Source of the DNA: Daphnia pulex
Lineage: Eukaryota; Arthropoda; Branchiopoda; Diplostraca; Daphniidae
Assembly (NCBI RefSeq): GCF_021134715.1
Contig: NC_060017.1
Coordinates: forward strand, 1,674,001 to 1,738,000
Direction: 5' to 3'
Length of the DNA stretch: 64,000 bases
The translations under genes and the position numbers were made by a program. The notes under the pieces are model-generated. The model saw nothing but the letters and a program-made list of their open reading frames with translations. It ran no database searches and was not told where the DNA came from. Below, one piece after another: positions 1 through 64,000 of the stretch. Each line of letters begins with the position of its first letter. Position 1 is the first letter of the stretch.

Positions 1-2802
1 GTTCGTCCATTTGTTGAAACCAACGTCGATTCGCGTCGAGTTTGACCTTGTCCGGTCAAAATGGTTGGTACATTTTTATAAAAGATAAAAAATTTTAATA
101 TTTTTCCTTGGTGATTGGATTCAGAGCTATAGTCATCGGAGAAGATGTAACGCATTTCACTGCTGGCGCCCGACGGTCAGCGCACTTTGATCTTTTCCCA
201 ACTCAACGGCAATTAAATAAAAAGAAGAAAATCAAAAAAACCATCGGGAGAGAGAAAATGGGTGAGAGTCGTCATGGAGAGAGTTGTGTGGTGGTGGTGC
301 TTCTTTCTCTGTCGTCGAGAAAGTTTTTTGGGACAATAAATTTTTTTCCCCCAAATAAATAAAGTAAGAAGAAGATTATGGATGGGCTTTCTCGATTTTT
401 TTGTGGCTTAGTTGATGAAGAAGAATTAAGAAGAAAAAAGTTCTCTCTAATCGACTACTAGGAGCCCATGAATCAGATGACGTCATCCACCTGTTGCTGG
501 CCGCCATAATTCCCTCGAGTGACGTCATACTACAATGTTGTTTACAATCGTTTTTGAATGATTCATGATTCAAATACTAGGCACAACAAAATTCCCCCAC
601 GATTTCGCCATTTGAATCACGTCCGGAAACCGAGAGTCGGACACATTCCAAGTCTCTCGGCAAGGATACAAATTGCATTCATTAATTAAATGCTGCTTTT
701 TTTATCCCCCAAAAAAACGCTAATCAAATCACAAGATAACGCTTTCCCTTTTTTGTTTCGTTCGTTCGGGAAAAAACATGCACAATTTTTCTTGTCGTGT
801 TGTTTTTTCCCGCCCTAAATTCTTCCTGTACTTTCTCCAAGGCTTTTCCCATGAGGAAAAAGATTTCGTGAAACTAGAAAGAAAAAAAAAAAGAGCTTTT
901 ACTTGTTAATAACGAAGAAGGAGACCCGCATTTATTTATTTTTAAAATATATTTTTTTTTTTTAATAAAAAAAAAGTGTTGGCTGGCGGGGAGAATCGAT
1001 CCCGGAAGTCTTTTCGATTTTTCATTCGACGCTAAAGTTATTATGACGGCCAGCACAGACGGAAGTTTTTTTTCGCTCACCAGATGGCCTTGAATTTTCA
1101 CGAAATGTAGCGATCGTTTGCTGCTGCAGCTACAACCTCGTCTCGTTTTGTTGATTCCTGGGATATGAATCCCCCCTCTCTTTTTTATTTTATTTTTTAA
1201 TAAACAAAACAACCTTGGCGAACTTCTACAAATCCGAAATCCTTTTTACGAATGTATCAAAAAGTTGCAGCGATTTCCCGTCGACGAAACGAACGTCCAT
1301 CAAAAGCTTTCTCCTCCTCTCGAAAAAATCTAGGTTAAAGGGAGAGAGAAAAACTCTATTCGTCGTGTATAATATAGACTGACAAGTTGTTTCTTTTTTC
1401 TAGTGTGGCGCGCACTCGACCGTTTTCCATTTCCCCGACGAAAGGATACCGTTGGATGAGAGCAGACGACGCAGCGGCTGCTTTTCAAACTACGCGCCAA
1501 GCCCAATTTCTGCACTTTCTCCGACCTCATTTTTTCCGCCTCTAGGCTCTGCGAACGACCAGCTAGAACTAACAACCGAAAGAAGAAAGAAAGAAAGAAA
1601 GAAAAAATCTTTTGAATTGATCTTTAAGAAAAATTTTAAAAAAAAATAAAAAAATATATAGAAAAACGGGGGAAAGTTTTATGATCATTGAGTGTGTTGT
1701 ATAATATCGCCATCAGGCAAAGTCAGAACTATTATATTATATCCTTTCTGGCGTGTATATAGAAAAATAATGAAACATCCGGTTCGTTATTTCATTCACC
1801 CTCTCTTCTCGTAATTTGACGCAATCAAGGAATTACTAACAAGAAACCCAAGAGGAGAGTGATGAACGCACCGCGTGAGTCACGCGGGAGAAAAGAAAGA
1901 GAAACAAAAAATTTGTGTCGGCCTGCTGGCTAAGGGGAAAATCTAAAAAAAAAAAAAAAAAAAAAAAATTCCGCCTGGAGAGTGAAAATGAAGAAACGGA
2001 ATTTGCGGTTGGAGGAGACAGTGGTTGTTGTTGTTTCATTTTCTTTCTCTTTTTATTTGCCGAACAACAAAAAACGGGGAAAGTCGAGAAAGTGCTGCTG
2101 CCAGGAGAGAGCTGAGCTCTGAGCGCTTTTTCTTCTCTGTTTCTGTTGACCGAATTATATACACTGCGACAAGATTCAATCTGGTTGTGTTTATTGTTGG
2201 AACTGGTTCTTCCTCTTGTAAATATTCAAATAAGAGCTGATTGTAGGATGGACATGGTGATTTTTGATGGGCTAGTTTCTCTCCTTTTGGATTGATGACG
2301 GGATTTTTGTAGGTAGCCTCTTCTTCTTCTTCTTCTTGTGTTTCTTACATGGAAAAATAGAAAGTTTTTTTTCATGTTTTAATTCGAGACTTATTCCGTC
2401 GTTTTTATACATTTCGTTAATGACAGCCAACATCCGGTGCTGCTTTTGCAACTGCCGAGAGAGGAATCTATATGCGACGCATATAAATGTGGGCGACGAC
2501 GCCAAAAGAGACGCAATTTACCAAACATATTTTCAGTCGCAAAATAGACACAACAATTCTTTTTTTTTTTTCTTTTTATTTTGGCACTCGTTTATTGTTG
2601 ATATTGCCTCTTACGTCAGCACCCAGTGAAAACAAGTCGACCTTTTTTCCCCCCTTTTACCACCAAATATTCATTTTGAAAGCCATCTAGTAGTAGACTA
2701 TTCAAACAGTTTGAGTACATCTAGGATACAATTTGACAACTACAATAGTGGTACAAATTGCAATCTAAAGACGAACTACATAAAAAAATAAATGTTTTAG
2801 CA
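1..2802. other. No supported gene; homopolymer-rich DNA
   Basis: No open frame here has codon character, a domain or consistent splice signals. Visible features are long A/T homopolymers (24 A at 1945-1968), AAAG repeats near 1590-1612 and a CTT repeat near 2318-2337. It could be an intron or 5' region of a gene lying to the left, but nothing in the sequence decides this. Confidence 0.6.
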
Positions 2803-5484
2803 TTAATTTTTTTCAAATTTTTTTTCGAATCTAATAAAATTCATCAAAGTAGAACGCCACTCGATGGTCTGTTTGGGAGTAGTGTCTGTACAAGGACGGA
2901 AAAATATAAGTGTTTGTGTTACTTCGTCAAAAATTTTTCGAAATGTTTTTAGATCAATTTCGTTTTCGTGATTCTTTACATCATCTTCTGTAACCTCCTT
3001 AAATTCCAATTTTGCTATTTGCGCATCGATCCTCTTTGTTTTTTCGTCACTTTCTTCTATCTCTTCCAGATGAATTTTGGCGATGTTTTCCTCGATTCTT
3101 TTTATTAAAATTTCAAATTTTTTCTTATCATCTTCAGTTGCCGGGAGAAAAAATTTTTCTTCACTAATTGATTTCTGAACCATTTTAAGTAAGTCTTCTA
3201 AATGGCGAGTCGATTTTTCGCCCTCATTCAAGAATGTCGCTCGCAGTTGCTCGCAAAGATTTCTTATCAACCAACTACCTGTTTATCAATTATAAAATTC
3301 AGAAATTAGAACTACAACAAAAAACAGCAGACGTTTTTACCTGTTAATGTGTTGCGATAACTTACGAATCCAGGGACTGTGGCTCTTATATCAAGAATAT
3401 CTGACACAGGAGGTCGTGGAATATCTGGGGGTTGTATATCTGTGGGTTGTAAATCTGGGGGTTGGGAAACAACTTGTTCAGTATGTTGAAATTGAATCGG
3501 TTGAATCCCATGACTGACGCTATCTAAATAGCCCAGATGAAACAATAAAATATATGTGTAGGCATCAACCAAACAATAATTTCATCGTGCAAGAAAACAT
3601 ATATGAATACCTGTATTAGTATTAGGCAGATTTCCCTGATTAGTGGGGTGAGGTGAAGTTTTCTTTGGAAAAATAACGCCAAATAATTTTACGCACCAAC
3701 CATATAATATGTGTATAGGATTCTGCCAAACCTGAATGATAGGTTCAAGTGGCGCTGTCGATTTTTCCAAATCTTCTTGCGATAGATTCCCTTGGCAGGC
3801 TTGAATGATCCAAATCTTGGGCTTGCCACTTAGGGAGGTTTTATTGAAGAATTGTTTCTTGGCTTTTTCAATCGATACCTCCTTACTGTCTGTGCCACAA
3901 ACTGTTCCTTCATCACCGTGTGAAAGAATGCAAACAACAAAACAAGCATACTTCTTAAACTCGTCTCTTTCCGCCAATTTGTTGATTTCGTCGCAAAGTT
4001 TTTGCGCCTTTAAGTTGTCGTGGTGCTTCACGTCAAAACCGAATTTTTCAAAAACGTCTGTTAAAGCCTTACGGTCTTTTTCGGTGCCTTTGCGGTTGTC
4101 TGCCTTCTGCAATATGACAAATTTTTAAAATATAATTCGATTTAAACCAACTAATAATAACATTTTTACCTTTTCGAAAATTTCTTGATTGAAGATCACG
4201 CACAGTCCCGGTTTTATTTCCGGTAAATCGTACAGCTTGTAGTAATCATCAGGTAAAAATTAAGCCCGACCAAGAATCGTTTCGAGAGCTGGTCTGTCTT
4301 CTGGCTTGAATTTAATCATGTCCTTTATAAGACTGACAGCTTGCTGCAATTCTTTAGCAGTTTCTGTTTGGTCACCAGTTTTATCAGACTGTACTTTAAT
4401 TTCTGGTGCTGTCCATTCGGGTTTATAGACTAGATAATCCTTATTAATGATGTTTGTCTCTCGATTGTAAACACTTCCAAATGGATGTATGCCATCGGTC
4501 AAAACGTAGTGGAAAAAGCAGCCGAGTATAAACACATCTTCGGAAGGGTGTGTTTTAATCGTTTTAATGCTATCCGTAACATTATTGATTTCAGATGTGG
4601 TAGGATGTGTGTCGTTATCAGCATCATGCTTGGAAGGATAGGGAGAAGTCCATCCTTCCGATCCTCTTTGCCCAGAATGACCAGTGTCCGTTACTAAAGC
4701 TTTACTCATTCGAAAGTCCGACACTTTGACCACGTATTTGAAGCCTCTTGTCCCGCGGTCAATCCGAGCGATCAAAAAATTACTGGGCTTGAGGTTTCGG
4801 TGGACAAACCCCATCGCATGTAAAAATGCAACTCCTTTAGTGGCTTGTCGTAAAATTTCTTTTTTTTTCAGTGATGCCTTTATTAAATCCGTGGCAATCT
4901 CATTTCCTTCCCAATCGTATCCCTTCCTATCACGAACGTAAAGATCCTCCACGGAGCAAATGCACCATTCAATTGCGACATAGCTATTTCAAATTTTTCA
5001 CATTATAACTAAAGTAATTGTAGAATCGATAAAAAATTCCTTACTAAAAGTTGTCATCCTTTTCACAGCAGAAATAACGAGTGAAATTTTCGTGCATGTG
5101 CGACGTTTTGTCTGGTAGACGAAGGAGTTCCATATCTCGTATGAACTCTTTTTTTTTCTCTACAAACTCTTTATCTTTCTCTTCACCACTTTTTGGTAAT
5201 ATATCCTTATCAAACCGTCGGATGAAGACTTTTGTTTCATTTTCAAACTTACCACGGAAAATTTGACAATTTGTCTTTGGTGTTTTAGAGAACTTTCCGT
5301 TTGATTTATAGCATGTTAATTTTCCAATATTAACTTCGATGATTTTTCCGTCCAATTCTTTAAATGAATTCACAAAATTAATAATGATTAATTTAGGATA
5401 GCTATAATATGCCGTTTCCTAGAGAAAAAAATTACCATGTTGGTTCTTTAATTTCTTTCCTTTTGGTTCCTCATCATCAGCCAT
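2803..5484 (-). CDS. Ire1-like pseudokinase-caspase fusion, copy A (in-frame stop between domains)
   Basis: Six exons with agreeing phases: 5484-5436, 5357-5045, 4983-4170, 4106-3611, 3523-3341, 3278-2803 (776 codons after the stop is counted as one). Codons 20-361 are an Ire1/RNase L-type kinase domain: IGKL start, NFTRYFCCEKDD and YVAIEWC hinge, HRNLKPSN (182-189), SDFRMSK, GSEGW. The beta3 lysine is Arg (FIRRF), HRD is HRN and DFG is DFR, so catalysis is doubtful. The rest is a caspase: GLCVIFNQEIF, NRKGTEKD, SHG with His455, QACQG with Cys496, then p10 with VSYRNTLTGSWLI and a final KQTIEWR strand. A charged insertion of about 65 residues sits inside p10. Codon 362 (4262-4260) is TAA, where copy B has Tyr. 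If the stop is read, only a 361 aa pseudokinase is made. I see no Met codon in p20 for re-initiation. The caspase half is otherwise free of damage. Function is inferred: stress or immune death signalling. Confidence 0.8.
4260..4262 (-). other. In-frame TAA at the kinase-caspase junction of copy A
   Basis: The third exon of copy A reads kinase, then TAA, then 30 in-frame codons (beginning FLPDDYYKLYDLP) up to a normal splice donor at 4170/4169. The aligned codon in copy B is TAT (Tyr, in SRYFSPVNF). A single base change explains the stop. It could be a fixed nonsense mutation, a polymorphism, a base-call error or a readthrough site. The next base is T, which is not a classic readthrough context. 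Confidence 0.85.
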
Positions 5485-6310
5485 ATTTAATTGATGTATA
5501 TATTTTGAGGTTTATATAGTAATTTAAGAGAGGTGATCACAGGAAAATCCTATATACAGATTTAGTTATATCACCGAAAATTCATCATGAACGAACAAAT
5601 GTAATGTTCAAACTTCAACTGCATGTGTCACTTAGATACTTAATTACTTATCTATGTCTGATACAATATTCTATAATATTCAAAAGAAAATTTGAATTTA
5701 CCTAAATTTGTATTCGAGTTCTCAGTTTGAATTCTCGGGACAATTTTCTTGAGTTGTGTTTAATAGGAAAACTGGGAAATTTAGAATTGAGGGTCTGCAC
5801 TTTGTAGCTAGGTTATATAGACTGAATAGGTTGCAACATATGGCAAGCCGTTCGTGCCACTTGTTTTTGTAAATGTGACGACAACGTATATGTTTTGTAG
5901 CTAAACTGAATATGAATACGTTGCAACAATCTCAAGTGGACTTTATAGAAGATCCTCTCTCTATGCAGCGTCAATGGGTTGAAACCAAAGCGGCTGCTGT
6001 CTCGCATTGTATCAGAATCACACCATTAGATGTTTGTGTCGTGTTACGTTGTCCTTGATGCAACGAAGGAGCGCTTGATTCCTAGTCTCAGACGAATCCT
6101 TATATGGCAAACCGATTTCCCAGCTGGAGGCATTTTTTCGCATTAACATAAATCTGTTTGCGAAGTATACTGTCACCAGTGTCACAGTCATTTTTATGAC
6201 GCTACAGTCTTCAGTCTCCACAACATAGTAAACTGTATGAGATAAGGGTAACACAAAGCGAAAGTTCTATGATACTAAGTTAGAATAACTAAAAGCGATG
6301 CTTATAAAAG
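5485..6310 (-). promoter_or_regulatory. Upstream region of copy A, homologous to that of copy B
   Basis: Several blocks match the region upstream of copy B in the same order: TTGCAACAATCTCAAGTGGA at 5921-5940, GGGTTGAAACCA near 5977-5988, a block of about 48 bases at 6021-6069 ending AACGAAGGA, and the CTTCAGTC/GATAAGGG block at 6207-6250. A relic of the first exon of copy B lies at about 5702-5757, with the ancestral ATG now TTG (5743-5741). The present ATG (5484) is in a new first exon preceded by an A/T-rich TATATA stretch at about 5498. Confidence 0.6.
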
Positions 6311-7278
6311 AAATACAGATGACAGTTGGAAAACTTTTTTCGTCAAATAACCACGAAAAGATACTGATATCAGCACCAATAAGATTCACCGATCAGATTT
6401 CTCGTCACCAAATTCAAATTCATAATAAATACGACATCTATTTTCAGTTACGGAGGAAATATTGATCTTATTAAGGATACTTAACATATAATAAAAATAT
6501 TTAAATTTTGAGCATACTTTGACTCCTTTTTTATGCCCTCCGGACGTTAATCTGTGTGCTGCTGACACTGCAGTTGAGCGAAAACTACTGATTAAAAGCA
6601 GCTCCCAAATTACAGGAAAAAGATGGCAGTTATCTAAGACCACAATTCCGCTAGTATAGACTGAGAAAGCAAATAATTTTTAAAAAATGTTGCGGCTACA
6701 GTACTGAATCCATTTCACAATTCAAATGAAACACTAGATTAGATGGAATTTGAACGTAAACCACCGTCTTATCTTATCCGTACCCACAGACTATATGTTG
6801 AAACATTAATCCCTTACCAAGGCGCTACATAATTTACGCATGTCATGTTACTGAAATCCATAAGAATTAAAAGAAATAATAGTAAAATGATTTTATTTCA
6901 CCAAATCCAATTCGCATTATCGACTTCTGGTCATTTTTTTTTTAATTTTATGTTTGTCTTGACTTTGTTGACCAAATTTTATTTATTCACACCTATTCCC
7001 ATTTATCAGATTTGAATATCAATAAGAATTTTCAAGTGTAATTTCCCCACACCCCATCTATCACTAGCAGTAAGAACTATGGAAAAGTTTATTTTCAAAA
7101 ATTATACCCGATTTTAGTGCAGTAAGGCACGTAGACAAAAGGAAAAAGAAAATATAGGCTAATCGCAAAACACCAAAGTAGCAAAAAAATATATTTCAAT
7201 GCTTTTTTCAGTATGTCTAAAAACCACACAAACTTTTTTAATGTTCTGGGTGGTACCGCCCCCTGTGAATTGGTCAAT
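6311..7278. other. Spacer between copies A and B
   Basis: I find no gene or repeat family here. The short open frames at 6386-6643 and 7095-7277 have no recognisable domain and start at non-ATG codons or run through A/T-rich sequence. The segment includes the 3' flank of copy B. Confidence 0.5.
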
Positions 7279-9807
7279 TCAATTTCCCTTTGAAAAAAAG
7301 GTATTTTTTAGAAATGATTTAAAGGGTGTCAATATATTATCCGGCGGTTGTGGGGGTTCTGGTGTTGAAATGGAAATGTTGGTCACTGTTCCGGGAATAT
7401 CGGCTTTTTTTAATGGAATCTTGTCACTCAAAGACGCTCTCCATTCGATAGTCTGCTTCACTTCAACCCCTTCCGTATCATTGGGATTTAACTTCATATA
7501 AATCTTTTCAGCAGTAATGTGGTTTTGCACGCTTTTGAGGATATCTTCAAGTGATTTTTTTTCCTGGTTTGGTTTCGTTTGATCCTGGTTCAAATATTCG
7601 TTTGTCAATTCACGGCACAGGTAATAAATCAGGTATGATCCTGCATTATGAAAATAAACAATCACAGCAGACTGAACTAACAATTAAACAATTTTTTAAC
7701 AAACTGAAAAAACAAAAGAAAATGCGCTCTTATAATTATACCAAACTTTGGGCCTCGAAATGATGGATAACCAGAAATAGAAGCTCTTATATCAAGAAAA
7801 TCCATCAAAGGTGGTCTTTTCTTGTTCTCTTCTGACATAGTAATAGTCTTGATCTTTTGTTTCAAACAAGCCGTTTTGTCTTCCGGTATTCCTACTATAG
7901 ACAATTCGTTGTTTAAATCAGCATTGTTCGTATACATATATTTGAAAGATATTTAGTAAACCTTTCGGCTTCTTAATCGGAACAGGCATTTCATAAAACT
8001 CGTGTGGATGTGGAACGATATTACCGCTATCTGACTCGGAGGATGTGTAGCCTATTACATACATTTTTACATTATTCTTTATAAATAAAATCATGTAAAT
8101 AACTGAAATAACTTTCCTACCATGTGAATCCTTTGCTTGTATGGGGTATTGAATTTCATTACCCTGGCAGGCTTGTATGATCCAAATTTTGGGCTTGCCG
8201 TTTAGAGTGGGGCAGTCATTGCTGTTGAATTTATACTTGAGTTCATTGATCTTAATGCTTTCACCATCGACTCCTTCAACGACACCCTCATCTCCATGTG
8301 ACAGGATGCAAACAACAAGACTGGCGTAAGAAGAGAAATCTTGCTTGGCCAAATCTTGGACGCAGTAACAAAGATCCTTGGCTTTCAAATCCTTGAAAAT
8401 TCTCACGTCAAATCCCAATTGCGTAAATACATCTTTCAAAGAATTTTCGTCGAAATTAGTTCCAGTGCGATTATTGCCTTCCTGAAAAAAGTTGACTCCA
8501 AAAAATTAATGGGCGTTAAAATAAATATTATCTATCAATAAGAAATTGATTACAGTTTCGAAAATCTCCTGGTTGATTATGACGCACAGCCCCGGTTTAA
8601 CTATCGGCAGAGGCAGATCGTAGAGCTGGTAAAAATTAACCGGTGAAAAATAGCGTGATGTGAAGACCTCCTCTAGAGTGCATATATCTTTCAGCTGAAA
8701 TTTAATCATATCCTTTAGAAGAGCGATGGCTTCTTTTTCAATGTTTGGATTCCAGTTATCGCGATACACAAAATATTTAGAATCATTGATGTTATTCCCA
8801 CGAGTGTTGCTGTTATCGTCGAATGGATGTTTGCCATTGGTTAAAACGTAATGGAAAAAGCAACCCAGAATAAATACATCGCCGCATTGGTAGGTCGAAG
8901 AATCTACTTCGGTACGAAGTGCTGCCGGATCCGGGTAGGTCCATCCCTTCGACCCTGTAGTACCGGAAACACTGGGACGTTCAACCGGATTTTTGCTCAT
9001 ACGAAAATCCGACAGTTTGACCAAGTATCGAAATCGGTCGCATCGAAACTGTTGAAGCTGGGCGATCATAAAGTTACTGGGCTTGAGGTTTCGGTGGACA
9101 AACCCCAGCGCATGTAAAAATGCAACTCCTTCGGTGGCTTGTCGTAATATTTCTTTTTCTCCCAGTGATTTCTTTATTAATTCCGTGTAAATCTTTTCAT
9201 TCGCAAAGTTGGTTCCTTTATTACCTTCGTAGAGGTCTTCCACGGAACAGATGCACCACTCCGTGGCGACATAGCTGGTGGAAAATTATTTTTGCATTAC
9301 ATAACCTTTTTATGAAATTTTAAACGAGAAAATGAGGCCGTTACGTAAATTCACCATCTTCTTCGCTGCAAAAATAACGAATAAAATTTTCGTGAAGATG
9401 TTTTGGTTCTTGAAGGACGTTGATGTCTCTTTCGATTGGATTAATAATCGGTCGACCCTTGTGAATGGTCGAATAAAAACATAAATCTTTGGATAAAGTG
9501 TGCCATCAATACAATGAAAGTCTTACTTCTTCTGGGCCTGGTTCTTTTGTTAACGAATGATTCGAACTGGCTGTTTCATACCGTCGTACACAGACCATCG
9601 TTTTGTTTTCAAAAATCCCGTGGAAAATTTGAGTTTTAAATGTAGCGAGATTTTCTCCGGTTTTGTATGGACGACTTAGTGATTTATCAATGCTTAGTTT
9701 CCCTATGCGCTCTAAATTAATTGAAATCAACTAAATGTAATGTGTAATACAACAGAATTTTGTCATTTACCTAAATTTTGATTCGAGTTCCCAGGTTTTT
9801 GAGACAT
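7279..9807 (-). CDS. Ire1-like pseudokinase-caspase fusion, copy B (intact)
   Basis: Eight exons with agreeing phases: 9807-9771, 9711-9527, 9457-9345, 9274-8554, 8481-8121, 8051-7962, 7891-7742, 7640-7279, giving 672 aa and no internal stop. Residues 13-335 form an Ire1/RNase L-like kinase domain: HENFIRYFCSEEDGEF, YVATEWC, HRNLKPSN (172-179), SDFRMSK (DFR 201-203), GSKGW. The beta3 lysine is Arg (VCVRRY), the catalytic Asp is Asn, and DFG is DFR. No KEN ribonuclease follows; the chain runs straight into a caspase. Landmarks are GLCVIINQEIF, NNRTGTNFD, LSHGDEG with His414, and KIWIIQACQG with Cys457. A linker of about 50 residues contains IPED, a plausible caspase-8-like processing site, then p10 with SGYPSFR, GSYLIYYLC and KQTIEWR. 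His, Cys and the substrate-pocket Arg residues are present, so the protease may be active. The kinase part could be a sensor or dimerisation platform; this is inference. About 1.8 kb separates it from copy A. Confidence 0.85.
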
Positions 9808-10290
9808 TTTTCTAGAGTTCTGTGTAGGAACGCTGAGAAATGTATAATTCGTGGTTTTTACTTTGTGGCTAGACTGCTGAAGATGTTGCAACAATCTCAA
9901 GTGGAATAGGAGATTTTCATTCCTTTATAGGGCTAGTGGGTTGAAACCATATAGCTCCGCCTTGGACCACACCATTAAATGTTCGTGTCGTGTCGTTGTC
10001 CTTGACGTAACGAAGGACTGCGCGATTCCTAGTGCAGTAATACCTTCTGATTTTGCCGTTTTAGCATAGACCTTAAATGTACTGTCACAGTGATCTATAA
10101 ACACCAGTCTCCTTCAAAATAAAACTCCTTAATCCACAGAAAGATTCTTGATTTTATACATTTTATACAGTCTTCAGTCAGCAATTAACGGAATTGTATG
10201 GATAAGGGAATCACACAATTTACAAGTTCTTGCAATTGACTTAAAGCGCTGCAAGCAACTGCTTATAAGAACTAGAGAGACCAAGAGTTT
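9808..10290 (-). promoter_or_regulatory. Upstream region of copy B with blocks shared with copy A
   Basis: Blocks matching the copy A upstream region occur in the same order: 9886-9905 (TTGCAACAATCTCAAGTGGA), 9936-9949 (GGGTTGAAACCA), 9970-10017 and 10173-10218. Conservation in two diverged copies suggests either a recent duplication or retained regulatory sites. I cannot assign a factor to any block. Confidence 0.5.
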
Positions 10291-10683
10291 GTTGTAAAGT
10301 TGATTAGACATCGTCCGGTCCGCATAGATAAGAGACGTTAAAAAGCGAAGAAGTAACTGTGTAGTATTAAATTACTAATCTACAACCGTCATTTCAATAC
10401 GATTTAAAATTAAAATTCAGTTGTACGCTAGTTTTATAATGCTGAACCACGAATAATTTCATTTGTAAAACAACCTCTAATAACTATAAGGCTAGATAAG
10501 AAACAATATTTCGCTTATTTTTCAATTTTCTTCAATCGCGATGGTTGTAATTTGCCTAGTTGGCAATGCTGTATTCGTTAAATGTCAACAATAACAAAAT
10601 AAGACATTCAAAATATATTCTTTTTTATATACAACTGTATTACACGGAAAAATGGTTGAACACGTTACAATTTTGAAAGGAAA
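10291..10683. other. No gene seen
   Basis: A/T-rich spacer upstream of the PIGC-like pseudogene. Short open frames on both strands have no domain or splice support. Confidence 0.5.
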
Positions 10684-11345
10684 ATGAAAAAAAAAGTACT
10701 GTATAGAAAAAGTAGCTTTCTGGATAATTACACTGATCCTAAATTTTTTGACAAGATCAAACGTAACGTGCATTTCAAGCCGACGAACAGCATTGTTGAA
10801 AATTGCAATCGACTCGAATATCCTCACAAATCAGCGTCTCAGTTATATTTTGACCTGTTTTCCTCCAAGCTCCAACTCAAGGAAGGCATCTGTAAATTAA
10901 CTTATGGATTTTTTTCTTTCATCATTGTTGCTGCCTATGATGGTCTCTGTCCGCTTTCAACAACATTCTACCAGCCCTGAAAAATGTTTTTATTTTGATA
11001 GCTGTGGACTATGGCTGCACACCTGAGCTTAAAATATTGACAGATACTATTAGTACAGATTCCATCTATGCAAAGAGTGTAGTTCCCATTTTGGAGCAGA
11101 TTGCCTGTCATCAATAACAATATGGCATCTGCTTATGTCTCCCTCATCAACACAACCATCGGTGGAGCACCACTACAACTTAATTACATTTACAGTTATG
11201 ACTGCTGGGGCATTTTTCTGTATAATTTCTATTTCCATGGTTTCAGTCAGTATGACTGTCCATATTTTGTGCGAGTCTAATTTTACCAGTGTTTTGTTTG
11301 GGCTCAATAATATAAAAACAGCATATATGGCCTGAAGGATAAGTC
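10684..11345 (+). pseudogene. PIGC: PIGC-like pseudogene (GPI biosynthesis subunit), decayed
   Basis: Intact PIG-C is a multi-pass ER membrane subunit of the GPI-N-acetylglucosaminyltransferase. Here its landmarks appear in order but in shifting frames. KVLYRKSSFLDNYTDPKFF (10693-10750) resembles the N-terminal KVLYERQPFPDNYVDRRF of animal PIG-C. LTYGF (near 10897) resembles the FTYGF motif, and TDTISTDSIYA (near 11041-11070) resembles TESVSTDTIYA. TAGAFFCIISIS (11198-11233) resembles a late transmembrane segment, and YKNSIYGLKD (11310-11339) resembles the C-terminal FKENIHGPWDE. Stops and frameshifts separate these pieces, and the region between the N-terminal motif and LTYGF is shortened. 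No introns are seen, so it may be a processed copy, but I see no poly-A tail. The assignment relies on remembered family motifs. Confidence 0.65.
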
Positions 11346-11795
11346 AATGATTTTCAACAGATGAAGCTCTTCGGTGTCCGGACGATTCGGCACTGACTTG
11401 TAAAAATATTTGTACGTGTTCAATAAATAAATAATACAATGGTTTATCTAATTCATTTTAAATTTTTCAGTTTTTCAAAATTTATACGGTTTTATAAAAA
11501 TTGCGTCGTGTCGATCATGTTTCATGTTTTACAGATTTACACGAACCGTAATAAATAAAAGCAGGTAATCGAAGATGAAAATATTGTTGTGCATAACAAA
11601 ATAAGGGTAAATTTTATTAACTGGAATGAATCAAGTCTTTTAATGATTTGATTTGTATAAAGTAAAGACAAAAACAAAAAATTCCCTAAAATAAAAAATT
11701 CAGTCTGAATTAAAGAAATCTGACACACGACATCATTTCCCCGAAGGAAAAGTGGCAACGTTGTGACTAGCAAGAGTTCTTTTCTTTCATTGGAA
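11346..11795. other. Spacer before RpL15; no gene seen
   Basis: A/T-rich intergenic DNA with AATAAA-like words on both strands. It should include the RpL15 core promoter at its right edge. No TATA box is apparent, which is usual for ribosomal protein genes. Confidence 0.5.
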
Positions 11796-12154
11796 CTCTT
11801 CTTTTCTAAGCTTAAGGACAATTGTGGAGCTGCGCCACGGTAAGCAACATTTTATATCAGAAGTCATCCGCCTTCTTCTTTTGATTTTATATCCATTTAC
11901 ATTAGCGTAAAATTTTGTCAGTTCATCTCGCAATTCCAAAGTTGTTTTATTGGAAATACTTTATGTTAGTCGGTTGTAGTAAAAACTTGAAGATCAATGA
12001 GCCAACCGGCCACGATTCTGATGTCAAAACGACTTGTCTTATATGATTTTCCAAGTAAATATTGAAATTGTTTAGTGTCGATTAGTTTTTATTGGTTTTC
12101 AACACAAAGTGTTTCATCTGAAAGTAATTTAATGTGTTTACTTTACGTTTTCAG
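11796..12154 (+). promoter_or_regulatory. RpL15 transcription start with TOP-like tract and 5'UTR intron
   Basis: A pyrimidine tract CTCTTCTTTTCT at 11796-11807 resembles the 5' terminal oligopyrimidine start of ribosomal protein mRNAs, which confers TOR-dependent translation. A short untranslated exon follows and ends at 11839 (CCACG|GTAAGC). The 5'UTR intron runs 11840-12154 and ends TTTTCAG. The coding exon's leader begins at 12155. The exact start site is inferred. Confidence 0.55.
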
Positions 12155-12173
12155 GTTGTTTAGCTAGACCAAG

Positions 12174-13222
12174 ATGGGTGCATACAAGTATATGCAAGAG
12201 TTGTACCGTAAGAAGCAGAGCGATGTTATGCGATTTTTGCTCCGTATGAGGTGTTGGCAATACCGTCAGCTCCACCGTGTTCACAGAGCTCCCAGACCCA
12301 CCAGGCCCGACAAGGCTCGTCGCATGGGATACCGTGCTACCCAAGGTAAGCATCTACCTGTCTTAAATTGGTTTCTTCAAGCTTACGAGCAGCTTGAAAG
12401 AATGCCATCTAAACTGAATGATGAAACAACCATGCACCACGCTTAGGAAAAGTGCTGAAAAAATGGAATAACCGAATCAAAACCTGACACTTGACTTGAA
12501 CAAATATTTAGTAATCCTTAGCTAGAATCAGTTATGAAATCATTCTACATTTGTAGGGTTCGTCATCTACCGTGTCCGAGTTCGTCGTGGTGGTCGCAAG
12601 CGCCCAGTTCCAAAGGGTTGCACCTATGGTAAACCCAAGGGCCATGGTGTCAACCACTTGAAGCCCACTCGCAACCTCCAGGCCATTGCTGAAGTAAGCA
12701 GTTTACTTATCTGTAAAGAAGAGCTAGTTTTGACAAATAGTTTCCTTACAGGAGCGTGTTGGTCGTCGTTGTGGTGGACTCCGTGTGCTCAACTCTTATT
12801 GGGTTGGACAGGATTCCACTTTCAAATTCTACGAAGTGATCCTCGTCGACACTGCCCACAAGGTAAGATCATTTCCAAAATTGCTGAATAATTATTACGT
12901 GATGATATACCCTTTGAATGGTGAATAAGATGATAAGTATTCTTCCTTGGATGTCTGAAATGTTTCAAAATCCAATGCTCTGGTTTTTTGGTTGTGAAAT
13001 ATGCTGATAAGTTTTCTCCTCTTTAAGGCTATCCGTCGTAACCCCAAGACCCAATGGATCGTCAACCCTGTACACAAGCACCGCGAGCTCCGTGGTTTGA
13101 CTTCAGCATCCAAGAAGTCCCGAGGTCTAGGAAAGGGTCATGGATTTTGCCAGACAAATGGCGGATCTCGCCGAGCCACCTGGAAGAGACGCAACACTCT
13201 ATCTCTTCTCCGCAAACGTTAA
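12174..13222 (+). CDS. RpL15: 60S ribosomal protein L15 (eL15)
   Basis: Structural protein of the large cytosolic ribosomal subunit. Four coding exons: 12174-12345, 12557-12693, 12752-12862, 13028-13222. Together they make 615 nt, or 204 aa, exactly the usual length of animal eL15. The protein starts [20 protein letters not shown]. It contains [34 protein letters not shown] and the C-terminal [19 protein letters not shown], all diagnostic. The ATG lies just after the 5'UTR intron and matches the family start. A polyadenylation signal AATAAA sits at 13400-13405. Introns are 211, 58 and 165 bp; the two longer ones contain C/D-box-like sequence. Nothing is unusual in the coding sequence. Confidence 0.98.
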
Positions 13223-14264
13223 ACCGATCCCAATTTTTGGTTGTATCTTGCTCGAGTTGTACGCTTGTTCAATACATCTACTTGGTCAGCTCGAAATTTA
13301 TAGTTTGAAAAATTTTAATCTTTCGTTACAATTAGTGGTACCTTTAAAATTGTCGACATGCTAAATGTCCCTAGATAGTCCAAGATTAGTAAATACTTTA
13401 ATAAACGTTTGCATTAAGTAATAACCTCATGGTTTGCTACTAACGAAAATAATTACAAGAGATTTTTTCAACTTTTCTTATTTGATAACAAAAATACACG
13501 TCGTATTTTCTTATACCGCCACTGGACGAAAACCAACTATAAAAATTATTACGCTTGGTTTTTCATCCCTTACAAGTTATCCCCATAAGTTTTGAAAGTC
13601 CAAAAAGCTCTGCAAAAAAACTTGGATCACGAAATAAACGAAAAAAAGGCTAGTTTCTTTTCCACCAAAATTTGTTGAAAAAAAAAAGAATCTTTTAAAA
13701 AACAAAAGGTTATATACCACATCAGTGGAAAACGTACATGAGATGACGGGGCGGAACTTTGTACAATATGGACAGCGCCATTTAGTCAACTTTAGTTATG
13801 CGGCTGGGGTCAGATGGGCAACCAAAACAAGAGAATTGAAGATAAGAACCCAAAGCAATTCGCTAGAACAGTTTTGGAAGTTAAGAAAAACTGGAACCAT
13901 GAAAAACGGCATTTGTTTTGTTTCTTTGAAGGAACTGGGCAGTGGGTTCTTTTCTTGTGCGGGCACTTTTCGATGAATTTCACGCTCATTCGATTTTTGT
14001 TTCTTTTTTAATAAAGGGGAAATTCAAACGATCAATCATCAAAATGTTTTACAAGTATGGGAAACAGTGAATATATCCGTTCTTTCTATATGAATAGCTA
14101 AATGAATGTGAAATTCACCAAATGTCGCAGGTAGAGAATCGCACATACAATTCACAAAGTTTGGGACTTTTCTTTTTTTCAAAAGGGGATGAGGGCAAAT
14201 GTCTGGGAACAACCAACTTCCCATGTAAGACTGAAAGATACACTATCAAATATGAAAGAAAGGG
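13223..14264. other. RpL15 3' region and spacer to the convergent PHD gene
   Basis: Contains the RpL15 3'UTR and polyadenylation signal, then A/T-rich DNA. The open frames at 13725-14011 overlap in two frames, have no domain and look accidental. The right end presumably carries the 3'UTR of the PHD finger gene. Confidence 0.5.
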
Positions 14265-15140
14265 TTAGGACTGGTTAGTCAATTGGGTGACTCCCTTCTC
14301 TCGGCACTTGGCGCAGATGAATTCATCAGGGATATTGGTCCTTCGGATCCTGGCACAAGAGAGGTGAATCCACGTCAAGCAGTGACTGCACTCAATCATA
14401 GGCCGGCCAGCAAAGGGTTTACCACAATAACACGTCACAGTGTTGTAACCATCATCAATGTCACCATCATCTATGTCAACAACATTTAATGAGTAACTGA
14501 CTTTAAACAAAGGGCACAATGGCATGAACTAACCTGAATCACTGTCTGAAGACACTTTCCTCTCTTCACCACTGTTGGATGATGGAGTTTCTGACTTGGC
14601 GCTTTCAGAACCAGTGCTTCCAATTGGGCTATTTGCTTTAGATCTCAGTTCCTTGATGACATCAAGAAGATTTCAGTTAGGAGGGAAACTAAAACATTTT
14701 CAAGAGATGATGTCACACAGTACCTCATGTTTCTGCATTTCATAGTTTTCATGCTCCAGTATAAATTTGCAGAAAAGAAGGAAATCTTCTGATGTTCTAG
14801 GTCTTTTTCCAGAATGTGATGATGGAGGAGGCTGTGGAAACAATAATAACATTGGTCAAGTAACTGTTTCTTTTGTTGCTAGGACTGAAACCTCATTCTT
14901 GGCTTGCCAACAACCCAGCACAACTAAAGTCTGCCCATTGTTACCTCATAGTCATCTTGTCGTGGAGATTTCCTCGTTCTAGGAGCTACGAAATAAATGG
15001 AAAGAAGAGTAGAATTAGAAACTAGAACGTAAAAGACGATGGGCTTCTAGGGCGACATGTTTAGTGTCAACTGTGCAAAACGGCCATATCAGTTCAAAGC
15101 GGGGGTCCGGAGGCTTACCTTTAAATAACGTATCAGCCAT
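14265..15140 (-). CDS. PHD finger protein, PHF13/PHF23 type
   Basis: Five exons with agreeing phases: 15140-15119, 14985-14945, 14831-14724, 14651-14534, 14500-14265, giving 174 aa starting MADTLFK. The third exon has a short conserved stretch ([20 protein letters not shown]) matching the N-terminal block of PHF13/PHF23. The middle is Ser-rich. The C-terminus is a PHD finger of C4HC3 pattern: [24 protein letters not shown] and FICAKC. PHF13/23 PHD fingers bind H3K4me3 in chromatin and PHF13 links to DNA repair; the same role is inferred here. The protein is much shorter than vertebrate homologues. It is divergent with GRIPAP1, whose ATG lies about 510 bp away. Confidence 0.88.
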
Positions 15141-15652
15141 ATTTATCAATTGTAAATCTTCTAATTTAACTATAGAACAGACCACTCAGGATCAGAATCG
15201 AAACAAATCAACTAGAATTTGGTTGAAATAATGGCCAAAGCGACTGCTTTAGAGGCATAATAAGCGAATAGTCGAATCTCTTTCTATTTCTTTCTACTGA
15301 GAGGAAAGAAAAGCGTTGCCAATTTGGTGTTATGTTGATTCCTGCTTGAATGGAACATCGATAAATTCGTTTTTTTCGGTTTTTCTTAAAAATATGCCAA
15401 ATAATTTAACCAAAAAGTCATCTCAATTTAATGAATCAATTACAGAGTTACACTATTTAATTTTGTTATTAACAATTGATATAAACCATTAGAAAATCTA
15501 AGCTGACAACCCCCAGAGGCCCAAATACTACAAGGTTTTCTCCCTAATGTTGTTTGTATTCCATAGCTCATTCGCAATCGTTTCTCTTTTTTGTCCTTTT
15601 GTTTACTTTGTTTCTTTGTTAACTACAAACTAGCCACATACATTTTTCAAAA
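15141..15652. promoter_or_regulatory. Divergent promoter region of the PHD gene and GRIPAP1
   Basis: About 510 bp separate two start codons on opposite strands, with no coding sequence between. It must hold both promoters or one bidirectional promoter. I see no clear TATA box on either strand. Confidence 0.45.
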
Positions 15653-17729
15653 ATGTCTTCCTCTATTTCCCACGAAGAATTTCATCGTCTTCAAACACAA
15701 CTTCTGGATCTCCGAACAGCAAATTATACTTTGATGGAGGAATCGAATCGATACAAAAATGGTTTGCTACGTTTCTTTGTGACCCCTTTCAACCGTAATT
15801 GACGTTATTTCCTTTAAAAATTTATTTTGCAGAAGCAAAAAATACTATTTTGAAACTTGATAGTTTGGAGAAAGAGTATCAAAAAGCCCAAAGGGCATTG
15901 GACAAGAGTAGGAAAGCAAAGGATGTTGAAATGTTATTTGCCGAGAATGATGCTTTACAAAACAAACTGATTTCTCAAGAAGAACAGTTCAGAGAACAAA
16001 ACCAAGCACTTCTTCAAGAACTTGCTAATGTATGTTAATTAAACTTATTTGCTTCTGCTTTTAATCAACTCATAATGATCTGGTTCTCAATCACAGCTGG
16101 TTGCAGCAAATGAAAAACTTGAGGCTGCTGTCAAGTATCAGCAAGGTGATCATGAAGTGTCTGATGCAAACAGTCAGTGTGATTTGTCGACAGAATTTTA
16201 CGAAAAACTTTTATTTGAAGAAAAGCAGCGTTTTGACCTGCTCAATGAGGAACTGTGTTTAAAGACCAGCCAAATAACTGAATTGACCACTTCATTAAAC
16301 GAAACGAAATCCAACCTTGACGCCGAAGTAAATGGTTTAAAAAGAAATATTTCAATTTTACAGGTACTATCACATTTAAAAATACCTGTTTGAAAATATC
16401 TAAGCACTTGTTTTGATTTACAGATGGAAGCTGATAAAGTAGAACATTTAACACAACAGCTGAAAAGTAATGTAGAGGAGAAAAATGCTATAAATGATGA
16501 ATTCAATCAATTAAAAGAAAAAATTGAAGAAATGAAACATTCCTTTCAACAAGAGATATCTCAATTACTAGAAAGTCATAAAATGGAAATAGAAAGACAA
16601 AGTAAGATCTCCTTTGAATATTTCATATCAAGACATTTATCCTTACATAATTGTATTGCAGGAGCCATTCACTCCGAAGAAATGAAGCAATATGAAATTC
16701 AGATTGAATTGGCAGCCGCCCAACGAGCAGAGTTTGAAGACGAAGCCATACGAGCTCGTCAGGAAGCTCAAGATGCCCAAGAAGACGTTCGTATTTCTGA
16801 AAGACGTATTTTGTCCGTCACTGCCGATTTAAGGCGCCAGTTGCGTGGCGAACGCCGAAGAGCTGACAAACTTCAAGAGCGTCTACGTGACGTTGCAAGC
16901 GATAATTCCAGTACGCTCCCGAAAGCCGACGCTTCCCTTGATCATGACAACTGTTCCGTCTCCTCTTGGAGTTTAATGAGTGGGCAGAATGACGCATCGG
17001 CTACTCCTTCCTCTCCTTTTCCACCAACGGTAAAATCAACAAATTCTATCAATTTATCCTCAACTTTTATCGATGACGCTCTTCCAGGATTCGCCTAGTA
17101 GTGGATCGGAGAAGAATGGTTCCCGGTCAGAAGGGGAACAACCTCCAGATTTGACAAATGAAAATGCGCGACTAGTTAATCGATTGGCAACAATGCAGCA
17201 AGAGAAATGGAGACTTGAGGAACGAGTTTTACATTTAGAAGAAACAAATGCAGCAATGGCTGATGAAATGGTCAAACGAGGCAAATTGATTCAGCATTAT
17301 TGCATGGAAGGTCGATCTAGTCCAGCAAAACCTGGTATTAATTCCATTTCATTAAAAATTATTGTTGTAAAACGATTTTTGTACATTTTCAGAGAGTTCG
17401 TCCATTTCGCTTAGTCCCGGTAGCGAAAAACTGAGCGTTCGTCGAATGGTGAGTCTCATCCGTCAGATTGGAGGTGATGCAGAAGGAGATACGGATAGCC
17501 AGCAACGTCGGCTCAGACGTATGCTCGAAGAAACTTTGACTAAAAATATGCATCTTCAGGTATCGGTATAAATTTAGATTTTTCCTTTTTTGGAAACTGA
17601 AATCCGTTGGCTTTTCAGGAGGACATTGAGCGACTTTCACAGGAAGTTGTCCGTCTCAGTCAGATCGTCGGGGCCCATCATTTGCCGTCCTGTCACGTTG
17701 AAACTGCTGCTGTTATGAATTCAGCTTAG
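15653..17729 (+). CDS. GRIPAP1: GRIP1-associated protein 1 (GRASP-1) homologue
   Basis: A long coiled-coil protein. In vertebrates GRASP-1 is a Rab4 effector that coordinates recycling endosomes and AMPA receptor traffic. About eight exons give roughly 550 aa, shorter than the 841 aa human protein. The N-terminus (MSSSISHEEFHRLQTQLLDL, then ANYTLMEESNRYKN) and the C-terminus (LRRMLEETLTKNMHLQEDIE, then LSQEVVRLSQIVG) match the family. Most of the sequence is heptad-like with high Glu/Gln/Lys. The first exon ends at about 15763 in phase 1 and joins GCAAAAAATACT after 15832. A 60 bp intron at about 16604-16663 is divisible by three with no stop, so its retention would add 20 residues. A Ser-rich linker (near 16910-17090) precedes the conserved C-terminal coil. 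The stop is TAG at 17727-17729. Confidence 0.9.
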
Positions 17730-18286
17730 CTGTCACATTAACCATGACTTGCAAACGCTGGTAGATCTGACCCCATAATATTTAACATATAATATCTTTT
17801 ACAAAACTTTGTATTATTGCGAAAAATGCGGTTTAACAACGATGTTCGACATCAAGCGGCGAAGGAACTCGCGATTCGTTATATAAATTCAAAATGGAGA
17901 TATGACAAAAAAGAAACAAGCGGCCCGTACCTTCCTCGTCTAGAATATCGATTATTACACATTTCAACATTTCGGAAGCGTATAGTGAGGGCGTGTGTTG
18001 TGTGCAATCCAGACATGAATTATGTACAGCAAATGTTGCATGTTGAAACATAAAGAAGCTACAATAAACAAAACATACATACAAGGCTTTACAAACGATT
18101 CTTGATCAATATTTCTCTGTTTTAAGTCGACGGATATGTGCACAATCTTTGGTATTTTCTGTCATTTTTTACAGCGTCATGATGGCGATGGCAAGTCAGC
18201 TTTAGCAGCCATTTGTAGAAACTGGACCCACCTGGGAAAATGTCCATCATTAAATACAATCTAGTGAATTAGAAAATAGATTTGAA
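17730..18286. other. Shared 3' region of convergent GRIPAP1 and FGD genes
   Basis: Tail-to-tail spacer. An open frame at 17817-18053 has no recognisable domain and lies in the likely GRIPAP1 3'UTR. AATAAA occurs at 18064-18069 on the plus strand, a good polyadenylation signal for GRIPAP1. Confidence 0.5.
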
Positions 18287-21049
18287 TTACTTCTCAGCTT
18301 CTTGTCGAGTCGGCGACTGGAACTGGTAGCTCTTATGGACATGGGCCATTTTAAATGAACGATCCCGTTCGGAAATCATTCCCACTCCGTCGCCGTTAGA
18401 AGTGCTGAGTTTACTGGCCTGGTCGACAACGGATTGCAGGTGACTAGGACTGGCACCGTCAGCCAGCAAACTACTTGAACCGCTAACCAAGGTGACAGCG
18501 AATCCCGGAACAGGTGTGGCCTATGATAAGACAGGTAAGGTTATTTAAGGTTGAATAATATCAATTTTATCTGGAATGATGCTCAATTACCGTCATGGCC
18601 CGGCTTTCGCCTTGATGGCTTCGATAAGAGTAAAGCACAAAATCAGAACGCAGGGCGAACCAGCGCCGCTGCCACGTTTTGCCACGGGTCTTGAGACTAA
18701 GGTATCCGCTCAGCACGGAAGGCGTCTCGACATCCACCTGAAATGAAGAATCCAGAATGTTAAACTTGGTAAAATAATGCTGTAAGATATTATTCCAAAC
18801 AAACCTCCAAAAGACTTGATCGCAGACTGGGCGGTGAAGGAGCCGAGTCGGGCGTATGAACGGGCGAAATATTTGTCATTTCTCGACGTCCAGACGAAAC
18901 GAGGACTTCGTGACAAGGGTCACAGACTCTCCACGACTTGGTGCTATCGTAAGGTAAGGGAAGTTTATGATTGGAGCACCGATTGCAAGCCACCTATCAA
19001 ATGAATTTCAATAATCTTTCTCCTTCCAATTTTAAATGAATGTTGTCGTATTTACTCGTCCACAGGAGTAGCAGTGATGTTTGCGCTTCATGACAGAAAA
19101 CTGTCCTTGGCAGTGGAAACATCTTGTAACGGAATCCATCCGAACGAGCGTAGGGGCCGCCTTACCCAGCGATGAGTCACTATTATCGGCATCTAAACTG
19201 GGTGGTCTGGCTTGTTGTTGCGACTGCATGGGTGAGATCCTGAGCGAAGATTTACGACGTGTCAATTCGGTCATGGCAGCATAAAGGCCGTCGATCCAAG
19301 CTTCCTTCTCCTCCTGAGTGCCCGTGTACAGTTCAACCGTTTTGGCTCCTTCACGCAAGTAGAACGTATTGGCCGTTTCCAGGTTGTCACCTTCCAACAC
19401 TTCCACATTAGAGACGGTGAAACGAGCACGAACGCGGTACGGTGGTAAACCGGCCCCGCCAATGACCCGATTAGGGATAAGTCGTGGTGAGCAGAGCAAC
19501 AGCAAATCGGTGAACTAAACGCATTGGACGAAGCGAAACATTTGAAAAAAAACTTTTATGGTTGGAACATAAAACTGAATGTGAGAAATAATAATAAAAA
19601 AAAAAAACGTACCAGAAAGAGATAACGTTCTTGGTGGTCGCCGCTCCTGGCCGATATTTTGACGATTTTGCCCTCCTTCACCAGTTCGCGTGTGGGCGAG
19701 ACGAGATCAACGGCGCCACCTAAACTCTCCTGAATTTCCAGCAGCTGTTTGAACTGGTCAATCTTTTTCATGGCTTCGTTGGCGTGATTAGCCGCTGTCG
19801 AAACCAAATGTAGCGCTTCTATACGTAAATAAAACAGACAGAAATTCGTGTCACATCGTTATCGCCGCGCTGACATTTGGGGGAATTATTACTTTCGGTT
19901 TCTGCTCGGTCGGCCGAATCTTCTGGCAGCCTCCTCAGATAATCACGTAATAACATTTCGTAGCGAGGAACTCGTTGGATCGGCGTCAGCATGTGATGTT
20001 GAAGACTCAAATGGCCGCACTGGGGCAATTGCTGCGTGTTCAAAAATACATTTCCCATTAGCTTCTCTGACACTGGGCAGACTGTTTTGGGCTTTTATTA
20101 CCTGAATTTCGTCGACGATGGCCACAAAACGGGGCGATTTCAGACTCATCGTGCTGATCAGATTCGTTGCGTGATCGAAATTGCGGACATATTCGGCGTA
20201 CATTTTGAGAAACGGAGCGAAACTCGTCATAATATCACCAATTCTTCGTTCTTGTTGCTCCTGCTCTTCCCACTCTCTGAGTCGCTCTTCCAATCTCGGT
20301 AGAAAAAAATCGTGGTGCAATTTAAAAAGCGATTTAATGTTGGAAAACATTTGCGGAATCAAATCCTGTGCAAACATTCCGTGCGCTCGGTTTTCCTGGT
20401 CGATCCGAAACTGGAACACCTTCAAACGCAATCATCAAATGACATTATTCATTCGTAGTGTAAAAAAAAAAAAAATTAATAATTTACCTGATCGAGCAAG
20501 TGTAAAACGTCAACATAAGTTCGTTCAGTGTGTAAAAGTTCAATTGCGACACGATGCGCTCGATCACGACGTGGATCTCCTTCCACGACCAGGATGCTAG
20601 CCCTAGGATCATTAAACGATCCTTCGTCAGAGGGTAGCCTGGAAGACTCTTCCGGATCGTTGGTGGAATCATCCGCTGGCTGCTCCTCGGCAGTAGTATC
20701 GTGCACGACGCTGTTGCGAGCGCTGATGCTGTCAATGTACAAGATACTCTGCGATGGACTCAGCGTCGATTCGCCAAACGCCGTAGCCGAAACACGAGGA
20801 CTGATCCCGTCGATTCCACTGTCGGCATCTGAAGTAGTGGACGATGTGGTCGTCGCTTGGGAGGAAGACAATCCGGATGAGGAAGAAAGCCGAGCGGCTG
20901 AAACTCGATGACCACCGTGAGCTCTCCTGTTGGCGGGTGGTTCTTCCTTACTGGTTTCTTCATCTTCCTCTTCGCTTTCTGTTTCCGACACGGCCTCATA
21001 GATTCCGTCGGATGGATAATTGGCCTCGGTTGTTTCCTCCGTCCGGATC
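18287..21049 (-). CDS. FGD: FYVE, RhoGEF and PH domain protein (FGD family), 5' end unresolved
   Basis: A guanine nucleotide exchange factor of the FGD type, which activates Cdc42 at membranes. In order on the minus strand: an acidic/Ser-rich N-terminal region (21049-20600); a DH domain beginning [18 protein letters not shown] and including [19 protein letters not shown] (20560-19900); a first PH domain (about 19800-19280, with ERYLFL and [11 protein letters not shown]); a FYVE zinc finger ([41 protein letters not shown] at about 19140-18880); and a second PH domain ([20 protein letters not shown] at about 18710-18630). The C-terminal tail ends RQEAEK. The exon start at 21049 follows TTCACACAG and needs a preceding exon in phase 2. 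A tiny exon at about 21760 (ATG CCA GG|GTAATG) would fit that phase, but a better donor overlaps it, so the start stays open. It is convergent with GRIPAP1. Confidence 0.88.
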
Positions 21050-22951
21050 CTGTGTGAACAACATTTTCCGGAATTTAAATTTTGCACATGAAAACACATT
21101 TTTTGTTTCTCTCTTTTTTGATAACTGACAAATCTTCCGGTTGAAAAACATGTTTTCTTTCTTCCTGGGCCGGAATTCCGCCGCTGCTTCCATATATTAC
21201 AACGAGACAAAAAAGAAATAGGGGGAAAAACGGAGGGGAGATAACACCTTCTTGAGCTTTTCTTCTCTCGTCTGTCTCTCTCTTTCACACCCCTTAAAGA
21301 CTAAGAGTGTGGGCGCCGTGGAGTAGCTGGAGTATTTCTGGAACACCCGTTGCTCTCTTTTTTAGTGTGACCAAAAGAATGGGAAGAGAGAAAAGTGTCA
21401 ACCTAACGACATCCAGGCCTGTTCCAAACTATGTGTTTCTTTTTCCAGATTAGAGAGAAAAGACGATGCGCTCGATTCATTATAGGACGAACCCCCGTAC
21501 CAAAATTCCAAAGGTGCTTTCCACTTGTTTTCTTTGTTTCTCGGCAACGCCAGCCAGCGGATTAACCAGAAACATGGGAGGTATAGTACTGTCCATTTGG
21601 GTTTGTCCGTCGTATTATTACAGGGCAAAAAAACAAAAAATTAGGGGACACACCAGCTGTTGTTCCCCGAGTCACGCACCTCTGATTATTTCCGACACAT
21701 CGATCGATGATTGATGGTGTGGGGGTGAGTCTCTTAATTGACTTACCATTACCCTGGCATATTGCCTTTTTCCCCCTGTAACAACAGACACAAAGATATG
21801 CCGGTCAATATCGGTGGGGTGCACAGCGGGCAACGTAACCACTCTCAGGTTCAGTGGGGGGGGACGAAATGAACGAAAAGAATTTCCAAATTTACTAAAA
21901 ATTCCTGTCTGGACCATCGGACCGACCACATTACACCCGGAGCCTTAAACATTTTCCACTCTTTTTTACGCCCGTGTAGTGTAGGGCAGGCTGGCAGGCT
22001 GGCAGGCAGTAATACAAGAGGAGGAGGATGAGAAAAATCGATTTTGAAACTCACATGCGACGAATAAAGATGCGCTGAGAATGAGTAGATAGGCAGGTTA
22101 GCCATGGCCACCAACCGGTATTAGTCCATTTGACAGAGCCCGTCATCATATTCGAACAAATTGGCACATTTCTCAACAACTTAAAACAAATAGCACATCC
22201 TTTTTTCTTGTGAAATAGCAACCAAGATTTCTATAGATCCGATGGAAGACTTTGTGGACGATGTGGAATAGCTACCGCTCGCTTGGGAGGCTGGAACAGC
22301 AACTGGCCGAGGGGTTTTAGTAGTGAAGGGATCGACGGCGTCGGTGTAGGGGGATAGAATGAGAAGAAGAAGAGAAGAGCCCGATGAAAAGAAGGGCAAA
22401 GAGGAACGTATAATATATAGTAGTATAGAGAGAGTAGGAGGGTTAGGGTACAAGGGGGGGATTTGGTAGAGAAACGGAAATAGCCGAAGAGAGAGAGAGG
22501 GAGGTCTTTTGTACAAGAAAATACATAAAGAAGAAGAGGGGAAAGGTCCCATTGACAGATTCCTTCTTGCTTTTTCTCGAGGAGGATTCAGCCTATGCAT
22601 TCTCTCTCTCCCCCCTCTCTAGACATCCAATAGAAACATCACGTGACCTTACCACCCAAATCCCCCCCCCCCAATAAATGGATATAAAATCGAATAAAAG
22701 ATTGGGTATAAGGGGAGAAAGACTATAGTATACACAATTTACCTTTGGCTAGAGTTTTATAGCTTTCTTTCTAATAGCGGCGCACTTTCGATTTCCTTTT
22801 GTTTTTATTGGAGTAAACGGAGCTGATTCGGCAAAAAAAAAAAACGGCGAACATCTGGGGTCCCATTAACCACTAAGGCCGTCGATATTACTTTACAATT
22901 GAAAAAAAAGGACCCAAAAGAACAAAACACCTTTTCGTGTTAAATGCACCG
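21050..22951. other. Upstream region of FGD; possible 5' exons
   Basis: Probably FGD 5'UTR, introns or promoter. A short segment bounded by GTTACAG and a perfect GTAAGT donor lies at about 21745-21774 on the minus strand and could be a 5' exon. The frame at 22181-22350 (minus) has a coding-like stretch (PRPVAVPASQASGS), but I cannot fit splice phases. The rest is low-complexity GA/CT sequence, including a run of 10 C at 22664-22673. Confidence 0.4.
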
Positions 22952-23955
22952 CTACTTCTTGGCCGTTTTGCGGAAGCGGTTCAGTCGGTCAAAGACCTGG
23001 CTATCGATCCCCCCATTCCTAAAAAAGACGCACAGTAGTAGGTGGTATATATAGATCGAGTCTATACTAAAGGTGATGTGTTTTCCCTTCTTAAAAATGC
23101 TCCAGTTTTTTTTTTTTTTTTCTCTCCGCATTCCGGTGGAATGCGTTTTCCTTCATAAAGCGGATGATGGATTTTTTCTTCTCTCTCTTTGGTGGGAAAG
23201 CGAAGGAACAACAACAAACTCCTGTGAAACCTTGCCAGTTGAAATGGAAAAATAGATTTTTACCTGTATTGATTGACGGAAGCGGATTGGATGACGACGC
23301 TCCTGGATGATCGATAATGGACGCGAGCAGCGCCGTCCAATGGGAAACGAAGAAAAAGTGAGTGCGATTTAAGACGTTCCAGCTCTTCGTTAAAAACTTG
23401 GCTGGTCGACTCGTTGGGAGCCGGAAGGAGCGGCGTCCAAGCTGGTCGCTCCGCCGTCCAGTACAATTCCGTCCGAGGTCTGTGTCGAATAGCTGGCGGT
23501 CGAAACATGGCCGGCGGCTCAAGTATCGTCTCAGTAACACAGCCGCCGGAAACGACCACCGTCAGCAGACTGGTATCCTCTCCACCACTGGATGTTATTT
23601 TGCAGCTGTCCGCCAGATGATCTTGAAAATCCTTAGGTGGAGTGATTACAGACTCCTCGGCGCCAGCACCACTGATTGCAATTGGATCACCGTCCAGACT
23701 GCAGCATTTCAGCTGCTGCTGGTGGTGACGAAGTTTTTGACGTTCCATTTTAACGTCTCGGGACGTCTTGGATGCAATCACATGGCTCACTTGTCGACCG
23801 GTTGAATAGACGGGGACGGACTGATGACGCAAAATGGCGCAACTACGACGGTCACTACGTTTGCCCTTCAACGAGAGAAGCCAGTCCTTTTTGTCGTAAT
23901 TCAGTCCCCGCCAATCGACTCCATCGCCGTGAATGTCCGGCAGACAAGACGACGC
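22952..23955 (-). CDS. Unrecognised protein, 3' portion (two exons), 5' end unresolved
   Basis: Two exons: 23955-23264 after TGTAG, and 23018-22952 after TTTTTTAG, joined in phase 2 and ending at TAG (22954-22952). The visible product is about 252 aa. It begins ASSCLPDIHGDGVDWRGLNY, continues with a basic stretch (KGKRSDRRS; MERQKLRHHQQQLK), a Ser/Pro-rich middle, and a C-terminal part (SQVFNEELERLKSHSLFLRF, then SQVFDRLNRFRKTAKK). I do not recognise the family. Codon usage and clean splice signals argue for a real gene. No in-frame ATG occurs near the start, so at least one coding exon lies further upstream. A possible 5' exon ends at the perfect donor GTAAGT at 25022-25027. The strand is the same as FGD; the TAG shows these exons are not in-frame FGD upstream exons. 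Confidence 0.6.
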
Positions 23956-26900
23956 CTACACCACCACCACCCGAAAGGAAAATAAAATAAATAAAAGAGA
24001 AAAATCAAATTACGACACTGGTGCCATCCTGCGTGGAAGTTTCTATATATCTGCACACGCAATCAAGCAGACAAGACATCCAGACAAATATTAAATCAAT
24101 AAAAAGTTATATATCAAGGTTTTGGGTTATGACATTCCCGGTGCGGATCACAACAACACGATTCTAACCGTCTCGCATGATGAGGAATCATCTAATAATT
24201 TGACGAAGCGAAGTAGACGAACAGGTTGATGATTTACATCTTCCATGTGACAACTCAACAACCTTTTGAAATAAACAAAAGCGGATAGAAAGAAGAAGAA
24301 AAAAGGGGGGAAAATCGTTAGAAGAGCTGCGCGAGTGTTTTCACATGAGCAGGTGAGGCTGCACTCCCTCGACATCTTCCCTCCAGCACGGCAGATCAAT
24401 AAAAACCCAGGGCACACTATAGGTTATCTTTTTTTTATCTGGTAACATGTTCACGTTTGAGCTACGTAGAATCATGGCTTTTGCGAAACACTTTCCTTGT
24501 TAATTCGAGTCCTAGACGAGATAAATGTGTTACACATCCAAGAAACAGCTGGCGTAGGGTCCGTCGTTGAATGAAACACGAGCGGATTTGACGTCGGAAC
24601 GTTCCTACAACTGTTTAATAAATGAACCGACTCTCTCGTCTTGAATGAGCTTATAAAAAATTGCAACTTTTTTATTTTTTGTCTCTGATGGGAAACAACA
24701 AGGCGTTCCTAAGTTAATAATCCCGGCTACCGGTGTTGGCTTTTCAAAGCGTTGCTATGGCAATGCCATCAAAAGGAATTTGAAAAATGAGTGTACCCCT
24801 TTTTGGCTGGTGCTCCGTGTTCTCCGAAATATCAGACGATAAGAAGGTGACGGCTGTTCATTGTCAATCTGACATGACGGCTAATTCTGGAACACGCGTT
24901 TATTTCCATCGATAAATCGCTCACAAAGGAAGACGGAGAGACTGGGGGAAATCAAATGGAAACGACGCAATCCGCCCAGTGAAAAGGAAAAAAAAAAGAC
25001 GGGAAAATTGAGCTCACAGGACTTACTTATTGGCACACCAAGACTTTTCTGACTCTATCCCCAGTCTAAAACGTTGTCGCAATCCACACGTTATCTGAAC
25101 GACGACTGAGGGCAAGGGGAGGTTGGGTCCGGAAATCGATAAGAAGGAGCAGTCACGGCGGCGTTGCGGCGGCCCAGTGTTACACTAAAGGGCGTTGTTT
25201 GTTCAACCCTGAATGAAACACACACGCACACTGGAGGTGTATTACGTGAATCTCTCGGAAGGAAATTGTTTCCCAGTCAACCGCGTTTCGACATCCAACA
25301 TTTTCTGGGAAATTCAAACGACCCGGATGAGCTGGCCTGTCTCTCGCAACGTGGAAAACCAAGTACCCCCTCCGCGTCACTAGGCGTCCCTTTCGCTATT
25401 TTTGAAGCAAGCCAGCAATAATAACCGGCCACGGCGGACGGCGGAACCGGACTCTCCACAACGGGAGCGACGACTATGACGAGACGTGAGGAGTAGGAAA
25501 ACCGAGGGTTGGGAGGGTAGAAACCGAACGCGCAGGAACCGGCGGGACTAACAGAGTAAAAGAAAAATGGAAAAAGAAAAGGCGGAGATTTGGTGCCCGA
25601 TGCCGCCTGACTGTCAGAGTTACCCAAACCGAGCCCACCCACTTTGCCGGGACAAGATGAGCCTTTTTTGTTTCTTTTCCCTTCTTGTTTTATCAACAAC
25701 TTGGCACGACTTCATTGGCCTTTTTCTATCTCTTTAAAAGTCTACTTTGATCTCATACAGGGCTCAGGGGATAAGAATTTACAAAAAACCACAGCCATTG
25801 TGTAATTTGACTCATTTTACCTGTACTCGACGTTGTCGAGTGAAGCCAATGATGAGGAAGGATTTCTAAGTTAATTTGGGAGATTTCTTTTCCTAGGGGA
25901 ATACAAATTAAATATTTTACAGTTTAACCTATATTTAAAAAGAAACAAAACAAATATTGACGTACCTTTTCTGTCTCTGGGTATGATTGAAGGAAGTGAG
26001 ATTTTTAGAACGGATCTTACAAGAAAGCGTTGATGGAGTGTAAACAAAGCAAACTGTAAATAGGATGTTTTGCCAAGAATGGATATTTTTCTTTACTTCT
26101 TCGCTGTCGTCAACTTCCTAGAGGTGGGCGAACATAATTATTTACATTCAATGGAGTCCATTACAGTCTGTCGTCACCGAAATAATGATTGCTATAAAAA
26201 CAAGTACAGGATTTTAAATATTTCTGAAGCAAAAGAAACGAATGGAATAGGAACGTTCGTTAAAATGAGTTAAGTTGGAAAACGAAAATTTAGATTATTA
26301 ACCAAGTTCGAGCCATTCATGTTATTCCATAGCTCTGACTAAGTTGCCGCATTTTGGGGCCACATACTTGGCATTGCCGTAAAAGCAGACGACTTTTTTT
26401 AAAAAAAGTTGGCGGGCTAAAAAAAACTAGTTTAACAATCTCGGCTTCTTGCTTTCTATCGTCAAAATAGAAGTATGCTTGTTACTAGGCTGGAATTCAA
26501 TTCCCCCCCAAATTAATTAATAGTATTTAAGTACTAGAACTTACTCAAAAGTCATGTTATTGGAAAAACAGAAACAGCTCAGCAGATTTGCAGCAAGCAC
26601 ACTATATTTGAATTTAAAAAGTTAATAAAAACAGCATTAAAATGTCAATTTCTTTTAAACACAATACACTTACTCAATAATAGGTCAACAGTGTCTAAGG
26701 AGTGCCTACTCTATTTTGAAGTCCTTACTCCATCTGGTTCGCCCATTCAATAATCCTTTGAAATCCATAGAATGATCAGTCTAAGCTATACATTATTGGT
26801 ACTCATAGAAAAACTTGATGTTCTTGTTGTATAGTAGTATCATTGTTGTAGCACATTTAACATTGCTTCCTAACAACAATAACACCAGAAAATAAAGCTT

Positions 26901-28410
26901 CTAACCAAAGGAAAAGAAATCCAAACTGTCTAATTTCTAGGTTTACTAAAGTTAAATAAATATTGTAATTACATTTTTACAGTAGAAGGATAACAAAGCA
27001 TTCATGCTTGACAAAGAAAATACGATACCAGATATTCAGATAAATTTTTAGTTTTTTACTGGAGCGGAAAGACGTAAACCCAATTTACATTTCCTTTCGA
27101 CTGCTAAAACTGGCAGCTGAATTAAAAAACAAAAGTGTCCCATCACATTGTTGCCACATTGATCAACCAGTCCAGCCACAGAGATCAATCAAACGCATGT
27201 ATGTTAATAACCTAGTTAGTTCTAAATGTAGTAAATTGTAATTAGATTAAATTTATCGTCGTAAGGTTTCCAATTTCTTTGGTTAATGAAATGATGACAA
27301 AAGATTCATTGACAAGGAAAGAAAAACAAATAGGAAACTAGCGTAATTTGAATACAAGACCATTCCTCTTACAAAAAAATAAACAAAACATTCCAAACGT
27401 AGAAACCAACTTGTTCAGATTGAGGTTGTTGTTTTTTACTGCTTCTGTAATTGGATACTACCCGAGTACGACCGGTACGACATGAAAAGTTTAGCGATTC
27501 ATAACACGATTTGTTCGAGCAATTCTTTTGTTTGTCTATGCTTTTTTTTAAAAAAAACCTTACATATCCTGAGGAAACTTGAGTAATTGATAGCATTCAG
27601 TCAACTACAGCAGGAATCCAATTGCATATCTTGCGAATCCAGTAGTCGGAATTTTTTCAAAAGGAAAACTTAACGGGGGAAAACTACAAAATAGCATCCG
27701 TTGAAAATTGAATTGGTATCAATCACGATGCGCTTTTTTTTTTAATAATAAAAAATATATGTAATAGCCTAGTATATAAACTCTTGCGACGCAAATTGTT
27801 TTCTTTTTTTATTGCGAATTGGCGCCAGCAGCGTCTGGGTTCCGCCGACGGAAGGTCCCATGCACTCCCACGCAGGGCCCATCAAGACAAACAAAAAGAG
27901 ATAAAATAAACACAATTGTCAAAATTGTTCATTTAAGTTTATATGTGCACTAACTATATGATTCTCACAAGTCAGAAACTAAATATAAACTAACCTTGAA
28001 TCTTGCAAGGACGCCGTGAGAGAAGAGACTCCAAGCGTTAGATTGGGAAGCCAGAGAAAAGCAGAAGACGGAATTCAGAAGAGGTGGCGTTTCGTTTCGC
28101 TTGGCTCTTTATTTCGGTTTATATAGTTTACGTCGTTCTATAGTTGCCATTTTGTTGAGATTTATATGGTTTCCCTCAATTGTACATTTCTTGAGATAAC
28201 TACGATCAGCAAGTGTTTACATTTCATTCCGTCAGTTAGTGCGAGCGTTATTTAAGGGATACAAATTATGCCAAATCTGGAATGATTAGCAGATGTCATG
28301 CTCCGTAATCCGGATGCTTTTGACCTCTACTGTATGACGCCAGAAAAGGTTTTCTAGCTTCTTTTGTTTCAATATTGTATTGCTCAGCTATATATTCTGT
28401 TGGCTATTCA
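23956..28410. other. Long spacer; promoters, no supported coding exon
   Basis: About 4.4 kb. The G/C-richer part at 25050-25700 may be the promoter and untranslated exon of the unrecognised gene to its left. From 25.7 to 28.1 kb the DNA is A/T-rich with no codon-like frame. At about 28090-28013 (minus) a pyrimidine-started segment ends at a good donor (GATTCAAG|GTTAGT), suggesting a noncoding or short-peptide transcript divergent from FAM122. Confidence 0.45.
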
Positions 28411-30334
28411 ATGGATGTGGACCCACCTTCTCTTCCACATCCTGTTTTAAAAAGATGCTCTAGTGCCCCAATGATTAATGACTGTGAGACAGAAGCTGGT
28501 GCCGTAGCAACATCCCCTGCTACGGCCTCATCAGCCAGCACAGCCCCTTCACTTTCCAGGTTTGATTCATGTTTAATTTTACTACGATTTCCAGTAAAAT
28601 GAAATAAAAATTTTTTATCTTTTCAGTAGAACATCACCCACATTTATTTTGTGTTCCACATTTGAACCAAGGACCAGAAGATTTAGTGCAAGTTTTAGCC
28701 CATTGCATTCCCCTGGGGTGAGTGAAATTTGAATACAGTAAAGTTTGTCAATATTTTACTCATTTTTACTCTGTGTGGTAGACACCCGCAAGCCCAAGAG
28801 TCCCTCCCTCCAGAGTTAGCCAACTAAAGAAAGAAGAAGCTTGTGATGCTGTTGGCAGAGAAGTTGCCAGTGAAAAAGAGTTTCAGTCCACTTTACAAAT
28901 CTCAGCCTCCTGGGAGGATCTGTCTCTGGTGAAAACAATTCCGACAAGATTTTTCTAGACAAATAATTTGTAACTATTTCTTATACTTTTAGAGTGATAC
29001 TGATTCAAAAGAGACTAAAACTGAGCCTCAAAAAAGGCCTTCCTCCGCTTGTACGGAGCCCATTCATGTAACTTTACCTAACGGACTGTCACCCTTTGTT
29101 TCGTCTCCTTATCCCTCACCAACAAGGTAAGAAGTCCTTTGACTTGGTGAGCTTAAAAGCAGGAATGTTATGTAAAATGTTATTGTATTATACCTACCGT
29201 AGGGTCAGTGGTCGTCAATGTTTTTCGCCATCCATGCAAATTCCTGTTAGGAACTCGTCATTCTCGCCAACTCCCAGCCCCAGTCCCACAAGAAAAACGT
29301 TTTATACAAGGTAAACAAAATTTGTTTCATTTTTTTGAAACCCTCTAATAATAATTTCATTGTGTAGTCGAAGAAGTCTCTCTCCGATAGCCATTCGCGC
29401 CAGTTCTCTTGGACCCGTGAAGAGAAAATGTGATTTAGAAGAGCGAGGCGATTCTCCTTGGGGTCCTCATAAAAAGTACCAACATTTTTCACCAGCCAGC
29501 AGTATTTCTGGTGTGAGTGGTCCACTTTTGGTCACCCAAATTTCATCTAGGTAACTTTTGATTCCATTCATTCGTTTGATTTTTAAGTTAATTTTGTTAT
29601 TGTTTAAAAAATTACAGTGGAGAAAGCGGTGAAAGCTCTGGCGGAGTTTCCATCGTTAGCCGTAATAATGTGATCCCTACACCCGATTCTCATTCGGCAT
29701 CGGCCAGCCCGTCGGATTCTGGTTCTAATAATCCTTCACCACTTCAGGTATCATATGTTGTCTGTATTTCCCTTTACTTGTACTCTATAAATTTATATTC
29801 GTTTTTTAAGGTATGCAAACTGGTCGATAGTCCATCTAACAGCCCTAGTGGGCGCCGTAGTAGCATTGGAGTTGGAGGTGAAAGCAGTGGTAGTCGTTCT
29901 CGTGATCGCACTTCATGCGTCGTCCCATCTCCATTAGCCGCTACCAACACGATTGAAGATATAGAAGGAGAATACAAAACCAATTCAAGCAGTAAAGAGC
30001 GAAAAGATTTCTCTAGGCTCTTTGTTCCAATTCAATCGCCTTCACCTGGAGCCATGGACTGCTGTACGGGGGATAGCGAAGAGTCTCTAGCCAATAATCA
30101 TCTCGATTTCTCAACCAACAAAATTCGTGAACCAGTTTCTAAAGATTATTCCGTTGCTATGGGTAAGTCAAACTGAAATTTACTGACAAGTGTTTCGAGA
30201 ATTAAGTTTTTCTTTTCTCAGGCGCGGATTATGGCACCATGGATGAAAACATGGATGAACCGCACATGGTTTCATCACAGGAACATACGATGAGCGTTGA
30301 CTCTAGTCTCTCTCCTATGGATCCTTCCGTTTAA
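28411..30334 (+). CDS. FAM122A: FAM122/PABIR family PP2A regulator
   Basis: FAM122 (PABIR) proteins are nuclear inhibitors of PP2A-B55 holoenzymes and act in cell-cycle and Chk1 signalling. About nine exons. The protein starts MDVDPPSLPHPVLKRCSSAP, matching the family's LRRSNSAP box. It continues with RTRRFSASFSPLHSPG and SRVSQLKKEE, then the helix TLQISASWEDLSLSD, which corresponds to TAMQISHSWEESFSLSD, the B55-binding region. Downstream are GRQCFSPSMQ, SPTPSPSPTRK, RRSLSPIAIRASSLGPVKRK (a phosphorylation-rich nuclear localisation block) and a Ser/Pro-rich tail ending MSVDSSLSPMDPSV. The stop is TAA at 30332-30334. The protein is rich in SP sites, suggesting regulation by proline-directed kinases. 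Confidence 0.9.
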
Positions 30335-30959
30335 TCCGTATTTTTGACAGAAAAATCGATTGTCTTGTCTTTTTTCTCTTTCAAGACAAATGCCCCCTTG
30401 CCCTGATTCGCCTTTTCCTTACGCTTTTTTTAGTCAACAAACACGGGATATTTTGTAGGAGCAGAAACCCGACGCAGTTTAGACGTCCGTTGATAAAAAC
30501 CTGTCAAAGTAAGAAACAATTTGCGCCCACGTTGTCGCACAGCCTTGTTTCTTTACACGAGTTCCAAGTTACTTGTTGCCATTGAACCCCTGCCTATTAT
30601 TATACATTTTTGTCACTTTGCTTACATATGCGGTCAAACATATGCAGTGATTGGATGTCCCATTTTTATTTTTCCCTCAATTAGTATAGTCTGTTCGTTC
30701 AAAAATTATTTACCCTTCGAGTGGTTTTCCGCTCGTTGCCATGACACATTAGAAACTGCGGGGATTCGAAATTGAAAAAACATTATACTAATGGAATTTG
30801 AAGAGTTTCATCTTTAGAATTGGCATGTTGTTACACCAACACTGTCCACCCCCGACCGAAAATATAAATCTCAATGTTAATATTTGTTTGTCTTATACTA
30901 CAATGACTATGCACAAGAAGAATAATTAATGCCTATTAAGGGAGGTGGGCATTCGCTTT
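30335..30959. other. Shared 3' region of convergent FAM122 and Rubicon
   Basis: Tail-to-tail spacer containing the FAM122 3'UTR. The open frame at 30521-30775 has no domain. The right end holds the 3'UTR of Rubicon. Confidence 0.5.
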
Positions 30960-33761
30960 TCAAGTGATTGGGGATTTGTTCACTTGCAATCGCCGAGCAA
31001 TCCTTTGACAGCGAGGACATGACGCCGGGTTGCTCCAACAGGGACGATGAAAGCAGCTACCGCACTGACTGCAGCGTATTACCGTGTCGACTTGAAATGG
31101 AAAGATCACTTCAGAAGAACTGCACTTCTCACAAAGGAAGCCGCGAGCTTTACACAACTAAGAGTTACATGGAAAATAAAAAGGTTACAGCTGATTAGAA
31201 ATGAAAATGGCAAACAAATACGACATACCTCGCAATGAATAATGTGATTCATGCCACTTGAAACGATTTGGCGTAAAAGCTGGAATAGTTCACCCGAATT
31301 AACTCTAGTCAAATCATAGAGCGAATAAATCTCGGGATCTTCAAGCCAGTCGGCTGATTGTTTTCGGAAATCTTCCCAAATACTAAACAAAAAAGTTAAA
31401 ATATTAGAAGACCCCAAAATAAATAAATAACAGCGACATACTCTGTGCCGAATCGGCAAATACGTAGGAATTCTGCGACGTTTATAAGCTGCAACCGTAG
31501 TTCAAGCACTTTGTTCAATTGTCGGCAACGACGGTACAAAAGGGGATTGATGTAACCCAAACGGAAAAGTGAATCAAACCACATGCGTTCCAGCAGGTCA
31601 TAGGAAAAGTTTGATACAGGATACCTAAAAAAAAAAAAAATCAATTAGATCTTAATTATTAACCAGAGCGGAAAACGTTTATACTTTCTAAAATCCCATT
31701 TCTTGAAAATCCGACTGGGAACGACGAAAGTTTTGTTAGAGTGACAGGCTGTGCAGAAATAACGTCCCAAGTAGTGACAATAACGGAAGTTGTGACTGTG
31801 TTCGGGTTCAACTCTCATGCCACACCCTGCACAACGGTAGTTCTGTTTGGCCATAACGACCTTGAGGCTATTGGTAAAATGCACGATAAAATTATCACAA
31901 ATGCTATCACGTATTGATGATCAGTCGTGCTTTCTTACTTGGGTGATGTGTAGACAGCGAAGACGATTTGAGGGCGTGGCGGTGCCCACTCGTTATTTCC
32001 GCGGAGGCTTGTCATCTGTCCTTCGTCAATTTCGTTTTCTTTTAATTGCATGAAGGGATCGTCAGGATTGACGGGCCAACTTTGAGGCATAGGTAACAGC
32101 TACATAGAATAAAATTAATTATTAGTGAATATGTGTTGCTGGGATTAGACGGGCTGTTAGCCTGTTACGTGTTGTGGAGCATCTTTCTCTGAGACGAGCC
32201 ACTCCATTTCAGATTCGTTTGGTAGCCGGAGTTGACTAAAATGACCTAAAAGACTAAGAGCAATATTTTCGGCAGAGACGGTAGATTCATTTAAAGGAGT
32301 TGAAGGCGTAGAAGTGGACACTGGTGAAGGAGGTGATGGACTAAACAGGGCCCGTCGGCTAGTCGATTCACTGCTGATTCGATGTTGGTTGACGGCAATA
32401 GGAGCGCTAGGCATTGCTGCGGCAGAATCTGACGCATTTTCAGTGAGAAAACCCGAACTCATTCGAGACACTAATCGCGAATGGACGCGTTTCAAACGAG
32501 CAAGTTTTCGGGATCTACGTCTTTCTTTCTCAATTGCAGAGCAAAAAGAAGTAAATGATATACCTGCATCCAGAAACGATTAATCTTATCAGAAATTCTC
32601 AATTGTAATTTAGATAAAAAATACCAGAATCAATATGTTCCATTGCGCCATTCTTTTTAAAATCCGCAAACAGAATTGCTGAAGCCAACGAACTCGAGGG
32701 AGAAAAAGGAGGGGTCATTGTGGAAACACTAGATTCGGGTGAAATGCTACAGTCTGTAGCCGCATTGGAAACTAACAAAGAAAGAAAAAATGTAAGCAAA
32801 GCAATCGATGAGATTAATGATTAAACTAACCAAAATGTTTATCACTAAATGCTGATTGTAATTCGAATTTCATTTGACGTATTTCTTCGTCACTCTCATC
32901 GTTGAGATCACTTTTTATTAACTGGTCGTCTTCTTCTTCTTCTTTACTGTCTGTCCATTTGTAGAATTTTGTCTAAAATGAAATAACAAATTAATGCAAT
33001 TGTCATTTAAATGCTATTTTACTCATCCTACTTCTTCAATGGCAGCAATCATGGCTTCAGAAACACTGAAATGTGCATTTTCCCTATCAAGCTCTGGGCC
33101 AATTTTCCTTGATTGATTGGACATCAAATAATCCACTAGTGATTGACCTCTTTGTCTTCTATTGATTAAGAGTAAAAATCATCAGTTTTTTCTGATGGTG
33201 GTTTTGTAGGCTGATTTCTGACATTACTTACTTTGGATACTCATGCCCTCCAGCAGCCACTACAATAGAACTTCCACCATCATCCAAGAAACGAGGCCTA
33301 CCAGGCTTTTTTGAACTGTCTGTAAAACAACAAAAATGGATTATCTATAAATCTTTAGAGATAAAATCTTAAAATATACCTTGTACATTTCCAGAGACAT
33401 TCCCAACTTGAATGAATGGGGAAATTTTATGTCTATCAGAGGAAGCGGAGCTCAGGCCAGTGCAGTCTGAAAAAGATCTAACATGTTTTGATCTGTGCTG
33501 GTGAGTGGGTTGTGCTTTCACTACTTCATTTGCAGGTTTAGAATTTAGGTCATCAGAATTTCCCGTAGCCATCTCTTGTTTGATTTCAATTTGATCTGTT
33601 GTACATAACTTTTCATTTACATTTAATTCAGTAGCTGTATTTCCTAAACAAGATTCTGATGCAGAGATTTCTCTGGTTTTAACTGGAACTAGGGCAACTT
33701 TTGGGATGCATCCGGTGTTCACAGCTGAGATGTTTTCGTTTTCTCTCTCGATCATAGTCAT
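30960..33761 (-). CDS. RUBCN: Rubicon-like autophagy/endocytosis regulator (RH domain)
   Basis: Rubicon binds the Vps34 PI3-kinase complex and Rab7 and restrains autophagosome maturation. The start is ATG at 33761 (MTMIERENENIS). The N-terminal half is low-complexity Ser-rich with an acidic segment (KEEEEEDDQL). The C-terminal half is a complete Rubicon homology domain: QNYRCAGCGMRVEPEHSHNF, RYCHYLGRYFCTACH, RIFKKWDFRKYPVS, EDPEIYSLYDLTRVNSGEL, CRARGFLCEKC, then CSQCGSCFHRPCW and CPRCQRI as zinc ligands. It ends QVNKSPIT. About ten exons with introns of 55-80 bp. I see no N-terminal RUN domain upstream in the window, so the architecture is closer to vertebrate Pacer (RUBCNL) than to full Rubicon, unless an upstream exon is missed. 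Confidence 0.9.
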
Positions 33762-34221
33762 GTTACTCAACCTAAGGGAGATTCCTTAGAGCATTCGTTG
33801 AACTGACCAATCTAAAACGTTTTACGATAAAATAACTTATGCTACAGTAACTTCCAATCTTAAATTATGTACATTTTCTAGTGACTCAAGTGGGAGTATT
33901 CCTTTTCACCTCTCTGTATATTATGGCGTCTGCAGACTGAATTGTTGACGAGAGTGCACAGCGCCATTGGGGTGTGGCGAGCAAAAATGAAAATAGGAAA
34001 CCCGCTTACTCATCGCGGCCGTGAAGATTAAGCAATTTCCTACGGGAAATTTGTATTTTATTTAAAATCCAATGCAAGAAAAAAAATATTTATTTAAATA
34101 AACCAACAATAAACCATACTTAACGAATTAAATATTGAACTGTATCTTTAAAGAAAACATGACCCTTTTTAAACGCACACCACTCAAACAACTGGGTAAG
34201 TTATCAATAAACATTAAACAA
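33762..34221. other. Rubicon promoter region and 3' flank of the secreted-protein gene
   Basis: No coding sequence seen. The left part (to about 34000) should hold the Rubicon promoter; the right part is the 3' flank of the next minus-strand gene. Confidence 0.45.
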
Positions 34222-35683
34222 TTAAAAAATATCATCAGAAGACTTATTCATGTCAAAACCATAAACCATATTAAATATGCTCTCGATGCTTTCTTCTTTT
34301 TCCGATGCACCATATTCTCTCGATTGCTTTGCACGGCCGGAAGAAGCACCTGAAAGTAGCGATAGGAATTTTTCACGCATATCTTTCTTCATGCAGGCCT
34401 CTATTTTTTTTCCTTTAAAGCATTTAAAAAAGGTGTACGGCTTAACGATGTCCCTCAAAATTGGGATGTCCCCGAATGTCTTGACGGGCATACAGCTCTG
34501 TTGAGAATAATCATTAATGTTTTTAAGTAGGTCTATTACGGTATATTGCGTTGCTATCGCCATGCTGTACGCTAGCTATATTTCTTACCGAAAACTGTTG
34601 GCACGTTTCAATACCCTCAATGAGATCGGTTTTAAGTTGGGCAGTGACTGGAAGATCGTCAATGCGCTTCCGAATGTTGTCGTAAAGTGGCTGCATGTCC
34701 TCTCCGATCTATACAGCTCACACAATTAACGGAACTGCTCTTGTAGGTGAAAAATGATTTGTACTCACAAATCCAATTTCTTTCATGACGCAGGTCATAT
34801 TGCCTAGGATGGCCTGTTGTTTCGCAAACAAGCTGCTGACATTAGGAAGATTCAAAGCCGGTGCCGGTGGATTCTCTTGCTCAGCCGGCGGATTCTCTTG
34901 TTCGTCTTCTGGCATCGTTCGGTGCTCTGCACGTTTCTGTAAAAATATTTTAAGTTACATACCTTTGAACAAATACATTAGATATAGTTATTTCAAATAC
35001 CCAACGGTAGTCTTCTGGGTTGCTTAGCATACTATAATAGTAACTCTCTTCGTCGTAAGGAAATCTTTGTTGAAATTGAGCTTTACCGGGTTGGTAGTAG
35101 CCTGGTAACCAGTAACGGCGATTGCCGTATTGCTCATATCGAGGATAGGGATCATAGAAATTTTGGGGCAGCATATGCGGAGGCTGAACGATATTTAAGT
35201 ATTAATTTTTCGGAAAAAAATAATTTTGTTACTAGGAATTGTTCCTTACCACCTGAGGTGCTACAGGTTTTTGGAAGACGACAAGAGGCACTTCTTTCAC
35301 TGGACTGTTAGAAGTTGGAGGAGGAGGAGGAGGAGAAGTGGTAGTAGAAATAATTTCCGTCACCATTTCAGGCTCTATTTCTGGTATTTGTTCCGCATTA
35401 AAAGTTCCAAGTTGCTCCAAAATGGGCAAGAATGATGGTTTTCCGCGACAACGCGCAAATGCTAGTGCAACTTCACTTAGCATATTGTTTACCGCTGGTT
35501 TACCATAACAATCTTCCAAAATCTACAACGGATTATCAGGAACTTCTTCCAACAATATTTTACTCATTTATTTTTTACCTTCATTGTTGCATATTTCTTG
35601 AAGATAATGTCAGACACCTCTTCGAACAATGGCTTGACATCAGTCACAAAAATTACGAGGATAAGCGCAAATACAAATTTCAT
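34222..35683 (-). CDS. Orphan secreted cysteine-containing protein
   Basis: Six coding exons, roughly 35683-35578, 35523-35250, 35183-35002, 34936-34770, 34709-34589, 34505-34222, about 375 aa. The first exon begins MKFVFALILVIFVTDVKP, a good signal peptide, and its ATG lies directly after a 5'UTR intron (TGTGCAG|ATG). Then come LEDCYGKPAVNNM and ALAFARCRGK, a Pro-run, a Tyr-rich segment (QNFYDPYPRYEQYGNRRYW), and a Glu/Pro repeat (EQENPPAEQENPPA). A Cys-spaced C-terminal part has NMTCVMKEIGF, GIETCQQFS, SCMPVK, FFKCFKGKKIEACMKKDM. No domain is recognised. Cys spacing loosely recalls insect 27 kDa hemolymph proteins (DUF1397), but I would not assign it. Likely extracellular. A TATA box and a heat-shock-like element lie upstream. 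Confidence 0.7.
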
Positions 35684-35830
35684 CTGCACAGTATACATTT
35701 GAAGTGTTTAGTTATAAGTTTAAGTTATTTATGCTTAATAATGTTCCTCACCTTGACGTGTGAAGATGGTCTCAAGCCACCGACTAGAGACCCAACTTTA
35801 GTTTCACTTGTATTTATAGTTATCTTGACA
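35684..35830 (-). promoter_or_regulatory. TATA box, 5'UTR exon and intron of the secreted-protein gene
   Basis: On the minus strand ACTATAAATA at 35820-35811 is a good TATA box, with transcription expected to start near 35785. A short leader follows and ends at a donor near 35753 (GTCAAG|GTGAGG). A 5'UTR intron of about 65 bp then leads to the ATG exon. Confidence 0.55.
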
Positions 35831-35902
35831 GGGGTATATAAAAGATTGCCAGCAGCACAACACAAAGGGTTGGAAGGCGGAGTGCAGAACTTTTAAAGAT
35901 AG

Positions 35903-35922
35903 TGGTTATTCGAGAATAACCA
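35903..35922. promoter_or_regulatory. Perfect inverted repeat with heat-shock-element core
   Basis: TGGTTATTC, GA, GAATAACCA is a 9 bp perfect inverted repeat. Its core TTCGAGAA matches the tail-to-tail unit of a heat shock element. It lies about 120 bp upstream of the expected start of the secreted-protein gene. Binding is not shown; a full HSE usually has three units and only two are clear. Confidence 0.4.
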
Positions 35923-37090
35923 TCATGTATTCTTCGGTTATTTTCCTCGGGCAGTTTTCTTTCTTTCACGCTTTATTATATTTATTCATCTTTATCGTTG
36001 AAAGAACCTACCTTGCATGATACGTGTATACGTTCGTTCAACCGCAAGGATGATTGAACTTTGTACTTGCATAGATGGATATTTCTTATTTACAAAGTCG
36101 TGGCCTGAAGGAAGAATCAGAAATACTGTGCTTGAAGGACTCGAGATGTTGATACATTTGTGGGGTCCTTTTTTCAGTTATTTTCTAATTATTTTTATTA
36201 TACCGATTAAAATTATAACCAAGATTCAACTAACTCAGTATAGTCGTCTTTCGTGTTACCTTACGGGAAGTACAAACGGGAAAGATTATAAAAACTGTAA
36301 ATTATTCTGACCTTCGCTATCCAGTGAAGGACATGAAGAGTGAAGAGTAAGATCTTAAAGAATTCTTAAATAATAAAGGGATTTTCCACATTTAAGAGAA
36401 GCACGTTGGGGTCGGCATGGCGCAATCTGGTTTGTGTCCTTACCGTACACGATGCAATGCCCCCGACTCTGCTAAAGTATTTCTTTTTTTATTTATCCAG
36501 TCATGATTGTAAGAATTCGTGCCTTTAGATGGTTGACCAAATGACTAGACAGATTTTAAAGAGTATCTTTCCTTATAAATGAACTTCGCCTTTTTATTGA
36601 AATACGAATATTTTATTCATTCAATAAATTGACATTTTCTCTTCATACTATATTGTCATAAAGCAGTTTTACCCTGAAAACGTACTTGAATTCACACCTC
36701 CAATAGTTCAACGGCTGCTAAGAAAATGCGCTTTGAATATTCTAAAATCTTATCTATTTTTCCTATTGGTTATTTAGAATGATTTCAAGTTTCAAGCAGA
36801 GCTATAGAATACTACATCTACATATATAGAGCTATAGAATACTAAGCTATAGTATTCTATAGCTCTGTTTCAAGCGTTTTGCGCTAGCAGGCTTCTGTTT
36901 TTATTTTTTTTTATTTGGCGCCACGCTCAACGCCACCTATGATTTGGATTTGTGATTTTGTGTGGATTCGAACTTGAAGTCTGCAGACGCTTTTTGCGTT
37001 AGATCAGTAGCGTTCTGCGTTGAACAGCGCAGCAACAAATTGATTTGGTTTTGACTGTTCAAAATATAACAGACGCTGTCTATTTTAAAC
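35923..37090. other. Spacer upstream of cactin
   Basis: No supported gene. A frame at 36017-36310 has hydrophobic stretches but no domain or splice support. A strong hairpin is listed separately. The right end must contain the cactin promoter. Confidence 0.5.
36800..36867. repeat. Repeated and inverted GAGCTATAGAATACTA hairpin
   Basis: GAGCTATAGAATACTA occurs at about 36800 and again at 36829-36844, followed after a few bases by its inverted form TAGTATTCTATAGCTC ending near 36866. This can form a 16 bp stem. The flanks TTTCAAGC also recur on both sides. It lies about 225 bp before the cactin ATG. Confidence 0.7.
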
Positions 37091-39735
37091 ATGGGAAGAC
37101 ACAATAAAAGGTTAGTCAAATAATTAGTTTAAATCCAAATTCTCAGTTTAAAATAACTATAATAATTACATCGTGTCAACACTCAACAGTAGGTCGCGTT
37201 CGAGAGATAAGGACTCTAGAAGTCGACATCGTGATTCTTCGTTGAGACACAGAGAAGAATCTGCAAGGAAGCCCTCATCCAGTCTAAAAGAAAAAGAGTA
37301 TGAGGACCAAAGAAGAGACAGCAAATACCAACAAAGGAGGTCAAGGTAGTGACAATTAAAAATTTTTAAATATCAGTTCCCTATTTAGTTTTTCGGTTTG
37401 CATATCTAGGTCTCCAAAGAATACAAAAGAAAAACCTAGTAGAAGTAGAAAACAATCCCAAAGTCCTTCTGATTCCAGTGATAGTGATGGAAAACTTGTT
37501 ATGAACAAGGACTTATTGGAAAAATTAGAAAAGGAACGTCAGAGAGTTTTGGCAGACAAAAAGAAATGGAAGGAACAGGTATTTTAATAACAACAATTTA
37601 ATTTATACTGTATGTGATGTTTTCTTTTGAGACCAGCTGCCACATTAATTGATATTATAGTTTCCTTAAGGTTATATGGATGATGTAGCTTGTCTTACTA
37701 CTTCTCATTGTAATAATTCCCTTTTTTCCCTCCCTTAGATGAAAGCTCTTGAAACTCCAGAAGAGAAGCGAAAGAGGAGGCTATTGAAGAAGGAAAGCAA
37801 AGAAATGAAACGAAAAGAGCAGATGGGGTGGGACAATGAACTTCTTCAATACACAAATTCAGATAATCCTTTTGGAGATTCTAATTTGCTTGATAAATTT
37901 GTATGGAAAAAGAAATTTGAGAAAGAAGGTGAGAAACTTTAAGATTGTTTAAATTAGAAAATGTTAACAACCCTTGTTTTTTAGGGAGAGGTGACATGAG
38001 CCAAGAAGAGATTGAGCGGGAGCTTAGAATGAAACAATTGGCCAACAGAGATGAACTTGAAAAGGTTAAAGCCAGAAGGTTAGAAAGAGAAAAAGAAAAA
38101 GAAGCCAGAGAAGATGAGACAGCAGATCTACAACGTACCAAAGAAGCTGAACAATTCAAAGAATGGCAGCAAAGTGAAGATCAATTTCATTTGGAGCAAG
38201 CAAAGTTACGTTCAGCTATTCGCATTCAGGTACATACAAGAACATTTTGCCATTAAAATTCGTGTCAAGTATTCATAATTTTGTTTTATTATGCAGGATG
38301 GAAGAGCAAAGCCTGTTGATGTCTTGGCAAAATATATAAATTCCGAAAATGATCCTGAAGCTGTGGAGATGAACGAACCTTATTTTTATCTCATGGGATT
38401 GACATTGACTGATTTAGAAGACTTAGTAGCCGACATTAAGGTAAAGAAAAACTATAATTATTTTTAATCTTTATAATTAATCTCTAACATTTTTTGAATC
38501 AGGTGTACATGGAACTGGAAAAAGAATCTAGTAATTTGGATTACTGGAATGATTTAATGGTTATTGTCGAGGATGAAGTCCGAGCTATGAGAAAAATAGA
38601 ACGATCCAAGAAGAGTGATTATGAAGCTGCTATGGGTCGACAAGAGGGTATCCATACAGCCGTAGCCCAGGACGTAGCTAGCATATTTAAAAACAAGACA
38701 GCTCCTGCACTGTTGGCTCTAAAAAGCAACATCGAAAAGAAGATCGCTGCTCGCCAGGAAGGTGTTGACATTTCGTATTGGGAAAGTCTTCTAAGCCAGC
38801 TTAAAGCCCATATTGCACGGGCACGACTACGCGATCGCCATGGAGCTAATTTAAAACGAAAACTGGAACTTCTCAAAGCACAGCAAGGTCTCATTGACAC
38901 TGCTGCTGCAGAGGCATCGCGTTCGGGGGTTAAATTGGAGCCTGAAGATGAAGACGCAAGTGCGGAAGCTGCTGCAGAACAACCTAGCACTGCTGAGCAG
39001 GACGAAGAAGAGGAAGAAGAAGCAGGTGGTGCAGATGATGAGCTAGAGATCCGAGGCCAAGCGGAGAGGGACCTCCTAGAACCTTGTTTAGTTGCTTACG
39101 AAACGGGTCGATACAGTCCAGTGTACTTGGAACCCAGCCAGATGGAACCAACACAACTCATCTACACTGAAGAAGATGACTTGGAGCGATTAGAGTTTGC
39201 CCGTGCCCGTGTACAAGGCCGTGGAGTGGCCAGCGGCGCCACCGAATCGGAAGTATCATTAGAAGAACGAGCAATGCGTGGTGAAGCGTTAAAAGGCATG
39301 TCGGCCGATGAAGCAATATTTTCCGTTGAATCGGCTATTGACAAACCAGTTTACCTGTGGTCGGATAAATACCGACCTCGCAAACCTCGGTACTTTAATC
39401 GCGTCCATACTGGTTTTGAGTGGAACAAGTACAATCAGACCCATTACGACATGGACAATCCGCCTCCAAAGATTGTTCAGGGTTACAAATTCAACATCTT
39501 CTTCCCTGATTTGATCAACAAAAACTCTACACCTCAGTACACCATCACGCCCTGTGCCGACAATAAAGACTTTGGTATCTTGCGATTCCGCGCTGGCCCA
39601 CCTTATGAAGACATTGCCTTCAAAATCGTCAATCGTGAATGGGAATATTCTTACAAGAAAGGATTTCGTTGTCAGTTCCATAACAACATTATGCAACTTT
39701 GGTTCCACTTTAAACGCTACCGATATCGTCGTTAG
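37091..39735 (+). CDS. cactin: Cactin
   Basis: Cactin is a conserved nuclear protein linked to the spliceosome. It was found as a partner of the IkB protein Cactus and is needed for splicing and sister-chromatid cohesion. Seven exons: first exon 37091-37109 (MGRHNKR), last exon about 38503-39735. The N-terminus is an Arg/Ser-rich, Lys-rich region (SRSRDKDSRSRHRD). Next is a charged helical middle (PEEKRKRRLLKKESKEMKRK; GDMSQEEIERE) with the conserved block FVWKKKFEKEG. An acidic stretch (DEEEEEEAGGADDELE) follows. The C-terminal cactin domain has KYRPRKPRYFNRVHTGFEWN, GYKFNIFFPDLI, FGILRFRAGPPYEDIAF, REWEYS and the invariant end FKRYRYRR. The stop is TAG at 39733-39735. It appears complete and ordinary for the family. 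Confidence 0.97.
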
Positions 39736-40054
39736 GCGATTTTACTTTTATCATTTTTTTTTTATATTACTTGAATCTGAATAATACAAAACTTGCTTTT
39801 TCAGTTAACTCTGTATTTGATTGTACGCGAGACAACTGGTCGAGGGGTGTAATTTAGTGAAAAATGGTACTCTTCAATTTGGATACTCTAGTCTTTTTGT
39901 TATGGTTGTTGGCAAATGAATAATTGGCAAATAATGGGTAGTTAATTCGCTAAAGTGATCAAGACTCGATTTGAGACGGGCATAACGCGAACAGCCGCGC
40001 TGTGTGATGTGAGTGGTGGTCCATAAACAGTCAAGTCAACTGCTCTGTTGAAAT
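39736..40054. other. Shared 3' region of convergent cactin and Inos
   Basis: Short tail-to-tail spacer with 3'UTR sequence of both genes and no coding frame. Confidence 0.5.
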
Positions 40055-42201
40055 TTAGAGACCGTTAACTCCTTCGGTGATTTGAGAAATGCCATTGACA
40101 TAAGGCTTGGTTTTGGTTGGGCTGTCGAGCTTCATTTCCCCTTTGGCACCTCCCGTCGGGCTTGCAACGTGAAGGGGCTTTGCGAAACGATGTTCGAGCA
40201 TCATGTGGTTGACCGGAGGTAAAGCAAGGCAAGCACGGAAAATATTTTCGATGCTAGATCGCTGGCGGTTGAGTGAGTTGATAACGGGTGCTCCTTCTGG
40301 AACGAGAGGCGCCTGAAGGAAATATGAAACAATTATTATTTTGTAAAGTTCAGGTGAAAGAAATATCTGTTACTTTACCTTGCACAGATAACTGAGAATT
40401 GAGAGAACTGAATGGAAAGGCTGGTAAGTCGTTTGGTTGGGTCCGCGGAATGTAATCCGTTGGCAGATTTCAGTTAAGATGACCAGATCAAGAATAATGG
40501 GGCTGGCCAACAAAGAATCTTCACAGGTGTTGTGGATAACCAATGTGTTGTGACCGCCCATCATTATTTCAGAGGTATATTCATCCATTGCTCTTTTGCT
40601 GTCACCTAATTAATCGATCGACACTAGTTAACAAATGTTTAGTATTTTAGAATACTAAAAATGAACTCACCAACATAAGGAACGTATTTGATCACAACAG
40701 TGTGATCGGGTTTTTCTCCTGGCTTGTAAAGGACTGGATTAGATTCCACCATGTCGTCGACAACGTTACTTTTAGAAATCTGAGGAGCAAAATTCAATGA
40801 ATTACCTGGTAAGAATAAAAAATTAAAAGTAATGAACCTCTTTGGAGCGGAATTGTTGTGGGGCAGAAAGATTCTTGCCATCATTGTTTCCCAAATGATT
40901 GTAACTGACAATTGAAACAGGTTTAAGACCGGCACTGACCAGGAAGTCGACCAGCACAGACTTGAGTTTAGTTTGACCCGACTTGAAATCGTCACCACCA
41001 ATAAATACATTGGCCTTTTCGGCCATTTCAATACAACCGGGGACAAAAGTGTTTTGAGGCGATCCATTGATAAATGCACACTATAAATTTAAAAAAAAAA
41101 AAAAAATGAATGTCAAACAAAGTTCATCATTCAGCAAAGTCAAAGGTTCAACATACCCCTTCCAGGATGCTTGCTACAGCAAATAATGTTGATGGTGCGA
41201 TTTCGCTGGCATCCTCCTTGATGGAACGCATTAAATGCTCGGCTGTGTCGTTCAGTCCTGGAACAATATCAGCAAAACGCTCGGTATTGGCAGTCCAGAG
41301 CAGTATAACTTTGTCTAAAGCATGCTCACTATTAAAGTAATCAAAAATTAATTGGACAACAGTTTCGGATGTTGAATCGAATTGAACTTACGCCCTGAAT
41401 TCACGAATGTCCTTGCGGATCTGTTCAATTTGCTCTCGCTTCGTGCCACCCATCACATTATCGGCCCTCTCTGATTGATTAGCTGCAATAAAGTCTGGCG
41501 AGTAGATTGACGGCCTGGGTTTCATCTTTTGCATATAGGGACGCAATTGTTCCTTTAAGAAAACAATTCAATTACAGTTAATAAGTAGATCAGCTACAAT
41601 TTTAAGGAATAAAGCTTCCGAAGATCTCCAACCTGCAGCGAAGGTTCAAGAACCCGAGCTCTATCCATGGCGGAAGCTAAATCCAGCGATGAAATGTCCC
41701 ATCCATCGAGAACAATATCGTCTGGATGGACCATGGGCAACAGGTCATGGAAAGGGATATAAACGTCCCGGCCATCAGACCCCATGCCCAATGAGACAGT
41801 CGATGACATCATCAAGGAGCCGTAGTAGTTGGCCTCCTGGTGTCCGTTGCGCGTTGGCCACGACAAGGCTAGCTTGTTGGCAAGAACGGCGGCTGTCACA
41901 GTCGTTCCATTATTCCCGCCCCAGCCAACCAACATAACGCCAAGTTTCGGGACTTGACGTTCCGTCCGGATTCGTAGACGGGAGGTATTTGGAGTAACCT
42001 GTTAAAAAAATAAAAATACCAAAAATGTAACACGCATGCTCAGAATGAAGTTCGGCTGGTTAAAATGGCGATCAACTTGCACGTTACCTTGTACCTTCCG
42101 TCGGACGCCGGCTCCACGCGGGATGTACAGTAATCATAATCCGCTTCAATGTAACGATCGCCGTACGTTACGTTTGGGCTGTCAACTTGGAATTTGGCCA
42201 T
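40055..42201 (-). CDS. Inos: Inositol-3-phosphate synthase
   Basis: Converts glucose-6-phosphate to myo-inositol-3-phosphate with NAD as internal redox cofactor; it is the first step of inositol synthesis, in the cytosol. About eight exons starting [20 protein letters not shown]. The NAD-binding Rossmann motif is [20 protein letters not shown]. Further conserved blocks are [103 protein letters not shown] and the late block LEHRF. The C-terminus ends [10 protein letters not shown]. Length is close to that of animal homologues. Start and stop both agree with the family. Confidence 0.97.
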
Positions 42202-45200
42202 TTCTCTTTTTGTCGTTGTTATTTTTATAATAATTTAACCTGTAATGTACACGAAGGGGAGAGAAAGGGGCATGAGATGATTTAGGAAAGCGAAGCAGTC
42301 GACTAAAATAAGACGACTGGCAGGAAGACGAGAATCGAACGATCTACTGGATTCTGCGCGTGAAAATCAAGGCCAAGACCAAGACTGCCCCTGGCGTTCA
42401 CCGACCATTGCATGAACTCGGGAGAATCGCGCCACCCCCACGTGACATGCAAGATAATTTTTTCCTGGCTACCATATTTGCTGCTCACCCATACCGAGTT
42501 CAACGCGCTCTGCAATGTTAAAATTGAGCAGCCAGAAGCAAACGTGATTCCGTAGTCTGTGATGATGCTGGGCTGGATCGAGAGGCCAAGGATGACAGAA
42601 CAAAATTCACTTATTCACAAGAATCATGCAACCATGTCAAACACCCAAGCTCACTGCTTATTAAGTGAAATGCTTTTGGCAGACGACGAAACGACGTGTA
42701 TCTTTCTCAGCCCCCATATAAATATCCCGCGCATGCGCTGGATTGCGTTCAGAAACATCAAATTTTCATTGTCCTTTCTTGTTTTATTAATATAAATAGA
42801 ATATGTTTACTAAACTATAGGTCCAAACTTGAAAAATCAATTGTGAATCATTAATTATAATTTTGAATTACAAACTAAAAAATATCTTTTTTCAACGTTG
42901 CCACAAATATTACTGGCGATTCCCGGTTGGTAAGGAGACCATTTTTTGTACTGTAGCCGGTATTATAACAAACCCGGAAATTAGGAAACGATAAACAGCA
43001 CTTTATTACTTGTTGGTTGGTTACTATCTCTGACCATATGGCTGGGGTTATTAAGAGGTTATGATAAAAAAAAACGAAACGGAAATTGCGTCAAACGAAA
43101 CGTGACGTCAGATACTAGACGGTTCAGGATCGATCAAGAAACCTGTGAAATACAGTCGCCTCTAGTTCCAATTTCACAGAGTGAAAAACTAATACTGACA
43201 CAGCTGACGTGTTATCTAAAAAAGTTAATTTCTTACAGTTAAAGTTGACCAAGACTGACACATCGCTCAATGATTTAAATAACGAAAATCGGGCAAACAC
43301 AGAATGTATAGGAAAACCATCTTACCTCAGAGTTTGAACTTTGAACAAGGAGTGAGTAGCAGTTTGAAGTTGCAAGCTTCAACAGCTTCAGAGTTTGTCA
43401 GCAAAATGAAGAGGAGAGGTTGTGGGTCCCAAGGTTATATATGACTAAGTGTTATTCCTATGGCCAGAGATTTCTTTTCAGATTTGGCCTTCCTGGTGCT
43501 GCAGGGGTAAGGTTGTTTTTGCAGCCAGTGCACAAGCTGTGAGGGTCAAGGTTACAGTGTTATTACTTTCACTCACTTTGTACAGACTTACAGTTACTAA
43601 GGAATTCATTATTTGTTTAATGTGTTTTAATCTCCTCTACCCTACATGGAAATACAAACTAATAACTTTCAAATTGCAGCTTATTTTCAACAAAACTTTT
43701 TAAGGCGTAGTGAAAAGATTCAAGATTTTTTCAAAAGGAAGAGAGAGGTCAGTAGCCCTAACGGTGATTCGGAATTCCGAATTGTTGACCGCTTGGCTTT
43801 TCATGTTTCAGCCTGCCATACATGCTGATGAGAGGAATAGCATTCTTATGGTGATCGCAGTTTCGCAATTTGACCTTTTCTGACAACAGTAACAAACTCA
43901 ACAATAAACAACAACATATTCTTAAATGTAACTTCATGACTTACCCCACAACTGCTAGCCTTTCCTGAGAAATCACTGAACTTTTGACAACTGACAGACG
44001 AAATTAATTTCGTCGTTTGTCAGATCAGAAAAAACGTTGCCTTTTTTTTAAATAGAACTTAAAAAATTTTAAAAGCGGAATCGTTCGCAAAATGCAGAGA
44101 ATAAAATATATGGAAATATGGAATAGTTTTTTTTGTTGTAAAACTACTGCCCGTTATTTTAAATCTTACTAGTTACAAATGGTGGTGTCATAAAGTTGAC
44201 TTTAATATCTAGGGATTTCTTCGTTGACGGATTTAGTCTTAATGCAACATGGAAGATTGGAATCCCACTTGACCAAAGGAATTTATCTCCCCGGGAGTGG
44301 GTTTATGTAGGTGTACACTGTACAAGATAAAAAAAAAAAGATTTACTCTCAGTGGGGCTAAATAGGCTTAAAAGTAAGAAGGGTACCGGGTACCTTAACT
44401 ACGAAATCTGCCAACAGAAGTTAACGAATACGACGTTGATAACCTTATTGATTTAATACGTTGCAATTGTGAAGTAAAGATAGTTGAACCAAGCAGCGCA
44501 TTTCGTTTTCAAATGAAAGAGTTTCAGTGCAATGTAAGTTAGTTAGTTAGTCACTTCTCACGTCGTGCTGTCTGCGTTCAAAATCCGCACGGCTCACGGT
44601 GTGTTAACTGTTAACGCCTGGCAACGTCCTCAAAAAGAAACACTTTCAAACGGTTTCTGTTGGTTACTATGCTAAGTTTTATTTTACATGAATAATTCAG
44701 CTTTACTTACTTTGTTTGTTGGTGCTCACGTGCAAACTACGCCAACATGAAGATATACTACATAGCAACGTAAATTCAGTCGTTTTTGTTTGTTTTTGTA
44801 CGAAGCTGTATATGTACAGTATCTTTATTCATTGCTCAGTGTTCACATGTAATAATAAGTATATAGGCTTTTCATGTAGTATATTATATAATTTCTTTTT
44901 TTCATTCTCATTCGTAGCGCAAGAACAACAGCACGACAACACGTACAGCTCAACTTACATGTAGGTATCGTTTATTTATATTTTACTGGTGTAAGTTTTA
45001 AGTATTTTGCGCGTTACGTAACGTTTGACGGGGAAAACAATTTTCAATACATTTTATGTTCGGAACCTAATGGAATGATACTCAATTTTGACATACATCC
45101 GATTTGCTGACATCAAACAACCGCTTAATTCGATTTCGCATGAAACGGACAACTATTTTAAGTTCAAAGCCAGCAGATTGAGGAATGGAAATTGGGGAAC

Positions 45201-46704
45201 AGCAAACTGAAGAGGAGGAAACAATCTAGCCATGGCTCATTCCCGACATTGTTGGCATTGTTACAACATACAACAACCCCGCAACAAAGATAATAGGTTT
45301 CTTCATCTTCGTTAACGCATGTAGATTTGCGGGGTTATGGTCGTGCCTTTTCGGGGTACTAGAACTAATTAACAATTACGTTACAAAACATTAGCCTGAT
45401 TGGTTGCGTCCAAAGTTCATTGATGCACAGAAAATCTTCTTACCAACTGATGACGAGAAGTTCTTTTTGAAGTCGGTCATTATTTGACTTGTGCATTAAT
45501 ATGTCAATTGTCAAATGAGAAGCTCAAAACTAATCTGGATGGTTAACATATCTTCCTTTTGTCTTCAAGTTTACAAGAAATGAATTTAAGAAAATTCGTG
45601 TTCGATTTTCGACCCAGTCTCACAACGCAACACAACGAGAGGCAATCAAGCAAACGACTTTCATCTGCAGTCCGCAGAGTCCGCCCACACGAGTTACCCG
45701 GAACTTTTTCGTGAAGTGAATACCTAATGGGAGCCGAGACGATTGTTGAAATCGAGGCTTCACAGTTTCGATACAAACCTGCCCGGCCAACAGTCTCAAA
45801 ATAATGGAGCGTGGGCTATACAAAAACCTTGGAACAAATCATTATTCCGTAGCTTTGGCCTTATAACAACCGGCGTGCTTCCCATTCCATTTTCGTTCCC
45901 AACGCGCACTCTTTTCTAACCGCGCCTTTATATATACTCCCTCCCAGTAATTGCTCAAAGACGACGTCTTTGCCGATGCGACGTGTCAGGTTTCTTAATT
46001 TGCCGACAAACAAAAAAAGTGACTACCGGTAGCTGCTGTTGCGTTGCCGGGTGTGGTAACAAATCTTTTCTAGATAGGACGCATCTCTACTTTCTCCTGG
46101 GCTCCTCCATTCAAGCGACGACACGATCTAAAGCTGTGAGGAAGATGAGCCACAAAGGAACAAAGATATTTTCGTGATGTCAGTATGGTGTGAATGTGTA
46201 CGTACTGCGCACGCTAGATGAGATTTAGTATAAAGACTACACAGCAACGCTGATGATTTTTATGGTGGCTGTGTCGCACATACACTTTTTATTACATTGT
46301 GGGCCTAAAAAACCCACAGATCAAAGCAAATTTCATCTTCGGCGGCAGTTGATCTCTCTTCTATCAGGCAACGTAACCCGAAAGAAAGGCGACGAAAGCA
46401 GGTAGCGGATGTTGTCTGAATACCTATTTGAACGTCACAGTGTCTTCCCGCTTTTGGCCGAGTTCGTTCAGTACGGAGAGAAATAGCGTCGACCAAAACG
46501 GCAATTAAACGGAGAACGGCACGTAAATTGAGCAGCCATTTTGGTTAATGCTTGCCTAACAGCGTGATGCAGAGCTGATTAGTTCCGTGTAGAGTTCAGT
46601 GATAATAATTTAGAGTGCACACGTTTTACCATCACGTTGTCCGTGGGTCGTCGCAGGCACAAATTTTAACCACCCAGTTGGGTCCGTCACCGAAGCCCAT
46701 CTAA
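42202..46704. other. Long spacer between Inos and the receptor gene; no gene seen
   Basis: About 4.5 kb without a convincing coding exon on either strand. The left 100-300 bp is the Inos promoter. An inverted repeat lies at 43991-44023 (listed separately). Short open frames at 43449-43828 and 44716-44964 have no domain. The right end must hold the receptor 3'UTR. Confidence 0.5.
43991..44023. repeat. Near-perfect inverted repeat
   Basis: CTGACAGACGAAATTAATTTCGTC followed by GTTTGTCAG reads almost the same on both strands, with an AATT centre. It could form a cruciform or be a terminal fragment of a small inverted-repeat element. No transposase is nearby. Confidence 0.6.
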
Positions 46705-49700
46705 TTAGGTTTTGGTTTCGGCAACGTTTGGGTTGATTTTGGCTTCACCGCATCCGTCAACTGTCGGATTTCGTCTAATGTGCATCCGAGCGTTGAAAAG
46801 ATTCATCGAGTTCTGTTGCGGCTGGTGGTTATCTTGATCCCGACCGGTCGATAATGGAGCAGACCCCGAAGGTGTCCAAACTGTGACTAGATGTCCCTGG
46901 CTGGAGATCCAGGCTGCTGTGCCGTTGCTTATCGATGCGTCACTAGACACCAAAACCCGCTGCTGATGGGAATCCAGGAGCACTTCCGATTTCTCTTCAC
47001 TGACAACTCTGCTGGGCTTGATGTGGGTGACTTCCAGGTTATTCTGCTGGTGCTGCTGCATCGTCGTCGGCACCAAGTAGGTGGCATCTTGCGACGGAGG
47101 AATAACGTCCATTCCATTCTGTTGAGTGATGACGGCAGCGCCTCGCGGCCGTTGATTGAGTCCTTGTCGCGGCTGTCGCGGACCTATTGGCGATCAAACA
47201 CGGAACAATGCACGTCGTCGTACAATATAAGAAAAAAGCAGGCACAATCGGACAGTATTATTTAAGAATCCGGCTGTCGCTAATTTGATCAGCCCTCAGA
47301 AGAAAAAGGGGATAGAGTCTATATAGGGTCGAACGTAATCGAATTGGGCTACGCCAAATACCAGATAATATTGAGAGGCTCTGCTGCCTATACTAGTTAT
47401 CCTGCACGTACTGAATAAAAGACTATATAGCGTTCGGTCTTACTAGTCAAGAAATTGCGTTCGAGGAAATCCGAAGGGACTATTGAATACATATACTACC
47501 GCAAGACATCGGCATCGCGGGAGGTATATAGCAAGAGAACGTGACGCGCCGCCAGCTATGAGACAAGATTATTTCCGGTGTGTTAAGTTTTGTCCCCTCA
47601 TCGCTGCAATAAATATTAAGGCTAGAGTTTTCCCTGCAGCCAACACAATTTTTTTTTTTTTTTTTTTTTGGTTCCGCTTCGTCGGGAATATCCTCGGTTT
47701 CTTGGAGTTCATACTTCCAATAGCGATCCATCCAGGATTGTTCAGCAGCAGTCATCGAATTGAACAGCCATGAACCCACTTGCAATGAGCTTGAATTACG
47801 TTCTTAATGCTATCGAATTTAAAAATAGATTGATTTTTTAAAAATATTATATGAAAACCAATTTTTTTAAATAATAAACGCCAACAGCGAACGTGTGCGT
47901 AAGGAGTGGGGTGGGGGGGGGGGAATAAGCCAATAAGGCGAAGCTTTGTATAGAGAGCAGAATATTATAGAGATCCCCGTTATTCCCTTTGACATCAAAG
48001 GCCATATTTTGATTAGTGCACCATACAAATAGTCTTTCTATTGGTTCTAGTTTTCTAGATAAAAAAGAAAAATTCAGCCATCCAAATATGATGCAGGTAT
48101 TGTATACTTTCTGAAGCCGAGTCGAAATGCGATTCAGTTGTGACTTGTAGCAGGATCACCCAAATCGGATTATATACAATCTAAATTCACTTTCTGCACG
48201 CTCACACACAATGTGCAGCACTGCACCTATAGAAGGAGATGACGGTTCGATCCATACACACTTGTCCTTCCCTTCGTCATAGTTTCGTCATACGAATACC
48301 AAGAATATGGGAGAAGTTTATAAACTTGACTTGACTTGAAAAAAATAAAGTCTTAACGGACGGGTATATACGAGGGGCAGCATTTCCCCTTTGAAACGGT
48401 ACAGCAAAGCACAAAGAAATTGCGTCCTGAATTGCAATTCAATTTGCTTGAAAATGTTCAATAATTGGAATATTTGCCCCGGCGCTTCTTTTCAGCACAG
48501 GCACGTACTGTACCATGCATGTGTTCAGTATATTTTCTGTTTGATTTGGCGGAAAGACGACAAATGACTTTAAGCTTCAAGCCTGAGATCCTTAAGCAGG
48601 TTCAAAAGAAGATATAGGACGTCACGCGGGATATTCAAATTAGCCGACCCGGATCTTAATTGAAGCATCGCGTACGGAGATGTAGAGTATATCTCCACAT
48701 ATACAGCACTGCTCTGCATAACCTCGTCTGGGTTTCGTGCGCGTGTATGCTGTGTAACTGTGATGATAGTTGCAAACTTTATTCGATTGCACTTGACCGC
48801 ACAATATCATATTGGCCATTCTATAATAATACTTTTGTTATTGTACTACGGGACTTGCTGCCTTTGCTGGCTGTATAAAAGGATAAATGCTCGTCCAGCG
48901 GTTGGATTCGAAGTGAGAGCGGATATAGGAGCAATCACAGAAATGGGATTTGGGGACCAGTTTTGGATGTGACGTTTGCCCCGGTTTGCCCTCGCTGGGA
49001 AAAAGCTTCCAAAAGCTAGAACAGCACTCAGAGTCTGTCGGTGGCTGCTGCTGGCTTGTTTGCTTTCGTCCATGTTATGTCCGAACAAGAAAAGCAACAA
49101 CGAATAAAAGAGTTTTCCGAAAAAGAAAAAATTTGTTCTTGGAGAGAATGAAATGAACCGCGAGTAATGGGAACTATATATAATGTAGCCAGCCACTGTT
49201 ATCCCGAAAGCATCAGACAATTTGTTCGTTTCTATTCCTTCCCATTCAAGGTTTACGGTTTTCAGTCACGTTTCAGACAGCACTTTGAAAATGATTGGCT
49301 TATTACTGTACCTGTTACAAAGTCGGCTCGATCGTTACGGAGAATCGGAGTCGATCGTTGGCCCGCCCTTGTGATTATAATAGCCGATCCGGCTGTTGAC
49401 GCTATGGTCAACGGTGATCTTTTCCTGCAGCACAAAGTTGATCTAAAGTGCTCCCGAAATCTGCACACACACACATAAAAAAAAATATAAGAATAAAATC
49501 CCGATCGATTATGGAAGCAGCAAAATGTATTAAAGGATTCTTGGAACTTGTGCGTTTTATAATAGGTTTAATTAGGCACGTCTCGAAATGTACCTGGTGT
49601 TCATGTAATAGTAGACGAGTGGGTTGATCATGGTGTTGCTCATGGCTAGCCAGTAGAAGGAGAGGAAAATGTGCTGTGTGTATTTGTAGGAGATGACTTG

Positions 49701-52700
49701 ATCGTCGATAAACTGGTAGACGAAGTAGCCGTGATAGGGCAGCCAGCAGACGACGAATAGCGTCACGATAACCATAAACATCCTCACTACCTTTAGATCC
49801 CGCACGCAGCCATAAATCATTGTGAAGATATTACACGGGTGATTGGCGGAGGCGAACCCCAGTCTCATCAATTTCAAATGGGTCGGTATATACCTTGTGT
49901 TTGGATTGGATGGACTCTGCTTGACGTTGGTTCTGCTCACCGATGCTTTTACCCCGCCACAAAACGTAGCCCATTCGCGAGTAGCAAGCGCCCATCACAA
50001 TCACCGGGATCAGGTAGGTCGACACCGTGAAAACAATATTGTATCTGGGCGTCATCATTAATTGGAAAGGGATCTCAATTATTTTCGACCACTCCGAATG
50101 ACGACGCACAACCTAAATAAATAAGAGTCTATGGCTTACATGAAATCCTGCTGGGAAACGGAAGGGACGCCGTCCGGCCATACGATGATGCATACGACTC
50201 GTACTTCACCGCCCCGGTAACTGTCCAATAAATAATTTTCGTTAGACTACTTACCGTACGTACGTACATATAATACATATTTGAAACTATGAGTGCTATG
50301 TATACTACCTGTGCGAAAGCGTCTGAGAGTAGAGAAGGCAAGGGACGGCCAGGATGCAGCTGGCCAACCAAATGAGACTGATGGCGATCCGGGCTGTGCT
50401 TTTACTCATCCTCGGTCGCAGTGGATAGACAATGGCGATGTAACTATTGAAATAATGAAACAAAGACGACATATTATGTACCATGCATGTAACATCGTCT
50501 AACGTGCACTGCGGCCTTGTTCCAATAATCATTCTCAAGAAGAAATCTCGTGTAATCTCTAAACTTATAGCCAAGGGAAGCTAATAATAGATGACGGGCG
50601 TTCGCAGCAAGGAAGGACTCAGCATCTTCTAGAATTTATTTGGCTTCATGCGGAGAATAAGGGAAACAACGTATGTCCAGTGTAACGAAATCCGAATAAG
50701 ATCTGGAAATTAGACGATGACGCACATCACTTTGTCGAGTGTCACTATAATGGATGATGTACCAAACCACTCAACCGGAAATGCCATTATCCGAAAATCG
50801 TTCAGCTACGAATAACATGACGTGTTCTGTTATATAGTAGCTTAGTTACCGTAGCGCATTTAAGCTGGACGCTGGAAATAAAGGCTTTCTAAACGTATTG
50901 TGATTGTCCAACGCTATTATTTTATCATTTATTGATGAAATCACTCTCTGACGCTGTAAAAAAACGATATCTATTGTCGTTACTGGGCGTGTCATTTTAT
51001 AATTCATCCATACTAAGGAATATTATACTTTTCTTTTTAGATTTAGAAATTCTGGAAGGGCAGTAGGCTAGTGTATCGATTAACCTGAAGTAAAAGTCCT
51101 GGCAAAAAGTTATTAGTCTAGCTTCGCTCTCGACCGCTAATAAAGTCGAGCGTTTACAAATGATTTTTTAAATTCTACTTTGTGTACCGTAGTAGGTATA
51201 GTTAAACTTGCAAGTTAATTTGATATAATGCATTGGGTTAGGAAAAAAAAAACTACTCGATATTGGATTTTGATCTTCGTTCGCCTTTCCAATCTAATCA
51301 AATTAATCATGTCAGCAGCTCGAATTTAGCACAATCCGACACAATCCCATCAAATAATGCACTAATTGAACTCCCAGGGAAAATAAAGACAAAATCAATA
51401 CCATAGAAAAACACATTGTTATGCACGAGATGAATGAATGATGAATTCTGAAATTGCCATACTTGGGCTTTTATAAGCCCTGACATAAAGCTGATTGAAG
51501 AATTTTCTACGGCTGTCGGATTCTTTTGTTCGCTGAAATACGGAGGAATCCGATATACGGACTTAGTTTTACAAACTGTTCGTTCCTTATTAGATGCAAC
51601 AAGGCAAGATAAACTTCCACAAATCATTTATAGGCATAAGGCATATTATGTTGTAGGTTATACTCCTGTCTATTTTTGCTACTGCAATATAAATTATTAC
51701 GTCTTTTTATTTCCTGCACTAATTAATGTTTCTACGCTACAGAATGTCTCTGGCAAATAAACAGCTGCGTTATCATCGTGTTATTGATGAAGTAATGTAA
51801 CCAAAACGTCAGAGTAATATGTGATGTAGGCTCCTAGACAATGGAAGTTATAGAATCGAAGTTTCCGCATTTTCCGATTTTTTTCCACTTTAATGGATCG
51901 CGTAATGGTTAGTCGCCAAGCAAAAAAAAATGTCACATTTCTTTCTAAAAAGTTATCATTGAATTTTCCCCCGTGATTTTTTTTTTTGTCTGTCTTTGAG
52001 TCTGAACTGCAACTGAACTGCAGCATCAATAGAAAGTTTTCCTGTACAGAATTTCTTATGATTGTGTAAAAGTGTGAATTTCTCACGGCGGAGTGACGCC
52101 GTTATTCCATGAAATCTAAACTTCTTTCTATTAGACACCCGAAGTTCCTTGAGAAAGGGGAAAGAAAAAGCCAAATGTGTACCCCCTCTGCCGTCGAGTC
52201 TTCCGCTGTTAAATCAGCGTAGAATAGAGTCTATTTCATATGTCCGGAACTGGTGGGTGCTGCTGTCTTTGGATCGATAGCTTATAGATAGGTTACATTA
52301 CATACAGACCAAAATTCTGTATAGCTTTATACCACGTACGTCTATGGAGTTCCGACAAAGATTTCTTCGCAGTCTCCTATCCCACTGTTATTAACTACAA
52401 CATGGGTACCGTATCATAAATATAGGCTACTTTCTACTTTGCCGCTAAACTTTTTCTTTCATCCAAACTTTTTGTTTTCTTCTTTTGATTCTTTACACCA
52501 ATCGATATGTTTGTTCTTACCGATCGAAGGAGATGGCCACCAACGTGAAGACACTGGCTGCCACTGAAACGTTTGCCACGAAGTTGTTGACCGTGCAGTA
52601 GAAACCACCGAATGGCCAGTGACTGGAAGTAACAGGTATATACATACACTTATGTGATAGCACACGCACGATCGGAGGAGCATTTGTACAATTTGGTTTT

Positions 52701-54150
52701 CTGGAGAACTTTTCAACGCACAGCATCTCTTTGTCTTATTATGACAGACCGAAAAAAAAAACTATAACATAAGTTGAAATTCAACTGTGATTGACTGAAA
52801 ATTGTCCAATTTTTAGTATCGTAGGTGATATGTGTGTAAAGTTTCCCAGACAACAGTTTAACGATGCAATACGTAAGCTTAGATGCAAGATAAGTTATTG
52901 GCCGAATAAGCCTCCTTTCGTGCTGATCAATAACTTGCTGGAAAATACAGGGAAATGTATTACTTGTTGAGCATGAAGGTGAAATTAAAGACGCAATTGA
53001 AGACTGACATTGTCAAATCGGCAAGACTCAGGTTCACCTGTTGCAATTCGTGAAAGTCGATCAGATTAATAAATCAAGACAAGACATAATGGATAAGAGT
53101 CAGTACCAGAAAGTAGTTCGTTACGGTTTTCATCCGCTTATGGGCTGCAGGTTTGTGAAAGGAAAAGAAAATTCGATTTTAGAACAATCATCCAATTGCC
53201 TGCGTCCACGACAAACAGCTCGGGAAAAGTGAAAGAATCCTCATCAAATGTGACTGACGTTGAGTTATGTGCAACACATTTAATATGTTTAATTTAATCA
53301 ACGTCTCTGTTGGCTACGAGAACCTGTCACGTCTCCAAGCAAGATTGCCGATAGAGATCCCGTGTATCCTTTTATCCCACAGATAGGTGGGTGGCGGCAC
53401 TTTTTTTAATCAAAGTCCATAAATTTGAATCAACAGCGGAAAAGTTGAAAATAATCAGATCAAGTGAGTATTTTTACAAACAGGCAAACAGCTAACACGT
53501 GCGTGTGTGTGGGAGGACGAAAAATGACGACTGTGCTGGCAATCACCGCAGCAATGACGTCGCCTGTATCCCATAATAAATGCATGCAATAGCAATATAG
53601 TAGAAGTGATTTGAAACAACTGACCGAAGACGATCCAGGCAACGAGGGAGTTGCCCACGGCAGCGACAATCACCAAAACGGCGAATACGGCGATCCAAGA
53701 AGTTCGCTGCGGCCATGGCATCAAGTACGGCGATGAAAAGCTGTCATCGCGAAACGACGTCGAGTTTCCGGGATCAACGGCGCTCGAATTGCCGGCCATG
53801 GCGCTGCCGAAACTCTCGTTGAATCCAGCAGCCGTCACGAATAATAAATCTTCTTCCGGATTGGAATCTCCTCCTGCTAGCCATCCGCCGGAAGACGGTC
53901 GCATCAAGCTGCTGACTGATGTGGAAAATCCCGGAGCTCCGTCTGCGTAATGCACGTAGCCGCCTGCTGCTGCTGCATCACTGTGCTGTTGCTGCTGCTG
54001 CTCGTTATTGGCGTGATACTGGTTGAGCACGTAACTAGCGATTTCAGTTGCGTTACCGAGATACAAGGAATGGATCTGCCTCGAAATCATGTCCGTTGTT
54101 TTCCATTGTTCCGTCGAGTCGTGCGATCCTTCTGGCGTGGCGGCAATCAT
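46705..54150 (-). CDS. TkR86C: Natalisin/tachykinin-like peptide receptor (TkR86C class), class A GPCR
   Basis: Ten exons with fully agreeing phases: 54150-53625, 53144-53107, 53037-52964, 52622-52521, 50443-50309, 50220-50140, 50044-49894, 49790-49594, 49460-49312, 47183-46705 (1932 nt, 643 aa). The extracellular N-terminus is long (about 155 aa), Gln/Ser-rich, with NATE, NESF, NSSA and NSTS glycosylation sites. TM1 has GNSLVAWIVF, TM2 NYFLVNLSLADL, and TM3 ends DRYIAIVYPLRPRMSK. TM5 has YLIPVIVMGACYSRMGYVLW, TM6 VVRMFMVIVTLFVVCWLPYH, and TM7 YWLAMSNTMINPLVYYYMNTR. Helix 8 is FREHFRSTLCCRK, with likely palmitoylated Cys. The WPFGGFYC and VCIIVWPDG loop cysteines match the disulfide pair. The closest family I can name is Drosophila TkR86C (NKD), the natalisin receptor, which couples to calcium mobilisation. 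The acceptor of exon 7 (GCCCAG|ATAC) has a weak pyrimidine tract; an upstream TTTAG would break the frame. The cytoplasmic tail is long and low-complexity. Confidence 0.92.
47184..49311 (-). other. Last intron of the receptor gene, with poly-T tract and a coding-like fragment
   Basis: A 2.1 kb intron between helix 8 and the C-terminal tail exon. It contains a run of 21 T (47649-47669). On the minus strand this is a poly-A run that directly follows a short open segment reading NSMTAAEQSWMDRYWKYEL. That arrangement could be a retroposed fragment, but I cannot name a parent gene. Confidence 0.5.
50444..52520 (-). other. Large intron after the DR of the DRY motif
   Basis: A 2.1 kb intron splits the codon for Arg in the DRY motif (phase 2, GATCG|GTAAGA to CAATAG|T). 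No nested gene is supported; the frames at 51307-51627 and 51781-52086 have no domain. Confidence 0.6.
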
Positions 54151-57100
54151 TTTCCCGTCCAAGCCCAACCAGCAGCAGCCTGTCGCACGCCATGCAGAAA
54201 CGTCGCTATTAATACACAGTGCAATAGGGAGGAGACGAAAATCCGGCTTCCGTCTTTAGTTTCGTTAGAGATATAGAACTTATTGTCGCTTCCTTTTTAC
54301 AAACGGGGAGCGTGTACATCACTGCTGCTGCTGTAATATCCTGCGCATCTTTCTAGGAATAATAACAATAGCTATGACTTTCTTCAGTCTAGCTATTCAT
54401 CACTTTCGGACTCTTGTTCGATACATAAGCTCGGTACAATAGTCGCGCTGGTGACAGAATTTGAAGCTAAATTCAGATTTCTTTTTCTCTTTGTTGCCGT
54501 CCGTGCAGAATTCATGTAACAAGGCGTTTATGTTCTAGTCTGCCATGTATCTGCCAAACTAGTCATTCAGCTGACCGAACAAAAAAGGACAATTCCTATG
54601 GAGACAGTCACGCTTTCTGCGTGAAGAGTCCAAATGAACTTATTCACGTCCTGTTCAAGTTGAAGGCTGCTCGGAAGATTGACATTCGGAGCCGGCGAAC
54701 CTCCAGCCAAGACATTTTTTTAAAGTGGACACACAACATCAATATCCGCAAGCGGATTTATTCATGCGCCTCAGCAATAATCCGCACATAGCTTTCGCCA
54801 TTGTTTCCTTTTGCTGCTCGTTCCATCCAACGAGATTATCTATGTTGAAACTTATAAGAAGGTTTACGCATTGATATTGACCGTGCATCACGATGGATAT
54901 TGAAAGAAATGCACACTGATGGTGTCCAGACAACGACGACCGGCAGCACTAGCTAACTGTAGACTAACTGCTGACCAACAACATCGCTTTGTCTGATTGA
55001 TCTCGACCGAGAGACAAATCAAATTCAGCACCAAGGTCAAGGTTCTTGAATAAAGAATCTCTACTTTATTCGGAACGCAATTCGTCCTTATTTATATACT
55101 GCAGCGCGAGACAGCGAAATCTCTATTATCCTCATAAATGCGGTATATAATCAATAATAAACTAAGTCTTTCTTATGTTATTCCGTTCTCTGCTACATAC
55201 TGCACACCATCCAAAAAAATCCGACGAGATCCAATCAGGTTGGGAAAATGTCCAGAATGGACATGAGCGATGTGCGCACTGCAGCCATTGTACGCAAGAC
55301 CTGAAGAATGCGCTGACAAAAGCCCGTCCGTCCATATACGTATCGAAACTATTGAGCTTGTTTTTTTTTCCCTTTGGTCCGCAAAGAATAGAAATGGGGA
55401 AAGAAGGGAAAAAAAGATGTACAGGCGGCCAAGAGTATTGAACCGTAACATCTGATTAGAGAGAGAGCGTTGGCTCTTGGCTGCCGCGATTGCACAGGGC
55501 CAAATAAAAATTGAATATAATCAAAAGCGCTGATAATGAAAAGTCTGCGTCGCCTGGCTCATCAGCCGAAAAACTTTATCGCATTATCGCCCGTCGTTTG
55601 AAGGCTGAGCTCCGTCTAGACTTGATTCGCTATTCAGCGCAACCGGCCCCGTACGCCTCATGTATAAGACCATATAAGACTTGAAGTCGTTGAATTGATC
55701 ACTATAAAGATGAAATCAGCAACCGCTCTTCCCCGGTCCTTAATATTATTCGATTATCTATGCGTATTTCCTCGGAAAAGACTAAGTGCGTCAGAGATTC
55801 AACTCTTGTCTCTTTTTTTTTCATTTGGAAAGTCTTTTGTTGACAATCGAATCGTCCGAAGCACTTTTCGAATCGAACTTTAGGCCCTCGCCAGTCAGGC
55901 ATTAGGGACTTGTGAACTAATTATCAAAGCTTGTTATTCGCACATCCTTCAAACTTGATGTGAATCAATTCGCTTTCGAAATGTACGTTGATAATTAGAC
56001 GGAGAAGTTCATCAGGGCGGCATCCGTACTGTCTTGGAAGTGTAGGTATCAAGGACTCGGCGGATAAGTTCGTCGAAGCAACGAATCCAAATATTTCTGC
56101 TGCTTTTCCGCATCAGATAGCATCAGAGTCCCTGAAGAATGATCAAGCAACGCATCTGTTCCTGCAGTATTTTCTTTTGTGCAACATAAGCCGACGGCAT
56201 CCGGCATTGTTTGGGCGGGGCAGAAATGTACTCAGACGAGCAGATCATTAGTCAGGCCGCTATAAAAGATATCTGTAACGACTTTGGGCCATCAACACAG
56301 TTCCCCCCTTTCATACTGTACATTTGTATTACGCAACCTAAAAAGTAGGACAGCCTGCCACATAAACCTTGATTCGATATGTCGAGACTCGAGAGGGGAA
56401 CTCTTGTATATGGCATGTTTTAATCAACAACTATCAAAACACGGACCCTCCCCAGCTATTCTTTCTTTCCCATAAGAAGTGGTTGTAACGAACATGGAGC
56501 AATGTATTCAGATGTTGAATGATGACGTCTGTCGGAGACATCACAGGATCGGTGCATAGGCAATACTTTGAAGGATAGAATAGCAGAGCAGTGTGGGTGC
56601 AATTGGTTAATTATATGTGGGTGGCTGTTGGGCTGAGTGCCTGAGTCTTTCTTATACATGAACTACATACATAAAGTATTGTCTGTATAAGCCTAGCTAA
56701 ATTAGATTAATATCGGCCAAGACTTCATCAGCTGCACTCACACTTCCCACAACAGTATATAATACAGCAGCCTCTACTGGAAGGCGGGCAAGACTTGACT
56801 CTCCGTCATCATTGTTAATTCACGGAATCTTGAGGTGCGCATACATAGATTAGAAATGTATACTCGCATCCAACTTGGTGCTCGCTTTGTATGGGAATGG
56901 AGAGCAGGCTTCTCAATAATTCAAGTGAAATTTATCATTTCATGGTATACATCCGGTGGAATTCGCTGTAGCACTGCAACACCCAAGTGTATACACTGCC
57001 GAGTGTGGGCTGCATATGTCAAAGTATATGACGTCAACTTGAAAAAATAATGAGTTGCCATTTGAACTGGTTTGATTGTGATGTAGCCTAACTGAATCAA

Positions 57101-59507
57101 AGTGGCGCAATCTTCTCCCTGGCACGTACAACTATGATGAAATACACCATAGACTTTATTAGTTTGTTCTCTACATCCTTGTGCAAACAGAATTCTTCGT
57201 TGAATTCGACAAAGAGACGAATTTAATTACGAATGCCTAATACAGAGACATCCATCCCGGAAGAAGGCAAACATCCAGCCTGTGGGTTTCAAAGAATAGT
57301 TGCGTTCTATTCATCTTATTCGTGAATACTTCTTTAATAAAGAATGCCAGTTCTCGACAGCTTTCGTCTTCCACTGACTTGCCAGACCAAGATAAAACTG
57401 CTCGCTCACGAACATATCCTACACTATAGACTATATATACGGGTTTTCTATAATACGATGCCACCAGCAGCAACAGAGAGCTACATCAGCTGCTCAAACA
57501 GACCAATTCCAGTTCTTCTGTTTTCGAAATCTCGCATCAGAGCATCCCAGAAATCTTTTAACGTTTATTTCCCTTTTTACTTTGCCCGACAGTGACTTTG
57601 TCTTCCTCCTCTCTTTGTCCGTCTGTTTATTGCCGGCCGACATTTACAACATCACAATCCGCAATGCATTTGACGCTGCTGCGGTCTCTATACGGTGGAT
57701 CCTTTATTGGTTTGTCTAGTAGCTCAATGTTTAGCTTTCGGCTTTCACTGTACTGTTCACCGACGAGGATTATCACGTCTAAAGATCAAAAGGCGCTACA
57801 AGAAGAGGCGACCCTATCAAAGATTCGAAGTTCGACGCTCTGCGTATCAGGCCACCTAACAGTGAGAGTATATCTTTGATGAAGGTTTTTTAACACTATA
57901 GACGAAGCAGTTTGCAGCCAACGAAAGCCCAAGCGTCGACACACACTTGCAATTTGACGAACTTGTGTGCAACTTAACGCCGCTATAAACGGAAAATACA
58001 TTTGCATGCTTCATTTATCCGTGTGTTTGAATAATGAAATATAATACTAGCTACTTGCATTACGGACATCGGACTCGAAGTGCGCTCACAACTCTGAATG
58101 TGCTGCTTTGTATTATACGAGAAAATACTGTTTGCAGCTAAATGAATTTGGCATAGTTCCAAGAAATATCGACGTCATCAGTCAATGGGATTCTATTCAC
58201 CTAGTCGAAAGAGCAGAGTTATATGGAGTATATACACAGAAATTGCTCAGCCTTCTATTCGGTTCTCTTAGTTGGAAGTAAATAATCAACTACCACAGAC
58301 CTCCAGGCTCCAGACCTATAAACCATTTACCGCAATCCGACGCTTTTCGTTCCCTTCATGCGAGAGCGGCAAATGAGCAATCAACCGAAATATCGTGCTA
58401 TAGCACTATGGCGTCTATTATATATATATTGACGCCACACCCACCGCACTGTTCGCTTTATATTATAAGTATTTCAAGCTGTTAAATAAGTACAGCCGGT
58501 GTGTTGGCCTCTGTTTGGCTCTTGGGAGTTATAGTTATAGAAAATTTAAAGTCCTTGGTGACTAAAAACGCAACCAGCACTCCCAAGCTCTGATATAGCT
58601 CAGAGCAAATGCTCCTGTGGAATTCAAGGTATAAAGAATGTTGGGTTTTTTCTCTTTTTAAAATTTGATTGTAGATCGTAGATCGCTCCGCTCTCTAAAG
58701 GAATTTTCAATTTGTTTGTCAATTTTGCGGGACACATAGATTTCTTTTTTCGACAAAATCTCGATATCTCTTTGGTTGGGAATTACAACAACGCGACTCA
58801 CCTTTCCGCTCAGCTCCACTATATATAGAACACAGTAGGGAAAATGTATTTCACCATAATTGATCACTCACTATATATTTATAGGGCTGGCGCCCCGAGA
58901 CGATATTCAATTTTCCGCGTCAAGCCGAGTCACCAGTGATTTTGACGAGAGCGATCGAAGTAGGAGAAACTGGTGGTCCTATCATTCCCAATCACTGTAG
59001 AGTGCATAGGAAATGGAAAGGTATAAAGCCATTTGTCACTGCTAGCAACGGAAGACGAACCGGTCGGGACGAGACGACGAGAAGTAAAGGCGCCAGAAGA
59101 AAAAAAAAATAAGTCAGGAAAAATGTCAAACATTCACTTCACGCCTTGTAAAAAGTTTTGCGGGCGTCGTGATGTTCACTGGATGCTGAGTGCCGGAGCG
59201 CTCTCCCTGGGCGAAAACTGAGAGCTTTGTTGGGTAGAGAGACGGAAAGACAAGACAAGGAACGAAGAAGGAAAACTACGGCATAGACGGTGTACATACG
59301 GTGTCACCAGTGCTGCGCAAAGCGGATAGAAGCCGTCTCATTGCTCTGCAGTCGACTATATAGTGCGGAGCATCAGCCGGCTATGTGAGGGAGCAGCCAG
59401 AATGCCTTCGAGATCGGGAGCAGGCGCCGTGTGAGTCCGCGCCGACGGTTCATCGAGTTTATATCGTCGAAGCATGAGAAACTCATTCGGATGAAATAAA
59501 ACAAAAT

Positions 59508-59526
59508 GCTGCTGCTGCTGCTGCTG
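59508..59526. repeat. CTG trinucleotide repeat
   Basis: Six consecutive CTG/TGC units. On the minus strand it would encode Gln in the frame at 59356-59715, which I could not confirm as an exon. Confidence 0.8.
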
Positions 59527-60856
59527 AGTTTGTTGTGGCGCTTCAAGCGTGATTTTTCTTATTGCAAAACCATGTACTACACACATAGTGAGAGACATAA
59601 ATAAGTGCTTGTTGTTGTGTGTACTATACCGACCTTCGTGAGAAACGTAATAACGCGACGTTTCTTTTGTCTTTTTCGCCGGCGTTGTAAAATTTCCCAC
59701 TATCCGCACAGTCACTCAACAGCTGCTGCATTTCAATATATGGGAAAAAAGACTACGTATTCTATTACAAGATGTAGCCTAGGTTACCAACTACACGACG
59801 ACGACGACGAGTTCTTTAATATATGATTGCAACAGACTTAACTTTATTATCCGACAGCATGGACCGGCCATATTATAGGGGCAATGACTAAATACGTAGG
59901 TCTCATATTGGAGCTGGACCCTTGGCCATATATACACCGCGGACTCCAACTATACCACATGCATTCGATCGATATAGACGAGAGACCTGCATTATTAAAC
60001 TGCGCTGGCCACTCTAATGTATTCATTGGAGCTTTTATTCAAACTCTCTTATACTTACTTCTCAATATACTTTGTTCCCTGTTTGATGCTGCCGTCCTCG
60101 TCCACTCTCCTCTCAATCTTTTCTGTTTATTGCGTCGCCGATCTTTCGTAAAAGCCGCAGACTAAATAATCATATACACTTTTAACGGCAACAGTTGCGG
60201 CATTTGATTTGATTCGAAATTATTTCCCCCTGCTGCACGATAAGAGAGCGGCTCAAATTTGTTCCTTTTCAAATAAGAGGAATAAGCCCTTTCAAACGGC
60301 TCGCCGAATTGTTAAACAACTTCGCTCAAAAAGGCGGTACCAACAGTTCAAGCCCGTCAACTTTTAAGACGCAAGTTAGCGTGAACCAAGTTGCTGTGCC
60401 CCGCGTCTAATAAGTAGTACGGATTGATGACTGGCGAATGCTGGCACTGCGAATCTAGATAATTCGATTTGTGTGAATCGGTTGACATACATAGCTCGTC
60501 CGTCCATCTGATTATTTACTAGGGAGATTCATAAGAGGGTCGTTGTTTGCGTAGACATGACGAGAACGGATAGTGACGACACACTACGTAACGTGAAGCA
60601 TTGACTACGTGTACAGACGTCAGCATTCTGTCACGTGGTGTACGTTCATTTGTTTACATAATTAACAAACGGGCGTATACAGTAGGATGTAAAAACCAGC
60701 CAAGTAATGCGATAACTTGAATATTTTAAACTTGCTCATACACCGGAGCTGCTCAATGTAACAAAACTGTAATATACATAACCGGTCGATGCCAGCTATA
60801 AGCATCGATACAGCGAGCCAGCAAACGCCCAGCTTATTCAAAGCGAATGGATGGGC

Positions 60857-60864
60857 TATAAAAG
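60857..60864 (+). promoter_or_regulatory. Candidate TATA box
   Basis: TATAAAAG in a G/C-flanked context (GGGC before, GTCGAG after) is a consensus TATA box. No downstream coding exon is seen within the window, so the transcript is unknown. Chance occurrence is possible in DNA of this composition. Confidence 0.2.
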
Positions 60865-61177
60865 GTCGAGCCGACATTTGATCCAAGTTCCCGCACAAAC
60901 ATTTCGAAAGATACCCCCCGCCCACACCCCCCGGGTGCTGCAAAAGAAGAAAAATGACTACGTATTATTCGCTCAAAAATGTATTGCGAACTTTGCTTTT
61001 TGAAATATTAAGAATATAGGTGACGATAAGGATTGGAGTGCGGGATTATTGTTGGTCGGGACGTCAATATAAGCCTAAATACACATTTGCCAGTCAAGTA
61101 TTGAGGATCGTCGAGGGGCGACGGGGGTTGTCGAGTGAAGTAGAAATGGAAAAGCAGAAATGGGATATAGTGAAATG

Positions 61178-61204
61178 CCGTCGCCGTCGTCGTCGTCGTC
61201 GTCG
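61178..61204. repeat. GTC/CGT trinucleotide repeat
   Basis: A run of about nine CGT/CGC units. It lies in a frame that would give poly-Arg on the plus strand and Thr-rich sequence on the minus strand. Neither frame has support as a gene. Confidence 0.8.
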
Positions 61205-64000
61205 AAGAAGCGCATTCCCTGTAGGCGTCACGAACTGTTATAGTGAACAACATTGAAACGCTTGGTTGGATAGAGTACTTATATTCTTAGAGAGGAAACA
61301 CGTAGCCAAGTAGCCCAAGAGCTGCTTCCCCACTGTCAATAGAACGGTAACGACTCCCTTTATTTCCTTTCAGGACACCAGAAAATCTATAAAAGAAAAC
61401 CTTGTTTACGGGTGACTTGCCATTCTTTTATTCCTCTCAACATTTTCTCATTGTGTTTCTTGCTCTCTCAGTTTCTTTTTTTTTTTTTCATTGTTACTTG
61501 AGCGCAGAAAGGGGCACCAGTAGTCTAGAAAATGAAACCTCCATTTTGACTTTGACTCTCTCGCCTTTCATCTCCGGCGGCACTTGGCCGGGCTCAAATG
61601 TTATTGTACAGCAGCCGGAGTCGAAATGCGCCGCTGTTGCCTTTGTAAAAATTCCACGCACGAATTATTATTATTATTTTTTTAAAAGTTATTGTGCCCT
61701 TAATATCCATTAGAATTAGCCTGTTTAAAAACTTTCAAGCGATCATTGGCACAGTGTTGCGCTCTGGAGACACACTCGGTCACGGGGGTTCAATAAACAA
61801 AGTGAACGAAATGGGAAAGCTGTTGCAGTTGTTTCCTTGGTGCTTTCCCGTATTTTGACTACAAGATGCAACTAGAGAGATTATCAAAACTTTTCAAACG
61901 ATGGTGGCGGCATTGCTGGCGCCGTTGACTATACTAAGTTTGTATTTCCAATACACCCACGTTTCGTGACGAAAGCGACGAAAGTTGAAAACATAAATTA
62001 AATATGTCTCACAATTTTATGCTCAGTTGGATTTTCAAGAAAATCCCACTCGTCTCTAACCTTATGAAAATACTTTTCTTAACAACAACACAAAATATAC
62101 CTAACGCGAAGCTGTTGATTCTTCCAACATTTCACCCCCGTTCGTCTCCCAGAATTTCATCGAAATAGCAGGCCCTAAAAAGATATAGGCATAATGCTTC
62201 TGCACGGAGATGAAATCCGGCGAGGCGGAATTGGGAAGGGTGGAAAGGAAAGAAAAATATCGGGCGTCAAATCGATAAAATAAACCGTCGATGAGATCCA
62301 TTCTCGAAGCTCGCGAGGTTTTATAAACGTGACGATATTATTCCAGACAGCGGAAGAGCGCTCTACTCCTACTACCCACGGATTTGCATAAACACCTTCG
62401 TGAATGCAAACGAATTGGTGGCGGGACATGGAAGTCCTTTCATCTCACTTCGCACAGTTCGCAGACAGATGCGTCGTGCCCAATATGTGCGCCTACGTGA
62501 GCGCTTTTATAAGGCTCTAAAAAGAGAATCCCCGCCATTAAGGCGGCCAAGTTAAACCATCTCATGAAATCTGAAATTTTAATTTCCATCGGCTTTTTGG
62601 CATGTTTCTTAACAATTTGGGACACATTTTTCTCGCTTAGAAAGATGAATATTGAATACGTGGAAGCTAGCTTTGCACATCGCAATCTGAAAACGTGTTG
62701 GTTATGAACAACTCTGTGGATTGATTCGCACTACGATTTACGTTTAGTTACGAAGATCATGATTTTTCATTAGCTATGCACGAGAATATAAGAATTCTGA
62801 GTACGTTCATAGAAAAACCTCTAAGGTTCTAATAAGAAAATGGGTCACCTGGTTCAAAGGGTGCTCAGTTCGAAGAGTTAAATACAATTTCGTTGTGTCG
62901 ACTGTTGATTAATGACTGGGAGGATAAAACAATAAAAGGAAAACGTTATACTATACATTTAGTTTTTTTTTTTTTTAGTATAATTGTGTATATAAGTATG
63001 CGCTAACATTTTATCCTACACATCTGAACGTTTTGGGATTTTTGTTTTTGAAACATTTTGACGACATATGCCAGTCGTTTGCGCCGTCTAGCGAATATTA
63101 TTAGAATCTTTCTGTGGACTCCGGCGTTGGTACGGCACGGCGAACGTCGCCATGCAATGCGGACTACTTCATTGCAGGCGATTCCTTAAAAAAAAAAAAA
63201 ATTATTTCCTCTTACATTTGTGCCATCGCACGGACTTGTACAAGTCGGGAATGACGCAAGCAATCTATAGCGAGAATTCCATTTCCCGACGGGTTGCCAG
63301 GCTATTGCGTCTATTGATACTCCACTGGCATTTAGAAAAGACGATTGTGCTGTGAGCTGGTGATTTAATATAACTCAATATTAGATAGCGCCCTTGTGTG
63401 ATGCCGTTACTAGACACTCTCTGATTGCGCAACATATCGACGAGGTTTTCTTTGGTTATTCTCTCGTTTTCTCTAAGTTTTTTTTTACCCAAAACTCGGA
63501 GACCGGGAAGAGAAGAAAAGAAAACGACCGAAATAGATGAGGAAATGATGATAAAAGGGAGGAAGAAATGGTTCGCGGACTTCGTATTTTTTTTAATGGA
63601 GTAAACCTTTAGGAGATGAGAAATAATCCCAGTTATATGGAAAAATGCTGGTACTATCGGTCGCTGGGATAATCATTGACTGAACGCGGCTCTTCACTCC
63701 AGTTTCCATGGGCGACATTTTTTGCCAACTAAACTTTGATATTGAAAGGCGTTTTCTTGCCGTTTTCTAGGTAAGCAGCAATAAGCGCTCAGCGGACGGA
63801 CGGCTTGACAGACGGAGAAATTGAATGTTGTCGGCCGTATATTTGACCTGCAGATGTTTCCATTTCTTCTTGCCACGTGTCTATTACGATTTTTAAAAGT
63901 TTTCCAATTGAAGCGACACTATATATGGCGTACAGGACTGATGCGGAAATGTATTGCAAAAACACTGATATGATAAATACAGCACACAAGGTACAGCAGG

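Follow-up and report, generated by a model that had tools for sequence, protein, structure and literature searches.

In this study we describe two neighbouring genes, A and B, in a 64,000-nt stretch of the Daphnia pulex genome (the window), in both of which an IRE1-type kinase region is followed directly by a caspase region. Gene B (7279-9807, minus strand) is predicted to have eight exons and to encode 673 aa in a frame that is open throughout; gene A (2803-5484, minus strand) has six exons in our model and is an interrupted copy. The outer coordinates given in an earlier note on this DNA coincide with the ends of the exon models, the stop codon of gene A ending at 2803 and the start codon of gene B lying at 9807. 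Internal introns are GT-AG in both models and keep the phase, and neither RNA families at gathering score nor tRNAs were found in the 64,000 nt. The features are as follows.

9771-9807, minus strand: gene B exon 1, start codon (ATG at 9807) and GT donor
9527-9711, minus strand: gene B exon 2, kinase N-lobe with Arg at the beta-3 Lys position (exon model, alignment)
9345-9457, minus strand: gene B exon 3, N-lobe of the kinase from helix C through beta 4/5 (exon model, alignment)
8554-9274, minus strand: gene B exon 4, hinge and C-lobe (HRN, DFR), then first caspase strand, in a single frame
8593-8646, minus strand: gene B kinase-caspase junction (aa 322-339), between the end of the Pfam kinase match and the start of the Pfam caspase match
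8121-8481, minus strand: gene B exon 5, caspase p20 (RTGT, SHG, QACQG)
7962-8051, minus strand: gene B exon 6, inter-subunit linker (exon model)
7742-7894, minus strand: gene B exon 7, linker and p10 start (FLDIRAS..SFR)
7279-7640, minus strand: gene B exon 8, remainder of p10, tail and stop codon
5436-5484, minus strand: gene A exon 1 (exon model)
5045-5357, minus strand: gene A exon 2, kinase N-lobe (exon model, alignment)
4170-4983, minus strand: gene A exon 3, C-lobe of the kinase followed by the first caspase strand, interrupted
4260-4262, minus strand: in-frame TAA in gene A exon 3, after the last kinase helix and before the caspase
3611-4106, minus strand: gene A exon 4, caspase p20 (SHG, QACQG), open
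3341-3523, minus strand: gene A exon 5, linker and p10 start
2803-3278, minus strand: gene A exon 6, remainder of p10, tail and stop codon

The earlier note had proposed a profile search as a check, and Pfam recognises both domains in gene B (Pkinase, 1.6e-21, aa 82-321; Peptidase_C14, PF00656, 1.9e-39, aa 340-613) as well as in the halves of gene A when these are scanned separately (1.7e-18 and 4e-42). The motifs listed there (HRNLKPSN, SDFRMSK, GS-GW, SHG, QACQG, SYR/SFR, GSW/GSY) were located in both genes. Its statement that both genes splice in frame from kinase into caspase is right for gene B, which is one open frame, and wrong for gene A because of the TAA at 4260-4262, at the kinase-caspase boundary. 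For gene B the evidence even exceeds that claim, as the two domains meet inside exon 4 and not at a splice junction; an exon holding both the C-lobe and the first caspase strand is a strong argument against separate mRNAs. As to splicing around the stop in gene A, one GT...AG pair about 35 nt apart was noticed by eye, without a splice predictor, and its removal breaks the frame.

When one Daphnia pulex assembly (133.2 Mb, 13 contigs) was searched with the kinase exon of gene B and, separately, with its p20 exon, both queries put the identical seven loci on top, spread over three contigs. The fusion is therefore not a chance arrangement. Three of the loci are open across the junction, namely B (673 aa), C5a (646 aa) and C12b (637 aa without its first exon, which was not found), and in each of them one exon spans the boundary. 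The other four are broken by stops or frameshifts: C12a-2, which has a frameshift, is like gene A a copy stopped at the boundary, C5b is broken within p20, and C12a-1 is likewise a broken copy. The KEN ribonuclease (PF06479) has three matches in the genome and none at the seven fused loci. A look for viral relatives gave three pattern matches in viral contigs, none of which encodes a relative of gene B exon 4.

The kinase half is of the IRE1 type, as the earlier note had said: the 16 best PDB sequence matches are all IRE1, well separated from whatever follows, and the predicted fold of the C-lobe (exon 4 region) also ranks IRE1 first (Foldseek ranks 1-6, VIA ranks 1-13), by a small margin. RNase L was not among the matches listed in these sequence and structure comparisons, which carries no weight against RNase L as the nearest relative. 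The HRD Asp and the DFG Gly are kept in none of the seven fused kinases and the beta-3 Lys in none of the six that were aligned, where Arg or Glu replaces it; lacking these three, the kinase would be catalytically dead. The caspase starts directly after the last kinase helix, where KEN starts in IRE1, and does occupy the KEN position. The N-lobe sequence of gene B starts close to the N-terminus (Pfam, alignment), and Pfam recognises only the kinase and the caspase in this gene, with no sensor, luminal or transmembrane part. Since no sensor domain is recognised in gene B, the earlier suggestion of ligand-driven activation is without support.

The caspase of gene B finds its best PDB matches in caspase-3 and in a caspase-3/6/7 ancestor (2.8e-27), and by its sequence it would be a caspase of family C14A, the predicted p20 and p10 both matching the profile. 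All five modelled fused caspases keep RxGT, SHG, QACQG and, at the SxR site, the Arg, with C5a reading AYR there; the broken copy C12a-1 reads SHR in place of SHG. With the Pfam match and the putative catalytic His, Cys and P1-pocket Arg residues present, "complete caspase p20/p10" appears to be an apt description.

Kinase, junction and caspase are all under purifying selection. Between B and C5a, dN/dS is 0.28 for the kinase and 0.16 for the caspase, and the junction has dN 0.21 and dS 3.57 over 31 codons, with 21 of 31 residues identical; all these ratios are rough because the dS values are high. The kinases of A and C12a-2 give a relaxed ratio of 0.69. All seven fused kinases form one clade (support 100/100). 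The caspase tree comprised 27 rows, 21 from 20 caspase loci and six fused; C5b was omitted because it is broken within p20, as were L060 and L063 (no profile match) and L055 and the second piece of L053 (<60 aa), and the sampled loci are only part of the 46 Pfam caspase matches in the genome. Once three long-branch rows (L058, L059, L061) were removed, the tree gave the sister pairs B + C12a-1 and A + C12a-2, matching the kinase tree, and placed the fused caspases in one clade with weak support (78/63). With these rows included the clade was not recovered, and an AU p of 0.117 means that it is not rejected. A single origin of the fused caspases fits the kinase tree, but the caspase tree gives no proof of it.

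A single open frame runs through both domains in gene B and the other open copies, with the kinase catalytic residues lost and the caspase residues kept. We see an even chance that the product is a single-protein protease of cell death or immunity, in which an IRE1-derived pseudokinase is the prodomain of a caspase and activation occurs by assembly. The dead kinase would then be the assembly module, associating either with itself or with one of the related kinases, of which many carry ankyrin repeats; assembly would bring two caspase domains together and activate them by induced proximity, in parallel to the activation of KEN by the assembly of IRE1 and RNase L. Against this explanation stand the four broken loci out of seven, the restriction to a single genome, the weak support for one clade of fused caspases, the fact that Pfam recognises no sensor in gene B, and the IRE1 dimer residues, which are only partly kept. 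We placed these residues on the alignment in human IRE1 numbering. Among six fused copies, R594 is kept in none (Lys in two), R617 in four, D620 in one, R627 in five and Y628 in all six. They are the back-to-back dimer residues of IRE1 as named in the available part of PMC4536996.

Prodomains can restrain caspases, and the pseudokinase might instead be an inhibitory cap that a trigger removes or rearranges, assembly not being the activating step. The tight, conserved junction (21/31 identical between B and C5a) and the partial loss of the dimer residues would suit such a cap, yet the nearest relatives of the fused kinase act by assembly, as far as the available sections of PMC4536996 and PMC4718504 describe them, and we think the cap rather unlikely. 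It is unlikely, too, that we are looking at a decaying lineage-specific family, in which the fusion formed, duplicated and is now being lost while the open copies have little function: stops and frameshifts in four of seven loci and the relaxed A versus C12a-2 kinase ratio point that way, but B, C5a and C12b have stayed open over 637-673 aa despite high synonymous divergence, B-C5a dN/dS is only 0.16-0.28, and the motifs of the caspase have been retained. That kinase and caspase are separate neighbouring genes, for which one might cite the interruption of gene A at the boundary and gene structures that are predictions from genomic DNA, is very improbable given that the boundary lies inside one exon in B, C5a and C12b and is itself conserved.

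Several known systems resemble the fused genes in part. Like IRE1 (ERN1), gene B has its effector directly after a kinase that is IRE1-type by sequence and predicted C-lobe fold; unlike IRE1, the effector is a caspase and not KEN, the kinase has lost its catalytic Lys, its HRD Asp and its DFG Gly, and no luminal sensor or transmembrane part is recognised. RNase L also has an IRE1-type pseudokinase directly before its effector (PMC4718504, PMC4536996, available sections) and is a precedent for such a pseudokinase as dimerisation scaffold (PMC4718504). It differs in its N-terminal ankyrin repeats, its KEN and its canonical ATP binding, whereas the fused kinases have Arg or Glu at the beta-3 Lys. 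In the amphioxus TNFR-caspase and LRR-caspase proteins a signalling domain is likewise wired straight to a caspase and adaptors are skipped, but the front domains are others, and the accessible text of PMC2575513 contains no kinase-caspase protein; the same text cites apoptosis brought about by a caspase that had been fused to inducible dimerisation domains. The oyster DSRM-caspases share an odd caspase prodomain, there proposed as a viral sensor, but it binds double-stranded RNA, and the word "kinase" is absent from the accessible text of PMC7836458. A 2009 survey of Daphnia pulex immune genes counted eight caspases, five of them in D. pulex-only clades (clades II and III), in an analysis that omitted the prodomain; the term "kinase domain" is absent from its available text (PMC2685406). 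Some of these caspases may be the present fused genes. Among the titles and abstract openings of the papers listed by literature searches, with subscription journals sparsely covered, no kinase-caspase protein was found.

If the assembly reading is true, the IRE1/RNase L kinase module is able to drive not just a ribonuclease but also a protease, and a stress-kinase scaffold would be linked to caspase activation without adaptors. This small gene family would possibly be a self-contained death switch, a dead copy of a stress kinase joined to a cell-death protease, and it allows one to test whether assembly of the pseudokinase is in itself sufficient to start cell death.

The genes also point to a large, little-described kinase family, maybe serving stress responses or immunity. 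The kinase search returned 121 rows, eight of which are the seven fused loci; of the other 113, 22 were examined with 1.5 kb flanks and count here as related, or IRE1-like, on the strength of their match to the fused kinase, L021 being the only one itself compared with the PDB. Three ORFs behind the kinase of L023 had a WD40-like appearance and gave no Pfam match. No caspase was found within the 1.5 kb flanks of any of the 22, ankyrin repeats lie behind the kinase in 11, and the HRD Asp is kept in 18, as against none of the seven fused kinases. One could imagine, as a doubtful extension, a modular network of IRE1/RNase L design, likened to the sensor-helper pairs of plant NLRs: ankyrin-bearing IRE1-like kinases would be possible sensors and caspase-bearing dead kinases executioners, paired through their kinase domains, with the boundary-stopped A and C12a-2 as kinase-only brakes.

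At the start of the window, on the minus strand, lie two genes pairing an IRE1-type pseudokinase with a caspase, whose models we rebuilt from the sequence:

9807-7279, minus strand: gene B, 8 exons, 673 aa, 0 internal stops, internal introns GT-AG
5484-2803, minus strand: gene A, 6 exons, exon 3 interrupted by TAA at 4260-4262

That both genes contain a kinase and a caspase, as the earlier note had proposed, was borne out by Pfam, which matched Pkinase (1.6e-21, aa 82-321) and Peptidase_C14 (1.9e-39, aa 340-613) in gene B and both domains in gene A when its two halves were scanned separately. The open fusion described there was recovered for gene B. However, gene A does not run in frame from kinase to caspase as claimed, because of the TAA in its exon 3.

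The junction of gene B is not made by splicing but lies inside exon 4 (8554-9274), which in a single frame runs from the kinase hinge through the C-lobe and ends past the first caspase strand. Such a single-exon, single-frame junction is also seen in C5a and C12b, two fusion loci elsewhere in the genome. Since the gap between the two Pfam matches of gene B comprises 18 residues, part of which (YQLYD) resembles the usual caspase start, the caspase follows directly behind the last kinase helix. In IRE1 this is the position where the KEN ribonuclease begins. Over the 31 codons that span the junction, B and C5a agree in 21 residues; of the codon changes, 9 are synonymous and 10 non-synonymous (dN 0.21, dS 3.57).

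Searching the same genome with the B kinase exon gave seven loci with best matches of 143-516 bits (next locus 53), and the B p20 exon ranked the identical seven first (104-273 bits, against 85 for the next):

Contig C1: B and A
Contig C12, 5.06 Mb: C12a-1 and C12a-2
Contig C12, 6.92 Mb: C12b
Contig C5, 2.78 Mb: C5a
Contig C5, 2.74 Mb: C5b

The frame is open across the junction in three of the seven (B, C5a, C12b); the C5a model requires a 46-nt intron in p10, and that of C12b uses one GC-AG intron, its first coding exon not being found. C12a-1 and C5b show several frame changes each. The two C12a loci are arranged like B and A, in both order and orientation, and C12a-1 differs little from B (dN 0.11 and dS 0.24 in the kinase piece), so the two were probably duplicated as one unit. 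The sister copies A (stop at 4260-4262) and C12a-2 (L042; frameshift) carry a single lesion each at the kinase/caspase boundary and have open caspase exons; the shared site of the lesions may be due to chance, or else to selection favouring a kinase-only product.

All seven fused kinases have Asn for the HRD Asp and Arg or Ser for the DFG Gly, and the beta-3 Lys is replaced by Arg in five and by Glu in one of the six aligned. In contrast, HRD is kept in 18 of 22 related loci (best ORF each), with HRN in one and no match to the search pattern in three, which marks the fused kinases as a derived clade of pseudokinases whose relatives mostly are not. In a tree with canonical IRE1 and these 22 kinases the seven form one clade (100/100). 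The 27-row caspase tree does not unite the fused caspases in a single clade, as three long-branch rows group with C12a-2; a single clade was not rejected (AU p 0.117). With those rows removed, the fused caspases lie on one side of a weakly supported branch (78/63) and their sister pairs match the kinase tree. The three ORFs L058, L059 and L061 sit on a long branch of the caspase tree; they are divergent and caspase-like, with EQCQ replacing QACxG.

RxGT, SHG, QACQG, the Arg of SxR and the p10 core are kept in all five modelled caspases, C5a reading AYR with the Arg retained. By NG86, dN/dS is 0.28 (kinase) and 0.16 (caspase) for B-C5a and 0.69 and 0.42 for A-C12a-2; several other pairs are saturated.

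Outside the seven loci lie 113 of the 121 rows of the kinase-exon search. No caspase was found within 1.5 kb of the 22 related kinase loci examined among these, nor this kinase near the 20 other caspase loci examined. The genome holds one full-length KEN (two exons, C1:1.957 Mb), in a gene that by eye looks like canonical IRE1 with its luminal part, and one further, partial match on contig C4. In 11 of the 22 related loci the kinase is directly followed, on its own strand, by an ankyrin-repeat ORF (each ORF taken by itself), the reverse of the RNase L order; Pfam confirmed the repeats in 5/5 ORFs checked, and no KEN matches occur at these loci:

IRE1-like kinase with ankyrin ORF directly behind: L021, L022, L025, L027, L030, L031, L032, L034, L035, L036, L038

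We thus observe a one-frame fusion under constraint, in which the kinase lacks catalytic residues and the caspase motifs are intact. The dead kinase could act as an assembly module, bringing caspase domains close enough to become active. KEN is described as activated by assembly in IRE1 and RNase L, in the latter through a pseudokinase (PMC4536996, PMC4718504). TNFR and LRR domains are reported fused to caspases in amphioxus, and artificial dimerisation of a fused caspase is cited there as enough for apoptosis (PMC2575513). Direct receptor-caspase shortcuts are already known; it is the front end that we rate as new here. IRE1's named contact residues are only partly kept in the fused copies and the Pfam scan recognised no sensor domain in B, which counts against a simple copy of IRE1. 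No kinase-caspase protein appears among the entries listed in the literature searches. A 2009 D. pulex immune survey counted eight caspases with the prodomain set aside (PMC2685406), an omission that could have hidden the fusion.

Other genes in the window include:

19032-20431, minus strand: exons with FYVE and RhoGEF domains, apparently of a single Rho guanine-exchange factor gene
31106-31501, minus strand: exon encoding a Rubicon homology domain
38488-39735, plus strand: end of a Cactin gene
40639-42001, minus strand: exons of a myo-inositol-1-phosphate synthase gene (match at 40639-41088 below the Pfam cut-off)
49572-49994, minus strand: Rhodopsin-family receptor exon
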